64,000 nucleotides of DNA, taken from positions 18,785,342 through 18,849,341 of the forward strand of contig JAUPFP010000001.1 of the NCBI GenBank assembly GCA_036925085.1, given 5' to 3'. The notes beneath the pieces were generated by a model. The model ran no database searches. It had not been told where the DNA came from and worked only from the letters and a program-made list of their open reading frames with translations. Below are positions 1 to 64,000 of the stretch, piece after piece; within the stretch, counting starts at the first letter, position 1; the number at the start of each line of letters is the position of its first letter. This stretch comes from Brachycybe producta (lineage: Eukaryota > Arthropoda > Diplopoda > Playtdesmida > Andrognathidae). The position numbers were made by a program, and so were the translations under genes.

Positions 1-2084
1 TCCCACTTGTGTCCCGCCAACAAGAGGTCTAACGCTCTTTGCATAGTGGCAGGAGCATTGCAGAGTTCGAAAGGCATTCTTCGGAACTCAAAAAGACCTT
101 GAGAGCAAATGAATGCTGTCTTCTCAATGTCTTGCTCCGCCATCCTGACCTGCCAGTAACCACTAGCAAGGTCTAGAGTTGCGAAATACTTCGCTCCAGC
201 AAGTGAATCGAGGGCATCATCGATGCGAGGTAACGGGTACTGATCCGCCTTAGTTTGGGCATTCAGTCGCCGATAGTCCACGCAAAAACGAAAGCCACCA
301 TCCTTCTTGCGAACAAGCAAGATAGGGCTCGCGTAAGGACTATGCGAAGGTTGGATTACCCCTGCATCCAACATCTTCGCTACCTCTTCTCTCTCGATTG
401 CATGAGCCGCCGGAGCGGTTCTTCGCAATCCTTCACGCACAGGAGGTAACCCACCGGTATCAATAGTGTGCTCGACGAGCGGGGTTTCCCCCAGCTCTGT
501 ATAATCGAACGCAAAATGATCACGGCGTTCCAGCAGGAACTCCCGAAGCTGTGCCGCCTCCTCAGGCTTCAGACTAGGTCCAATTTTAAGGCACTCTTCG
601 AGAGTGGGCTTGACTTCCGCATTGAGGATCCGGCGACCTTTCTTCGTTGCCCCTCTCAACTTAGGCGGAAGCCCCCCTGGTCGACCATCTCCATGAGTGG
701 GGTCTCCCCCTCTCAACTTAGATGGATCGTCCAGTCCCACCACTAGGGCTGCCTCCACAGCTTGAGCTGTCGCCACACCCTCCCCTGTTTCCAGGGCAAT
801 GGGTACGTCGGCGACGTTCTCAAGCCAAATGTCGTAAGAGCCTTCCTCTGTGGCTTCGGCAATACCTGCCACTGCCAACAGACCACGGCCACCTAAGGCT
901 TTACGATGGGGCTCAACGAGAAGCAGCTGTCCAGGGCCAGCATGCTCTATCAAGCTCACGGAAACTATCTTCCGCTCATGAGCTGATAACCACACGTTCT
1001 GCAACAGTCGCAGGGAACAAACTTCCCCGCTCCTAATTGGAGAACTGGTCTCGACAAGCGTGGGTGACACAATGTCAACCCACCCATCCACCTTTTCAGG
1101 CTCCACAGGCATACCTTCCGGGAACCCGAAAGGAGGGAGTAGCACCGGCTCCACAGAATCGTGAAGCCTCGCCAACGCCTCCAATACAGAGCTCGGAAGT
1201 TGTACCGAAGTACCCTGCGCAGCCTGAATGGCCAGTGCGGCATGAAGAGCATCTGGATGTGCATTCCAGATGTCTTCCCGGAAATAAACTTTCCGGCTCA
1301 CGACGTCCAACATTAACCCAAACCGGGAAGCCAGGTCAACACCTATTACGGCTTCCCCTTCACCCTCAATGAGGAGAAGATGGGTATGTATGGACCGTCC
1401 GTGGATTGACATGTCCACGTACATGACTCCTTCTATCTGGATGGAGTACCCGCTCATGCCCGTCAGGAATGAGGGGAGGCTAACCTCCTGCACCGGTAAC
1501 TCCATCTCCCGTGCCACCGACATGCTCATTACCGATACTTCAGCACCGGTGTCGACGATCGACTCAACCAGCCGACCATCCATCGACACCAGAACACGCG
1601 GTGCCCCACGCAAGTAAGCACGGCTCTGTAATTCTGGAATGGGCAACCGTCGTTGCCCGACATTACTTCTCTGAGCCTCATCCGGTCGTACTGGGTGCTC
1701 AGGGGCCTGGCTTCCAGTCTCCACTCCAGGAGACCCACCAGGCCTGGGCGACAGCATGGGCGCACCAACGCTCGAAGCCCTCGTAATGCCCGTACCATTC
1801 GGACCTTCCTCCCCCTCATCAGGGAAGAAAGGTGCCACCCAGCTCTCCAGCCGGGCAAGCGCAGCTTCCAGTGTGGGGCTTGGCTCCTGAAATACCCACT
1901 GGGTAATTTCTGGGTCCGCAGACCTAGCCAGAGGCACCCCTGCGTCATGCAGGATACCCACATATCTGGAGACTGCCCGAAGGTACGCTCCTTCTTTACT
2001 TCGCCGGCTTTGCCGGACACCTGAGTTTTCAAGCATTACCGGTCGACTGCAGCTCAGTTCTGCAGGGACCGGCGCCGGTTTAAC
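1..2084 (-). CDS. pol: pol (protease - reverse transcriptase), partial
   Basis: This frame lies -1 to gag and is open from the slip site at 2084 to the window edge. Aspartic protease: the catalytic D-T-G-A-E is at 1553-1539, in the context ESIVDTGAEVSVMS. After a ~270-residue linker comes the RT N-terminus: EEVAKMLDAGVIQPSHSPYA, then VRKKDGGFRFCVDYRRLN near 310-250, then YPLPRIDDALDSL and LASGYWQVRM. The frame is cut before the YxDD motif. I saw no stop in it, unlike the gag of the same copy. The product would be a Gag-Pol fusion made by frameshifting that processes Gag and copies the RNA. Family assignment is certain; activity cannot be judged because RNase H and integrase are outside the window. 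Confidence 0.88.
2039..2084 (-). promoter_or_regulatory. -1 programmed ribosomal frameshift signal (gag/pol)
   Basis: Minus strand: heptamer G TTA AAC (2084-2078), in the correct phase for gag, then a 5-nt spacer (CGGCG), then a stem: CCGGTC pairs with GACCGG and CTGCAG with CTGCAG, with a C/TC internal bulge and the 7-nt loop AACTGAG carrying the gag stop. Shifting -1 gives GTT AAA CCG GCG and reads straight into the protease frame. GTTAAAC is a known slippery heptamer (equine arteritis virus). Heptamer, phase, spacer and stem were all read directly from the sequence. Confidence 0.85.
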
Positions 2085-3861
2085 GAGGGCGGGCCCTCGT
2101 TTCTGGCGACAGGTAGATAGAACATCTGTCCATCAATGACGGTGGACAGATACTCCCGGCCCTGCAGTACCACGGGTGCTAGACCCGGCAGGTACTGCAC
2201 CACTGGGCTTTCGCCCGGTGGTACTCGAGCAACCTGTCCTTGGGCAACTGCCCTCGGACAGTCCTTCCTAAGGTCACCCATCTGGTTACACCGAAAGCAT
2301 GGACCAGGTTGCCTACGAGTAGGACCTCCACCTCCAGCCGTTTGGCTAGAACCTGACGGGGCTGCTGTGGACTTATTTCCACCCTGGCTCTGCCGCTTCG
2401 TCTTTCTTCCCTTCTGCCCTCCGGTCTTGGCGGTAGCTCCGTCCGATTTGGACGGTGCCGCTGCCTTCGCACCCGAAGAGGTAGAGGTAGACGTAGCAGA
2501 GCCCTTGGGCTTTGCCACAGCACCAGAGACCTTGGCCGCAGCCTTGGTCCCTGGTACCGTCAAGGTACGGTCAGGTAACGCTCCCGCCGTAAGCATGTCG
2601 GCCTCGACCAACATTGCCTCGGTGGTAAAGTCCCTGACCGTCTCAGCTTTCGATCCCCAGAGAGGTCTGAGAATCTCCGGCTGCAGTTTCTTCTTGTATC
2701 GGAGGAGTCGACAAGACTCATCCTCACCAGGAGAAACTCGTTCTGCTAGCTCAACAAAGCGCCAGTAGAACGCCTGGAGTGATTCCGCAGGCCCTTGCTT
2801 CATGGCCTCGAAACGGTCAAAACAGGCCTGAGCCTGATTCTTCGTCCCAAAGCGGTGAAGCATAGCCTGCCTCAACTCCGGCCAGGTCAGGTTCGGCTTG
2901 AACTCCACCAAACAGGCGTAATGTTCCTCTGCCGGACCATCGAGCAGGTACGTAAAGAAACTGCACCTGGCCTCATCCGTCCAGCGCTGAGCCCGAGCTT
3001 TGGCTTCGAACTGCCGGAGAAAAGGCGTAATGTCCTCTCGTCCATCATACCGGATGAACGAGTGAACTGGGTTAAAGAACCCAAACGCCTGGATCTCCGA
3101 CGGGACAGCCGGTGCAGGCGTCCACGGCGCGGTACTTACCCGACGTGGTGCCCTGCCCCGGTTCCCCGAAGTCTCAGCATCGGATTCAGCATCCTCGGGT
3201 TCCACCAAGTGGACCCGTGGTCGCTGAACGGGCGGAGGGACTCCCCGACCACCTCCCGTAGGAGCGGTCCGAGTTCCTCCACCGGGAGGCATCCGCCTGG
3301 CCGGAGCCGGCGGCACCTCCCTACCTGCACCTTCCCGGTGCACGGGCGACGGTGTGAACCGAGGAGCCGCCCGATCCCTGGGGAAAGATGACCCTGCCAT
3401 CGCAGTTCATCAATCCCCCTGGCAACCTCACGGAGCTCCTCCTCAGTCATCGACGCCAACCATGACGTCGTGTTCACTGAGGGTGGCCCCGTGGTCCCTA
3501 CCACCTCTCCCGCTAAGGGATTACCTCCCCGTCCAACCGGACGGGAGGCGGTGGAGGTTAACCGGCCGGCCATAGGCCGTACGCCTGTCCCAGTTGGGGT
3601 CGGCGACCCTCCATCACCACCGTCTCCCGGTGCTCCCCCGGAGGCAGTGTCCCGACGGTGCGTCCGCACCGTCACAAAGCCTCCAGCCGGAGGTTGGTCC
3701 GTAGGTTCAACCTCTACGACACCTTCCTCCGTGGAATCACCGGGCGCGTTCCCGCCAACAGCACCCTCAACAGGGTGCCGCCCCTCCGGCCGCCTACCGC
3801 GGCCGATGGTGCGGGAACGCAACTCCAATCCTTCCAACAAACTGCTTCCCCGACCAGACAT
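2054..3861 (-). pseudogene. gag: gag of element A (one frameshift)
   Basis: Structural polyprotein. Start chosen at ATG 3861-3859 (MSGRGSSLLEGLEL), homologous to ATG 52117 in element C. An N-terminal Pro/Gly/Arg-rich region is followed by a Retrotrans_gag capsid (FFNPVHSFIRYDGREDITPF through RFGTKNQAQACFDRF to DESCRLLRYKKKLQPE), a Lys/Ser/Thr-rich linker and a CCHC-like knuckle. Two defects: the frame changes near 3400-3390, after GHLSP, compared with element C; and the knuckle reads C-x2-C-x4-D-x4-C, with Asp where His should bind zinc. The stop TGA (2056-2054) lies inside the loop of a predicted frameshift stem. The frameshift could be an assembly error, but the open pol frame argues that the copy is otherwise young. 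Confidence 0.85.
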
Positions 3862-3959
3862 CGGGAAAACAGGGTCTTGGCCGATTTCGTCCGTGCGAAC
3901 ACGGGCAAAACTGGCCACCACTTGTTGGAAGAAACTCTACCGTGAAATACGGTGAATTT

Positions 3960-4700
3960 ACGGACAAGAGTCCGCAAAACACCGACAATTAACGGTAGAA
4001 CCGTAAACTACCGCAGTTTCACGGACAAAAGTCCGTGTCCCACGGTCAGATTTACGGTGGAGTTCCTTCTTACCGTTTTCGACCGGTGATATACGGACAA
4101 CCGTCCGTTGTTCGCCGTCTAATCATGGTACAAAGCTCTTTCACCGTCCTAGAACGGAGATACACGGACAACGGTCCGTAATCTACCGTCCACCAACGGT
4201 TAAACTGACTTCTTACCGTGTTCGAACGGTGATTCACGGACAAAAGTCCGTAATCCACCGTCTACTTACGGTAAAACTTGACCGTAACCCGGTTTAACCA
4301 CGGTATCACGGACAAAAGTCCGTGTCCCACGGTATAACACCGGTAAACCTGGCCGCAGACGGGTTTCCGCCGTAGTTCCACGGACAAAAGTCCGTGCCCT
4401 ATGGCGTACTACCTGTCTACCGGACAAGCTACGGTTAAGTTCCCCTTTTCACCGGGTTCTACCGGTTCCGCACGGTAAATCACCGTGCCACCGGTATACT
4501 GACGGTAAAAAGACCGTTATCCCGCGTTCGGACGGTCCTGCACGGTCAACCACCGCGCCCACCATCCTACTTACGGATAACCTAGGGCTTTCCCCGGTGA
4601 CCACCGCGGTATCACGGACAACCGTCCGTGTCCCACGGTCCTTCACCGGACTACTACGCCCTAAGCCGCGATCGGCCGTAGTTCCATGGACAAATGTCCA
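3960..4700 (-). repeat. Leader hairpin array, ~72-nt period (element A)
   Basis: Nine perfect or near-perfect dyads of the form ACGGAC-N4-GTCCGT start at 3960, 4021, 4093, 4164, 4236, 4308, 4380, 4614 and 4687. Spacing is 61, 72, 71, 72, 72 and 72 nt; then comes a gap filled by two variant dyads (GCACGGT...ACCGTGC near 4470 and a degraded one near 4531), and 73 nt between the last two. Between dyads lie further ACCGT/ACGGT words. The array fills the untranslated leader between the PBS and gag. The same order recurs in element C. Confidence 0.9.
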
Positions 4701-4763
4701 CGCCCTACCGGCACCACACGACTCCGGTCTTGCCGACCGCACAAGAGAGGCTGGTGGTAGCGC

Positions 4764-4781
4764 TACCCGGCGCCTCCACCA
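4764..4781 (-). other. Primer-binding site, element A
   Basis: Begins TGGTGGAGGCGCC two bases inside the LTR edge, the expected position for a tRNA primer site starting with TGG. Identical to 51197-51214 in element C. The priming tRNA is not identified; its 3' end would read ...GGCGCCTCCACCA. Confidence 0.75.
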
Positions 4782-4783
4782 AT

Positions 4784-5622
4784 TGTAACGACCCGACTTG
4801 GTCGCTACAATACCTACGGCAAATTCGAACCAACTTACCGTCGCTTGACCTCCTTGGGACGGGTCGAAGCGCTGGCCAGCCCTCCTCTTGTACCCGTCCG
4901 TGCCACGGGTAGCGCCGGTTGGAGGTCCTGTCCCTCGCCGCAAGTCGATGGACGAAAGACCGCCGAACAAGACGAGGAACCCACGGTAGATCCCCGATGG
5001 ATCCTACCGCGGAACCGCACGCGAAGCACCGGCCGACACGATGGAAAACACGCCGGACACAGGACGGTGAAGTACCGGTGCACCCCACCGGTAAACCCCC
5101 ACCCTCCTCGCGGTAACTTCCCCACAATGTATTATTAAAGGACACGGACACAGTGGTTAGGGAGTGAAAATAAACAATATATATTTATTCAATGGAATAA
5201 ATGAACAATAAAACACTCACTTATAAATAGGCAATATCTGCTGGTAAATTCTACCAGCAGAGAGCCAAAACAAGAGATGCAAATATATGATAAAAGATGA
5301 AACTCCTGGCTAATCCCAGCCAGGAGAAGAGGTTAACAACCTCCACACTCCAAGGAAACAAAGAGATGAATGGCGGCCATCTTGGCCACCTGTTGAATGA
5401 TGAGAGCTCACACACATCCACCAACATCAAGGGTTTCACTTCCACTGTCCAGTATACAATGGCTGCCACCATTATATACACCCCCAGGCTGCTCCACCTG
5501 GGGGAGGACAGGGACCCTTGCTGGCCATTTTGTCGTCTGCCTGGCACTCAATTTAGCAAGTGCCTAGCAGACGACATGGGATTTAGTTCTGCACCACAAA
5601 GGAGCAGAACTGGGTCGTCACA
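4784..5622 (-). repeat. 5' LTR of element A
   Basis: 839 bp with TG...CA ends; in element sense it begins TGTGACGACCC and ends GGGTCGTTACA. It contains a TATA-type motif (TATATAA, around 5470) and an AATAAA-type region near 5210-5170 in element sense. A consensus 5' splice site GTAAGT is at 4838-4833, about 50 nt before the LTR end, at the same place as in the other LTRs of this lineage. Confidence 0.92.
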
Positions 5623-5838
5623 ATATTTTTCTTTTAACAACTTAAACATGGACCTAGAAATGACTGATATGGTAGCTCCAGTATCGTACAATATGTTTAT
5701 ATTGTAGCCTAAAATACATGCAGAGAATATGGGACATGAGTGGGGTTTTTCCCTAACGTTATTTAACATTTTGCGTGATTTGTAATGTCTTCTCCCTTTT
5801 TGACACGCAGGTTTACCTGAGGGAGTTTTTAGTTTCCC
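5623..5838 (-). pseudogene. Protease (start of pol) of element 2, cut by insertion
   Basis: Read in the -1 frame from the GGGAAAC slip site, the frame is open without a stop through to an aspartic-protease core with the catalytic triad in YDTGATISVISRSMFKLL. It ends abruptly at 5623 where the LTR of element A begins. Codons after that point belong to the LTR. The role would be Gag/Pol maturation. Loss is by insertion, not by decay. Confidence 0.82.
5792..5838 (-). promoter_or_regulatory. -1 programmed ribosomal frameshift signal (gag/PR), element 2
   Basis: Slippery heptamer G GGA AAC (5838-5832) is in gag phase, with the gag stop TAA immediately after it (5831-5829). Six nt downstream CTCCC (5825-5821) can pair with GGGAG (5796-5792), enclosing a small CAGG/CCTG hairpin. 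The -1 reading GGG AAA CTA AAA ACT stays open into the DTGA protease. GGGAAAC is an established slippery sequence (simian D-type retrovirus gag-pro). Confidence 0.83.
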
Positions 5839-6869
5839 TGTTTCGGATGATTTCCTTGTCGCTGTGAATTTCTCTGACCTTGATGATTTCCCTGTCTTGT
5901 AAAGTTTCCCTGTCTAGAATAGTTTCCCTGTCCAGAATAGTTTCCCTGTCCAGAATAGTTTCCCTGTCCAGAATAGTTTCCCTGTGGGTTATTTCTACCA
6001 GTGTTTTGGCAGTATTTACTAGTATGACCCAGTCGGTTACAGTTATAGCATCGTGTTGGTGTTTGATTTTGTGGTGAGGAAGTTTGCATTCTGCAATCCT
6101 TGGCAAAGTGACCAGGTTTCTGGCATTTGAAACATATATAATGTTGTGGTTTTTGTGTTTGCTGGTGTGGTCCTTTCTCATTTGTGTTTTGTTTTTCAAT
6201 AGACATAATTTTCTTTTTAAATTCTTCTTCTATTCCTTTTATTTTGGTTTTTAATTTTTCGATTTCTTTATCTTTTTCAACTTCGAGTACATTTACCCCA
6301 TATTTTGTCTGAGTGAGTTTGTCATTCTCCTCTTCAGCTAACACTATGTGGACGGTTTCTTCTAGATTTCGGGGATTTCTGGAGAGAACAAATCTCCTTA
6401 CCTTGGGCAGTAACCCTTTTATAATTTGTGCCTGGATCATGCTATCCCTGGTGACAATTTGGTCTTTGGTAGGGGTCCCTTCTATGACAGCTCGGCCCAG
6501 AGTACGCACTTTTGAAATAAATTCTATGGCAGTTTCACCATGCCCCTGTTTAGCCTCAAAAAATTTCTGCAAAGTTATTTGTCTTGGCTCTGCAGGCTGA
6601 AATCTTTGTATGATTAAAGATCTGAGTTCTCCAAGTGTGGTTATTTCCTTTACCTCTGGGTGATCTCTCAAAAAATCTGCAGCTAAGCCTCTACACTTAG
6701 ATCGAAAAACAATTATTTGGAATGCTTCATTCCATTCGGCAAGGTGAGCAACATCTTCTGGATGATGGAAAAAATCCTCTGCTGTGGGTCCCTTTTCATC
6801 TCCTGAGAAGCTTGGGATGAGGGAGGTAAAGTTAAGATGAGCATTTTGTGGAGCTTGAGTCTGAGCCAT
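5829..6869 (-). CDS. gag: Gag polyprotein of element 2 (346 aa)
   Basis: Starts at ATG 6869 and is intact to TAA 5829. Residues ~20-200 form a Retrotrans_gag-type capsid: FRSKCRGLAADFLRDHP, then LRSLIIQRFQP, then FFEAKQGHGETAIEFISKVR. A charged coiled-coil segment follows (EVEKDKEIEKLKTKIKGIEE), then two perfect CX2CX4HX4C knuckles (CFKCQKPGHFAKDC and CYNCNRLGHTSKYC). The tail is an imperfect tandem repeat of GQGNYS units, which a 15-bp DNA repeat encodes. It binds and packages element RNA. It starts 35 nt downstream of the CHHC ORF in a different frame, and its C-terminus runs into the frameshift signal. No coding lesion was seen. Confidence 0.9.
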   Translation of the reverse strand: MAQTQAPQNAHLNFTSLIPSFSGDEKGPTAEDFFHHPEDVAHLAEWNEAFQIIVFRSKCRGLAADFLRDHPEVKEITTLGELRSLIIQRFQPAEPRQITLQKFFEAKQGHGETAIEFISKVRTLGRAVIEGTPTKDQIVTRDSMIQAQIIKGLLPKVRRFVLSRNPRNLEETVHIVLAEEENDKLTQTKYGVNVLEVEKDKEIEKLKTKIKGIEEEFKKKIMSIEKQNTNEKGPHQQTQKPQHYICFKCQKPGHFAKDCRMQTSSPQNQTPTRCYNCNRLGHTSKYCQNTGRNNPQGNYSGQGNYSGQGNYSGQGNYSRQGNFTRQGNHQGQRNSQRQGNHPKQGN

Positions 6870-6904
6870 GGTGAAACAAGAGGTTTAATAAGCAAATTCT
6901 TTTA

Positions 6905-7369
6905 TTAAGTGGGTCTCATGGGTCGACTACTAATTCTGGCAACGTATTCTCTCTTCTGGGTTTTTGTCATATGACTCAACTCATTAGAGTTCACAAATCT
7001 GAAATATTTTGGGGCTGATCGGGCCTCCTCTTCCAATTTTCTGATTTCATCTTGAGTGTATGTTTCCTCCTCCCAGTTTTCAGAACAAGTGATTAATTGT
7101 AGACTTAAATCATCTATATAGGGAACCTGTTTCTTTTGGACTCCAGACTTCTGTTTGTCTTGAATTTCCTTGTCCCAATCTTCTACAGGGGGTGGGAGAT
7201 TAAATACTGGTTGTAGGTTCCAAGTTGGAAGAGATGAGGAAATGGGGCAGATCTTTGGCAAATTTCTGGGGCTGTATGGGCAGCGCATATAATGTTTATT
7301 GTAACTGGTAGCTTTAATTAGACAGTGACCCTTTTTAAATGGACAAGGAATAAGATAAGGTTCATTCAT
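6905..7369 (-). CDS. GTSF1/Asterix-like CHHC zinc-finger protein encoded by LTR element 2 (154 aa)
   Basis: First ORF after the PBS, intact from ATG 7369 to the stop at 6905. Residues 9-30 form C-x5-H-x10-H-x3-C (CPFKKGH...KHYMRC), the U11-48K/GTSF1 CHHC finger, which in GTSF1 binds RNA including tRNA. A vestige of a second finger follows (C41-P42). Residues 59-68 read PPPVEDWDKE, matching the acidic tryptophan motif of the GTSF1 C-terminal region that contacts PIWI proteins. Further Trp residues lie at 50 and 99 (SENWEEE). The C-terminus is charged (RKLEEEARSAPKYF) and Arg-rich. The finger and W motif are seen directly; GTSF1 relationship is inferred from their order and spacing. It may act on the tRNA primer or the piRNA pathway, or be a leader-encoded gag accessory. 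One residue more than usual lies between the two His. Confidence 0.72.
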   Translation of the reverse strand: MNEPYLIPCPFKKGHCLIKATSYNKHYMRCPYSPRNLPKICPISSSLPTWNLQPVFNLPPPVEDWDKEIQDKQKSGVQKKQVPYIDDLSLQLITCSENWEEETYTQDEIRKLEEEARSAPKYFRFVNSNELSHMTKTQKREYVARISSRPMRPT

Positions 7370-7448
7370 ATTAATGTAAGTCTTAAGCCAAGTTGATTCA
7401 AATTTAGAAATAGGTTAAACTTTAAACAAAACTTTAAATAGTAAAACT

Positions 7449-7468
7449 GAATCCTGTTCACGACGCCA
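7449..7468 (-). other. Primer-binding site, element 2
   Basis: The plus strand reads GAATCCTGTTCACGACGCCA, which looks exactly like a tRNA T-arm/acceptor 3' end with CCA. The minus strand is therefore a PBS beginning TGGCGTCGTG, three bases inside the LTR edge at 7472. The acceptor sequence resembles tRNA-Ser, but this is not certain. Confidence 0.8.
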
Positions 7469-7471
7469 TTT

Positions 7472-7900
7472 TGTTGGCCGTTCTCTATGTGTAAACTTTA
7501 TTGGTGAGAAAGGCCAACTGATTTTTTAAACTCAGGTTCATCAGATCAATGAAGATCTATAATGAAATTTTTCTGTATATATAAAGTCACTTAATAACAC
7601 ACTACATCAACTTGACTTAAAATTTAAAAAAAATGTTTTATTGTGACAAAATAGGGCTTATAAGTTACATTCAAACAAACTAAGATATAAACTACAAAAA
7701 TTAGATTTTAGCTTAAGTAAAAACAAAAATAAACATATTATGTAACTGAGCTTTAAATACTAAATGCAACCAAGATAAATGGAAGGACCAGAATAGTCAA
7801 ATTAGGGCATAATAAAGGGAAATGAAAGAAACAATTTATGGTAAAAGGGGTATAACCAATAGGGTTGGTTAATTCTTAGGATAGGCCAAATCAGCCTAGA
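7472..7900 (-). repeat. Putative 5' LTR of element 2 (outer end not resolved)
   Basis: The LTR edge TGTTGG (plus strand) sits at 7472 directly outside the PBS. The upstream sequence is AT-rich with no ORF. I could not locate the other terminus, so the end given here is arbitrary; the LTR could extend to around 8.4-8.9 kb. Confidence 0.4.
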
Positions 7901-7934
7901 GCATTTAACAAAAAAAAACAATGTAACAACTTAC

Positions 7935-8071
7935 AGTACAAACAGCCCAACCATCATTGTTGTTCAAGTTTTCCAAGTCTCCCACTGTTAAGCCTAGAAG
8001 ATTTCTAGTTTTTTCTCTAAGGTATTCTTCACACACTGGACCAACAATCACCTTGAATGGTAACTCATTTG
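7935..8071 (-). CDS. Candidate orphan exon, unknown protein
   Basis: A minus-strand block bounded by a good acceptor (TTTTGTCTGACAG before 8071) and a consensus donor (GTAAGT, 7934-7929). It is open in the frame NELPFKVIVGPVCEEYLREK...LTVGDLENLNNNDGWAVCT. I do not recognise the protein. It may be an exon of an unidentified host gene, a captured exon, or chance within a repeat. Confidence 0.28.
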
Positions 8072-9849
8072 CTGTCAGACAAAAGACCAATAATCAGATT
8101 ATGGTAACTTATGTGACCGAAGGCAAAAAAGACCTATCATATAGTGATTTTGTGGTAACCTGTGTGCAAAAAACCATCAGAGTCAAAATTGGTTATAGTC
8201 AACCTTCCACCACAGATGCCTTTAAACTAGAAAAGACCTACAATGCCCAAGTCATGGTAACTGATGTAACTCCATTAAAAAGACCAATAATCAAAGATTA
8301 TGGTAACTATTTTGGTGGAGACAAGAGACGTACTACTTGCAACATTTATGGTAACTTTTTGTTGTCAGGCTGATGGCTTCTAGCATGAGCTGTATACCAA
8401 GCTTATCCAATGTTCTTAGGATCCAAGATTCTCCTGAGAGTGGAATGGGTGCTGATCCACCGATGATTCTGCTTTTTCAGCCAAAATGTTGGCCCTTTTA
8501 TACAAAATCCCTCTCATAGAGAATCATGGAAGTTCTATGATTGGTTGACTGGTTTATCATTAATTCCCTCTTATTTTCATGAATTTTATGCAATTTTTTA
8601 TATCAAAAGTTGACAGTAGGAAATTTATGGTCATGAGAAAATATGTTTAAGTTGGGGTCTTAAATATATTTCCCCATGAGAAGGGGAGGGGTGGAGAACA
8701 TTTCAGATGGGGTTCTACAAGTTCTCATGCCCTCTTGTGACCCTAGCTAGAGGTTTCTTGGGAAAGTTATTATATTTCCATAACTCATATCTTAACTTTT
8801 ATGTTTTCTGACATATACTTGTAATGCCATCTGTTTGAGGCAAATGATGTATGAGTTTTGAAAATAATTATAACTAAGGATACACTATTAGAACAAAATA
8901 TTGGGGGAGTTTATTTTTAGACAGAAAGGAAAGCATAAAAAATATAAAGGCAATAAGCCTAAACACACCTTGATACAATAAAAGGAGCACATGAACAAAT
9001 GATTATGCAATAGTTTAAAATCATATAAAACAACTTGAACATCACAATAAAAAGGCGCCATTTTAAGACACATGTGTACATAAATTAGTAATGTAAAATA
9101 CACTTGAAGTGTGAGGGGAGGGGTTCTGGTTCCTACAGGCTTTTTGGAAAGGGGACACTTATCAGTAGACAAAATAATAAAAAAGGGGGAGGGTGAGGTC
9201 TGGATGTTTAAAAGTTATTGGGCTACAGGAGGTGTAGGCCTAAGTCTCAGATAGGCCTATCTACAGTTGTTTATGATTTGTGGATAAAGTCTGAGTATAG
9301 AAACCAGAGTTTGTTATATTTCTCTTGGTAGGGTTTCTCCAGACTGAGGGGAAGAATTTTAACAGTTAGGTTAAAAAATAAAAAGAGGGGAGTTAAAATG
9401 TTAAAGAAATTCAGGCTGTGTAGGCCTATGTTACAGATAGGCCTATCTAGAATTGTGTCTGGGTTTTTTATAAATAGTCTGAAAGATGAAGGCCAGGACT
9501 TTTTATATTTTCCCTAGTTTGCTGGACTTTTCTGTTTATTGGAAAAGAGGATATAAAACTGCAAACAGGGGTCATATGAAAAAGTTAAAGAAATAATTTT
9601 GAAAGAATGTATAATCAAGTAAATATTACAAAAAAGGTAAAGTTTATTATTCCTTATCTAACATCCCAATAACATAGTAAATATAATAAAATGAATAGTA
9701 ATAATGAAAATAATAATAATGAAAATAATAGTAATGTTAATAATATTATTACTAATGCTAATTGAAGCTAGTGGTAAAGCTTGAAAACAAAAAAAATACG
9801 CATTTTTTCTCTTTAAGTTAGGGTTATGTAGAATGAAAAAATCTTCATT
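8072..9849. other. Non-coding stretch, nothing identified
   Basis: AT-rich sequence with no supported gene. Two loosely similar ~200-bp blocks (around 9210-9330 and 9400-9500) share the phrase TAGGCCTA...AGATAGGCCTATCTA. A short AAT/GAA-rich low-complexity tract lies at 9690-9770. Confidence 0.6.
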
Positions 9850-10168
9850 CTACACAGAATACAAGGATGAATTGTTGATACTAATGGTGTGTCCTCATGC
9901 CCATATTGTGGTACGGTAAAATCTACGTAATACAAAGGCAAGGACAAGAACTAACTACAAAGAGGAGCACGGCCCTTTTATACCTTGGACCTGTGTACAC
10001 CTGCGAGGTGTAACCAGGTCCAAGTGACCATGGTCCTAAGTGTATCAATCCGCCACCTGAGTATGAGTCAGATAGATGAGTCAGAGGGGAGGGAGGGATG
10101 GTTGAGAGTTGTTTACCCCCCCCCCCCGGCTATGGTTTTGGCTGGATCATGAATTACAGGGTGTTACA
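9850..10168 (-). repeat. Solo-LTR-like repeat, family B copy 1 (partial)
   Basis: Shares with 19495-19805 and 47930-48244 the block around CACGGCCCTTTTATACC...GACCTGTGTACACC, ending ...GTGTTACA. Read on the minus strand this gives TGTAACAC, a TATAAAAGG box and an AATAAA-containing 3' part, i.e. an LTR. The left limit is not resolved here. A C-run is at 10121-10131. Confidence 0.65.
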
Positions 10169-10541
10169 AATGTAAGATTTTTTATTTTCGGCCTATTATG
10201 AACTGAAAATACAATAGGTCATTTGGGAATTTGAAAATCGCTTTATGAATGAAGCTATAAAACAATACATAGGGGTGACTCCAAGTATCTCTCGAATAGG
10301 TTACTATGGTAGTTGAGAGCAAAAAAAAACTGACTATTTTCGAGGCCTATTTACTCATTCATATCATTTACATTACATGTTAAAAGTCCGGAGTATGTGG
10401 ACGCAAACGAAAATGTCCTTCACACTCCAATATACAATGGAACATGGAATGGAATAATTGACTTATTGGTTAAAAAGGTTAATAAAATATTAAGCAATTT
10501 TATCGTAAATAAATTTTAATTTTTCGACAAATTTTTTTTAG

Positions 10542-10881
10542 GAAGTGGACGTTGGATTGTTCGATATGGCAATTACTAAAGAAAGAAAGGAATTAGTTGA
10601 TTTCTCTCGGGTAGCTATTGACTCTCAAGCATTGGCCGGCCTGTTGCGAAGACCAAGTGCAGACGGAGACGACCTACAAAAATTTGGCGTCTACTTCGAG
10701 CCATTTGACTTAAAGGTGTGGGTGGCGTTGATCGTGACGCTTGTCATGCTCGTATCAATGTTCTATGGATCAGTCTGGATTAGCCGTCGATTACCGAAAC
10801 TGAAAGAACGAGCTGTAGATGATGGTACTGTGGATGTCAGTCGAAGCGTTTTGCTTGGAGTTCAGGCAGTCGCACAACAAG
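10542..10881 (+). CDS. Ionotropic receptor (IR/iGluR-like), exon with S1 end, M1 and pore start
   Basis: First recognisable exon of a ligand-gated ion-channel gene. Acceptor TTTTTTTAG ends at 10541; the exon opens with a full codon, EVDVGLFDMAITKERKELVD, the end of the S1 ligand-binding lobe. Transmembrane segment M1 is LKVWVALIVTLVMLVSMFYG. It ends in the pore loop SVLLGVQAVAQQG with donor G|GTTATG at 10882, phase 1, which joins codon-perfectly to the exon at 12801. Earlier exons (amino-terminal domain and the rest of S1) are not seen and lie upstream of or outside the window. The receptor would sit in the plasma membrane of chemosensory or other neurons. Subtype is undecidable; the sequence is divergent from AMPA/kainate receptors. 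Confidence 0.85.
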
Positions 10882-11052
10882 GTTATGACAAACTAATTTT
10901 TCAAACACTGAAAGGTACTCGTATTAGTATAATATAGTTACAGCACAAGAAAAGGCAATAAGGCAAATATGTAATGAAAAATTGTAACTATTCTAATGAC
11001 AGCTTCCACTTGTGTAATGGTGAATGCTCTTTTTGGATAGTGAATGAATAAA

Positions 11053-11470
11053 AACTAGAGATGGGCCATTCGAATCCTCGAATCCCGCGAATCTTGAAAA
11101 ATATTTGAGATTCGAAAATTCGAATCTTCACGCTTTTTTTGTCTTTCGAATCCTAACCTAAAAAGCTGTTAAAAACGTTGGTAAAATTGTTTCAGCTCCA
11201 TTGACATCCAATAGAAGCGTTCACTAACAAACAAAACGGCGATTGTTGCAATTTGGGTGGTAACAGGATCACCGATATCATCTTGTGGCAACTGTTTAGT
11301 TCCACACTGTTTTTTATTATTAATAATTTAATATTTAATAATATTTCATTTATTTGTATCTTCTTAATGAATAATATATTATTCTTATATGAAGGATTCG
11401 AGAGATTCGAGATGCAGGAGATTCGAGAGATGTGAAAATCTTTTATGATATGGATTCGAGAAAATTTAGG
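11053..11470. repeat. MITE-like repeat in IR intron
   Basis: Begins TAGAGATGGGCCATTCGAATC and is built from many ATTCGA(A/G) words on both strands at its two ends (11070-11150 and 11395-11460), suggesting a small inverted-repeat element of hAT type. Ends are not precisely defined and no target duplication was identified. Confidence 0.4.
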
Positions 11471-12800
11471 ATACATCAAAGCTCTAACAAAACTAAATTG
11501 TCCAAAAGCTAAATTAGTTGGCCCCTATATAGACTTAGAAATTTAAAATTGTATAAGAATTAACCAAAAAACATAGTCATGAGCTCAATGAAAAGCTAAT
11601 AGCTAAACTGTACAGTAGGTAAAAGGGGTGGTTTGTGGTGTGCAATCCACATTAATTCGCTCTTCTAGTTTTGTTTTGTTTCATTTAATCACTTGACCCC
11701 CGTCTCTGCTAGATTTTGCTAGGTGTTGTCTTAATGCAATTTTTACCCCTAATAAGTAGAACACTTGTGGATTTCTTGCCTTTTCAGGCAGAACTTCCTG
11801 AAGTTTCATAAATTTCAACTAAATAAAATAAACTCATCCACTCAAACATATTGTGCATTTACTGTAAACAATGTTTTTCATAATTTATAAAAATAGCAGT
11901 AGAGAATAAGTTTTTTATGCAGCATTTTTGGAGTGATACTGATGTGGCAAATAATTGTTCTCTTAAACTACTTTTTATAAGTCTTTATGCTACTGGAGTA
12001 CTTATTGCTGGCAATTCTTTACACCATGGAGGGTTTCTAGAATTTTGAAAACAAACAAGCAATTTTATAAATTGCAATTACACATCTATTGAACATTTTC
12101 CTCTGTGATGTTCAATGGGTTATTGAAGTTTGACCATTAAATTCAAAGGGGTATCTGTACCGACTTTTATCTGCCAAATGACACATTATTAAAGAGCAGA
12201 AGGCAAATTGTTGAATAACGTAACTTTTCAACAAACGGACGAATGAAAAAAGCAATACTTTTCCTCGATGCATCTATTTAAACTGGTTTCCAAAAGAAGT
12301 CAAAAAGTGTTTTAGCTAAGACGTTTGGATATGAATGCCCGAAACTCAAAGACACCTTTTATATATTCGTGTCTGAACATGCTTGTTTGTGAAGTAACCA
12401 GACACCTTGCCACTTGCATTCACATTTCGCACTCTGTTATACAATCAAATAGACAGTGCAGGAGAAAGAAGAGAAACACGGGGTTATTGATACAAATACT
12501 TATCTTCATGGGAGAGTTTCAGCAGTAAGTAAATGTGTAAAATGCCAATAGATATAACAGCTCAGCACACACTGTCACACCTCTGAGTCTTATTTTTGAT
12601 AATGCATCTACTTGGAGGATACATCTATATGTTTAACCCTTCCAGGCCTCAAGATTATAAATGATATTGCCTTAAACAAATAGAAAATTACCTCTCACTC
12701 AGCCCAACATTCTGTAGTTCTCCCCTTAAACAACTTGTTTGTAAAGTTCTTACATTGTTTAAATTATTAAATCCTGTTTGTTGTTGTTTGCTATTTTTAG
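11471..12800. other. IR intron sequence, nothing else identified
   Basis: AT-rich intronic DNA between the first and second visible IR exons. It ends in the branch/polypyrimidine region and acceptor TATTTTTAG at 12800. No gene or element is supported. Confidence 0.6.
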
Positions 12801-13018
12801 GTTGTGAATTTGATGTCTTTCATCCATCGGGCCGTATTTTTTTTGCTGTCCTTTGGTTTTTTGCTTTAATCACATATTCAGCATACAGTGCAACCCTTAT
12901 GTCATACCTGACAATCAGTCGTGTTACATGGCCTTTCAAAACCATGCAAGAACTTACAAACAACAGGGATTATCGTATTGGACTAATGAGAGGCTCCCAG
13001 CAGTTGACGATGATAAAA
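12801..13018 (+). CDS. Ionotropic receptor, exon with M3 and start of S2
   Basis: Starts in phase 1 (G|GT TGT GAA gives G-C-E-F-D) straight after the acceptor at 12799-12800, completing the pore loop. M3 is RIFFAVLWFFALITYSAYSA followed by TLMSYLT, the counterpart of the SYTANLAAFLT gating segment of iGluRs. S2 begins with TMQELTNNRDYRIGLMRGSQ. Donor AAA|GTAAGG at 13019 leaves phase 0. The reading frame continues into intron sequence and is not coding there. Confidence 0.87.
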
Positions 13019-13612
13019 GTAAGGAAAATCTTGAGTTTACTTCCTGTAACTCCCTGTTGTTTTACTTCCTTGTTGTTGTTGACCAATGATCTTCCTGGAC
13101 AAGTATTCAGCTAGAGATTTAAATAAAAAAATCACCTTGTTGATTTTAATGCTGATTTCGAAACTTTGAAAGCTATTACATAATTAGGTTTATTGTACAA
13201 GTTTTACTTTTTTTTGAAGAAAAAAAAATCGTGTATTTTTTCCACTTGAGGATAAAAAACCTATTAAAATGGTTTAGACTATTTTTTTCAACACATTTGT
13301 AGGGTTGTGTTTCATTTGTATTTTTTCAATACTTGAAGCTTTTACTTTTGTGGATTTTAATTTCACGGGTAGATTATTTAATGCTAATGATAAAGGAATG
13401 TGTATAACATCCCTAATGATCAATCATATCAATACTGTTTTTTTTTACAAATTTATGGATTCTTATGCGACATCCCATTACCCAGATCCCTTGATGTATT
13501 ATGTTGTTAAACATTGACCTCAACTCTCCATTTTTGTATGTTCTTATAGTTCCAGAATAGAGCCACATGTTATAGCCAGATCAACTGCATTGTCACTTAC
13601 ATCATTTATGAA

Positions 13613-13654
13613 GCACTGCACTGCACTGCACTGCACTGCACTGCACTGCACTGC
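13613..13654 (+). repeat. (CTGCA)n microsatellite
   Basis: About eight uninterrupted CTGCA units within IR intron 2. Confidence 0.95.
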
Positions 13655-13760
13655 TCTAGAAATTTATCAACATTATGTTCATGTAATGGCAGCAGAACTG
13701 GGAATTCAAATGGGCATACTCATTGAGAATTTTAATGAAACAAATTCATTTTGCCAACAA

Positions 13761-14700
13761 TCAAGCACAAACAAATTCTTGATAAACTTGTTTGTGCGCA
13801 ATTTTTCTTAATACACTTTGAATAGGGGTGCAAAAATCAAGACTGTCCAGAACATCCATCAAATTGCCTATGTCAACATTAGTAATGTCTTCCCATGCAC
13901 TTTTTAAAATAGTTTCATCTAATTCAAAAACATATATTAATGCTTCAATCAATGGCAAACAATCTTCAACAGGAATAAAAAAACATTGTGAAATATGATA
14001 GCAGATTGGCATGATTGGCCAGTACCCATATTTTATGTAGCCAAAAACTATGATTCGAGCTACAGCTGCCCACTGTGTGCAGCAAAAATCACGATGTAAA
14101 ATGGGTACTTTCTGATTACATCCTAAAGTACAATTATTCAAGAATTTGCTCCAGAATGCACTTAAGGTGTCTTTAGAAATTCCTCCGCCATCAGCTTTTT
14201 TTCAATCTCACCATTGGATAAGGTACACTGAATGGTACACCTTACAACCCATGATAGTGGGATTTAAAATTAAACAGATTCTAAATCTGTGATGTGGAAT
14301 CAGATTTCTTACAGTTCCTAGTTTTGTAAAATATCAACTGTAAGAAAGCTGATTCCATTTCTACTGGAGCTATGCATTTTATTTTCTACTACAAAAATCA
14401 GGGCATATTCATTATTAGTATGACTTTCAACTTCAACACCAAAATCAACATTATCATATGGAAGCTGTGGTGAAGGAAATAGTTTTTTCAGTTAAACCTG
14501 AATCATCAGTGTTTGATGTAGTTAGTTTTCACTGTTTAGTGTCCATGGTGTGCCCTTTCGTGTTCATTGCTTCATTCTGGGGACTTTGTTGCCAAATAGA
14601 ATCTCTGCTTTGAATGCTTTGTCTCATTGAATGTCTTAGTCTTCTCAGATACTGTTTTGTCATCAGGAAATAATTTTTGTTTTGCAGTATAGTTCATCTA
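13761..14700 (-). pseudogene. HECT-like (G2E3-type) pseudogene in IR intron
   Basis: Minus-strand frame 14141-13761 reads DFCCTQWAAVARIIVFGYIK...WPIMPICYHISQCFF, then CLPLIEALIYVFELDETILK and LRKIAHKQVYQEF. This matches in order the mid-part of HECT-like E3 ligase genes that are highly multiplied in invertebrate genomes (the segment ending in an IAHqELIQkP-like motif). Upstream, to about 14700, fragments such as LPYDNVDFGVEVESHTNNEY are separated by stops. It lacks the catalytic-Cys end. A related copy is on the plus strand at 37740-39563. Called by motif recognition only. Confidence 0.5.
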
Positions 14701-16216
14701 TGTCCACTATTGTCCAGGTCAGTTGTGACATCATTTATTTCTTACAAATAGTCGAACAGCGTTTCCCAAAATATCTGATTTTTTTTAATATTTTGTGACT
14801 TCGACACAGCACGTGCCTCCTACTTGTTTTTCTCTAACTTGTTTATAACCTTGTTTTTCAACATCAAAATGAAGCCAACCAAGTTGCACTTGTCTTGTTG
14901 TTGGATTATTTTCTTCTTGAACACTAATAAGAGAAGCATAGAAGTTGGCTGTGAATTTCTTTCCAAACTAAACATGTCATACAATTTGGAATGTGATGTA
15001 AGATTAAAAGTAAGAAAACAAATAAATGATGCCAAAGCCAAAAAAAACTTGAACATTCAATAAAAAATACTATAGTTATATTTGAACTTCGAATAAAAGC
15101 AAAAAAATTGCATGTTTATGGAAGCAAGATGTGTATAAAATAAAACATCTTTTTAATAATATCTATTTAAATTATGAAAAATAGGAAACTTTGGATAACA
15201 ACATCACTGCTTTTTTACAATAACACAATCTAACACCCTAACACTATTGTTGTATCCTACCTTGTGGTATGGTGAAGATGTTTTGTCCCCATAGGCAAAC
15301 ACCCACCTTGGATAGTATCAACAGTTTTTTTTACAGGTTCAAAGCCAATGAAGGCTTTTGCAGATCGTAGCAAGGCTGATTTGTTGGTGTAATGTCAGAA
15401 ATACCACCCTATTAACCTTTTTGAATGGGTCATATTTTTAATTAATATAAACTTTTTTCATAATTATAATAAAAGTTTATTTTACATTCTTTGATTTTTT
15501 GAGTTTACATGTACAGTTATGCGGTTGTGTATGAACATATCGTGGCTTTGTTGTATATTGGTTATTTACTTCATACAAAATCAATTTATGATTATAGCAT
15601 TGAATAGGCCCTGCACTTAGCTTATATATAAGTAATAATAATACAACCATATTTGAACGTATTTGAACATGTAACACTGATAAAATGTATACATGTACAA
15701 GGTGGGCGATAAGTCACCGTACCCTTATTTACCTAGGGATCTAATATGTCTGTGTGAGCTCCATCATTGTCTCTGCAGAGTTGACTATGTCTACAGGTCC
15801 TTTGCGACAGTTTACATAACATTGCTGGTGTTATGTTTTCCCAATGTGCTATCTTTCGTGGACCCAAATACTTGCTACTAAGCACTCTGCAATCGAAAAA
15901 TAGCCTGTATCTGCCATCTTAAGTCCAAGAGCCCGTTATCGTGATGTTTATTTCTTTTTTACCATTGTCACAACTACCAACTGTTATTTGTTTTTTTGCA
16001 AAACACTTTTTAGAGCTAACAAATACAGTTCTCATTTTGAATAGGATTGCTTAAGCAGTTAATACCTTTTGTTTTGGCTTGCTGTTAGACAATTGAAATC
16101 TTTCATCATTGGTAAAACAAACTTTTCAATCAATTGAATTAAACCCAGAAAATGTTCATTGTTCATGCATCCAAAACCAAAACATGTTTAGCTGGGTTTG
16201 TAGTATTAATAAAACA
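14701..16216. other. Intronic AT-rich DNA, nothing identified
   Basis: No supported coding or structured feature in this part of IR intron 2. Confidence 0.6.
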
Positions 16217-16562
16217 CTAGTGGGGTAACCCGTCATAAATGACGGGAGCAAAATTCACAGGCAATTGTGCGCATTCGCATCGTTTTTTCCTTTGTTTACT
16301 CCTTTTATTTCAATTTCAGTTTCCCCCTCCCACTTTTTCCCCCTCCCACTTTTTCCCCCTCCACGTTTCTCTCCCCCTACACTTTCCAACCTTTCCCCCC
16401 TTATATTTAATATCATGGTCATATAGTTGACCTTGAGAAAAAAAGTGGTTCATTTATTCATTTAAATTTATATAAATTCCGACGTGCTTCAAGGTTTTTT
16501 GTGACACACACACAGCCACACACACACAGCCACACACACACACAGACCTGGCTTAATATATA
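16217..16562 (+). repeat. Dispersed repeat D copy 1, with the empty transposon target site
   Basis: Begins CTAGTGGGGTAACCCGTC with a perfect hairpin CCCGTCA-TAAA-TGACGGG (16229-16246). A pyrimidine-rich part, a CACACAGC simple repeat and ACCTGGCTTAATATATATA follow. Other copies lie at 39740-40072 (plus, split by a transposon) and 31590-31892 (minus). CTTAATAT at 16552-16559 is the unoccupied counterpart of the target duplicated at 40065 and 44749. Confidence 0.8.
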
Positions 16563-16656
16563 TATAATAATGTTGTCATCCCTCCCCATGTCTCCTTCTC
16601 ACGGGTGAACAACTATCCCATCGGTGTGCCCCAAAAGGAGACCACCTCCGGAATAG

Positions 16657-17550
16657 GGTGTTACAGTTTATTTGAAAGCTCTTGTAATTAGATTTTCTTT
16701 TATTCAAGATTCAAGAATTAATGAAAGTTCATAAAGAAACACGGATGCAGCACATATAATTTTATTGCAATATACACCCATAACCATAACTACCATAACT
16801 ACATACTAATGCTAGGCAAGAAACAAACAACAACTACTATAACCAATATTAAATTAGCATGAATTCTAGAATTCGCTTTGTTACTCATCTCTCAGAAAGT
16901 CAGTCTGCTGCGGTATTTCCAAGTCCTCCAGTGCGAAGATGGAGTCCTCTAGTTGTTTGGCACAGGACTTCTCCTCACAAGCATTTGAACAAACACAAAT
17001 AAAAATCGTGCCTCTTCGTTGACATACTCACAAGGTTGTGAATAAGACCGAACCATAGGTAACATTAAGAATGTTTTCCCAATCAACCCCCGCCGCCTTT
17101 ACTAAACGATATGTATGTGATTTTGGTGACCTCCCTACATTTCATTAAAATTCAATCCACAATTAGAATTCGAATTTTATGACAAATAATTATTCTATGA
17201 TTTCGAGTGTGATTCTCAAAAACTTAACTTTAAAGAAGTTTGAAAAAACAGAATTACAATTTTATGATATTGTTTTTCACACGTTTTCTAATAGAGAAAG
17301 TGTTAAAAAAATAATTAAAATCAAAATATTAGGGTCACCGAAACTCTTTCGTTCTATTTGTGTTTGTGTTGCTTACAAAAGTGAAGAATGTGGTCAGCAT
17401 TTTAATGTATCTTTATGACCACTGGTTTCTCCTTAATTCCTATTTAGTTTTAATACATTTATCATACATTTAGAATAGCAAAACATGAAATATAAAATAT
17501 AGAACATATCTTTTAATATGGTGATGGAATATTACAATGTTACATGACTA
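16657..17550 (+). repeat. Dispersed repeat E, copy 1
   Basis: ~890 bp shared with 35472-36345 and, truncated, 19806-20506. Landmarks are GTTACA(G/A)TTTATTTGAAAGC at the start, then AGAAAGTCAGTCTGCTGC, ACTCACAAGGTTGTGAATAAG, and TTTAATATGGTGATGGAAT at the end. No convincing ORF; possibly an LTR or a non-autonomous element. Confidence 0.75.
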
Positions 17551-18185
17551 AATATGTTATGCCATGGTCTGTTTAGACCTTTGCATTTTTTCTTTCCATT
17601 TAAGTAACTACAACACATTTTTAAGTAAAGTCTACTGGTTGTTAGTAACTCAAACACAACCCCCCCCCCCCCTCCACATCCATAAAACATGAACCCATCT
17701 GTGTTGATTATGTTCTTTTCTTCTACATGTTCCCTTAGCTGATGTATGAATCATTTTTAAGTTCATTCATTCATAAGGTATTTAATGTTTCAATGGTATT
17801 GAACTTTTTGCGAGTAGTCCTAGATAACATTCAAACAAATTGGCAAATATATCTTTTTAGTATTGCTATTGCAGGTAGTGGCATGTTAAATTTATTTTAA
17901 TGATAATTGTAACACTATTGAAACATATTGAGGTGTGAATGCTTTATGTTAATGTGTCCCTGTACTATTTATATTTTGACTTTTAAATGTTTTGTTTGGA
18001 ATTGGCAACCCTAGCAAGCCTGAGTCAGGGAACAATCTCAATCTCTTGTCCTAAACTATAAAGAATTTGAAAATGAAAATCGAGAATTATTATACAAATT
18101 TTCATTTCATTTTAAAGATGCTTCTGAAACCAAGAATGATCAATTTTTACAATAGCAAGTTATTAAACATGTTTACTGATTTCAG
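17551..18185. other. End of IR intron 2
   Basis: AT-rich with a C-run at 17659-17671. It ends in the acceptor GATTTCAG at 18185. Nothing else identified. Confidence 0.6.
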
Positions 18186-18442
18186 GAATCTAAATCAACT
18201 GATTATCATTTATTGTGGCGTCGGATTGTTCGCGACAAGATGACAACTTTGGTTAATACGTTACCTGAAGGAATAAACAGAGCATCAAGAGAGAAGGTTG
18301 TGTTTCTGCTTGATGACAGAACATTGCAGTATGTTAGCCGCAACACTTGCGACCTTGTTGTCTCGGACCCACTCTCTAAACCATTCTACGTGGCACTTCC
18401 ATTTCAGAAGGACTCCCCATATCGAAGATCATTTGATCAAGT
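18186..18442 (+). CDS. Ionotropic receptor, exon with most of S2
   Basis: Opens in phase 0 after TTTCAG (ESKSTDYHLLWRRIVRDKM). It then carries the S2 lobe: LPEGINRASREKVVFLLDD, LQYVSRNTCDLVV and PFYVALPFQKDSPYRRSF. The canonical glutamate-binding Asp/Glu context is not evident, as in most IRs, so the ligand is probably not glutamate. The donor is GT|GTGAGC at 18443; the codon GT+G then gives DQV|LRLMNDAG across a 65-bp intron. The upstream intron is about 5.2 kb. Confidence 0.88.
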
Positions 18443-18507
18443 GTGAGCATTATTTAAATTTTTAGTGCCACAGTAATCACTTTCATTGTTGGTTTTTTTT
18501 GTAATAG

Positions 18508-18817
18508 GTTGCGGCTGATGAATGATGCTGGCATTTTGTTTCGTCTTAAAGAAAAATGGTGGGGAAATTCTTTATTTTGCATTCAAGATGCTCAAGTCTT
18601 TGTTACATTATCCTTGACAAATGTTGCAACCGGCTTCCTACTTTTGGCCGGTGGGTTCATTTGTTGTTCTCTAATTCTTTGTCTAGAACGTATTCTTTTT
18701 TGTTGCAAATGTTACAAGATTCAGCAACCTCTTCCTGTTTCTAAAACTGTTATAAAAAATCTGGATGTGGTTTACCGCCGGCCACGACATAGTAGAAACA
18801 TTCAGATGCGGTTTTGA
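18508..18817 (+). CDS. Ionotropic receptor, last exon (S2 end, M4, C-tail)
   Basis: Acceptor GTAATAG ends at 18507; the frame reads LRLMNDAGILFRLKEKWW, the hallmark end of S2 in IRs (L-x-E/N-x-G...L..KWW). M4 is TNVATGFLLLAGGFICCSLI. The short cytoplasmic tail is basic (ERILFCCKCYKIQ...RRPRHSRNIQMRF) with stop TGA 18815-18817. All four exons join without frame conflict and no lesion was seen, so the gene looks functional. Confidence 0.88.
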
Positions 18818-19060
18818 TTAATGGAAACAGTTTGAGAGTTGATGTACACCCCATAAAAAGCATAGATCTTTATTGTACAAAAGAAATAGAATGCTGGTGT
18901 ATTATTAAGAACTAATCAGGGTCCTATATTGGACCAAATGTTTGCTTTATCACATGAGAACCACAATTGAAATACCAAGGGTTTTGCACTTAAATTATGT
19001 ACATTTTAATTTTATAAACAGCAACAATAAAAACATAAATACTGTTGTAAAGTTGGGTTG
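18818..19060 (+). other. IR 3' untranslated region with AATAAA
   Basis: Sequence after the IR stop. The first strong polyadenylation signal AATAAA is at 19026-19031. The true cleavage site cannot be seen. Confidence 0.5.
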
Positions 19061-19494
19061 TGTATATTACCCCTTGTAGACTCTGAGGTAGTTACAAAAT
19101 CTTGACACAAAATGGAATAAACAATTATTTTTTTTCATGGCAAAATAATAAAAACAACAAAATAAGTTATTATGGTTCAGAAATTAAAATGAATATTTTT
19201 AAAGTAAAACTGCAATGCTGGCTTTATGAAGCTAGCCAAACAAAAGAACCAAAACTGAAATTAAATGAAACCAGCACCAGAGAAAGATCCACTGGCTGCA
19301 GTCATCAGAATTGCAAAGGAAGTCTTTCCTGAGGAGAAGATAGCACCTGCTTTTATTGCAAGTTGTGATGGCAAGTTGCTGCTAGGAATCGTATAACTCT
19401 TGCCCTGTGGAGTCTCCGCCTCTGAAGAGAAGTTGGTTACATTACAGAAAGACAATGCTGTTTCTTATTATAACTCTTTATTCATCACTTGTAA

Positions 19495-19805
19495 GAAACA
19501 CAGAATACAAGGATGAATATATGAAATACTAACGGTGCGTCCTCAGGCCCATGATTCGGAATTAGATCACGGAATACAGGCAAAGGACAAGAACTAACTA
19601 CAAAGAGGAACACGGCCCTTTTATACCTTGGACCTGTGTACACCTGCGAGGTGTAACCAGGTCCAAGTGACCATGGTCCTATGTGTATTAATCCGCCGCT
19701 TGGGTATGAGTCAGAAAGGTGAGTCAGAGGGGAGGGAGGGACGGTTGAGAGTTGTTTACCCCCGGGCTATGGTTTTGGCGGGATCACGATTTACGGAGTG
19801 TTACA
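19495..19805 (-). repeat. Solo-LTR-like repeat, family B copy 2
   Basis: About 90% alike by eye to 9850-10168 over the TATA (GGTATAAAAGGGCC on the minus strand) and GACCTGTGTACACC block. Ends ...GAGTGTTACA at 19805, where dispersed repeat E resumes. The left end probably reaches further (to ~19270), where the family is poorly conserved. Confidence 0.65.
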
Positions 19806-20148
19806 ACCGATAACCATAACTACATACTAATGCCAGGCAAGAAACAAACAACAACTACCATAACCAATATAAAATTATCATGAATTCTAGAATTCGCTTT
19901 GTTACACATCTCTCAGAAAGTCAGTCTGCTGCTGTATTCCCAGGTCCTCCGGTGTAAAGATGGAGTCCTCTAGCTGTTTGACACAGAATTTCTCCTCACA
20001 AGCATTTGAACAAACACAAATAAAAATCGTGCCTCTTCGTTGACATACTCACAAGGTTGTGAATAAGACCGAACCATAGGTAAAATTAAGAATTTTTTCC
20101 AATCTCTCTCCACCGCCTTTACAAAACGATATATATATATATTATATA

Positions 20149-20189
<41 letters not shown>

Positions 20190-20195
20190 TATATC

Positions 20196-20266
<71 letters not shown>

Positions 20267-20506
20267 TTTGGTGACCTCCCTACATTTCATTAAAATTCAA
20301 TCCACAATTAGAATTGGAGTTTTATGACAAATAATTATTCTATGATTTCGAGTGTTATTCCCAAAAACTTAACTTTAAGCCTTATCTTAGAAGTTTGAAA
20401 AAACAGAATTACAATTTTATGATATTGTTTTTCACACGTTTTCTAATAGAGAAAGTGTTAAAGGAAATAATTAAAATCAATATATTTGGGTTACCAAAAC
20501 TCTTTC
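19806..20506 (+). repeat. Dispersed repeat E, copy 2 (truncated both ends)
   Basis: Matches 35590-36150, interrupted by a ~130-bp (TA)n tract. The left side is cut by the family B LTR edge at 19805 and the right side by the start of the Gypsy remnant at about 20507 (CTCTTTCG). Confidence 0.75.
20131..20262. repeat. (TA)n microsatellite
   Basis: About 130 bp of TA dinucleotide with a central ATATCGTTTATATA interruption, inside repeat E where the sister copies have only ATATAT. Confidence 0.97.
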
Positions 20507-21075
20507 GATAAAGTCCATTCCATACTAAATTCAAATTCATTTTGAATATCAAAATCCTGCAGGAAATCCATGACATCAGTCACTGGCTTACTGGTGATGT
20601 GCAGTGGTAAATGTTCAACCGTTGTCAGAAGATCGTTGATACTTTGATTCCTTTGATGAAATCCACTCATCAACAACTCTTGTTCCCATGATGTTAGGAT
20701 GTCCAAATCCTCAGGCATAAGAAGATGTGGAAAGCCCAAGTTACGTATCATGGATGATCTCTGAAAATGAGATGTGAGAACGATTCCCGACGAATATGCT
20801 GAGCAGGCACTATGGATCGTCAGAATTGCAGTTCCCTTGAGGATATGGTTGGCATTATGTGTCTGATTGGGACACACAACATGTAGAGGAAGATCTTTGC
20901 TGGTACTAAACAACCAAGTTTCAGCATTGTCCAATGGGCATTGGCTAGTAGAAAATCTCTCTTTTGTAGAAACACAATGCCACTCGATATTTGTTGCGAG
21001 GCAACAACCATAAGAGTATGAGATAAGGCATGATTGAAGAAACAGCATTTTCCAACCGGTACAATCATTTTGCAT
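20491..21075 (-). pseudogene. env: Env-like ORF of Gypsy element 3 (C-terminally cut)
   Basis: A 194-codon frame directly downstream of the integrase tail, i.e. in the env position of errantivirus-type elements. It is Cys-rich with N-glycosylation sites (CPNQTHNANH, HQRNQS) and a segment ILKGTAILTIHSACSAYSSG resembling the conserved core of F-type envelope proteins. The expected membrane anchor is missing: homology ends at about 20507, where repeat E begins, and the last codons are foreign. Assigned from position and motif style, not from an alignment. A fossil with no intact product. Confidence 0.5.
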
Positions 21076-21110
21076 GAGTCTGTTAAAAGAAAACCGTGAT
21101 TTCTACTTAT

Positions 21111-22438
21111 TTAGACTTCTGAGGGAATATCATTTTGTGTTAGTTCACTATTTTTTACCTGGGTTTGGGATACCCTCTCCTTATCAGAAATTCCCTCTTC
21201 CATTGTAGAAGATTGGGTCTGCACCACATCATCAAGGGTTGTCTTTTTGGAACTATCCCCAGGAGGTACCATTGCCTTTGAAGTGGCTGGTTTCAGGCGA
21301 GAGACATGCACGCATTGTTCTCTTCCTGTGGTTACCTCTTGTAGCACAAAGTTTACTGGTGTAGTTTGACATATCAACTGATAGGGTTCTTGCCACTTTT
21401 TGATAGCTTCTTACTGACACCAGACTTTACTTGTGAGATCCTTAGATACACAAGGTCCCCAACCTTATATAAGACTGGAATAGTCTTTTAATTTGCCGTT
21501 TTCCTGCTCTTTGCTGACGCTTCTTCTATATTTTCATATGCCCGCTCATAAGCCAAGCGCATTAGTTCTCGGAGTTCTGTTAGTATAGTTACTATCTAGG
21601 TCATATGATGAAGGGTTAGGTGTCAGGATATCAGCAAGCGGTAATTGAGCCTCCCTACCATAAAATATGTAATATGGAGTTTCCTTTGTTGCTGTATGTG
21701 GTTTAGGTGGATGCATGTGGTGTATAAGCATATAACACTGCTGGGATCCACTGGTCCCAATCACGATGATCCTTCCCAACATAATAGGACAGAGCATCCA
21801 CCAATGTTTTGTTACACCTTTCTGTAATGCCATTTGCTTGTGGATGGTATGCTGTTGTGAAAATTTGTTTCACACCCAAAAACTGACAAGTTTTTCATTA
21901 GTGCTGACGTGAAATTGCTTCCATGGTCAGTTAATAAATATTTCGGTACCCCATATTTTAATATGTAATTTGTGGCAACAATTTTTGCCACTGATTCAGC
22001 TTTTTGATCTGGGAGTGGAAAAGCTTCAGCATATCTTGTTAAATGATCCATTATGACTAAGATATATTTATTCCCTTCTGTGCTGATTGGGTGGGGTCCA
22101 GATATGTCCATGCTAATTCTTTCCATTGGTTCTCTAACTTCTGTAAATGGCTGTATGGGGATTTTTGTTAGATTAGGTGGTGTCTTCCTTTGAGCACAAA
22201 CCACACAGCTTGCACAGAACTCGTTTACGTCTTTTTTCATGTTTTTCCAAAAGAAAGCACTCTGCAATCTTTGCAAAGTTTTGCCCGAATCCATGTGTGC
22301 TGAGAATGGGGCATTATGATTTATATCTAAAAGCCACTTCACCATGGGTGGGGGAACAACGAGTTGAAGTATCTTTTCATCTCGTCTCATCATGTTAGGG
22401 GTAACATGAACACGGAATAGTAATCCATCTTTATCCAA
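21111..22438 (-). pseudogene. Integrase region of element 3
   Basis: Fragments in order: HHCC finger (HNAPFSAHMDSGKTLQRL...CASCVVC, around 22300-22180); catalytic core with the first Asp in MDISGPHPI, the second in LLTDHGSNF, and the third-block Glu region disrupted after NSIPSTSKWHY; TPYYIFYGREAQLPL; and a C-terminal PVNFVLQEVTTG...CVHVSRLKP with a Ser/Thr-rich tail to 21111. Several frame changes (near 21830 and 21540-21380) prevent one protein. It would have joined cDNA to the genome. Confidence 0.82.
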
Positions 22439-22533
22439 TACATATTGTTCCTTCTTGTATTGAATTCGATTCGAGTCTAAAGGTGTTTGGTCTATTAAAG
22501 TTTTCCATGGTTTGTATTTTCGTTGTTGAGTTT

Positions 22534-24434
22534 TTACACGTTCTCGATCCCATATTGTGGGACCATGCCCAAACTCGTCCGCTGAATAAGCCCAACAGTA
22601 ATACGGCTCAGGGCATCCACATGACCATGGGATGTACCAGGTCTATGTTCCACTTCGAAGTCGTACTTCTGCAATAGCAAATTCCAATGGGCCAGCCTTG
22701 AACTGGGCTCTTTAACATTGATAAACCATTTCAATGGACGATGATCTGTAAGTACGGTAAATTTTTGGCCAAATAGGTAACATCTGAAATATTTTATTCC
22801 CCAAACAACTGCTAAACATTCTCGTTCCATTGTTGACTAATTCCTTTCTGCTTTGTTTTACTGACAGCTCGCATAAGCTATGGGGTGTTCTTCTAAACCA
22901 AATTTTTGCGATAATATGGCAACAATTGCTCCACCAGATGCATCAGTAGCCAAAATGAATGGTTGTGAGAAATCTGGATATTTCAAAACAGGTGGTTGTA
23001 CCAGGGCAGTTTTCAAAAAATTCATAGCATTTTCTTGATCTTCTGTCCAACAAAAAGACACGTCAGACTTTGTCAAATACGTTAATGGTTTAGCGATTCT
23101 TGCAAAATCTGGAATAAATCTTCGAAACCATCCAACCAAGCCAAGGAATCCTCATATTTCTTTTATGTTCTTGGGTCTTGGGTATTGGCTGATAGCCTCA
23201 ACTATATCTGGGTTTGGTTGAACGCCTTCAGATGACACTAAATCTCCAAAATATTTAATTTGGCTCTGTAAGAATTGGCATTTGGTAACTTTGATGCATA
23301 GCCCAGCCTATTGTAAACGTAATGCCGATTCTAATCATCCTAAGTGCTCCTCAAATGTTTTCGAAAAAATGATTATATCGTCTAGATAAACAAAGCAGAA
23401 CTTGCCATCCAAACCATGTAGGATAATTTCCATTGTCCTTTGAAATGTTGCTGGTGCATTTTTCAACCCATAAGGCATACGTTTAAATTGAAAGTGGCCT
23501 TCTCCACGGACAGTATATGCAGTTTTTTCCTTATGTCCACCATCCATGATTATTTTCCAAAACCCACTCAACAAATCTAATGCTGTGAAATACTCTGCAC
23601 AATCTAAGCGATCTAGGTTTTCTTGTATATTTGGTAGAGGATATGGATCAGTTCACGTTAGTTTATTCAACTGTCGAAAATCCACACAAAAACGCCATGA
23701 CCCATCTGGTTTAGTGACCAACACAACTGGTGCTGACCAAGGTGAGTTTGATGGTTCAATTACGCAATGGGCTAACATGTTTTTAGTTTCTGTCGCCATG
23801 ATTTCTTTTTGTACCTGTGGGATTCTATATGGAGGTTGATATAATGGGGCTGCCTCTCCAGTATTGATCCTGTGTTTTACCACAACACATTGCCCTAGTT
23901 GTGAATCATCGTGTACAAACAGTTCTCCATATTTTTTCAAAAGGGCAATGAGCTGCTGTTGATGTTCTTTGGCAACATGACTGAGGTCAACCTGATCAAT
24001 AAAGGGGGAACAGTGTTGATAACTCTTATTGTTGCCTTCTGTAAATCAGCATCATCTATTGCTGTAGTTAGATAACCGATGGTAGTATTCTGTGGTATTG
24101 TTATTTTTGTTTCTGTGATGTTAGCCATGCATACTGGAAAGTGACCTTTTTCAGATGGTTTCACTAAGCATTGTGCAACCAAAACCCTGTGGTTTACCAA
24201 CTCCTTTTCTTCTAGAACCACTTGCTGTAGTACCATACAGTCTTTCTTTACCTGTAATCTTCCATAACCCTGTATTTGTGAATAAGGAGGGAGAGTTAGG
24301 GTTGCTACTAGTTGTACAGGTTCATTTGTCATCATTGTGATTTTTGATTTATAATTTTTTTCTTTTCCTGATATAATAAGTGGAAGAGTTAAATTTTCTC
24401 CTTCATACCATGCAATGTTTCCTTTAAGCCACAC
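22534..24434 (-). pseudogene. Reverse transcriptase / RNase H region of element 3
   Basis: Broken frames in order: linker (24434-23937); RT N-terminus with [20 protein letters not shown] (23750-23670); RT core with MPYGLKNAPATFQRTMEIIL and catalytic FVYLDD (23390-23380); connection VGWFRRFIPDFARIAKPLTY with FILATDASGGA (23139-22858); RNase H with ERECLAVVWGIKYFRCYLFG and VLTDHRPLKWF; and HGHVDALSR at the end. At least four frame interruptions. Family is unambiguous from these motifs. Confidence 0.88.
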
Positions 24435-24531
24435 AATAAGATTTGCCTTATTAATAACATCTTCTAGAACTCCGTCAACTTCTGAAAAGTATGAGTCATC
24501 CCCTATATATACTTTATGGTTTAAACTCCGA

Positions 24532-25690
24532 TTACCAATTTGTAACTCTTAATTTATAACATCTCAATATGCATAATGGCTGAGATGTAACACTCATGAG
24601 ATTGTGCTGAATTTGGCATTGTCTTTCCATGGGATTACTGTTCTCCTTAATTTTCTCAAATGTTCTGTTAGCCAAAATAGTTACTTGACTACCTGTGTCC
24701 AATAAAAATTTATGTTTTTGTCCCACTACACTTACTGTAATGAGTGGACCCTGTCCCTGCCCTTGCCTTTGTGTCCGTACCAATACCTGTGGAAGTTGTG
24801 TATTTACTGTCTTGGTTGTACACCTCTGGTCTGTGTGTGGGATAGTCCCCCTTGTCGATCGTCCATCTTTTTTTATTTGGGTGTTTGCTTCACCTCTCAC
24901 ATGTGTCTGTTGTGGCCGGTAGCCGGGCATAGTAGTCCATTGTTGTTGTCTGTTAGGACACTCACGGACAAAATGACCTAAATACCCACAACCAAAACAA
25001 ACTCCCTTTTGTATTGGAGCCCTTGTAGCGTTAGGTGCCGCAACCCGTAAAGGTGGTATAAACTGTGGGACACCTTGTGAAGGAGGGTTACTTTGTTTTG
25101 AGGCAGAGGTATCTTGTGCCACTAATGTCTTCTCAATGTTACTTAGACGTGTGATAACACTTTCCAGAGCCTGAAACTCTGCCTCAGTAATGGCACGTAT
25201 TTTTACTGCTGGGTTGGTAAGATATTCATTCTGCTCCTCTTCTATTGCTATGTCCTTAGCTTCCTTGAATGTTTTTGAGGCACGGGACATTACCATGCGG
25301 CGCATTGGATCCCTAAGTCTGACAACATACTGATTAGTAAGTTGTTGTTCATATAGTTTTTCTGTGGCTTCACGTTCTGCAGTAGATGAGAAAGCATTCG
25401 CAAAATAGTCTTCTGCCAGAGACTGAAGTCGCATTGCATACTCCTGTACATCTTTATGTGTTTGTCTTGCATCAAGAAAATTGCGCATATGGGCCGTGGG
25501 GTGAGCATAACTGAAGCATTTCATCATCGCTTCTTTAAACTCCGCACAGTTGGTGATAGTTTTTTGCTTCGCTTAATGCAAATTTTGCTGCAGACCCAGC
25601 CATTCTGCACTTTGCCACACCCAATTTCATTGCATCACTCCATTTCCCCAGTGTTGCCACCTGGTCCAGTAGAGCAAATTAATGTTTCAC
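24532..25690 (-). pseudogene. gag - protease of element 3
   Basis: The open part is 25527-24532 (331 codons). Capsid-like segment: HMRNFLDARQTHKDVQEYAM, then EREATEKLYEQQLTNQYVVR. Then comes a single CX2CX4HX4C knuckle (CFGCGYLGHFVREC), and the aspartic protease FLLDTGSQVTILANRTF in the same frame, so no gag/PR frameshift is needed here. The N-terminal part (25690-25530) is separated by stops. Downstream codons end early at 24532. Confidence 0.82.
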
Positions 25691-25712
25691 ATCAGTACCC
25701 TCAGTAGTATAT

Positions 25713-25789
25713 AACACCTATATAGACCGGAAGTGACGTCATGAGGGGGCGTGTCACCCCTGACGTCACTTCCTGTCCATTTAGGTGTT
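25713..25789. repeat. Inverted repeat with paired TGACGTCA sites
   Basis: Arms AACACC...GGAAGTGACGTCA (25713-25741) and TGACGTCACTTCC...GGTGTT (25761-25789) match at about 26 of 29 positions; the inner 13 bp (25729-25741/25761-25773) are perfect. The loop is 19 nt. Each arm carries the CRE-type palindrome TGACGTCA. Lies at the junction of element 3 and the tandem array. Confidence 0.9.
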
Positions 25790-28700
25790 AAAAGGGGTGA
25801 GAAAGCAAAAACAAGATGGGGCGATGGGGTGGTACCAGGTGGAATGTAAAAAGAAGTGAAGCGGAATATTAGTGGTTTTTGCAGTGGGTGGTAGGGTTGA
25901 ATTACGCTTGCGGCCCGCGAACCACAAAACATGGTCTGCGAGCTGTTATGAGTGATTTTTTGGGAATTTCTTGTTTTTAAAGCAAAAACAAGATGGCGGT
26001 GATGGGGTGGTGCAAGGTGGATTGTAAAAAGGGGGTGAAGTGAGGCGGAATATTATTGGTTTTTGCAGTGGGTGGTTGGGTTGAATTACGCTTGTGGTCC
26101 GCGAGCCACAAATGTGGCCCGCGAGCTGTTATGAGTGATTTTGGGGGGATTTATTATTTATTAAATTATTTTTTTCCTAGAAAAGTTATGAAATATTTTT
26201 TAAAGTTATTTTGTGAAAGAAAAGAAGATTGAGTGCATTATTGTATGTAAGTGTGAATTTGTGTGTATAAAAATAACTTTTTTACCTGAATCATCTGGTG
26301 CTGACTTTACTGCTTCTCTCCGAAGGTGCTGTCAAGTTTAGGGCGTTTCGATGCACTTCCCGGCTTATCACAATCTAAACACTGGTAAACTTTTTGCACA
26401 AACTACATCACTTATGGAGCACTATGTTGCTTGGTTAAAATTTCATTAACTAATGATTGCCTTATATTTCTAAAGGCAGAGAGATGACCTAATTTCATAA
26501 CATTTCAATTTCCGGTATATAAACTTGTCCAAATTTGTTCTTTAACTCCGCCCCTTCTCTCTCTATATAATTACACTTCAATTTCCTGTCCACACCTGTT
26601 TGACCTACATTTAATTAAAAATAATTTCCCACACCCCAAACTTGTTCAAACTTGTTTTAACACCCTCACTTCTATGTGTCAATTCAATTTCCTGTCCATA
26701 TAGGTGTTAAAAGGGGTGAGAAAGCAAAAACAAGATGGCGGCGATGGGGTGGTACCAGGTGGAATGTAAAAAGGGGTGAACTCCAAGTGAGGCGGAATAT
26801 TAGTGGTTTTTGCAGTGGGTGGTAGCGTTGAATTACGCTTGTGGCCCGCGAGCCACAAAACATGGCCCGGGAGCTGTTATGAGTGATTTTTTGGGAATTT
26901 CTTATTAAAGCAAAAACAAGATGGCGGCGATGGGGTGGTGCTAGGTGGAATGTAAAAAGGGGGTGAAGTGAGGCGGAATATTATTGGTTTTTGCAGTGGG
27001 TGGTTGGGTTGAATTACGCTTGCGGCTTGCGAGCCACAAATGTGGCCCACGAGCTGTTATGAGTGATTTTGGGGGGATTTGTTACTATTTATTAAATTAT
27101 TTTTTTCCTAGAAAAGTTATGAAATATTTTTTAAAGTTATTTTGTGAAAGAAAAGAAGATTGAGTGCATTATTGTATGTAAGTGTGAATTTGTGTGTATA
27201 AAAAATAACTTTTTTACCTGAATCATCTGGTGCTGACTTTACTGCTTCTCTCCGAAGGTGCTGTCAAGTTTAGGGCGTTTCGATGCACTTCCCGGCTTAT
27301 CACAATCTAAACACTGGTAAACTTTTTGCACAAACTACATCACTTATGGAGCACTATGTTGCTTGGTTAAAATTTCATTAACTAATGATTGCCTTATATT
27401 TCTAAAGGCAGAGAGATGACCTAATTTCATAACATTTCAATTTCCGGTCTATAAACTTGTCCAAATTTGTTCTTTAACTCCGCCCCTTCTCTCTCTATAT
27501 AATTACACTTCAATTTCCTGTCCACACCTGTTTGACCTACATTTAATTAAAAATAATTTCCCACACCCCAAACTTGTTCAAACTTGTTTTAACACCCTCA
27601 CTTCTATGTGTCAATTCAATTTCCTGTCCATATAGGTGTTAAAAGGGGTGAGAAAGCAAAAACAAGATGGCGGCGATGGGGTGGTACCAGGTGGAATGTA
27701 AAAAGGGGTGAACTCCAAGTGAGGCAGAATATTAGTGGTTTTTGCAGTGGGTGGTAGCGTTGAATTACGCTTGTGGCCCGCGAGCCACAAAACATGGCCC
27801 GGGAGCTGTTATGAGTGATTTTTTGGGAATTTCTTATTAAAGCAAAAACAAGATGGCGGCGATGGGGTGGTGCTAGGTGGAATGTAAAAAGGGGGTGAAG
27901 TGAGGCGGAATATTATTGGTTTTTGCAGTGGGTGGTTGGGTTGAATTACGCTTGCGGCCTGCGAGCCACAAATGTGGCCCGCGAGCTGTAATGAGTGATT
28001 TTGGGGGGATTTGTTACTATTTATTAAATTATTTTTTTCCTAGAAAAGTTATGAAATATTTTTTAAAGTTATTTTGTGAAAGAAAAGATTGAGTGCATTA
28101 TTGTATGTAAGTGTGAATTTGTGTGTATAAAAAATAACTTTTTTACCTGAATCATCTGGTGCTGACTTTACTGCTTCTCTCCGAAGGTGCTGTCAAGTTT
28201 AGGGCGTTTCGATGCACTTCCCGGCTTATCACAATCTAAACACTGGTAAACTTTTTGCACAAACTACATCACTTATGGAGCACTATGTTGCTTGGTTAAA
28301 ATTTCATTAACTAATGATTGCCTTATATTTCTAAAGGCAGAGAGATGACCTAATTTCATAACATTTCAATTTCCGGTCTATAAACTTGTCCTAATTTGTT
28401 CTTTAACTCCGCCCCTTCTCTCTATATAATTACACTTCAATTTCCTGTCCACACCTGTTTGACCTAAATTTAATTAAAAATAATTTCCCACACCCCAAAC
28501 TTGTTCACAACTTGTTTTAACACCCTCACTTCTATGTGTCAATTCAATTTCCTGTCCATATAGGTGTTAAAAGGGGTGAGAAAGCAAAAACAAGATGGCG
28601 GCGATGGGGTGGTACCAGGTGGAATGTAAAAAGGGGTGAACTCCAAGTGAGGCAGAATATTAGTGGTTTTTGCAGTGGGTTGTAGCGTTGAATTACGCTT

Positions 28701-29490
28701 GTGGCCCGCGAGCCACAAAACATGGCCCGGGAGCTGTTATGAGTGATTTTTTGGGAATTTCTTATTAAAGCAAAAACAAGATGGCGGCGATGGGGTGGTG
28801 CTAGGTGGAATGTAAAAAGGGGGTGAAGTGAGGCGGAATATTATTGGTTTTTGCAGTGGGTGGTTGGGTTGAATTACGCTTGCGGCCTGCGAGCCACAAA
28901 TGTGGCCCGCGAGCTGTTATGAGTGATTTTGGGGGGATTTGTTACTATTTATTAAATTATTTTTTTCCTAGAAAAGTTATGAAATATTTTTAAAGTTATT
29001 TTGTGAAAAAAAAGAAGATTGAGTGCATTATTGTATGTAAGTGTGAATTTGTGTGTATAAAAAATAACTTTTTTACCTGAATCATCTGGTGCTGACTTTA
29101 CTGCTTCTCTCCGAAGGTGCTGTCAAGTTTAGGGCGTTTCGATGCACTTCCCGGCTTATCACAATCTAAACACTGGTAAACTTTTTGCACAAACTACATC
29201 ACTTATGGAGCACTATGTTGCTTGGTTAAAATTTCATTAACTAATGATTGCCTTGTATTTCTAAAGGCAGAGGCACATTTCAGTTTCCGGTCTATAAACT
29301 TGTCCAAATTTGTTCTTTAATTCCACCCCTTCTCCCTATATAATTACACTTCAATTTCCGGTCTATAAACTTGTTCAAATTTGTTCTTTAACTCCACCCC
29401 TTCCATCTATATAATTACACTTCAATTTCCTGTCCACACCTGTTTGACCTACATTTAATTAAAATTAATTTCCCTCACCCCAAACTTGTT
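25783..29490 (+). repeat. Tandem array, 4 units of ~919-932 bp
   Basis: Units start at AGGTGTTAAAAGGGGTGAG: 25783, 26702, 27634, 28562. Each unit holds two related ~180-210-bp sub-blocks (GCAAAAACAAGATGG...GAGCTGTTATGAGTGATTTT), a block with GTGCTGTCAAGTTTAGGGCG and a tail with repeated ACACTTCAATTTCC. Units 2-4 are nearly identical; unit 1 is more diverged and unit 4 decays into short ~75-bp subrepeats around 29270-29420. No conserved ORF. Confidence 0.93.
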
Positions 29491-30200
29491 CAAACTTGTT
29501 TTAACACCCTCACCCCTATGTGTGAATTTAATTTCCAGTCCAACATCTGTCCAAACATGTTCTTGGCCCCCTCCCCTAAGTGTGAATTCAATTTCCTGTC
29601 CAAACTTGTTTCTGACCTACATTTAATTAAAAAAATGCCTGTCCAAACCCCTGACCTGACCTGACCCCTAACTTCAATTTGAAAAACTTGAAAGAAAATG
29701 TAAGACATTAATTATAGAAGCTGAACTTTGAAAATAAATTAAACTTTGAAATTTGTGAATGTGATAGTGGAAGACTAGAGAACTTAGATTTACAAGCATA
29801 GAACTTAGAAATAATTGAAAGACAGTACTTCCAAAACATGCTAATGAAAAATACATAGAAAATAGAATTGAAAAATTATTATTGTAGCCTTTTGGCTAAA
29901 AAAAGATTTACGTGAAAACTTCGAATAAATAAAACAAATGGACAGATTATCAATTTTATTTTGTATTTTTCACAACAGCAAATAATATAAATATTAAAAT
30001 GCAAACTTTGTTTTGGATAACAAAGACGTCTTTTTTTTTAATAAAAAATTGAAGTAATGCAGCTATGTATGCCTCTTAATGTCGGCACCACCCCTAGACC
30101 CCCCTTGCTGCGAAATTAAATTACTCTTTCATTTCCCCACAACCATGTGTTTAAAAACATGCAATTTGTAGTTTTAATTATTTTTATTCAAAATCTAATT
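29491..30200. other. AT-rich DNA, nothing identified
   Basis: Degenerate subrepeats of the array tail continue to about 29640 (ACCTGACCTGACC); beyond that no supported feature. Confidence 0.6.
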
Positions 30201-30201
30201 A

Positions 30202-30208
<7 letters not shown>

Positions 30209-30291
<83 letters not shown>
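30209..30291. repeat. (AT)n microsatellite
   Basis: About 40 uninterrupted AT units. Confidence 0.97.
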
Positions 30292-30294
<3 letters not shown>

Positions 30295-30689
30295 CGTACT
30301 CTTCTGATGTAAAGGAACTTCGCGGCCTGTTACCAGATGGATGGTATTTTACAAAATAGCGTTAACGTCTTCTACTCAGACCATCTCTAGGTTGTTGCCC
30401 TTCTTAAAAAAAATTATGTTTTTTGGGTTCGGAATTGTTTTTCTAATATTTAATCGAAGAAAATTAACGACAATAATGTAGAGATGCAAGTAAGATAAAT
30501 CGGTAACGTTAATTTTAACCCCCGTTACGTATTGAGCTCTTGTTAGATACTGTTGGCTAGCCATCATCAAGTTTGATCACGTCTTAATACGAGCACCGTC
30601 ACTTTAGATCGGCATTTCAGTCTCCTTTACCATCACTGTGGGAAAACCGCACATTTTAGAAGCCACAAATTGGCCCACAACCGGCCCCA

Positions 30690-30960
30690 TGCGGTCCTTG
30701 TTTTCATGTATTTGCAAATAGTTTTTGGAAATTATGCGTTTTTTGCGTACAGAAAAAAGTTACTATTTTACAAATTAAACTTTTTCTAAATTTTTTTGAT
30801 GCGTTTTTTATTTGCACGATGAATAAAATAAGAAATGTTTTCATGTATTTGCAAATAGTTTTTGGAAATTATGCGTTTTTGTTTGCTTACAGAAAAAAGT
30901 TTTAATTTGTAAAATAGTAATAAATACTAGTTTCCAAATTAAACTTTTTTAGTTCCAAAT
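30690..30960 (+). repeat. Dispersed repeat F, copy 1
   Basis: Contains twice the phrase TTTTCATGTATTTGCAAATA followed by TTATGCGTTTTT and AGAAAAAAGTTTT. Related, partly inverted, sequence occurs at 35240-35450. Confidence 0.6.
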
Positions 30961-31589
30961 GAAGATTGTTGTTGCCACATCCCATGGCTGTTATAATATG
31001 TCTTTGTGGCCACTCAATCAAAACAACTAGCAAGCTTTAACTTAGAAAAAGATACCAAAGTTTGTGGTCGACTTCTTCTTCTTCTAAGTTAAGTTGTCTT
31101 TTAATAAAACATTTCGAAGAAGAAATAGCCAACATCGGTAAGGGAGAAAAAGGGATTATGTTTGACCAAAGAGAAGGAAGCAGTTGCCAAACGTCCCAAT
31201 TATGGCTGAGAGACAGACACCTCAATAAGATCCTTTGGACAAGTAAGGTACTGATAGTGGTGAACACAACCCATAATAAGGTGTTTGGTTCTAAACTTTC
31301 AGGACTTATTTCAAGAAATAACACTTGAGAAATTTTTTGAACCCTCTGAACAGTGGCCGCATTCGGAAAAGAAAGAAAAAGTTACTTTCCATGTTGGGAA
31401 GTAATTGGCCAAAACAGTAATTAAGGACCGAAATTAAATTACTCTTCCATTCCGACACAACCATATGTTTAAAAACATGTAATTTGTAGTTTTAATTATT
31501 TTTATTCAAAATCTAATTACTTTTTTTGACTGCTGAGTCAATGATTATTATTTATTATTTATTATATATTATTATATATATATATTTTG

Positions 31590-31891
31590 CCAGGTCTGTG
31601 TCTCTGTGTGTCTTTCTACATGTATATATCTTTCTCTCTTTCTGGGATAACGCTGTACAACCATTGAAGCACATCGGAATTTATATAAATTTGAATAAAT
31701 GAACTGCTTTTTTTCTCAAGGTCAACTATATGTTGCACCCTTCCCATCCAAGAACCCCATGATATTTAATTGGAGAGGGGATAAGGTTGAAAAGTGTAGA
31801 GGGGGAGAGAGAAAAGTGGGAGGGGGTGACGAAAATTGAAATGAAAGGAGTAAAAAAAGGAAAAAACGACGCGCTACGGGTTACCCCACTA

Positions 31892-31892
<1 letters not shown>
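31590..31892 (-). repeat. Dispersed repeat D, copy 2 (minus)
   Basis: Reverse complement of 16217-16562: GACCTGGC...side at the left, GGGTTACCCCACTAG at the right end (31892). Lacks part of the hairpin. Followed by a (TA)n tract 31893-31941. Confidence 0.75.

Positions 31893-31941
<49 letters not shown>
31893..31941. repeat. (TA)n microsatellite
   Basis: About 24 TA units adjoining repeat D. Confidence 0.95.
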
Positions 31942-31946
<5 letters not shown>

Positions 31947-33239
31947 AATAACAAAGACGTCTTTTTTTAATAAAAAATTGAAGTAATGCAGCTATGTACT
32001 CCACTTAATGTCGGCACCACTCCCTAGACGTGCGTCACAGCCTTCGGACACATGGCTGCAGCTGTTCCTCCCTTTCCAGCCTTCGGTTAAGTGACGGACA
32101 ATGCTGCTGCGGTCGTTCCACGTCGTGCTGTTCTTCCACAATCAGGGGGTAATCCACAGTGGTTGCATCTGACCGTGGTGACAACCGTGTCACATAATCG
32201 CTATAAAAAAGTAATAATTACATGTCATTTGAGCATATTTTTAATAAACAAATACATACATGTCAACAAAATATTCGTCCGGGTTTACGGGACTGGTATC
32301 GACGGCATCGAGTATTTGTAAATCATCGTCGTCACCGAGAATAGTTTCCAACCACTGGGCTAAAGGATCATTTAGACCAAGAGTAGAACTAGTGTTATGG
32401 CCGTTTTCACGGCTATCACAGTGGTATACTGTGATTCCCCTTTCCAGTCGTGTAGTTTCTATTGGGTCTTAGTGTCCGACCCTCCCAGTCGAGTTGTAAA
32501 TCAGTTGTGGGTTATCTTCGAATTATGGGCAGTGGGTTTTAATGTTTTATTGTTCCAGTGATTTGGCCTCTAGTATTAACGTACCCCTGTTTACCTTTAC
32601 TTGATTTCTTTGTCCTATAACTGGTGGTCCGTGTATCATCAATTTCCTGTTCCAGTCATCATGAGATTTCACAACTCAAATAGTTACAGCTACTATTTTA
32701 TTTATCCAACAACACTTCAAATCTCCAAGAAATCCATATTTTCCAAGTTCATAATCCAAAATTTTTTCTAAGTTCACAATCTAAAATTTTCTAAGTTCAC
32801 AATCAAAACTTCTCTTAAGTTTACAATCCACACTTTTCTAAATTCAAAATCAAAAAAAAAATTTCTAAGTACACAATCAAAACTTCTCTTAAGTTTACAA
32901 TCCAAACTTTTCTAAGTTTAAAAAAAATTTCTTTTTCTTTTTAAACTATGATTTCATACAACACGTCCTTTTTCTCTGAACTCCAATTTCAGACTCTGTC
33001 TAAAACTTTTCTAAGTTATTTTTCTTCTATCATATAAAAACTTTCTAAGTCCTTTTTCCTGTCTACCTTAGCCTACTCAGTAGCATACGTCTGTTTCTCT
33101 TAACCTCCAATGTCAGACTCTGTAAAGAATACGATGTTCATCGCATCTTGTTCAGTCAGAAATGAATTTTAAGTATTTTGATTGGTTAGAATTAATTTTC
33201 TAAAATTAAAATAACCAATCGGTCAACTTGCTTTTGATC
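31942..33239. other. AT-rich DNA, nothing identified
   Basis: No supported gene. 32740-32930 is a loose repeat of TTTTCTAAGTTCACAATC-like words. Confidence 0.55.
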
Positions 33240-34566
33240 TTCTTCTACGAACATCTGCCTAGTATGCATGCGGTCATAATATTATAATTTAGCTTCTTTA
33301 TACGTTTTTACGATCGATCATCGATACATATTGTTATTTCCACTAACCGTCATTTTGTATGAATTAGTATGGTTAACCTTTTAACTTTTCATTGAAAATT
33401 TTAGTTTTCGGCAACTCATAACATTTCGTTTGAATGACTAACATTCCCAATATGCCTTTATTTGATTTTCTAGGCCCTCTGAAATGTATTTCTATTTAAA
33501 TACGATTTTGGCCCTTTTACCCTTACTGTTGGGAACCCTACCATAATACAACTTTTTCGTTACTTCGTAGGTACCTCTTTTGGGTTATGTTTGACTTCAC
33601 ATATTGTTTCATTCATTTCATTATACTCATTCATAAGTTTCTTCTCTATAGTCCTCAATATACTCTATATTTTATTAGCGGCCCTTTTCTCAATGTGTTG
33701 AGAACCTGTTATGTGCTTTACTTTTTCTTTAAACTTTTTATTACTTTGTTGTTTTGCATATCGAAGAGAGTGTATGGTAAAAATTATCTTGTTACACTTT
33801 TTCCATCCGTTTCTTCTTTTTATTTTTTTCTATAATGACGTCATAATTTTTTGTAAAACAGGTGGTCTTCTACTGTGTGAGTATGAAGTATAAACCATAT
33901 GTTTTTCTCCTTTAAGAGTCACATTTCAAACCTTTTCATTGTTCAATTTACTTTTCTCTTATTTTACACTCCACTAGGTAATCAGGTTATCTCAGGTTAA
34001 TTAACCACTTCATTTATCTATCTATTACACTTTATAGTATGTTTCCCGCTCTTTTCATTCTTTAATTACATTTAATCTTGTAAAAAAGTTTTTATTTAAC
34101 ATGGTGCACTTATTTGGGCTCACCCTTCTAAAGTGTGTGTGGGTGGGTTTTGTCTTTCTATTTCCCCCCCTCTCTTGTTTTCTTTAAAACTTTTTATTAC
34201 TCTTTTACAATTGTGGGTGGGTTTCTTTTTCGTTTTCCCCCCTTTTCTGATTTTCTTCTTGCTTCCTTCTTTCTCTTATGTGTGGGTGGGGTTTCTTGTT
34301 TTACTTTTTTCACCCTCTCCCCTTTTTTGCCTCTGTTTACTATGAGTGTGGGTGTTATTCATTCATACTTTTATCCACCCTCTTTTACTACTACTTTCCC
34401 GCCATTTTTTGTTTACTCATTTTTTCTTCTCTTTTAGTGTTTCTCTCTTTTTAGCTCCGCCTCTTTTTCTTTTTAACTTTATTCAAATTTCCTCTTTTAC
34501 TAACTTCTGCCCCTCTCAAATTATTGTTAGGTGTTGTTTTAATTACTTTTTCAACACCTAACACTA
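33240..34566 (+). repeat. Dispersed repeat G, copy 1
   Basis: ~1.3 kb related to 36350-37676. Shared landmarks: CATATTGTTATTT...CGTCATTTT, GGCCCTCTGAAATGTATTTC, GGTACCTCTTTT, GGCCCTTTTCTCAATGTGTTGAGAA, CTGGGCTCACCCTTCT or the like, GTGTGTGGGTG, and a terminal GTTTTAAT...TTTTCAACACC. Pyrimidine-rich with no conserved ORF. Confidence 0.75.
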
Positions 34567-35470
34567 GAGTCCAGTCGGGAAAGATTGCCAGCATCATCAG
34601 GTTCCATTCTGTAAGAGGGACCAACAGGTCCCACATTGTCTCCCGAGTATTCAGTGGTATAGTGTGTATGTGTGTGTTTGTGTGTATGGGTATGTGTGTG
34701 CGTGTGGTCATGAATATGATTGTGTGTATGTATAATTAGACAGTAAGGGCACATAAAAACAAAAAACCATTAGCACAAAAAACGATGTTAATAAAGAAAA
34801 AAAATGTAGCCCTACATTGCACTCATTCTCCACTATACTATCCATATTTTTTTGGCAAATTGATAACACAATTACAATGTTAAAGCTGTTGTAAATGTAA
34901 AAGTAGTAATGTGGAAACATATTCTGGTAGACTTTATTTATAATAAAGTTCAACAATAAGAATTTAGGAAGAAAATAGCCACTTTCACACAAATGCTTAT
35001 TTAAAGTCTGTTACTTGCAAATAGCTAATTTTTCCCACACACACATACCTACTGTATCAAGAAGACACAATTCAGTGAAGTCTTATAAATTAACACATAC
35101 AGTAGACATACCCTGTAACATGGGCCTTTTAATGTTACTTTGCACAATACATAATTTCTAAAATAGTTTTTATACTTTTTTAGATATTAAACCTTTTTCT
35201 GAATGCCTAAAAATGTGTAATTTCTAAATATGCTTTTATGAATGTTACAAATACATGAAAACATTTGTTATTTTATTCATTATGCAAATAAAAAAACGCA
35301 TCATTAAATCAATTTAGGAAAAGTTTAATTTGGAAACTATTATTTATTATTAGTTCACAAATTAAAACTTTTTTCTGTATGCAAAAAAACAAAAAAACGC
35401 GTTTTTGTTTTTTTTTGCATACAGAAAAAAGTTTTAATTTGTAAACTAGTTACGCTTGTTTTTTTTTTGT
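34567..35470. other. AT-rich DNA with GT-repeat and repeat F relic
   Basis: A (TGTG)-rich tract at 34655-34730. Inverted repeat-F material at 35240-35450, including AAAAAACGC...GCGTTTTT dyads (around 35385-35415). No gene seen. Confidence 0.55.
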
Positions 35471-35471
35471 G

Positions 35472-36345
35472 TTACAATTTATTTGAAAGCTCTTGTAATT
35501 AGATTTTTTTTTATTCAAGAATTAATGAAAGCTCATAAAGAAACATGGATGAAGCACATATAATTTTATTGCAATATACACCCATAACCATAACTACATA
35601 CTAATGCCAGGCAAGAAACAAACAACAACTACCATAACCAATATAAAATTATCATGAATTCTAGAATTCGCTTTGTTACTCATCTCTCAGAAAGTCAGTC
35701 TGCTGCTGTATTCCCAAGTCCTCCGGTGCGAAGATGGAGTCCTCTAGCTGTTTGACACAGAATTTCTCCTCACAAGCATTTCAACAAACACAAATAAAAA
35801 TCGTGCCTCTTCGTTGGCATACTCACAAGGTTGTGAATAAGACCGAACCATAGGTAACATTAAGAATTTTTTCCAATCTTTCTCCGCCGCCTTTACAAAA
35901 CGATATATATGGTTTTGGTGACCTCCCTACATTTCATTAAAATTCAATTCACAATTAGAATTCGAATTTTATGACAAATAATTATTCTATGATTTCGAGT
36001 GTGACTCCCAAAAACTTAACTTTAAGCCTTATCTTAGAAGTTTGAAAAAAAAGAATTACAATTTTATGATATTGTTTTTCTCACTTTTTCTAATAGAGAA
36101 AGTGTTAAAGGAAATAATTAAAATCAATATATTTGGCTTACCAAAACTCTTTCGTTCTATTTGTGTTTGTGTTGTTTACTAAAGTGAAGAATGTGGTCAG
36201 CATTTTAATGTATCTTTATGACCACTGGTTTCTCCTTGATTCCTATTTAGTTTTAATACATTTATCATATATTTAGAATAGCAAAACAGGAAATATAAAA
36301 TATAGAACATATCTTTTTAATATGGTGATGGAATATTACAAATTT
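35472..36345 (+). repeat. Dispersed repeat E, copy 3
   Basis: Second full-length copy of the repeat at 16657-17550, same orientation, without the (TA)n expansion of copy 2. Confidence 0.8.
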
Positions 36346-36349
36346 TACA

Positions 36350-37676
36350 AACATCTGCTGAGTATGCGTCCAGTAGTAAAATTATATTTTAACTTTTTTA
36401 TAATTTTTTGATTGCTGATACATATTGTTATTTATACCAATCGTCATTTTCTATGAATTAGTATGGTTAACCTTTTAACTTTTCATCAGAAAGTTTTACT
36501 TTTTGGCAACTCAACATTTCTTTTATATAGTAAACATTCTCATTATTCATTTATCTGATTTTCTCGGCCCTCTGAAATGTATTTCTATTTAAATACAAGT
36601 TTGGCCCTTTTACCCTTAATATGTTGAAAACCAAAACATCATATAACTCTTTCGGTACTTCGGTGGTACCTCTTTTTGGTTGTGTTTGATTTTCATATTA
36701 TTTCATTCATTTTAGTATATTCATTCAAAATCTCTTTTCTCATAGTCTCTAATATTCTTCATATTTGTTTAGCGGCCCTTTTCTCAATGTGTTGAGAATC
36801 TGATTTGTGTACTTTACTTTTTCTGTAAAGTTTTTTATTACTTTGTTATTTTCTGAATATTGAAGAGAAGAATGGTAAAAGTATCGTGTTACAATTTTCT
36901 ACCATCGGTTTCTTCCTTTTAGTCTTCTTCTATAGTGACGTCATAATTTGGTAAAACAGGTGGTCTACTGTGTGAATACAAATTATAAACTATAAGTTCT
37001 TCCTTGTTAAAGTTAAATTTCCAACCATTTCATTTCTCCATTAATTTCTCTCTTTTTCTACTTATTTAGGTAATTGGATTTTATCATGCCATTTAACCAC
37101 TTCATTCTTTTATCTATTACACTATCTAGTGTTTTCCCGCTCTTTTTGTTTCTTAATTATTGTTAATTTAGTTAAGATTTTATTTCATTTGATACACTTA
37201 TCTGGGCTCACCCTTCTGAAGTATGTTTGGGTGGGTTTTGTCTTTGTCTTTCCCCCTCTCTTGTTTTCTTTAAACTTTTTATTACTCTCTGTAAGTGTGT
37301 GTGGGTGCGATTCATTATTATTTTTGTCCACCCTCTTTTTTACAATTACTATTTCCCCCCCCCCCTCCCTCCCCCCCCCCCCCCGCCATTTGTTGTTTAC
37401 TTTTATTTTTCTTCTTTTTTGCTTCTCTTTTACTTATCTCTTTTTTAAACTCCGCCTCTTTTTCTCTAGTTTAACCTTATTTACTTTTCATTCATTAATT
37501 CTGTCACTCTCTTTTACTATTACTATTTTCCCGCCATTTTTTCTTCTCTTTTGTACTTCTTTTTTTTAACTCCACCTCTTTTCTCTTTTCAACTTTATTC
37601 CTTTTACTTTTTTAATATTTCTGCCCCTCTCTCAAATTGTTAGACGTTGTTTTAATCACCTTTTCAACACCCTAAC
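36350..37676 (+). repeat. Dispersed repeat G, copy 2
   Basis: Second copy of the repeat at 33240-34566. Contains a C-run (37351-37384) and ends TTTTCAACACCCTAACA. Its right edge is followed at once by the HECT-like pseudogene. Confidence 0.75.
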
Positions 37677-37739
37677 AATTCTCCAAGTTTGGTTTCTACC
37701 ATATCAGCAATGCCAGTAACCCATGGAAATATTTCAGAT

Positions 37740-39563
37740 GAAATTAGGAGACTCTTCCCATCCGTTTGCACTTCACATTCTCGTACTTCTCAATTGCAGT
37801 CAAATCACAAAAAAAATATAAAAGTGCATATGGGCACTTTTGTCGAGATGTCATATTGTTAACCAATCCTAGTGATAAGAAAACCATCTCTGGAAGAAGA
37901 AAAGCCCATTCCTTTTAAAATGGATATAGTTACAATGTTGTTCAGTTCGAAAAGCAGTGGTATGCTAATGAAGTTATCTGCCATGTTTGCCAGTTATTTG
38001 GTGACAAACTTGCTAACATTGAATTTGGATTGCTAGTGCCTACTTTTGGTACTTTGGTTTCACCCTCACTGCTTCTTGGGGCAGAGTTGGATGGGATGAC
38101 AACTTACAGCAATTTTCAACAGAAGGCAATCAATATTCGCCCCAAAACTGATTTGCTCGCTGCCAATGAATCTATTGATAAACATGTTGATCAACTGGGG
38201 TAAGCAGAAGAAAATGAAATTACAGCCAATGAATTGCCAGATCTAACCAACCGTGACATCACTGCACCAGTTCTGAACTTTGATGAACAGCAATTGGAAA
38301 CTGACATTGAACTTGTTATTGAAAATAGCCTCGATGATCCAGAAACAAATGCAACACTGGATCATTATCGAATGGTATTCAAGGTAAACTAGAAACAAAT
38401 GTCAAATGCAACTTCAACATACCTAGGGGTGAAGTTTTTGACTGTTGTATATGGGCTGTGCTCTTATACCCTTTTGGGTGGGTGGGGCATAGTAACATTT
38501 CCTGTTGTATATGGGCTATTCGTAGAAAAAGCTTTTCTCCATGGTATTCCATTTCAGTTTTTTTTTCTAATATTGATGGTGTGTCAGAGGGGCTGTAGAC
38601 CAAGGTGGTCCATCTCATGAGATGTGGCATTTATTGCTGAGTGAATTAAAATGCAGTAATTTGTTTGAAGGTGACGAAAATGCTAAGAACATATCACTAA
38701 ATAATGAGTCACTGGCTAAACGCTTGTACTGTGAAGCAGACAGACTCGTATGTATGGTATTAGTTCATGGAGGGCTTACTCCACATTGTTTTAATTATTT
38801 AATTGTCTATCAACTGCTGTGGATAATTTGGATGCTAATGTAACAGACATTGCTGATTCTGAAATTCATTGCCAATTAGCAGCAATTCAGCAAGCTGAAG
38901 ATCTTGAATCTTTACAAACTGCTGTTAACTATGCCACCACTTTGCTTACTTTATGTTGTTGCCGAATTTGCATTTGAAACATTATGGAAAAGGATTCCAT
39001 TGTTGACAGTGTCATAAAGTTTTATCTTTATCACAGAACCAGTGCAGCATTTGATCAACTAATAGAAGGACTACAAACATTTGGCATGCTTAACTTGATT
39101 GAAATACATCCAACTGTTTTCAGCAATCAACTGTTGATTGCGAAGCTAATCATAAATAATTAATTAGACAAATATTAACTTCAACAATCTCTAATAGATA
39201 TTAAGCAAATCTCAATTTCTTACATGTGTTTTGTTCTGTATGTTTAAACTTTGAAATTCAACTATATTCAACTATATAATCACATGATTTTTGTCACATA
39301 ATGATTCAAATCATTTTCAGAAGGTGAAACAAATGTAAGCTTGAAAGTACTGCTAAGCTTTGCAACAGGTGCTGATAAAATTTCTCCACTGGGCTTTGTT
39401 ATACAGCCAACACTAGAATTTCTACATAAGAATGAGTCAACACCCAATGGCAAATACATGTTTCTTGATTTTGCAACTTCCAGTTACTTTAAACTCATAT
39501 GAGAAGTTTAAAGATAATTTTGATTTTGGCATTCAAAATGGGATGGTGTTTGGATTTGCATAA
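37740..39563 (+). pseudogene. HECT-like E3 ligase (G2E3-type) pseudogene
   Basis: Plus-strand fragments in correct family order: FDEQQLETDIELVIENSLDD and HYRMVFKV near 38270-38390; the HECT N-lobe signature AVDQGGPSHEMWHLLLSELK at 38591-38650, then LFEGDENAKNIS, YCEADRLVCMVLVHGGLTPH; TDIADSEIHCQLAAIQQAED; VIKFYLYHRTSAAFDQLIEG; then FATGADKISPLGFVIQPTLE and the C-terminal FKDNFDFGIQNGMVFGFA with stop 39561-39563. Frame changes and stops (around 37850, 38390-38580, 38830, 38960, 39500) break it; 38395-38580 may be a retained intron or insertion. The FATG and FGF-type ends are diagnostic of this expanded invertebrate family. Confidence 0.65.
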
Positions 39564-39739
39564 TTTAAGGTCTAATCTGAATTAATCTGAAATAGTTCTA
39601 GATTTTGTATTAAGAATGCAATGTCACTTAATTTTCTAATAAAATACACCTTTTACCTGCTTGAAAATATCATTAATAACATTGTTTGAAATATATATGC
39701 TTAATAAACAACCAACAGTTGTCATTTTTTATTACTAAA

Positions 39740-40072
39740 CTAGTGGGGTAACCTGTCATAAATGACGGGAGCAAAATTCACAGGCAATTGTGCACATGCA
39801 CGTTGTTTTTTCCTTTTTTTACTCCATTCATTTCAATTTCAGTCACCCCCTCCCACTTTTTTCCCCATCCACCCTACACTTTCCAATCTTTTCCCTCTTC
39901 AATTTAATATCATGGGGTTCTTGGATGGGAAGGGTGCAACATATAGTTGACCTTGAGAAAAAAAGCGGTTCATTTATTCATTTAAATTTATACAAATTCT
40001 GACATGTTTCAAGGTTTGTACAGCATTATCACAGACAGACACCCACACACGCACACAGACCTGGCTTAATAT
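39740..40072 (+). repeat. Dispersed repeat D, copy 3 (split by transposon)
   Basis: Same sequence as 16217-16562 up to ACCTGGCTTAATAT; it resumes after the transposon at 44749 with CTTAATATATATAATAAT. Together the halves reconstruct the continuous repeat seen at 16552. Confidence 0.88.
40065..40072 (+). repeat. Target-site duplication CTTAATAT (left)
   Basis: 8 bp immediately outside the left TIR, identical to 44749-44756 outside the right TIR. Confidence 0.93.
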
Positions 40073-40099
40073 CGAGGGGATAATCACTGGTAAAAATAA

Positions 40100-40300
40100 T
40101 ATACACCGGACCTCCACTGTACGAGGTCCAGGCAGACCTTGGTCGGACCTTGCGGATACGTAGGACCTTAGCCAGACCTTGCGGTCACATAGGACCTCAT
40201 ATGGACCTTACGGACCTCAGATGGACCTTATGGACCTCAGGTGGACCTTATGGACCTCAGTCAGGACTTTACAGGCACTTAAGGATCTTAGTCAGGCTCT
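40100..40300 (+). repeat. Left subterminal GGACCT repeats
   Basis: About a dozen GGACCT/AGACCT words at ~10-20-bp spacing (e.g. ATGGACCTTATGGACCTCAG), plus a perfect hairpin GGACCTC-CACTGTAC-GAGGTCC at 40108-40129. The right end has fewer (44675-44730). Such motifs usually bind transposase. Confidence 0.8.
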
Positions 40301-40426
40301 TACAAACACTTAGGACATCAGTGAGGCTCTTGCTGACATCATTATGATAAAACTGAACATTAAATGACAACAATTTCATTATAAACAATGCTTTGAAGAA
40401 TAATTTTTATTGAATGTAACAACAAA

Positions 40427-40582
40427 CTGAAAAGATAACTGAAAAGATAACTGAAAAGATAACTGAAAAGATAACTGAAAAGATAACTGAAAAGATAACT
40501 GAAAAGATAACTGAAAAGATAACTGAAAAGATAACTGAAAAGATAACTGAAAAGATAACTGAAAAGATAACTGAAAAGATAC
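40427..40582 (+). repeat. 12-bp minisatellite (CTGAAAAGATAA) x13
   Basis: Thirteen near-perfect copies inside the transposon, just outside the transposase 3' end. The last unit is degenerate. The minus-strand reading (LFSY repeats) is not considered a protein. Confidence 0.95.
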
Positions 40583-40657
40583 TTGAAAAGTGAAAAGCTG
40601 AAAAGAGTTATTAGAACATTCTCTTTGTTTTTAACAGAAGTATAAATTTCTTTTAAC

Positions 40658-43600
40658 TCAAATTTTAGCAATGTGAGACAGCACATCATCACTTACAATA
40701 AGGTTAAAATTTAAACCAGTTTCAATCACAGTTGGATTTGGGATTGTACATATGTAGTGGCTCAAGTTGTAGAATCCATGAGCATGCAAAGTTTCCTTTT
40801 TTAAGATGCCATCATTTTCAACATTGTACCATGTGCAAATGGCACCTATTGTCCTCCTACTTTTCACAGGGGCCCACATTAATGTGTACTCCCTTTCTCT
40901 TGGCATTCCTTCAAGATAACTAAATGAAACAATGTGTCCAATCAGATATGATTTAGGTTCACATTCTGATTTAAAAATGCACCAGTCCCCAACATCTATT
41001 TTGGATTTTATGCAAACAGTTGTTTCTTTTTCAACAGACATGCTAACTTTGCATGTTTCCTCAGTGTACATGACTCTTTTTAGTCTATCAGAACTTAGAT
41101 GACTATTTCCACTGTTGTAAAGCCAACAGATGCTTGATTTCCTGACAACTGCAGTATCATTTTCCTTACTTTTAACAAAACAGAATGGACTGTTGATAGG
41201 AAGGGGAGTTTCAGTACATGCATATATGTCTTGCAACCTTGAAACACCCCTCATAGTTGAAAGATTGTACACATCATGAGAAATCTCGGGCAAAACTTCG
41301 TTTTCCATACTATTTTCATGAACATTTAGCTCTTCATCTGAATCAGCAGAATCATCACTGCTTGGAATGAGGCTCGGAACAGGGTTCAAGTTTACTGTAG
41401 AAAGTTTTACTGGCACATCATTTGTGTCAAAAGTGATTCCAAGATCTTTTGCATCTTTAACAGCTTGATTCTTGGCTTTCAAAATTTCTTCTTCTATTTG
41501 AGCATCAGTTGGTAATTCCTTTGGAACATGTACTTCTCCATCCTCTTCCTCAAGGTAACCTTTCTTTGCTTGGTGGTAGGTTGCTCTTGGGAACACAAAT
41601 ACATCACCAAGATTCTCTTGAATATCTAACTGCAGCTGCATTCGTCTTTGTCTATGGATCATTTCCAGCATACTGAAATTCACACTAGTTAAGTATGTGC
41701 TAGTCATTGATCTGGCTGCTCTAAAGAACTGTTCACATGGTTGACTCCCCATTAACCATGGAAGAAATAGTTCACAATTTCCATTATCCCGCAAAGTACG
41801 AAGACAGCTAATTAGACTGTGAGCATTTAACTCAATGCACAAGTAAGTATTGAGCATGATGAAATTATCAAGCAGTGAGTAGCTGTCATGGCATGTTATC
41901 CAATGTCTCCATATTCTAAGAAAGAACACTGCCCTCCAGATTAAGTGAAGCCTTTCTTTTGGTTTTAAATCTTTTCGTAAAAATGACAATTACATCATGC
42001 ATAATTTTAAGATATGCAATTGTGCCATCACTATCTGGGACATGCTCAAAAAGAAGATGCTGCACTCGATCGTCTGATATTGGCTGAACTGCTCTGAAGA
42101 TCATCTTGTCCACGGGCTCCAAATCTTGTTCAGTAAGCAGATGGTATGATTTTGATACAGATTGACAAAGGATGATCAAATGATTAACGTTGCAAACAAA
42201 GTTGCCTATCGGTAGTAAAATTGATGGCTTTAAAAAGCGAGTTCTCAGCTTTGTCCCAACATGAACAGTGTCCTCGATACAACTGTTGTCACTGATCGAA
42301 TTTGCTACAAACCATGTCCAAGAAGTTGGCAGATGTTGTGTACTCATCTCAACAGGTGTTGCTGATTGCAAGCCAGAAAAAAAGCGCATTGCTTTAAGTA
42401 AACGAGGGTCACCATCTGCGGAGTACGTGACAACTTTAATACCATGCCTATCAAGGTCCTCTGTGATCATCTTCCATTTCTGAATAACATCGTCTGCTTT
42501 AAATTTGTTATCTGTTCCAAACATGGCCAAGCAAAAACTTGGGGCACCAACTGCCAGTGGTTGTGCCATAATGACTTATGCAAGATGAGCCACCGATTTC
42601 TTGGCAAAGTATTGCTGAATATGCTGCATTGAAATTGCTGGATAACTTAGTGCAATTGGCATGCCATGTTTATCAAGTGGCAAAGCAAATCCAACCACCT
42701 GATTGCTTCTACTATCATACTGAACACGAGCTGAGATTCTTGTTGCATCTTCCGAGATCCCAACAAATAGTGGAATGTTTCGTTTCTGAAGAAATTTTTT
42801 TAATTCTTCTGAATAAAACACACCTTCAGTTACAGCTTCTCCAGTGCATCGAATTGTCTTGAGGACTGTTGAACAGGAAGGAAAAACTTTGGGCATGTTT
42901 GACTGCAGTGTTTCGTACAACAAACGACCACCAATCATGTAAACGTATGAAGCAAACTGCTTCATTGTTTCATCATATCGAGCTCCTTTATTTTTCTTTT
43001 TGGAATTTTGTTGTGCCACTTGGCAAAGCTTTGCTAGAAGTCCTGTCACGTCTTTAGATTTTTCAGTACCTCGCAATTCATTGAGATTATTTTCTTGCAT
43101 GTGGTGTGACAGTAAGTCCTGAAGTCTGACATTATCCATAAAAAGCCTTTGAACCTCATTCAAAATAGGGAAAAAGTCTGTGATTAGTTGTGTACCTTTT
43201 GCTGATTTTGCCAGTCTGCGTTTATTTCTTTCACCATGTGAATATAATTTGTCTTTCCATTTTGATTTTTTTTCTGATGTTGTATCACCAATGGCTGATG
43301 CATGCACATCCTGTTGCATAACTGAGCTTAGTTGTTGGTAGGCTTGTGGAACCTTCATGTATTCACTGGAGTAGATGGCTCCACGTCCACTCCAGCTACA
43401 GGAAAATCCAATTTTTCACAGTCCTCATCACTGTCTGAATAAGTGAGTCTCCGTTTTTCACACCCTTTCAGTCCAGAAAAGGCATCAGTCGGTGATTCGT
43501 AATTATAAACTTCGTTGCCATCTTCGCTATCCACAATTTCTTCAATTTGAGAATTTTCGGCATCGGGAATTTCCATAGTTGATGTAGTTATTACTATTTT

Positions 43601-44431
43601 TGGAGTTTTTACAAATAAATCTGTAATGTTTGGCATGCTTTGTGATCTACTTGAGTCGGTTTCAGGCTTAGCAAAATGTGCACGCCTTAGATCTTTCATC
43701 CATCAATGACCTGTAGTGTCTGCCTGAATATTGATAGAAACATCACACAGCTTGCACTTCAGTGAAGCAACAACAGTGTTACTGTGCAGACAAGAAGGGG
43801 AAACTGGAGAAATTTCAAAGTCTGTTATGGCAGTGTTCTTCTTAAAGTTTGCTTTGTTTTCTTTCAGCCACTTGGTCAAGTTAGCTTTTGCATTCTTTCT
43901 GTCACTATCATAATCCTTCGCAACATCCTTAGAGCGGGACTTCGAAGTTGCTTGTTCTACATTTTCTGGAGCCTGTTGTTTACTTGTAGCTGATTTCCAA
44001 CCAACTTGCCTAAATTGGCCTCTGGACTGCAGTTTGTATGACTTGAGATGTTCAACGATTGTTAGAAGCAATTTTCGATTACCCGGCATGAACATGAACT
44101 TTTCAGGCTTAAGGTTAAAAACTTTCCCATAGTAAAGCTCCATCTTGTCTTGAGGTATTGTATCAATAAAAGAGGTTCTCGCAAGTTCTTGTACTTCAGC
44201 AATATCTTCAAGCGTTAGTTGTGACAACGAGACACGGTTGTCGAATCCTGCCAGTGTCAACATGTTTGAGATGTGGGTTGGAATGGTTATTTTCATTTCG
44301 AATTCAATTTCCTTCCAGATGTCTAGTTGTTTGTCTGGCTCTGCCATGTTTTGTGAAATATCTCCTCGAATATCTCTGGTGTCATGCACAACTTCAGTGA
44401 TTTTCTCCTCAGTTGTTTCAGTATTGGCCAT
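40658..44431 (-). pseudogene. Transposase-like gene, broken by two stops and two frame changes
   Basis: Reads from ATG 44431. Block 1 (to 43355) has an N-terminal helical region, a Cys-His finger-like CKLCDVSINIQADTTGH interrupted by an in-frame TGA (43705-43703), and an acidic segment. Block 2 (43358-42576) overlaps block 1 by ATGA, a -1 change; it holds the helical core with FVGISEDATRISARVQYDSR and ends at an in-frame TAA (42578-42576). Block 3 (42569-41916) has VVTYSADGDPRLLKAMRFFS and CIEDTVHVGTKLRTRFLKPS, RNase H-type transposase features. Block 4 (41989-40658), after another frame change, has FLPWLMGSQPCEQFFRAARS and a C-terminal domain. It seems recently inactivated. It would bind the TIRs and catalyse cut-and-paste. 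Superfamily undecided. Confidence 0.65.
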
Positions 44432-44748
44432 AGTAACCTTGATAATACTAATTAGATGATTAATAATGAATTCTTTGAGTTGAATTCAATTAAATTCTGG
44501 TTGTTTCAAACAAGTTCCTGCAATAAAGATATTAGCAACAGTTATTAATTACATATATCTTCAAAATTATTTTATATAAATAAGTAAAACTTACAAAAAA
44601 CCAGAAACTTTGAGCAACAGAAAGTTAGAATACCAGAAACTTCACCATAAACTTAAAGGAAAATGGAAAGATTCGCCGGACCCTATCAGGACCCTAAAGT
44701 GGACCTAAACATTTTATACACCGGACCTCAGAAGTTGCTACCCCCTCG

Positions 44749-44756
44749 CTTAATAT
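44749..44756 (+). repeat. Target-site duplication CTTAATAT (right)
   Basis: Identical to 40065-40072. Confidence 0.93.
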
Positions 44757-44894
44757 ATATAATAATAATAACAACAATGCTAATAATATAATAATAAACT
44801 AACAAATCACATAAATATGTCTGCTTAATTGAATAAAGAAAACCATTTTTGTTATTGCTAATTTATTATTTTAACTTCAAATATTGTCAGCATG

Positions 44895-45673
44895 TGTAAC
44901 GACCCGACTGAGCGCTACAATGACCCATGGTAAATTTTGCTTCACTTACCGCCACTTAACTTTCTTGGGACGGGATCCTAGCGCGGACCAGCCCTCCTCA
45001 TGCACCCATCCGTGCCACGGGTAATGCCGAGCAGAAGTCTTCCCCGATGATCGACGGTCCAATGGCCACCGAATACGACGGAGAACCCACGGTGAACCCC
45101 CAGGTGGATTTCACAGTGGGTGACGACGCGAAGCACCGGCCGACAGGTCGAAATACATGCCGAATTGGGACAGTGGTGGATGGCAAAACCCCTGCCGACA
45201 ACCGCCACCCTCTCCACTGTCCTTCCCCAGCAATTATTACCAATAATAATAATTGAAGACACAGACACAGTGGTTGATAGTAGAATAAACAAATATAATT
45301 TATTCAAAGATACCAAGTAAATTAAGACTCACACTTGAAACAATAGATGATAAATCTCCTGGCTATTCCAGCCAGGAGAAAGGGTGAGGCACACCCACAC
45401 ACCACAGAAGATGATCAAAAGTGGTGACCATCTTGGCCACCTGTAGATAAGAGCACAATCACACACATGCATACAGCATGAAGGGTCAAAACTCACTGCC
45501 CAGGTTATAATGGCCGCCGCCATTATATACCACCCCCAGGATGCTCCACCTGGGGAGGACAGTGACCCTTGCTGGCCATTTTGTCGTCTGCCTGGCAACC
45601 AAATTACAGGTGCCTAGCAGATGACAATGGGAATTTAGTTTTGCTCCAACAGCAGCAAAACTGGGTCGTCACA
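44895..45673 (-). repeat. Solo LTR of the A/C Ty3 lineage
   Basis: 779 bp; plus strand begins TGTAACGACCCGACTG and ends GGGTCGTCACA. Flanked on both sides by CATG (44891-44894 and 45674-45677), a 4-bp target duplication, so it arose by LTR-LTR recombination. Diverged from the LTRs of A and C but keeps the region CGGCCGGTGCTTCGCG and the 5' splice site GTAAGT (44949-44944). Confidence 0.9.
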
Positions 45674-46033
45674 CATGCTATGTATTGTATATATTGAAAT
45701 GGTTGACTGTGGCTACTAAATACACTGATGTGTTGTTGAAACCAGTCTTCCTTAAATCAAGTTCAAAACTTGTTGCAGAGACTGACAAACACCAAGGAAC
45801 ATATTTATTCCATTGCAACCATCATCTATTAGTGGGTTAGGGACTCTTTCCAGAAGTAACCTCATATGCTTAATGGATATACATGTAGGTAAGTTTGTTT
45901 CTGGAACAACAATGCAGTTTTCTGTTTGTATGTCTGGAATTGGGCCTTCCTCATCGATTCCATACTATTGCTGTTTATGAAAATAACATGCATCTTCAGT
46001 TTCATTGCAAACTTGTTCAATCATACTAGACTG
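45674..46033. other. Nothing identified
   Basis: AT-rich sequence between the solo LTR and the integrase-like pseudogene; no supported feature. Confidence 0.5.
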
Positions 46034-47252
46034 TCACAACTGTAATGGAGAAAACCCTCTTTGTGTACTAATTTCATGAAAGTTCCACTGGTTCACAAAT
46101 TTTTTTACTCTATGCTGTACATGTGGCAGGTATACATATCTCAAAGAAAACAATTCCACTTCATTGTACTCGTGTAATATATCACTGTCTTTTATGGCTA
46201 GAAAAAGACTCTTGAACTGTTTTGAACTTGAACCCATTATTTTTCAATTTGCTGGTTGTGAACTGAGTGGCCAGTGATAAAACTACCCCTATTCAGTCCA
46301 CGGTGAAGCAGCATGTATCGTGCCACAGAAATGTTTTTTGTGCCATGATCACCCCTCACTCTTCTTGGTAACCCAAATTGACTTACACCTTCTTGAAACA
46401 ACTCCATAACAGTATCAGCTTGGTTATTCATACAACAATGCAAATATATTATGCACCGGCTTGTTCCATCAATACATCCATGATACACAAACTGGAAGTT
46501 AATGAGTTTATGGTCAGAATCTATATGCCTAAATGAAAGAGGAACAGCTCAGAGTGTTTAATGGTTAATTTAAACACTAAATACAGTATACTATAAGTAA
46601 TTGGGTCCTTTAACATTGTAAGTTTTCTTTTGTGCAGTACTGCGACGTCTCAGCGCTCTCCCAATAGGGAGAGTCACAAACTCACCAACAAGGCACTTTA
46701 AGTTGCCTTAATTTTAAACCTCCAATAACATACGTCTCACCAAAATTGGAGGTTTAGCTTAGAATTGCACATATTTCTGTAACTAGTTCACTGTCTGTAA
46801 TGATTCTCAACGGTTCTTCAAAAGTTAAATATTGCCGATTATAGTAACGTTCATGCATTCAGCAATTCTCGTCCAATTCATTTTTGTATTCCTGAGGAAT
46901 GACATTTGTTCTACCTTTATAGCACAACTTGGTCGACCTCGCCCTCCAGAGTACACATTAGGACATATATACCTCAGTTCAGTTGGAAATTCTGCATCTA
47001 AGAACTGGTCCACATTTCGATATAATATTTGCAGTTTTTCATAAATAGACTATTAAAAGTTTCTAGTTCTTCTATGTCTACATTTGAAACAGCTAGCAAA
47101 AACATACTTAGTTTCTGGCAGTGTATTTCTAGTTTTACATGGCATGCTTCAAGTGTCTGTGCATCAGCCTGCTTCAAGTGTCTGTGCATCAGCCTGCTGC
47201 AAGTGTCACTGAGCTTGACTGAAGTCAATGATGAGTTGATGAAAATATTCAT
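46034..47252 (-). pseudogene. Orphan integrase-core (rve-like) gene remnant
   Basis: Minus strand, in order: 47252-46998 helical N-terminal part; 47013-46825 with GGRGRPSCAIKVEQMSFLRN and NWTRIAECMNV (GRP...IA..MGV motif); and 46488-46237 with the catalytic block [54 protein letters not shown]. Then 46237-46034 has YLPHVQHRVKKFVNQWNFHE and TQRGFSPLQL. This order matches the integrase-core proteins multiplied in fish and invertebrates (rva_4-type core). The pieces lie in different frames separated by non-coding sequence (46490-46825); introns or decay are both possible. D-x-G and D-H-G Asp residues are present. Confidence 0.6.
46715..46756. repeat. Perfect 12-bp hairpin inside integrase-like remnant
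   Basis: TAAACCTCCAAT (46715-46726) and ATTGGAGGTTTA (46745-46756), 18-nt loop. A weaker dyad AAGGCA...TGCCTT lies just before it (46690-46709). Probably a small insertion such as a MITE. Confidence 0.75.
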
Positions 47253-47485
47253 TTATGTCAAAGTCAGACATAGTTGTAAGTAGCCACTACAACCAGTGTT
47301 TTTGCATAAGTGCAAATTTGTGAAAAAATGTAATAGTAAACATATGCAACTGACTTGAATTCACTTTTCTTTTTCCTTACAAAGAAACTGATACAGTTGA
47401 CATGAAAATCATACCTAACAATTGGTTGTGTCTGTGTGGCTGTGTCTTCTGTTAAATGTCCAGGAGAATGCAATGCATATAAGAT

Positions 47486-47593
47486 AGAGTAAAATATATA
47501 TGTAAGAGATAGTAAAATATATATGTAAAAGAGATAAAATATATATGTAAGAGAGAGTAAAATATATATGTAAGAGAGAGTAACATATATATG
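47486..47593 (+). repeat. Minisatellite (AATATATATGTAAGAGAGAGT), left part
   Basis: Five ~20-bp units, interrupted at 47594 by a solo LTR and continuing after it. Confidence 0.9.
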
Positions 47594-48244
47594 TGTGAGC
47601 TTTTGATGTCGGCTCTAATATTTTACCAACTTGTAGATGTTGTTTTCTATGGCTCGTTCTTCTCTGTATCGCACAGTGCCCGCATGGAGAAAATTCAAGC
47701 TACAGAAAGAGTCGGATGGAGATTGATTGCAATCATCCTCCTGCATGAGGGGGAAATTTGTGCAGAAGGATGGTGGCCATCTTTCTTGGTTGACGCTGAT
47801 ATGTATCTTCCCTCGTTGTTACCAATGTGGAAGATGCTGTAGCTGCTTCAGGATTGTATGTCTCCTTGCCCTATGGTTTCTCCCGCCTCTGTAGAGAAGT
47901 GTTAGTTACCAAACCTAGAGACAACGCTGTTTTCCATTATAAATGCTTTATTCATCTGCGCTTTATTCATCTAAAGGTGCGTCCTCATGCCCATGATGTA
48001 GTACGGATATAAATTGATGTAATACAACAAGTTGAGCAAAAGTAACGATGGTGAACAAAGAGGAACACGGTCCTTTTATACCTTGGACCTGTGTACACCT
48101 ACGAGGTGTAACCAGGTCCAAGTGACCAAGGTCCTAAGTGTATCAATCTGCCACTTCGATATGACTCATAATTGTGAGTCAGACAGGAGGGAGGGACAAG
48201 CGGGAGTTGTTTACCCCCAGGAATGGGAGTTACTGGGCATTACA
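47594..48244 (-). repeat. Solo LTR, family B copy 3 (complete)
   Basis: 651 bp with TG...CA ends and TATG duplicated at 47590-47593 and 48245-48248. On the minus strand it begins TGTAATGCCCAGTAAC, has GGTATAAAAGGACCGTG as TATA box and GAATAAAG before the end. It defines the true boundaries for the partial copies at 9850 and 19495. Inserted into a minisatellite. Confidence 0.88.
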
Positions 48245-48545
48245 TATGTAAGAGAAAACAAAGTATACATGTAAGAGAGAGAAAAATATATATGTAAGAG
48301 AAAGAAAAGTATACATGTAAGAGAGAGAAAAATATATATGTAAGAGAGAGAGAAAAATATACATGTAAGAGAGAGAGAAAAATATACATGTAAGAGAGAG
48401 AGAAAAATATATATGTAAGAGAGTAAATTACATATGTAAGAGAGTAACGTATATATGTAAGAGAAAGAAAAATATATACATGTATATGTAAGAAAATAAA
48501 AAAAAAATATATGTAAGAGAACAATTTATATATGTAAGAAAATGA
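48245..48545 (+). repeat. Minisatellite, right part
   Basis: About fourteen degenerate units (ATGTAAGAGAGAGAAAAATATA-like), 17-24 bp each. The minus-strand SLTYIFFSL frame is a product of the repeat. Confidence 0.9.
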
Positions 48546-49412
48546 TTTTATATTTTCCCAAACGGCGCTCCATACACATATACCAGGTTCATCATCATAC
48601 TAATCTAACCTTGTTGTCTCAAAACAGTTCGCTAAGTTAGCACATGTGTGTCATATACAGCTTCTCCTCTGTCTTACTTTCATTGCAGCGTGGCTTTAAC
48701 CAGCCCTTAGCATATTTAACGGTAGATGTGGTATGTATACTTGTGCTCGAACCAATGTCGATTATGATTATGGTCCTGCCAACTTAGTTGGTATTGATAC
48801 ATTCACTAAATGGGCACAAACGGGTATCTTACTGTCGTCCCATGGTGCTTTGGTAGAAACTGATCGAGACTTTGGTTTTTCTCAGACATGGAAAAATATC
48901 TAGTTGTCTTGACAAATAGCTGGGTCCATGAAAAATGCAGCACATAAAAGCAATACGATGAGGCAGAACAGAACCCATGGTTTATGAGTGGAATCACTCC
49001 GATCACCAGTGCCGTTATAAGAAACGGTTTTCTGGACGCACCAAGATCGGCAAGTGAATCTCGGTAACGGTTGATCATTGATCAAACGAGTTGTCTTCGC
49101 GACACTCGCGGTGACATTTCGAAAGATGGGTCTGCTTCATCAACCTTAGACGGTGGAGCCATTGTTTCTCGTAGTGCTCACGAGTACCAGAGAATCAGTG
49201 TTCGATACTGGAGAGGGAGCAGGAGAAACGGCTACCACATCCAAGGAAGGCAGGTCGCACGCAAGTTACTCAATGCTGGCTCAGTGAAATAGTGACGATA
49301 AATAACGATGCGGAACTCGATCGAGGCTTCGTTTATTGGAATTAGTTGATTTCAAAGCTCTTTCTGAGAAGCTACTGGAGGGCAAGCTGGCTGGTTTGAA
49401 GTTTGGTCGTCA
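48546..49412. other. Unassigned DNA
   Basis: No recognised gene. A minus-strand frame 49078-48806 has one hydrophobic stretch (LITALVIGVIPLINHGF) and an adjacent frame starts MAPPSKVDEADPSFEMSPRV near 49162; they do not join and no homolog is apparent to me. Confidence 0.4.
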
Positions 49413-49523
49413 GTGCCACTAGTGGCACATTCAGTGAAAATCAGTGCCACGAGTGGCACATCAATGTACTATTCCATGGAATAGGTTCCACTGGTGGCAT
49501 GATCAAAATGCCACTGGTGGCAC
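49413..49523. repeat. Four GTGCCAC-N2-GTGGCAC dyads
   Basis: GTGCCACTAGTGGCAC (49413-49428), GTGCCACGAGTGGCAC (49444-49459), GTTCCACTGGTGGCAT (49485-49500) and ATGCCACTGGTGGCAC (49508-49523); a lone GTGGCAC follows at 49537. Perfect or near-perfect 16-bp palindromes resembling subterminal repeats of some cut-and-paste transposons. Confidence 0.85.
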
Positions 49524-50366
49524 ATTGTATTATATTGTGGCACATGTTTTACTAATATTGAAACATTAGTTTTATGTTGTTTTTGACTATTTTCAATAAT
49601 AAAAAACTTTTTTTAATAGTAAAAACACGTTATTTTCAAAAAAATTAAAGTGATGGTAAATCTGTATATCTTGAGTTTGATGGCTTAAGTGATGCATGGC
49701 ATCAGCTGTTGAATTAATAACAAAAACACAGAAAAAGGCCTATTTTGTATGTTTGACAAAACTCAAAAAAAGTTAAAGTGATGACAAATCTGATATTTTG
49801 ACGGGCATAAGTGATGCAAGGCGTCGGTTGTTGATTTAATAATAAAAACACAGAAAAAGACCTATTTTGTATTTTTGACAATAACTCAAAAGCTACTGAT
49901 CGAAATTACAAACTGAAAACACCAGTGTGTTCAAGCATACAAAAGTCTACAAGATTGTATTGGGTAAAAACAAAAATCTTAAAAAACCTAACTAAAATTT
50001 ACAAAAAACGGCACGTGGCGTCAATAATGAAAGAAGAAAGGAAAAAAACGCCGTTTTTGCAAAATATTCATTAACTCGAAAACTAATGATCAAATTTTTA
50101 ATCTGAAAACACCAACTTGTTCAGTATACAAAATCTATATAATTCAATTAGTGAAAACCCCAAACACAAACGAAAAGTTTACAAAAAAACAACAAAAAAC
50201 GACACATTTGGATGAAATGATAGAAAATTTATTTTAATAAAAAAACTCAATTTCAAGAAAAAATAACGTAGGTGACCGGTCTGGACCACCCCAGCACTGT
50301 ACTTTTAAGAGGAGAGTCCCCAGAAGACGTTTAAAACAAGGCCTTCTCTCCCACTGGTCAGCCTGG
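49524..50366. other. AT-rich DNA with a ~120-bp duplication
   Basis: 49643-49760 and 49765-49880 are related (AAAGTGATG...CAAATCTG, AAAACACAGAAAAAG, CCTATTTTGTAT). Degenerate versions continue to 50230. Nothing else identified. Confidence 0.6.
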
Positions 50367-50370
50367 CTTG
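50367..50370 (+). repeat. Target-site duplication CTTG (left) of element C
   Basis: Matches CTTG at 61219-61222. Confidence 0.9.
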
Positions 50371-51194
50371 TGTGACGACCCAGTTCTGCTCCTTGTGGAG
50401 TAGAACTAAAATCCCATGTCGTCTGCTAGGCACTTGTAAATTAAGTGCCAGGCAGACGACAAAATGGCCAGCAAGGGTCCCTGTCCTCCCCCAGGTGGAG
50501 CAGCCTGGGGGTGTATATAATGGCGGCGGCCATTGTATACTGGACAGTGGAAAGTGAACCCTTGATTGTGCAGGTGACAAGAGGATGCTCTCATCTTTCA
50601 TCAGGTGGCCAACATGGCCACCATTCTTCACTTGATTTCATTGTGTGTGGAGGTCTTTGACCTCTTCTCCTGGCTGAGGTAGCCAGGGAGACCATCTTTG
50701 GTTGTGGCTCTCTGCTGGTAGGATTTTACCAGCAGATATTGCCTTCTTCAGTGAGTGTTTTTATTTATTGCTTATTCTTTTAGAATAAATTATCTTCGTT
50801 ATTTTCACTCTCTCAACCACTGTGTCCGTGTCTTATTATTTCCATAATACTTGGGGAAGTTACCGCGGGGAGGGTGGGGGTTCCGGTGTGGGGAAACGCC
50901 GTCACCATCACCGTCCTGTTCCGCCATGTTCTCCGGCATGTCGGCCGGTGCTTCGCGCGCGGTACCACGGTAGGATTTATCGGGAATCTACCGTGGACTC
51001 TTCGTCTTGTCGGTGGTCTTTCGTCCATCGACGTGCGGCGAGGGAGTCGACCTCCGTCCGGCGCTACCCGTGGACACGGACGGGTACAAGAGGAGGGCTG
51101 GCCAGCGCTTCGACCCGTCCCAAGGAGGTCAAGCGACGGTGAGTTAGTTAAGAATTTGCCGTGGGTATTGTAGCGACCAAGTTGGGTCGTTACA
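50371..51194 (+). repeat. 5' LTR of element C
   Basis: 824 bp, TGTGACGACCC...GGGTCGTTACA. TATA box TATATAA 50514-50520; polyadenylation signal AATAAA 50784-50789; U5 is long (~400 bp), GC-rich, with a consensus 5' splice site GACG|GTGAGT at 51139. Differs from the 3' LTR by about ten substitutions, which I read as all transitions, and one 8-bp indel. Confidence 0.96.
51138..51144 (+). promoter_or_regulatory. Conserved 5' splice site in LTR U5
   Basis: G|GTGAGT in element C (also 61163 in the 3' LTR). GTAAGT occurs at the same relative place in the LTRs at 4838-4833, 44949-44944 and 63670-63675, although these LTRs are otherwise diverged. Suggests the LTR acts as a first exon for spliced RNA. 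Confidence 0.7.
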
Positions 51195-51196
51195 AT

Positions 51197-51214
51197 TGGT
51201 GGAGGCGCCGGGTA
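51197..51214 (+). other. Primer-binding site, element C
   Basis: TGGTGGAGGCGCCGGGTA, two bases after the LTR; followed by the palindrome GGTAGCGCTACC. Same as element A. Confidence 0.8.
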
Positions 51215-51277
51215 GCGCTACCACCAGCCTCTCTTGTGCGGTCGGTTCGACCGGAGTCGTGTGGTGCCGGTAGGGCG

Positions 51278-52018
51278 TGGACATTTGTCCACGGAACTAC
51301 GGCCGATCGCGGCTTAGGGCGTAGTAGTCCGGTGAAGGACCGTGGGACACGGACGGTTGTCCGTGATACCGCGGTGGTCACCGGGGAAAGCCCTAGGTTA
51401 TCCGTAAGTAGGACGGTGGGCACGGTGGTTGACCGTGCAGGACCGTCCGAACGCGGGATAACGGTCATTTTCACCATCGGTATACCGATTGCACGGTGAT
51501 TTACCGTGCAAGCCCGGTAGAACCCGGTGAAAAGGTAACTTTACCGTAGCTTGTCCGGTAGACAGGTAGTACACCGTAGGGCACGGACTTTTGTCCGTGG
51601 AACTACGGCGGAAACCCGTCTACGGCCAGGTTTACCGGTGTTATACCGTGGGACACGGACATTTGTCCGTGATACCGTGGTGGAACCGGGCTACGGTCAA
51701 GTTTTACCGTAAGTAGACGGTGGATTGCTGACTTTTGTCCGTGAATCACCGTTGGAACACGGTAAGAAGTCAGTTTCACCATTGGTGGACGGTAGATTAC
51801 GGACCGTTGTCCGTGTATCTCCGTTCTAGGACGGTGAAAGAGCTTTTTACCGCGAATAGACGGTGAATAGCGGACGTTTGTCCGTTTATCACCGGTCGAA
51901 AACGGTAAGAAGGAGCTCCACCGTAAATCTAACCGTGGGACACGGACTTTTGTCCGTGACACTGCGGTAGTTTACGGTTCTACCGTTAATTGTCGGTGTT
52001 TTGCGGACTTTTGTCCGT
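51278..52018 (+). repeat. Leader hairpin array, ~72-nt period (element C)
   Basis: Eleven dyads: TGGACATTTGTCCA (51278), ACGGACGGTTGTCCGT (51349), two variants CACGGTGGTTGACCGTG (51421) and GCACGGTGATTTACCGTGC (51491), then ACGGAC-NNTT-GTCCGT types at 51583, 51655, 51727 (decayed left arm), 51799, 51870, 51942 and 52003. Spacing is 71, 72, 70, 92, 72, 72, 72, 71, 72, 61 nt. Order and variant positions mirror element A. Confidence 0.92.
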
Positions 52019-52116
52019 AAATTCACCGTATTTTACGGTAGAGTTCCTTTCGACAAGTGGTGGCCAGTTTTGCCCGTGTTCGCACGGACGAAATTGGCCA
52101 AGACCCTGTTTTCCCG

Positions 52117-55100
52117 ATGTCTGGTGGTCGGGGAAGCAGTTTGTTGGAAGGATTGGAGTTGCGTTCCCGCACCGTCGGCCGTGGAAGGCGGCCGGAGGGG
52201 CGGCACCCTGTTGAGGGTGCTGTTGGCGGGAATGTAACCGGTGACTCCACGGAGGAAGGTGTCGTAGAGATTGTTCCCACGGACCAACCTCCGGCTGGAG
52301 ACTTTGTGACGGTGCGGTCGCACCGTCGTGACACTGTCTCTGGTGGAGCACCGGCAGACGGTGGTGATGGAGGGTTACTCACCCCAACTGGGACAGGCGT
52401 ACGGCCTAGGGCCGTCCTGTTAACCTCCACCGCCTCCCGTCCAGTTGGACGGGGAGGTAGTCCCTTATCGGGCGAGGTGGGAGGGACCCCGGAGCCATCC
52501 TCGGTGGATACGGCATCATGGTTGGCGTCGATGACCGAGGAGCAGCTCCGGTCGGTTGCCAGGGGGATTGATGCACTGCGACTGCAGGGTCATCTTTCCC
52601 CAGAGGGACGGAGGCTCCCTAGGGAGCAACCCCATTTCACATCGTCGCCCGTGCACCTGGGAGGTGCCTGGAGGGAGGTGCCGCCGGCTGCGGCCGGGCA
52701 GATGCCTCCGGGAGGGGGAACTCGGACCGCTCCTGCGGGAGGTGGTCGGGGAGTTCCTCCACCCGTTCAGCGACCGCGGGTCCACCTGGTGGATCCCGTG
52801 GATGCTGAACCCGATGCTGAGACTTCGGGGAACCGGAGCAGCGCACCACCGCGGGTAAGTACCGCGCCGTGGACGCCTGCACCGGCTGTCCCGTCGGAGA
52901 TCCAGGCGTTTGGGTTTTTTAACCCAGTTCACTCGTTCATACGGTATGATGGACGAGAGGACATTACGCCTTTTCTCCGGCAGTTCGAAGCCAAAGCTCG
53001 GGCTCAGCGCTGGACGGATGAGGCCAGGTGCAGTTTCTTTACGTACCTGCTCGATGGTCCGGCTGAGGAACATTACGCCTGTTTGGTGGAGTTCAAGCCG
53101 AACCTGACCTGGCCGGAGTTGAGGCAGGCTATGCTTCACCGCTTTGGAACCAAGAATCAGGCTCAGGCCTGTTTCGACCGTTTCGAGGCCATGAAGCAAG
53201 GGCCTGCGGAATCGCTCCAGGCGTTCTACTGGCGCTTTATTGAGCTGGCGGAACGAGTTTCTCCTGGTGAGGATGAGTCTTGTCGACTCCTCCGGTATAA
53301 GAAGAAACTGCAGCCGGAGATTCTCAGACCTCTCTGGAGATCGAAAGCTGAGACGGTCAGGGACTTTACCACCGAGGCAATGTTGGTCGAGGCCGACATG
53401 CTTACGGCGGGAGCGTTACCTGCCCGTACCTTGACGGTACCAGGGACCCAGGCTGCGGCCAAGGTCTCTGGTGCTGTGGCAAAGCCCAAGAGCTCTGCTA
53501 CGTCTAAGGCGGATCAGTACCCGTTACCTCGCATCGATGATGCCCTCGATTCACTTGCTGGGGCGAAGTATTTCGCAACCCTAGACCTTGCTAGTGGTTA
53601 CTGGCAGGTCAGGATGGCGGAGCAAGACATTGAGAAGACAGCATTCATTTGCTCTCAAGGTCTGTTTGAGTTTCGAAAAATGCCTTTCGGACTCTGCAAT
53701 GCTCCTGCCACTATGCAAAGAGCGTTAGACCTCTTGTTGGCGGGACACAAGTGGGAGAGCTGCTTGGTGTACCTAGACGATATTATCGTCTTTGGGAGCA
53801 CCTTTGAGCAGTTTCTCGAACGCTTGAGTACTGTCCTGAGACTGTTACGAGGGGCGGAGCTGAAACTCCAGCCGAAGAAATGTTTCTTCGGTTTTGACAA
53901 AGTCAAATATCTCGGTCACATTGTGAGTGCCGAGGGAGTTGCTCCGGACCCGGGACTCGTAAGAGCAGTCGAGGAGTTCGATGTCCCTACAACGGTGACC
54001 GCCGTCCGAAGTTTTCTTGGACTGGCCGGCTACTACCGTAGGTTCATCAAGGACTTTGCCAAGATCGCAAGACCACTTCATGATCTGACCAGGAAGGATG
54101 CGTCCTTTGACTGGTCGGAGCAGTGTGGACTAGCGTTCGAGCGGTTAAAGGCATTTTTAACCGAAGCACCGGTGCTCACCATGTACGATCCACGTGGTGA
54201 GGTGTTAATTCACACCGATGCTAGTGGGTACGGTCTAGGTGTCGTAGTATACCAGAAGTTACCTGAGGACAAGGCTCCTCGGGTTCTGGCCTACGCTAGC
54301 CGTCTCATGAAGGGACCGGAAACACGGTATAGTGTCACCGAGCAGGAATGCTTGGCGATCATGTTTGCCGTGGGTAAATTCCGACCTTACATCTTTAACC
54401 GGGACTTTGTGATCGTAACAGATCACCATGCGCTCTGTCATTTGCAGACTGCCAAAAACCTGCAAGGCAGGTTGGGGCGTTGGCAAATGCAGTTGCAGGA
54501 GTACCGGTATAAGATTCAGTTCAAGAAGGGGAAACTTCACGAGGATGCTGACTGTCTGAGTCGGTATCCGGTGAATGAAGTTGTTGATCTTTCTTTGCCT
54601 GAACACGTCGAAGCCGACGTGGGTGAGGTGATTTACCGGATCCGGTCTGAGGTGGATTGGGTAATGGAGCAAGCCAACGACAGTTGGTGCTCCAAGGTGA
54701 AGCGTGAGCTCTCCACCGACCCCGACTCGAACTTAAGGTTCAAGTTTGTGGTGGCAGACAAACTGTTGTATGCCATCAAATCCATTCAGGATCGTACGAG
54801 AACTGTGTTGGTTGTGCCGAGGTCGTGTCAAGCCTTCTGCTTGCGGAAGTTGCACGATAGCTCCAAAGCTGGTCACTTCGGAGTGTACAAGACCTACCAA
54901 CGTATGCGTACTCGTTTCTACTGGTTAGGTATGAAACGTGACACGGTGGAGTATGTTAAGTCATGCTTAGTGTGTCAGAGAGTACGACAGTTCGCAAGAG
55001 CTCAAGGATTCTTGCAACCCATAGTTCCTGAGTACCCGGTTCATGCCTGGGGAATGGACTTCGTTGGGCCTTTTCCCGCGTCCGTGGGTGGAGTCACCTA

Positions 55101-56529
55101 TGTACTGATTATGGTGGATTACTTCACCCGGTACGGCGTGGCGAAGGCAGTACGAAGGGCTACGGCCGCTTGTGTTAAGTTTCTGAAAGATGAGATCTTG
55201 TTGGTGTATGGCACTCCGACTACTCTCATCTCGGATCGTGGATCCCAGTTCTGTAGCAAGATTTTGCGAAAGTTCCGGGAGCGCTATAATATAGCGCAGC
55301 ACTTCACGACGGCGTACCATCCGCAAGCTAATGGGCTTACGGAGCGTACGAATAAGACCGTGATGGAAACCATCAAACGTTACCTTGATCCCCTCAAGGA
55401 CCAACGTGATTGGTGGGAGAAATTGCGGCCCGCCGTGTGGGCCTACAACACTGCGGTGCAGGAGAGCACGGAAGTGTCTCCGTACCAATTGTTGTTTGGT
55501 CGTGAGCCTAGGTTGGGGATTGATAATCTCCTCCCTAACGGTCCGGTCCGCGACTTGCCCGACCAGCAAGCCGTGGAGGAGCGTGCTCGTCAAAATTTGG
55601 CGGCCACTCAAAGAAGACAGAAGAGTCGGTATGACGCCGGCCGGGTGGAGCCACCCCGATACCAGCCTGGTAATAAGGTTTGGATAAGGGACATGGCTGG
55701 GAAGCTCGGTCAAGCCAAGAAGTGGAATTTCGCTTACAAGGCTGAACTGGGTACGGTGGTCCGGCAGGTTTCCGACCTGGTCTACGAGATAGAATTCGTA
55801 GATGGGTATGGTCGGAAGGTGCGGGAGCGGTTTCACGTTGATAACTTGAAGCCGTACATTCCCACATGTGGGGTTCGTGAGGAAGATGGCCTAGGTAGCT
55901 CTGAAACCTCATCGGACTCTGAAGGGTCCAGCGATGCTGAGTCTGGGTCAGCTGGAAGTGAGAGGAGGGATGATGTCTCTCCAGGACCTTCTGGCCAGCC
56001 TAGCTTGGTGGTGGAGTCAACTGACTCTGAGGCAGAGGAAGCACCTCGGCCCCGGTATTACCTCCGTCCGAGGAAACCCAGGGCTTTTGAGGTTCTGCAA
56101 GCTTCCTCTGGAGCTCCAATAGGCACCAGGGTGGTGCAGGGACTTTGGAAGTCCCTGTCCTGGTGGGAGAGAGCAGGTCATTCTCTGTTGTGGGATGAGG
56201 ACCTGAATTGGGGAAATAAGGATTGGGAGCGCAGTGACCCCTGGACTGGGCGCCGCCTGTCTGTCACGGACAGATGGCGGTTGTCCAGGGGGAGCTGGGT
56301 GGAGAAATTCACAATTCCAAGCTGCAAACTCAAAGAGGAGTCTGCAGTAGTAATTTCCCCTAAAGATCTCTCTCCTGAGTCTTTCCATAGAGATTCAGGC
56401 CGAGTATCTGCTCCTATTGTGGCAGACGACGGTAGAATCCCTATGGTAACGGCAATGGAGGCGGCTAATGTTATGTTAGCCGCCAAGCCGCCGCTGTTAG
56501 CCAATTCCGTTGGTGAAACTATCGGCTAA
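52117..56529 (+). CDS. gag-pol: Fused Gag-RT-RNaseH-IN polyprotein with internal deletion (1470 aa)
   Basis: Start ATG 52117 is homologous to gag of element A; the frame is open upstream without ATG. Residues 1-270: Pro/Gly/Arg-rich. ~270-440: Retrotrans_gag capsid (FFNPVHSFIRYDGREDITPF). At ~463 the gag linker (SSATSK) jumps directly to ADQYPLPRIDDALDSL of RT: knuckle, protease and RT fingers are gone. RT active site CLVYLDDIIVFG ~550. RNase H HTDASGYGLGVV ~700, TDHHAL ~770. Integrase HHCC 912-950 (LHDSSKAGHFGVYK...CLVCQ), core D ~980 (GMDFVGPF), D ~1039 (LISDRGSQF), E ~1075 (GLTERTNK). The tail contains an acidic Ser-rich stretch, YYLRPRKPR and ~100 further residues. No stop or frameshift. 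The deletion has CTA microhomology and removes the -1 frameshift need. Confidence 0.93.
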   Translation: MSGGRGSSLLEGLELRSRTVGRGRRPEGRHPVEGAVGGNVTGDSTEEGVVEIVPTDQPPAGDFVTVRSHRRDTVSGGAPADGGDGGLLTPTGTGVRPRAVLLTSTASRPVGRGGSPLSGEVGGTPEPSSVDTASWLASMTEEQLRSVARGIDALRLQGHLSPEGRRLPREQPHFTSSPVHLGGAWREVPPAAAGQMPPGGGTRTAPAGGGRGVPPPVQRPRVHLVDPVDAEPDAETSGNRSSAPPRVSTAPWTPAPAVPSEIQAFGFFNPVHSFIRYDGREDITPFLRQFEAKARAQRWTDEARCSFFTYLLDGPAEEHYACLVEFKPNLTWPELRQAMLHRFGTKNQAQACFDRFEAMKQGPAESLQAFYWRFIELAERVSPGEDESCRLLRYKKKLQPEILRPLWRSKAETVRDFTTEAMLVEADMLTAGALPARTLTVPGTQAAAKVSGAVAKPKSSATSKADQYPLPRIDDALDSLAGAKYFATLDLASGYWQVRMAEQDIEKTAFICSQGLFEFRKMPFGLCNAPATMQRALDLLLAGHKWESCLVYLDDIIVFGSTFEQFLERLSTVLRLLRGAELKLQPKKCFFGFDKVKYLGHIVSAEGVAPDPGLVRAVEEFDVPTTVTAVRSFLGLAGYYRRFIKDFAKIARPLHDLTRKDASFDWSEQCGLAFERLKAFLTEAPVLTMYDPRGEVLIHTDASGYGLGVVVYQKLPEDKAPRVLAYASRLMKGPETRYSVTEQECLAIMFAVGKFRPYIFNRDFVIVTDHHALCHLQTAKNLQGRLGRWQMQLQEYRYKIQFKKGKLHEDADCLSRYPVNEVVDLSLPEHVEADVGEVIYRIRSEVDWVMEQANDSWCSKVKRELSTDPDSNLRFKFVVADKLLYAIKSIQDRTRTVLVVPRSCQAFCLRKLHDSSKAGHFGVYKTYQRMRTRFYWLGMKRDTVEYVKSCLVCQRVRQFARAQGFLQPIVPEYPVHAWGMDFVGPFPASVGGVTYVLIMVDYFTRYGVAKAVRRATAACVKFLKDEILLVYGTPTTLISDRGSQFCSKILRKFRERYNIAQHFTTAYHPQANGLTERTNKTVMETIKRYLDPLKDQRDWWEKLRPAVWAYNTAVQESTEVSPYQLLFGREPRLGIDNLLPNGPVRDLPDQQAVEERARQNLAATQRRQKSRYDAGRVEPPRYQPGNKVWIRDMAGKLGQAKKWNFAYKAELGTVVRQVSDLVYEIEFVDGYGRKVRERFHVDNLKPYIPTCGVREEDGLGSSETSSDSEGSSDAESGSAGSERRDDVSPGPSGQPSLVVESTDSEAEEAPRPRYYLRPRKPRAFEVLQASSGAPIGTRVVQGLWKSLSWWERAGHSLLWDEDLNWGNKDWERSDPWTGRRLSVTDRWRLSRGSWVEKFTIPSCKLKEESAVVISPKDLSPESFHRDSGRVSAPIVADDGRIPMVTAMEAANVMLAAKPPLLANSVGETIG

Positions 56530-56720
56530 ACGCCATCTTGTCGTTAAATTAAAAAAAGACGGATGTTTGCCGCTATTTTTGTGAAAAAACGTGTATTTCA
56601 CCGACGAAAAGGCAAAAACTCAGGACAATTGGATGCTTCAAAACAAAGGGGAATTTCCTTTTCCTGCCCGATGGCAGTATTCTTTTATTGCTTTTGGGTG
56701 TGTCAAGCAGTCAATGACCG

Positions 56721-56771
56721 CCAAAACCACGTGTTCAAGCGGTCAATGACCGCTTGAACACGTGGTTTTGG
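56721..56771 (+). repeat. Perfect 22-bp inverted repeat, 7-nt loop
   Basis: Arms 56721-56742 and 56750-56771, beginning CCAAAACCACGTG and ending CACGTGGTTTTGG; loop TCAATGA. Each arm carries the E-box CACGTG. Lies 190 bp after the gag-pol stop and runs into a PBS-like TTGGTGGAGGC (56768-56778). Confidence 0.93.
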
Positions 56772-57370
56772 TGGAGGCATCACCGTAACAATTTTGACGG
56801 TGATGCTACCGCCGATGGGGCCGTGCATAACACGGTGTTTTACCGTCAGAACACCGTAGGACTTGGTGGAGACCAAGTTCTACGGAGTTTGGACGGTGAA
56901 AAGGTGTTTTTGCACGGTTCTGTCCGTGAAACCACCGTGGAAAATGGTTCCGACCGTGATCCACGGTGTTCTAACGGACGGAAAGTGGTTTTCCACGGTA
57001 GTGTTCCGTGTAAACCACGCCCCAAGCGACCTGAATTGTCGGTGCCAGGTTGGGACGGTCCAAACAACTGTTTGGCCAATTCCGACCGTGCGATTCCCGT
57101 GAAGAACGGTTTTTACCATGGGTCACGGGATATGCACGGTGGAAACGGGATTTCCTACGGTGATTTACCGTGGAAATCACCGCCCAAGATACCGAATGTG
57201 GAATTTCGGGTTTTGGACCGACCAAAAATGTTTTTGGCCGGTTCCGACCGTGCAATTACCGTTGGGGACGGCTTTGGCCGTGTACCACGGTGCCTGCCCG
57301 GCCGGAAAACATTTTTTCGCGGTTTTGGTCCGTGGAATATGTTTCCTACCGTAGTAGGTCAAATACTTAA
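56768..57370 (+). repeat. Second leader-like region (PBS-like start and ACCGT/ACGGT dyads)
   Basis: Starts with TTGGTGGAGGC, identical to the 11 bases at the real PBS (51196-51206). It continues with ACCGT/ACGGT/CCGTG words at roughly 78-83-nt spacing (e.g. CCGTG at 56927, 57005, 57083, 57166, 57246, 57329). More degenerate than the main leader array. It can be read as an open frame, but that composition is repeat-derived and I do not count it as coding. Confidence 0.65.
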
Positions 57371-57371
57371 A

Positions 57372-59105
57372 ATGTTTTTTGATCTTTTTCAGGTAGCCAC
57401 GGCGGAGAAGGAAGAAACTGGCGGGGGTGGCAGCGGTTCCTCCTCCCTCAGCACGTTGCATCCGGGGGATGCAGAGCTGTTGGAGTCGGATGCCGCTTGC
57501 TCCCCGGACTCTTTGGGTCGGGCCATAGCTGACTTGGTCGATGGCGGACCTTTGGGTCTGCTATTGGTTGACGATGCTGTGGTGACCCAGCCGTCCCCTC
57601 GGACCCCTCTATACTATGGGTCTGTTTGGGGACGGTTGACACCGCCTCCCACCATGGGTTCTCCGAGGGCGACCATTAGGTTGGGAGCCATGGAGATCCC
57701 GGCGGTTGGTGAGCCGGTGCGGGCCAGCACGCCCGTTGAAGAGGTGGCCACCGGTTTGGCGGCTACCTCTTTGGCGAAGTGTGATCCTCCGGCGGACCAA
57801 AGCCGGCTAGAATTGGCTAGCCTGGCTGAGGGAAGCAGAGATGCCTCCTTGGGAGGAACTCTGGTCATTGACACGGAGGCGGAGATGGACACCATGGAAG
57901 ATGATGTGGTGCCCGTCTCCAGGCGGTGGCGAGGCCAACGGATCCTCTCTTCAGAGGACTCTTCGGAGTCTGAAGGGAGAGGATCAGGCTCCCTGGGTAA
58001 ACGGTCTGTGACCGGATCCCAGGAGGGTACTCCAGCCCGGAAGGACAGCCCAATTCCGGTCGACCCTGTTGGGGAGACGGAAGCGGCCTGTCTGGAAAGG
58101 CAGGACGAAGCCGCAAAGTACCAGACGGCGGCAGGTGGTTTCCTGGCGTCCGATGGGAAACGCTACTTCGTTGGGGAGTACCCTACCCAGCAGTTCCGTA
58201 AGGACGGTTCGAAAACCAAGAAAAAGTCCGGAGCTGCTAGGAACACCGCCAGGATGAAAGCCCTGGCTAAGAGGGAGGCACAGTTGGAGAGGACGAAGGC
58301 TGCCTTGGCGAAGTTTACGCCGGCAGTGGGTCTTCTCCCTGTGTCACCAGCTCATCCTGAGGGAGCTGCTGGTGCTGCCTGGCCTGTTGGTCAGCCTCCG
58401 GTTTCGGGACCAACCGAAGCGGAGGCTGGCTGTTCAGGCTGGCAGTCTGCAACTCCCAAGAGGGACCGAAGAGCGGAAAAGAAGGCCAATCAGCCCTCTC
58501 CTCCCGCTCCGAGGAAGAGCGCTCACGCCAGTGGTGGTGGTGGTCAAGGACAGAAACCTCCCCGCCCCTTCACCCCACCTTTGACCAGTAATCCGGTGGG
58601 AAAGAAGGCTAAGACCTCTCGTGGAGGTCCGGCCGGCTTTCCCAAAGAAAAGTGGAGCCAGGAGGACCGCTTGCGGTACCACCAGGCACAAGCGGCCAGA
58701 TGTGCTGCCCTTGTCCTGCGGGACAAGAAGGCTGCACGCCGACGAGAGTTTGAGCTCCAGGCCTCTCAGTTTTCGCCCCTGCGGGAAGCTGATGCCAGGA
58801 ATCCGCTCAGTACAGGGGAACCTCCCATCGGAGTTGGTGCCACTCCTATTGCGAGTGCCACCACGGCCGCTGGCCAACAGCGTATCGCCCAGAGGGGGGG
58901 GCGATACAAGCTGCCAAGGTGCCTCACCAAGGTGCGGCAGTTAAACCTGTTGGTGGCAAGGGTCAGCCGACCCTTGCCCCGGAGAAGAGAAATCTTCCCC
59001 AGGACGGAAAGGGACGCTTCGTGGCGACACGAGCATCCTCGACCGTCGGTTCGGCTACGGGAGCTAGTTCAAAGACTAGTACGGCTTCGGCTGGAAAGTC
59101 TGTGA
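57372..59105 (+). CDS. Accessory ORF2 of element C, unknown function (N-terminal part)
   Basis: Open frame downstream of pol. Possible starts: ATG 57372 (MFFDLFQVATAEKEE) for unspliced RNA, or ATG 57651 in a near-perfect Kozak context (CCCACCATGG) if a spliced RNA uses the acceptor at 57391-57392. Protein is low-complexity, Gly/Ser/Pro/Ala-rich, with an acidic segment (DTEAEMDTMEDDVV), Ser/Glu stretch (SSEDSSESEGRGSG) and a basic Lys/Arg-rich half (DGSKTKKKSGAARNTARM, RDKKAARRREFELQ). The true continuation switches at a G8 run (58894-58901) into the ORF3 frame; beyond it this frame is Arg-rich nonsense to 59105. No family recognised, and no CCHC knuckle or membrane anchor; possibly a divergent second Gag-like or host-derived protein. 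Confidence 0.55.
   Translation: MFFDLFQVATAEKEETGGGGSGSSSLSTLHPGDAELLESDAACSPDSLGRAIADLVDGGPLGLLLVDDAVVTQPSPRTPLYYGSVWGRLTPPPTMGSPRATIRLGAMEIPAVGEPVRASTPVEEVATGLAATSLAKCDPPADQSRLELASLAEGSRDASLGGTLVIDTEAEMDTMEDDVVPVSRRWRGQRILSSEDSSESEGRGSGSLGKRSVTGSQEGTPARKDSPIPVDPVGETEAACLERQDEAAKYQTAAGGFLASDGKRYFVGEYPTQQFRKDGSKTKKKSGAARNTARMKALAKREAQLERTKAALAKFTPAVGLLPVSPAHPEGAAGAAWPVGQPPVSGPTEAEAGCSGWQSATPKRDRRAEKKANQPSPPAPRKSAHASGGGGQGQKPPRPFTPPLTSNPVGKKAKTSRGGPAGFPKEKWSQEDRLRYHQAQAARCAALVLRDKKAARRREFELQASQFSPLREADARNPLSTGEPPIGVGATPIASATTAAGQQRIAQRGGRYKLPRCLTKVRQLNLLVARVSRPLPRRREIFPRTERDASWRHEHPRPSVRLRELVQRLVRLRLESL
57375..57392 (+). promoter_or_regulatory. Putative 3' splice site before ORF2
   Basis: TTTTTTGATCTTTTTCAG|G, a polypyrimidine tract plus CAG|G consensus, in a GC-rich element where T-runs are rare. 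It separates the leader-like region from the protein-like part of ORF2. It would pair with the LTR donor at 51139. Confidence 0.6.
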
Positions 59106-60322
59106 CTAGTAAGTCCGGTCACTCGAAGGGGACTAACCACCCTCCTAAGACTGACCGGCCCGGTAAGTCTGCGAGCCTTGGTGCGTCCAGCTCACAGCAC
59201 GGTGAACCTTCTTTTCATGAAAAGAAGAAAAAGAAAAAGGGCAAGAAGGCCCATCATGAGAAGAAGGGAGGTCCGAAAGCTTCCACCCGTGTGTCCCAGG
59301 GGACTGGTGGTGGTGGAAGTATCGGGACCGAGGAGGAGGAGTCCCGACACGGTGCGGCCGTGTCGGCCGGGAGCCAACCGCACCATACCCGTCATAGCAG
59401 GACGGTGCGGATGGATGATCGGTCAATGCGAGACGTTGTTCTCGGTATACCGTCATCCTCCCCGAAGGTGGTGGCGGTACCGAACTTGTTAGTTCGGTCG
59501 GTGGGAACTCTCCACCGGGTCAGCTCACCGTTACCTAGCGGTGGGGGCAGCCCGGCGGGGAAAAATGACGTTCCCGCCAAACGTGGTCCCGTGCCTTCCG
59601 TAGGAAGGACACCCTTCTCTCCGGGTCCCGATGATGGGGTCTTTGCGGCCCTAGGACCGGAAGAAAGAGCCAAGTCTCCTGAGCCCGAGGGCGAGGGTCG
59701 ACGCTTTGGTGCGGAGCCTCCGTATTCAGAAGGAGAGGTCTTTCTGAATAACCGGCTTGGTCTGTGGCAGGACCAGCCGGGAATGGAGGGGTACCAATAC
59801 CACGGATACTATCATCTGGGGGAGCCACTCCCAGTTCCGTGGACGCCGTCGTTGCCGTCATTTGCCATGCGATATGTGCTGGCATTTGGCAGTACAGACT
59901 ATCCGGTATTGCTGGTCGTCAACCCGGTAAGGAGATGCTTTGCTGTTCTAGACGTGGTGGGGACAGGAGCTGGGCTCGTACGTATAGCCCAGCTCGCGGC
60001 CCCATACGTCCAGCGTCTCCTTGGCTGCGACTTGGAAGGAATGGTGGGAGAATTTGTCACCCACCCTCTACGAGGTAGCGTGTCCGATCCCGCGGCCGCC
60101 CTCGTAGACCTTCTGACAAGTTGGACTCTTCGTCAGAGTCCGCAACTTGACACACTTGCCGTCGAAGCGTTTCGACAGCAAGAGGTGTTAAGACTCAGGG
60201 GGACTGATTTTGATGTCGGTCTCGGGTGGAGAAACACCCGGATGTGTTCGTGGTGGATATGTCGGTGGATGTCGGAGTGGATGGTGGCTCCGATGAATCC
60301 ACCACCGAAAAAATCAGTCTGA
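58894..60322 (+). CDS. Accessory ORF3 of element C, -1 frame continuation of ORF2
   Basis: Open in the -1 frame from the G8 run: ...QRGGAIQAAKVPHQGAAVKP..., first ATG 58919, stop 60320-60322. A Lys/Ser-rich N-terminal part with HEKKKKKKGKKAHHEKKGG (nucleolar/nucleic-acid-binding look) is followed by a more ordered C-terminal half: FAMRYVLAFGSTDYPVLLVV, CFAVLDVVGTGAGLVRIAQL, LVDLLTSWTLRQSPQLDTLA. No known domain recognised. With ORF2 it would make a protein of roughly 890-980 residues. It ends 80 bp before the 3' LTR. The extreme C-terminus (WRNTRMCSWWICRWMSEWMV) is Trp-rich and may be non-native. Confidence 0.55.
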
Positions 60323-60402
60323 AACTGAGTGGGGGTCATGGGCGCAATCCTTGCTTGCTCGACCGACCTGATCCCGGGGCGGATCAGGGAAGTTGAGAGG
60401 AT

Positions 60403-61218
60403 TGTGACGACCCAGTTCTGCTCCTTGTGGAGTAGAACTAAAATCCCATGTCGTCTGCTAGGCACTTGTAAATTAAGTGCCAGGCAGACGACAAAATGGC
60501 CAGCAAGGGTCCCTGTCCTCCCCCAGGTGGAGCAGCCTGGGGGTGTATATAATGGCGGCGGCCATTGCATACTGGACAGTGGAAAGTGAACCCTTGATTG
60601 TGCAGGTGACAAGAGGATGCTCTCATCTTTCATCAGGTGGCCAACATGGCCACCATTCTTCACTTGATTTCATTGTGTGTGGAAGTCTTTGACCTCTTCT
60701 CCTGGCTGAGGGAGACCATCTTTGGTTGTGGCTCTCTGCTGGTAGGATTTTACCAGCAGATATTGCCTTCTTCAGTGAGTGTTTTTATTTATTGCTTATT
60801 CTTTTAGAATAAATTATCTTCGTTATTTTCACTCTCTCAACCACTGTGTCCGTGTCTTATTATTTCCATAATACTTGGGGAAGTTACCGCGGGGAGGGTG
60901 GGGGTTCCGGTGTGGGGAAACGCCGTCACCATCACCGTCCTGTTCCGCTATGTTCTCCGGCATGTCGGCCGGTGCTTCGCGCGCGGTGCCACGGTAGGAT
61001 TCATCGGGAATCTACCATGGACTCTTCGTCTTGTCGGCGGTCTTTCGTCCATCGACGTGTGGCGAGGGAGTCGACCTCCGTCCGGCGCTACCCGTGGACA
61101 CGGACGGGTACAAGAGGAGGGCTGGCCAGCGCTTCAACCCGTCCCAAGGAGGTCAAGCGACGGTGAGTTAGTTAAGAATTTGCCGTGGGTATTGTAGCGA
61201 CCAAGTCGGGTCGTTACA
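60403..61218 (+). repeat. 3' LTR of element C
   Basis: 816 bp, TG...CA, same motifs as the 5' LTR (TATATAA near 60546, AATAAA near 60808). Preceded by GGGAAGTTGAGAGGAT, a weak polypurine tract. Followed by target duplication CTTG (61219-61222). Confidence 0.96.
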
Positions 61219-61588
61219 CTTGAATAGTAAGTGAAGTTACTATTTATATATATATATATATATAATCTCGATAATAAATAAATAATATCTGAAAAGAAAT
61301 ACACCTGACAAGTAATCATGTGTTAGTTCAATCCCAGGTTCAATATCTTTAGAAGCAAAAAAAACGATTTTTTTTAATACCACCAAACGTCATCACCTTT
61401 CCATTTAAATTGAAGTTCCGCTTGGAGTGGTTGATGACTCTTCCAAAGGAGCCATCATCAATGGTGGCGTCTATAGCTAGATGCTTCTCTCCATGTTTGA
61501 AAAAGTGGACATAGCACATATCGTTTTCTTTGTTTAGCTGTTGCTCGTCGTTCTTGTGCGATATCGTCGGACTGCCATCTTCACACAG
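61219..61588. other. Flanking host DNA, nothing identified
   Basis: Contains a short (TA)n at 61242-61264. No gene supported, though the minus-strand recombinase remnant may extend into it. Confidence 0.5.
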
Positions 61589-62256
61589 TTAGGGGCAATA
61601 AGTTGTCGAACTTACCGAATGAACTTGCTGTGACCGTGGAGATTTGCTCCCTCTTGTGTTCAGAAAGAAGTAGTCATTTTTCCCATCAGGATCCACCTTG
61701 GACCTAATGTGAGTTAGGTAATCCCTCCTGTCTTTAAATTCCTTGTTGTTTGGTGCAAAACCTGCAGAACACGTCCCCAATGTCTTGTTTTCTTCCACTT
61801 GAACACCCCATGTTTTGGTTACTTCATCTCTTTTGCAGCATGCAAACTCCACAACCTTCAAATTGTCGGTGACGCCTGGTCTTTGTGCCATTAGGCAAAT
61901 CCTTGCGATAAGCATCCTAGAAAGAAATTATTATTAGTAAAATTAATCATTTATCAGTAAGTTTCTTTTTTATTTAAATTTAGCAAACCTGGTGATCAGC
62001 ATGAATTTATTGACATGCATTTTCTGTCCCGATTTGAAGTAGTCCATCGCCTCTGTAAACTCTTCCTGTCCTTTGTCATCTGTCAGTAATTTGGTAGCCT
62101 TCACTGGATCTGGGACATTCTCCTCGAGTACAGCAATCTGGAATTTTCTTTTCCGGCATTGCTTGTTTCCATCCTTTTGATTCCATTCGTTCCCTCATCG
62201 TTTTCGTCGTAGTCTTCACATGTTGGATGTCTTCGAAAAGTTGACGATCTATATAA
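61589..62256 (-). pseudogene. Tyrosine-recombinase (Crypton-like) gene fragment with an intron
   Basis: Upstream exon 62256-61989: acceptor TTTTATATAG, a charged region, then FQIAVLEENVPDPVKATKLL and MDYFKSGQKMHVNKFMLITR. Intron 61988-61917 has GT...TTTCTTTCTAG; splicing gives KFMLITR-MLIARICLMAQRPGV in frame. Downstream exon 61916-61589 has AQRPGVTDNLKVVEF, VQVEENKTLGTCSAGFA and KVDPDGKNDYFFLNTRGSKS, in the order of the core of invertebrate YR proteins (RPG...HKT...G.DYFFL..G). The usual His of HKT is Asn (ENKT), the catalytic R-H-x-x-R/Y end is not seen, and the upstream exon has a frame conflict near 62200. Likely a decayed mobile-element gene. Confidence 0.5.
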
Positions 62257-62972
62257 AAAAAACATTAAAATGAATTGTAAATCATAAAATAAATATTTTC
62301 AGTGTGTTACTTTCAGTTTTCAAGTTGGTTCCCACAGAAAGATAATTCACAGTATGTAACTGACATGAAGAACATCTTTATGGCATCAAGTGTCATGAAC
62401 TCCCCCATGGATTTTGAGTATGAACACATCCCCTCGATGCCGGTCAGGAAGCTTGTGGCCGGTGTCTTCAATGGGTTGTCTGTCTTGTTGTTTATGTACT
62501 TTAGTACACACAAGACATGGTGTATCTTTGTTGTCCTGTGTCCTATAAAACAATAATAAAATACAATTTAGTACAATTTTCTGTTTGCAGACTTTTTATA
62601 AACCCATCTCTAATTTCATCGTTCTTCCGTTTGCACTCTTGGATGTCAGTAATTTTATGTACATTTTGTGAATGTTGAGAAAGTCATCTGTGTATTGGTC
62701 TTGGTGGTTTGCATAAGCTGCAGTAAATGTTTATGCATCTTTTGTCTGTATTTTTGGTTGTGTCTGAAGTAATTTTTGTCAGGTTGGTCGTTTTGCATTT
62801 GTCAACAAGTTTAATTTCATGTGGTTTCTTTCTGTCAGTGTCAAGTTCATCATCATCTTGAAATCAAACATCATCTAAAAAAGGTACTGAAGCAGTGCCA
62901 GAAGAGTTTTATTATTATGGTTATGGGATTTATTTAACTTTTGATTATAATTTTAATCTATTATTTGATTTC
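62257..62972. other. Unassigned; possible further YR fragments
   Basis: A minus-strand frame 62513-62313 (LKTPATSFLTGIEGMCSYSK...LDAIKMFFMSVTYC) could be an upstream exon of the recombinase remnant, but I cannot support it with motifs or clean splice sites. Confidence 0.3.
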
Positions 62973-63724
62973 TGTGGCAACCTGGTCTGCTCAAATCAAA
63001 TTTTGTGATTGAGCAGACAAACTCCCTATGGTGGTCTGCCTGACAGCATGCATTAGGCTGTTGGGACGGACGCCATTTTGGTGCCAGCAGACCTCTCACC
63101 GTTGAAGGCAATGGGTGAGAGGTCAGAAGTGACCTCTGTCCCCTCCAGGTGGAGTTGCCTGGAGGTCTTATATGGTCTGGTCAGTCAAGTCAGGGCAGTG
63201 TGTTGTGGACTGGAGACTGACCAACATGAATGGGGAGGCCAGGCCGGCCTCCAATTGGATCTTTCTTTTGTTGTTTTGGCCAGTGGGCCTTTGTGTTGTA
63301 TAGTGTTCTTGGCTGGTCGAAGTGACCAGCCAAGTTATGTTAATACCACTGCCTTATCCATCTGTGTAAGTGTTAATTAAAAATTGTTTTCATTTAATCT
63401 TACTGTGTTGTGTTTCGGTCATTGGGGAGTACCATGGGGAGGGTGGGTTTTCCAGGTGTGGGCAAAACCACCGTCCTGCACCGTCCTATTTCGGCTGGTA
63501 CTTGTCGGTTCGTGGTGGAACCAGAGTTCCACCACAATATTCTTGGTGTGGCGACTTGTTTGACCATCATGTCCATTGAGGGGGCTCCGGTGGAGTCGAC
63601 ACCACCCAGGTTTAACTGTGAGAGGCGGCTACGGGTGCAGTCCCATCAACATAAGACGCCTGGAGCCGGGTAAGTTGGTTTTAATTTACCTGGGGTATTG
63701 TTACGGTCCAGTCGGGTCGTTACA
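62973..63724 (+). repeat. Solo LTR-like copy D of the A/C lineage
   Basis: TGTGGCAACCTGGTC...GTCGGGTCGTTACA, 752 bp. Keeps the U5 landmarks GGGGAGGGTGGGTTT and the 5' splice site GTAAGT (63670-63675) and the same end as the other LTRs; its U3 is different. Flanks TTTC/TTTT are a near-match 4-bp duplication. No internal sequence follows before 64000, so probably solo. Confidence 0.75.
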
Positions 63725-64000
63725 TTTTCGAAATCTTGTGGTAAAAAAGAGCAGTGAAGTCTATATACTACTGCAGCAACTGTTCTCAAAAACAACAAGA
63801 AGCAACCAAAGGTAAGGCTGAAATCCCTAGGGAACGTAATTTTACCAAAACCCACTGATAAAAACTTAAAACTCAACTCCATTGACTGGAGGGGCCGAAC
63901 CCTATAGGGCCCCCCACTTAGATTTAAATGTGTTTTGGGCATTGCCACTTAGTTCACAGAATAGCACTGGGAGAGGGGATAAACAAGGGATGAACAAAAA
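63725..64000. other. Flanking DNA, nothing identified
   Basis: No supported gene or repeat. A GGGCCCCCC-containing stretch lies near 63908-63917. Confidence 0.5.

Follow-up and report, generated by a model that had tools for sequence, protein, structure and literature searches.

The piRNA pathway is thought to be engaged in an arms race with transposons. GTSF1 (Asterix), one of its cofactors, has tandem CHHC zinc fingers of the form CPX4HX9HX3C, of which the first (ZnF1) contacts tRNA, and its depletion disproportionately affects LTR elements, as described in the consulted part of the source (PMC9539491). The protein binds PIWI via tryptophan residues and seems to need RNA binding for the stimulation of slicing; W98 and W107 of mouse GTSF1 stand at a distance of nine residues, and mutation of W98, W107, and W112 together weakened PIWI binding by more than 60-fold (PMC9385479). 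Silkworm Gtsf1L depends on W99 to bind Vreteno, and the same residue enhances its binding to Ago3 (PMC10711660); fly Piwi works with Gtsf1 and Maelstrom (PMC13269885), all according to the sections of these papers used here.

Extra ORFs in LTR elements are already known. In particular, the consulted sections on the LTR elements of bdelloid rotifers describe captured ORF3s (GDSL esterase, DEDDy exonuclease) with no significant departure from neutrality, for which the authors also consider a silencing role (PMC5408684). Similarly, viral helicases captured in insect LINEs, found on searching the literature for counteraction of silencing, are domains added to ORF2 (PMC5563155, PMC4686597). Among the titles and opening lines of abstracts searched, mostly open-access and exclusive of bioRxiv preprints, we found neither a GTSF1-like gene in a retroelement nor an animal transposon protein acting on PIWI or its cofactors.

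The locus analyzed here shares with the rotifer elements the acquisition of accessory ORFs by a retroelement, but the ORF in question stands ahead of gag, is under constraint, and is similar to a PIWI cofactor. The LINE helicases differ in being of viral origin and not piRNA cofactors. The locus lies in a 64,000-nucleotide stretch of Brachycybe producta DNA (GCA_036925085.1, JAUPFP010000001.1:18,785,342-18,849,341), referred to below as the window, on which all positions are based. The earlier note placed a 154-codon ORF between a primer-binding site (PBS) and gag, with the primer site about 80 bp upstream; both observations hold, the ORF being on the minus strand with its ATG 79 nt from the PBS. 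The window copy and the element nested in it comprise the following features:

7471..9570, minus strand: 5' LTR, at least this span, the outer end lying beyond 9570
7449..7468, minus strand: 20-nt primer-binding site with a match to the tRNA-Ser(cga) 3' end plus CCA
6905..7369, minus strand: ORF1, 154-codon GTSF1-like accessory gene, ATG at 7369, stop ending at 6905, the first ORF past the primer-binding site
5829..6869, minus strand: gag ORF, 346 aa, with CCHC zinc knuckles and its ATG in CACCATGG context
5623..5830, minus strand: start of the protease/pol frame (YDTGATISVISRSMFKLLKEKY; YDTGATISVIS), truncated by the nested insertion
4784..5622, minus strand: probable LTR belonging to a second LTR element that interrupts the protease region, ends read from the sequence
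2054-3400, minus strand: gag frame of the second element, with a Retrotrans_gag match
3-2036, minus strand: protease-RT frame of the second element, running off the left end of the window

The ORF1 stop is separated from the gag start (6869) by 35 nt. The protease frame is broken at 5622/5623 by the second LTR element, inserted in the same orientation, so this copy of the element is interrupted but retains open ORF1 and gag frames. Some 24 kb further left on the same contig, beyond the edge of the window, the LTR of the window element has a match at C1:18768167-18770221 (95% to window 7471-8470 and 100% as listed to 8371-9570), which is probably the 3' LTR of this copy. Between the probable LTR of the second element and its gag frame, window 4010-4707 holds five imperfect copies of a 105-nt repeat with spacings of 143, 72, 72, and 306.

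The element is a Ty3/gypsy LTR retrotransposon, having LTRs, a tRNA primer site, and RT-RNaseH before integrase. Its other copies have the order LTR, PBS, ORF1, gag, pol, env-like ORF, and a further small open frame. In pol of a subfamily-B copy, Pfam recognized RVT_1, RT_RNaseH, Integrase_H2C2, and rve, in that order, and an aspartyl protease below the cut-off. Env-like frames of about 890 aa follow pol in several copies, and the env piece of one copy has a Phlebovirus_G2 match (Pfam, E 5e-8); phlebovirus-type env is also present in the nematode Tas/Cer elements. Judged by these frames, the lineage is env-bearing and errantivirus-like. It has the LTRs, tRNA PBS, gag, PR-RT-RNaseH-IN, and Phlebovirus_G2-matching env of env-bearing Ty3/gypsy elements, and differs from them in the extra ORF or ORFs between PBS and gag and in the open frame past env. 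The latter is lysine-rich (L061 9536-9970 and L066 9628-9945) and gave no Pfam match above a family cut-off. In two subfamily-B copies both LTRs match one LTR query at 100% as listed, at distances of 10,429 and 10,916 bases, so their insertion is recent. A piece of the subfamily-B LTR also forms a long tandem array, mostly in 33-36 bp steps, at G000:C12:765687-768048. Beyond the earlier note, the present analysis adds the env gene, the division of ORF1 into subfamilies, and, in sister families, the further accessory ORFs arranged in cassettes ahead of gag.

Searching the genome with the ORF1 protein gave 45 matches at E<=0.001, several of which are pieces of one copy. Among the 20 near-full-length matches (at least 139 of 154 residues), 13 are stop-free and seven contain stops. 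By sequence identity, and not by a tree, the family was sorted into five subfamilies, A (the window copy) to E, and seven intact ORF1s were aligned (alignment A1). Invariant positions of A1 include C9, P10, H26, C30, F56, P59, E97, W99, E100, and E102 and, toward the C-terminus, R124, F125, N127, E130, L131, T135, K136, Q138, and K139; position 15 is His in A and B and Cys in C, D, and E. Both His and Cys are zinc ligands. Protein searches of the genome and inspection of sister loci found the GTSF1-like ORF1 only in subfamilies A-E. Neither ORF1 nor alignment A2 (A1 plus four partial ORFs) matched anything at E<=10, and hence no relative in other species, among 5.8 billion proteins, a database whose coverage of eukaryotes looks thin, since a query with the host GTSF1 retrieved only three GTSF1s.

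Nei-Gojobori dN/dS was calculated for 36 pairs from nine ORF1s, two of them partial, and was defined in 16 pairs, 19 of the remainder being saturated and one lacking synonymous changes. The ratio does not exceed 0.33 in 14 of the 16 defined pairs; it is 0.110 between A and B (152 codons) and 0.157-0.178 between D and E, all rough values because dS is 1.0-2.3. The two exceptions (0.58 and 1.6) are pairs of nearly identical ORF1s with 10 and 7 changes. For gag, with 6 of 15 pairs defined, five diverged pairs have a dN/dS of 0.048-0.078 and one close pair has 0.22. ORF1 thus changes more quickly than gag and yet is constrained. ORF1 is a real gene, kept in five subfamilies under purifying selection, as the earlier note had anticipated for sister copies. 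That it might be a chance or decaying ORF with no function, as the stops in seven near-full-length copies and the two exceptional ratios could indicate, is highly improbable and already contradicted by the low dN/dS of the other pairs and by the zinc ligands, which are invariant in the seven intact ORFs except that His15 is swapped for Cys. As a separate observation, in L056 (1495-2961, reversed locus) the start of a degenerate ORF1 of subfamily D runs on in frame into about 385 codons of other sequence, giving an open frame of 489 codons.

Within ORF1 of the window copy, four segments were distinguished:

7280..7345, minus strand: single zinc finger (C9, H15, H26, C30), CP-x4-H-x10-H-x3-C
7172..7204, minus strand: W motif site 1, FNLPPPVEDWD, residues 56-66, with an aromatic at -9 and Pro at -6, like W98...W107 of mouse GTSF1
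7064..7081, minus strand: second acidic Trp site, ENWEEE, residues 97-102, where D and E have a complete W motif instead
6923..7000, minus strand: conserved C-terminal region, residues 124-149, RF.N..EL..TK.QK, helical in the model

The residues on which the earlier note based its proposal of a GTSF1/Asterix-like protein (C9, H15, H26, and C30, EDWD at 63-66, and ENWE at 97-100) are all present. Like GTSF1, ORF1 has a CP-x4-[HC]...H-x3-C finger near the N-terminus, followed by a region, modelled with low confidence, that contains an aromatic-x2-P-x3-E-[DN]-W-[DE] segment. The two proteins differ in the number of fingers, one per ORF in all seven aligned ORF1s against the two tandem CHHC fingers of GTSF1, in the x10 instead of x9 spacing, and in the replacement of His15 by Cys in three subfamilies (CP-x4-H-x10-H-x3-C in A and B, CP-x4-C-x10-H-x3-C in C, D, and E). 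ORF1 further differs in being encoded inside a retroelement, in its second Trp site (A-C), and in its conserved C-terminal region, for which no GTSF1 counterpart was found; a fold search with this region alone, modelled with modest confidence, gave no PDB match at E<=10. The relic of a second finger that had been suspected at C41-P42 was rejected: D and E have Phe in place of C41, and the sequence beyond offers no more ligands. The host has a GTSF1 of its own with two CHHC fingers (L021). The net charge of the ORF1 finger is +5 in all five subfamilies, compared with +3 for ZnF1 and +1 for ZnF2 of the mouse protein, and given this excess over mouse finger 1, RNA binding may well be kept.

Profile comparisons upheld the likeness to GTSF1 in part, with similarity of the CHHC type picked up by some profiles and missed by others. 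Against 177,635 PDB sequences, profile A1 found only mouse Gtsf1 (E 6e-5) and profile A6, built from one ORF each of A-C, only Gtsf1 (E 3.8e-6). The match was gone with A2; A7 (D-E only) gave no GTSF1 and another match at E 0.017, A5 gave only immune-receptor chains at E 0.42 or more, and a Pfam scan of ORF1 and its relatives returned no zf-U11-48K match. The hhalign probability against GTSF1 was 80.7 at the finger (A1) and 88.8 at the W motif (A6), with 11.4 for A7; the Cys/His-rich accessory ORFs of sister elements, used as a control, gave 0.7 against GTSF1 and 0.9 against ORF1. With the GTSF1 HMM, the ORF1s of subfamilies C and B scored 24.0 and 18.3 bits, against a maximum of 16.4 among 10,000 shuffles. 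The top three PDB chains in Foldseek were GTSF1, GTSF1, and a U11 snRNP chain, all at weak E, and the VIA-align structural comparison covered 22 chains. In the alignment to GTSF1, ORF1 of A and C falls on finger 2 and that of B on finger 1; in the shuffle test, the best scores of A-C were against finger 1 sequences and those of the D and E fingers against U11-48K. Among 249,332 six-frame residues (the window plus 20 loci fetched on weak zf-U11-48K matches), the finger and W-motif patterns occur once each, both in ORF1. The idea that the ORF1 finger arose from the CPx4C...CxxH ORFs of sister elements is not supported: the hhalign value is 0.9, and the ORF1 HMM scores no higher than 2.5 bits on these finger ORFs.

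On this evidence ORF1 is a GTSF1-like protein that probably descends from GTSF1 without being a canonical member of the family; we refrain from calling it a member because of the negative results with Pfam, A2, and A7, the top scores of the D and E fingers against U11-48K, the x10 spacing, and the single finger. The alternative, an accessory zinc-finger protein that is specific to this lineage, has no kinship with GTSF1, and has converged on short motifs by chance, seems unlikely. Its merits are the failure of Pfam and two of four profiles to find GTSF1, the altered spacing and ligand 15, and the many other Cys-rich accessory ORFs that arise in sister elements; nevertheless, two separate modules match one family with their order kept, Gtsf1 is the sole PDB match of A1 and A6, and the accessory fingers of sister elements, an internal control, do not match.

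The W motif is the second of these modules. The pattern [WFY]-x2-P-x3-E-[DN]-W-[DE] occurs in all five ORF1 types, at site 1 in A-C (FNLPPPVEDWD, FNLPPPIEDWD, and FYIPPPIEDWD, respectively) and at site 2 in D (YSFPTLTEDWE) and E (FYMPNSTEDWE). Thus, a Trp segment of the W98/W107 type is found in ORF1 at the sequence level, and one complete motif per subfamily at a shifting place fits the expectation for a short docking motif. The pattern is seen in four of five GTSF1 sequences, three of which fit and the fourth, that of the host, has His at -9; the silkworm chain does not fit. In 200,000 shuffles of each ORF1 a complete W motif arose 4-9 times, rates that are optimistic because the pattern was chosen once the alignment had been seen.

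Relatives of the element carry other genes at the same place. A gag search of the genome listed at least 121 matches (120 of 1113 candidates being scored), many at 45-58% identity and with open frames. About 1.5 kb upstream of gag was read at eight sister loci (L079-L086), and further upstream sequence at L087 and L088. Four of the eight (L079, L080, L082, and L086) have cassettes of small ORFs ahead of gag, which are Cys-rich (CPx4C...CxxH, one or two fingers); of the 57 full or partial genomic matches to one of these finger ORFs, 55 are stop-free. The cassettes of L079 and L082 also contain a W motif on an ORF of its own (FYFPNSERDWD or YQLPCTERDWD) that ends in a basic C-terminus; these two ORFs have seven genomic matches each, six and seven of which are stop-free. 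The separate W-motif ORFs at three sister loci, among them the diverged relative L089, share P-x2-ERDWDLQ, with Phe in L089 at -8, not -9. Between PBS and gag of L081 (TGGCGTCGTGAACAGG at 987) and ahead of gag in L083 (near primer-site match) there is no ATG-started ORF of at least 46 aa; L085 (TGGCGCAGTCGACAGG at 502) has one Cys-rich frame without an early ATG and nothing GTSF1-like, and L084 has neither a primer site nor a clear cassette.

The primer-binding sites of the family fall into two types, both matching tRNA-Ser: TGGCGCAGTCGACAGG, or a site near it, in subfamilies B and C and TGGCGTCGTGAACAGG, or a site near it, in A, D, and E. In a genome search with TTCRAATCCTGTYSACKRCG, 23 of 24 matches fit the former type and one the latter, and ARAGORN called tRNA-Ser in all 11 genes examined. 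Tandem tRNA-Ser genes, aga and cga partly alternating, are found mostly in 180-bp steps at G000:C4:1347524-1349695. The distribution of the two PBS types cuts across the identity-based ORF1 subfamilies, so primer use was switched, or else exchanged by recombination. These data bear on a possible role of ORF1 as a helper of replication, in which the basic finger would bind tRNA-Ser or leader RNA and aid primer loading or packaging, with the Trp sites binding Gag or pol. Such a role would agree with the finger charge, the nearness of ORF1 to the PBS, the match of both PBS types to tRNA-Ser, and the tRNA binding of GTSF1 ZnF1 noted in the source (PMC9539491). However, PBS type and ORF1 subfamily are at odds (A, D, and E versus B and C), and the W motif is left unexplained. 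L081 and L085 share the primer sites and yet lack a GTSF1-like ORF, which makes primer loading less likely and weakens the earlier suggestion of a finger that loads the tRNA primer. We regard the helper role as improbable.

The best explanation, which we favor tentatively and with somewhat less than even confidence, is that a captured one-finger GTSF1-like protein competes with host GTSF1 at PIWI as a putative decoy. A GTSF1 gene or transcript would have been captured and one finger lost; the protein, presumably translated as the first ORF of the genomic RNA, would dock on PIWI-piRNA complexes via the W motif and would be unable to do the job of the two-finger host protein. With its docking motif and single basic finger, such a protein could take up binding sites on PIWI or its partners as a dominant-negative GTSF1, and through competition with the host protein, silencing of the element would be blunted. 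The same sequence evidence for PIWI docking would also serve a different function, in which ORF1, instead of blocking silencing, binds PIWI or nuage proteins so that element RNA or particles reach the germ plasm or germ granules and are transmitted. The role of silkworm Gtsf1L W99 in Vreteno and Ago3 binding, as given in the cited part of that report (PMC10711660), is in line with this targeting, which sequence cannot tell from the decoy; we consider it decidedly unlikely.

Extending the decoy model to the whole lineage, it is conceivable, though rather doubtful, that an env-bearing retroelement captured GTSF1 and pared it to one finger and a docking motif as a dominant-negative suppressor of the piRNA pathway, while relatives place a like motif on separate ORFs. 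If true, this would amount to an animal transposon encoding its own counter-defence against PIWI silencing. Given a retroelement that has a GTSF1 version of its own, counter-defence could be put to a direct test, and such an element would also be relevant to the particular importance of GTSF1 for LTR elements and to its tRNA binding. The cassettes before gag recall the accessory genes of complex retroviruses, and their variable sets of zinc-finger and W-motif ORFs suggest "complex" retroelements outside the vertebrate retroviruses. Gag would have to be reached past ORF1, with 4-8 intervening ATGs in each of four copies, and re-initiation or splicing, among other routes, may serve for this.
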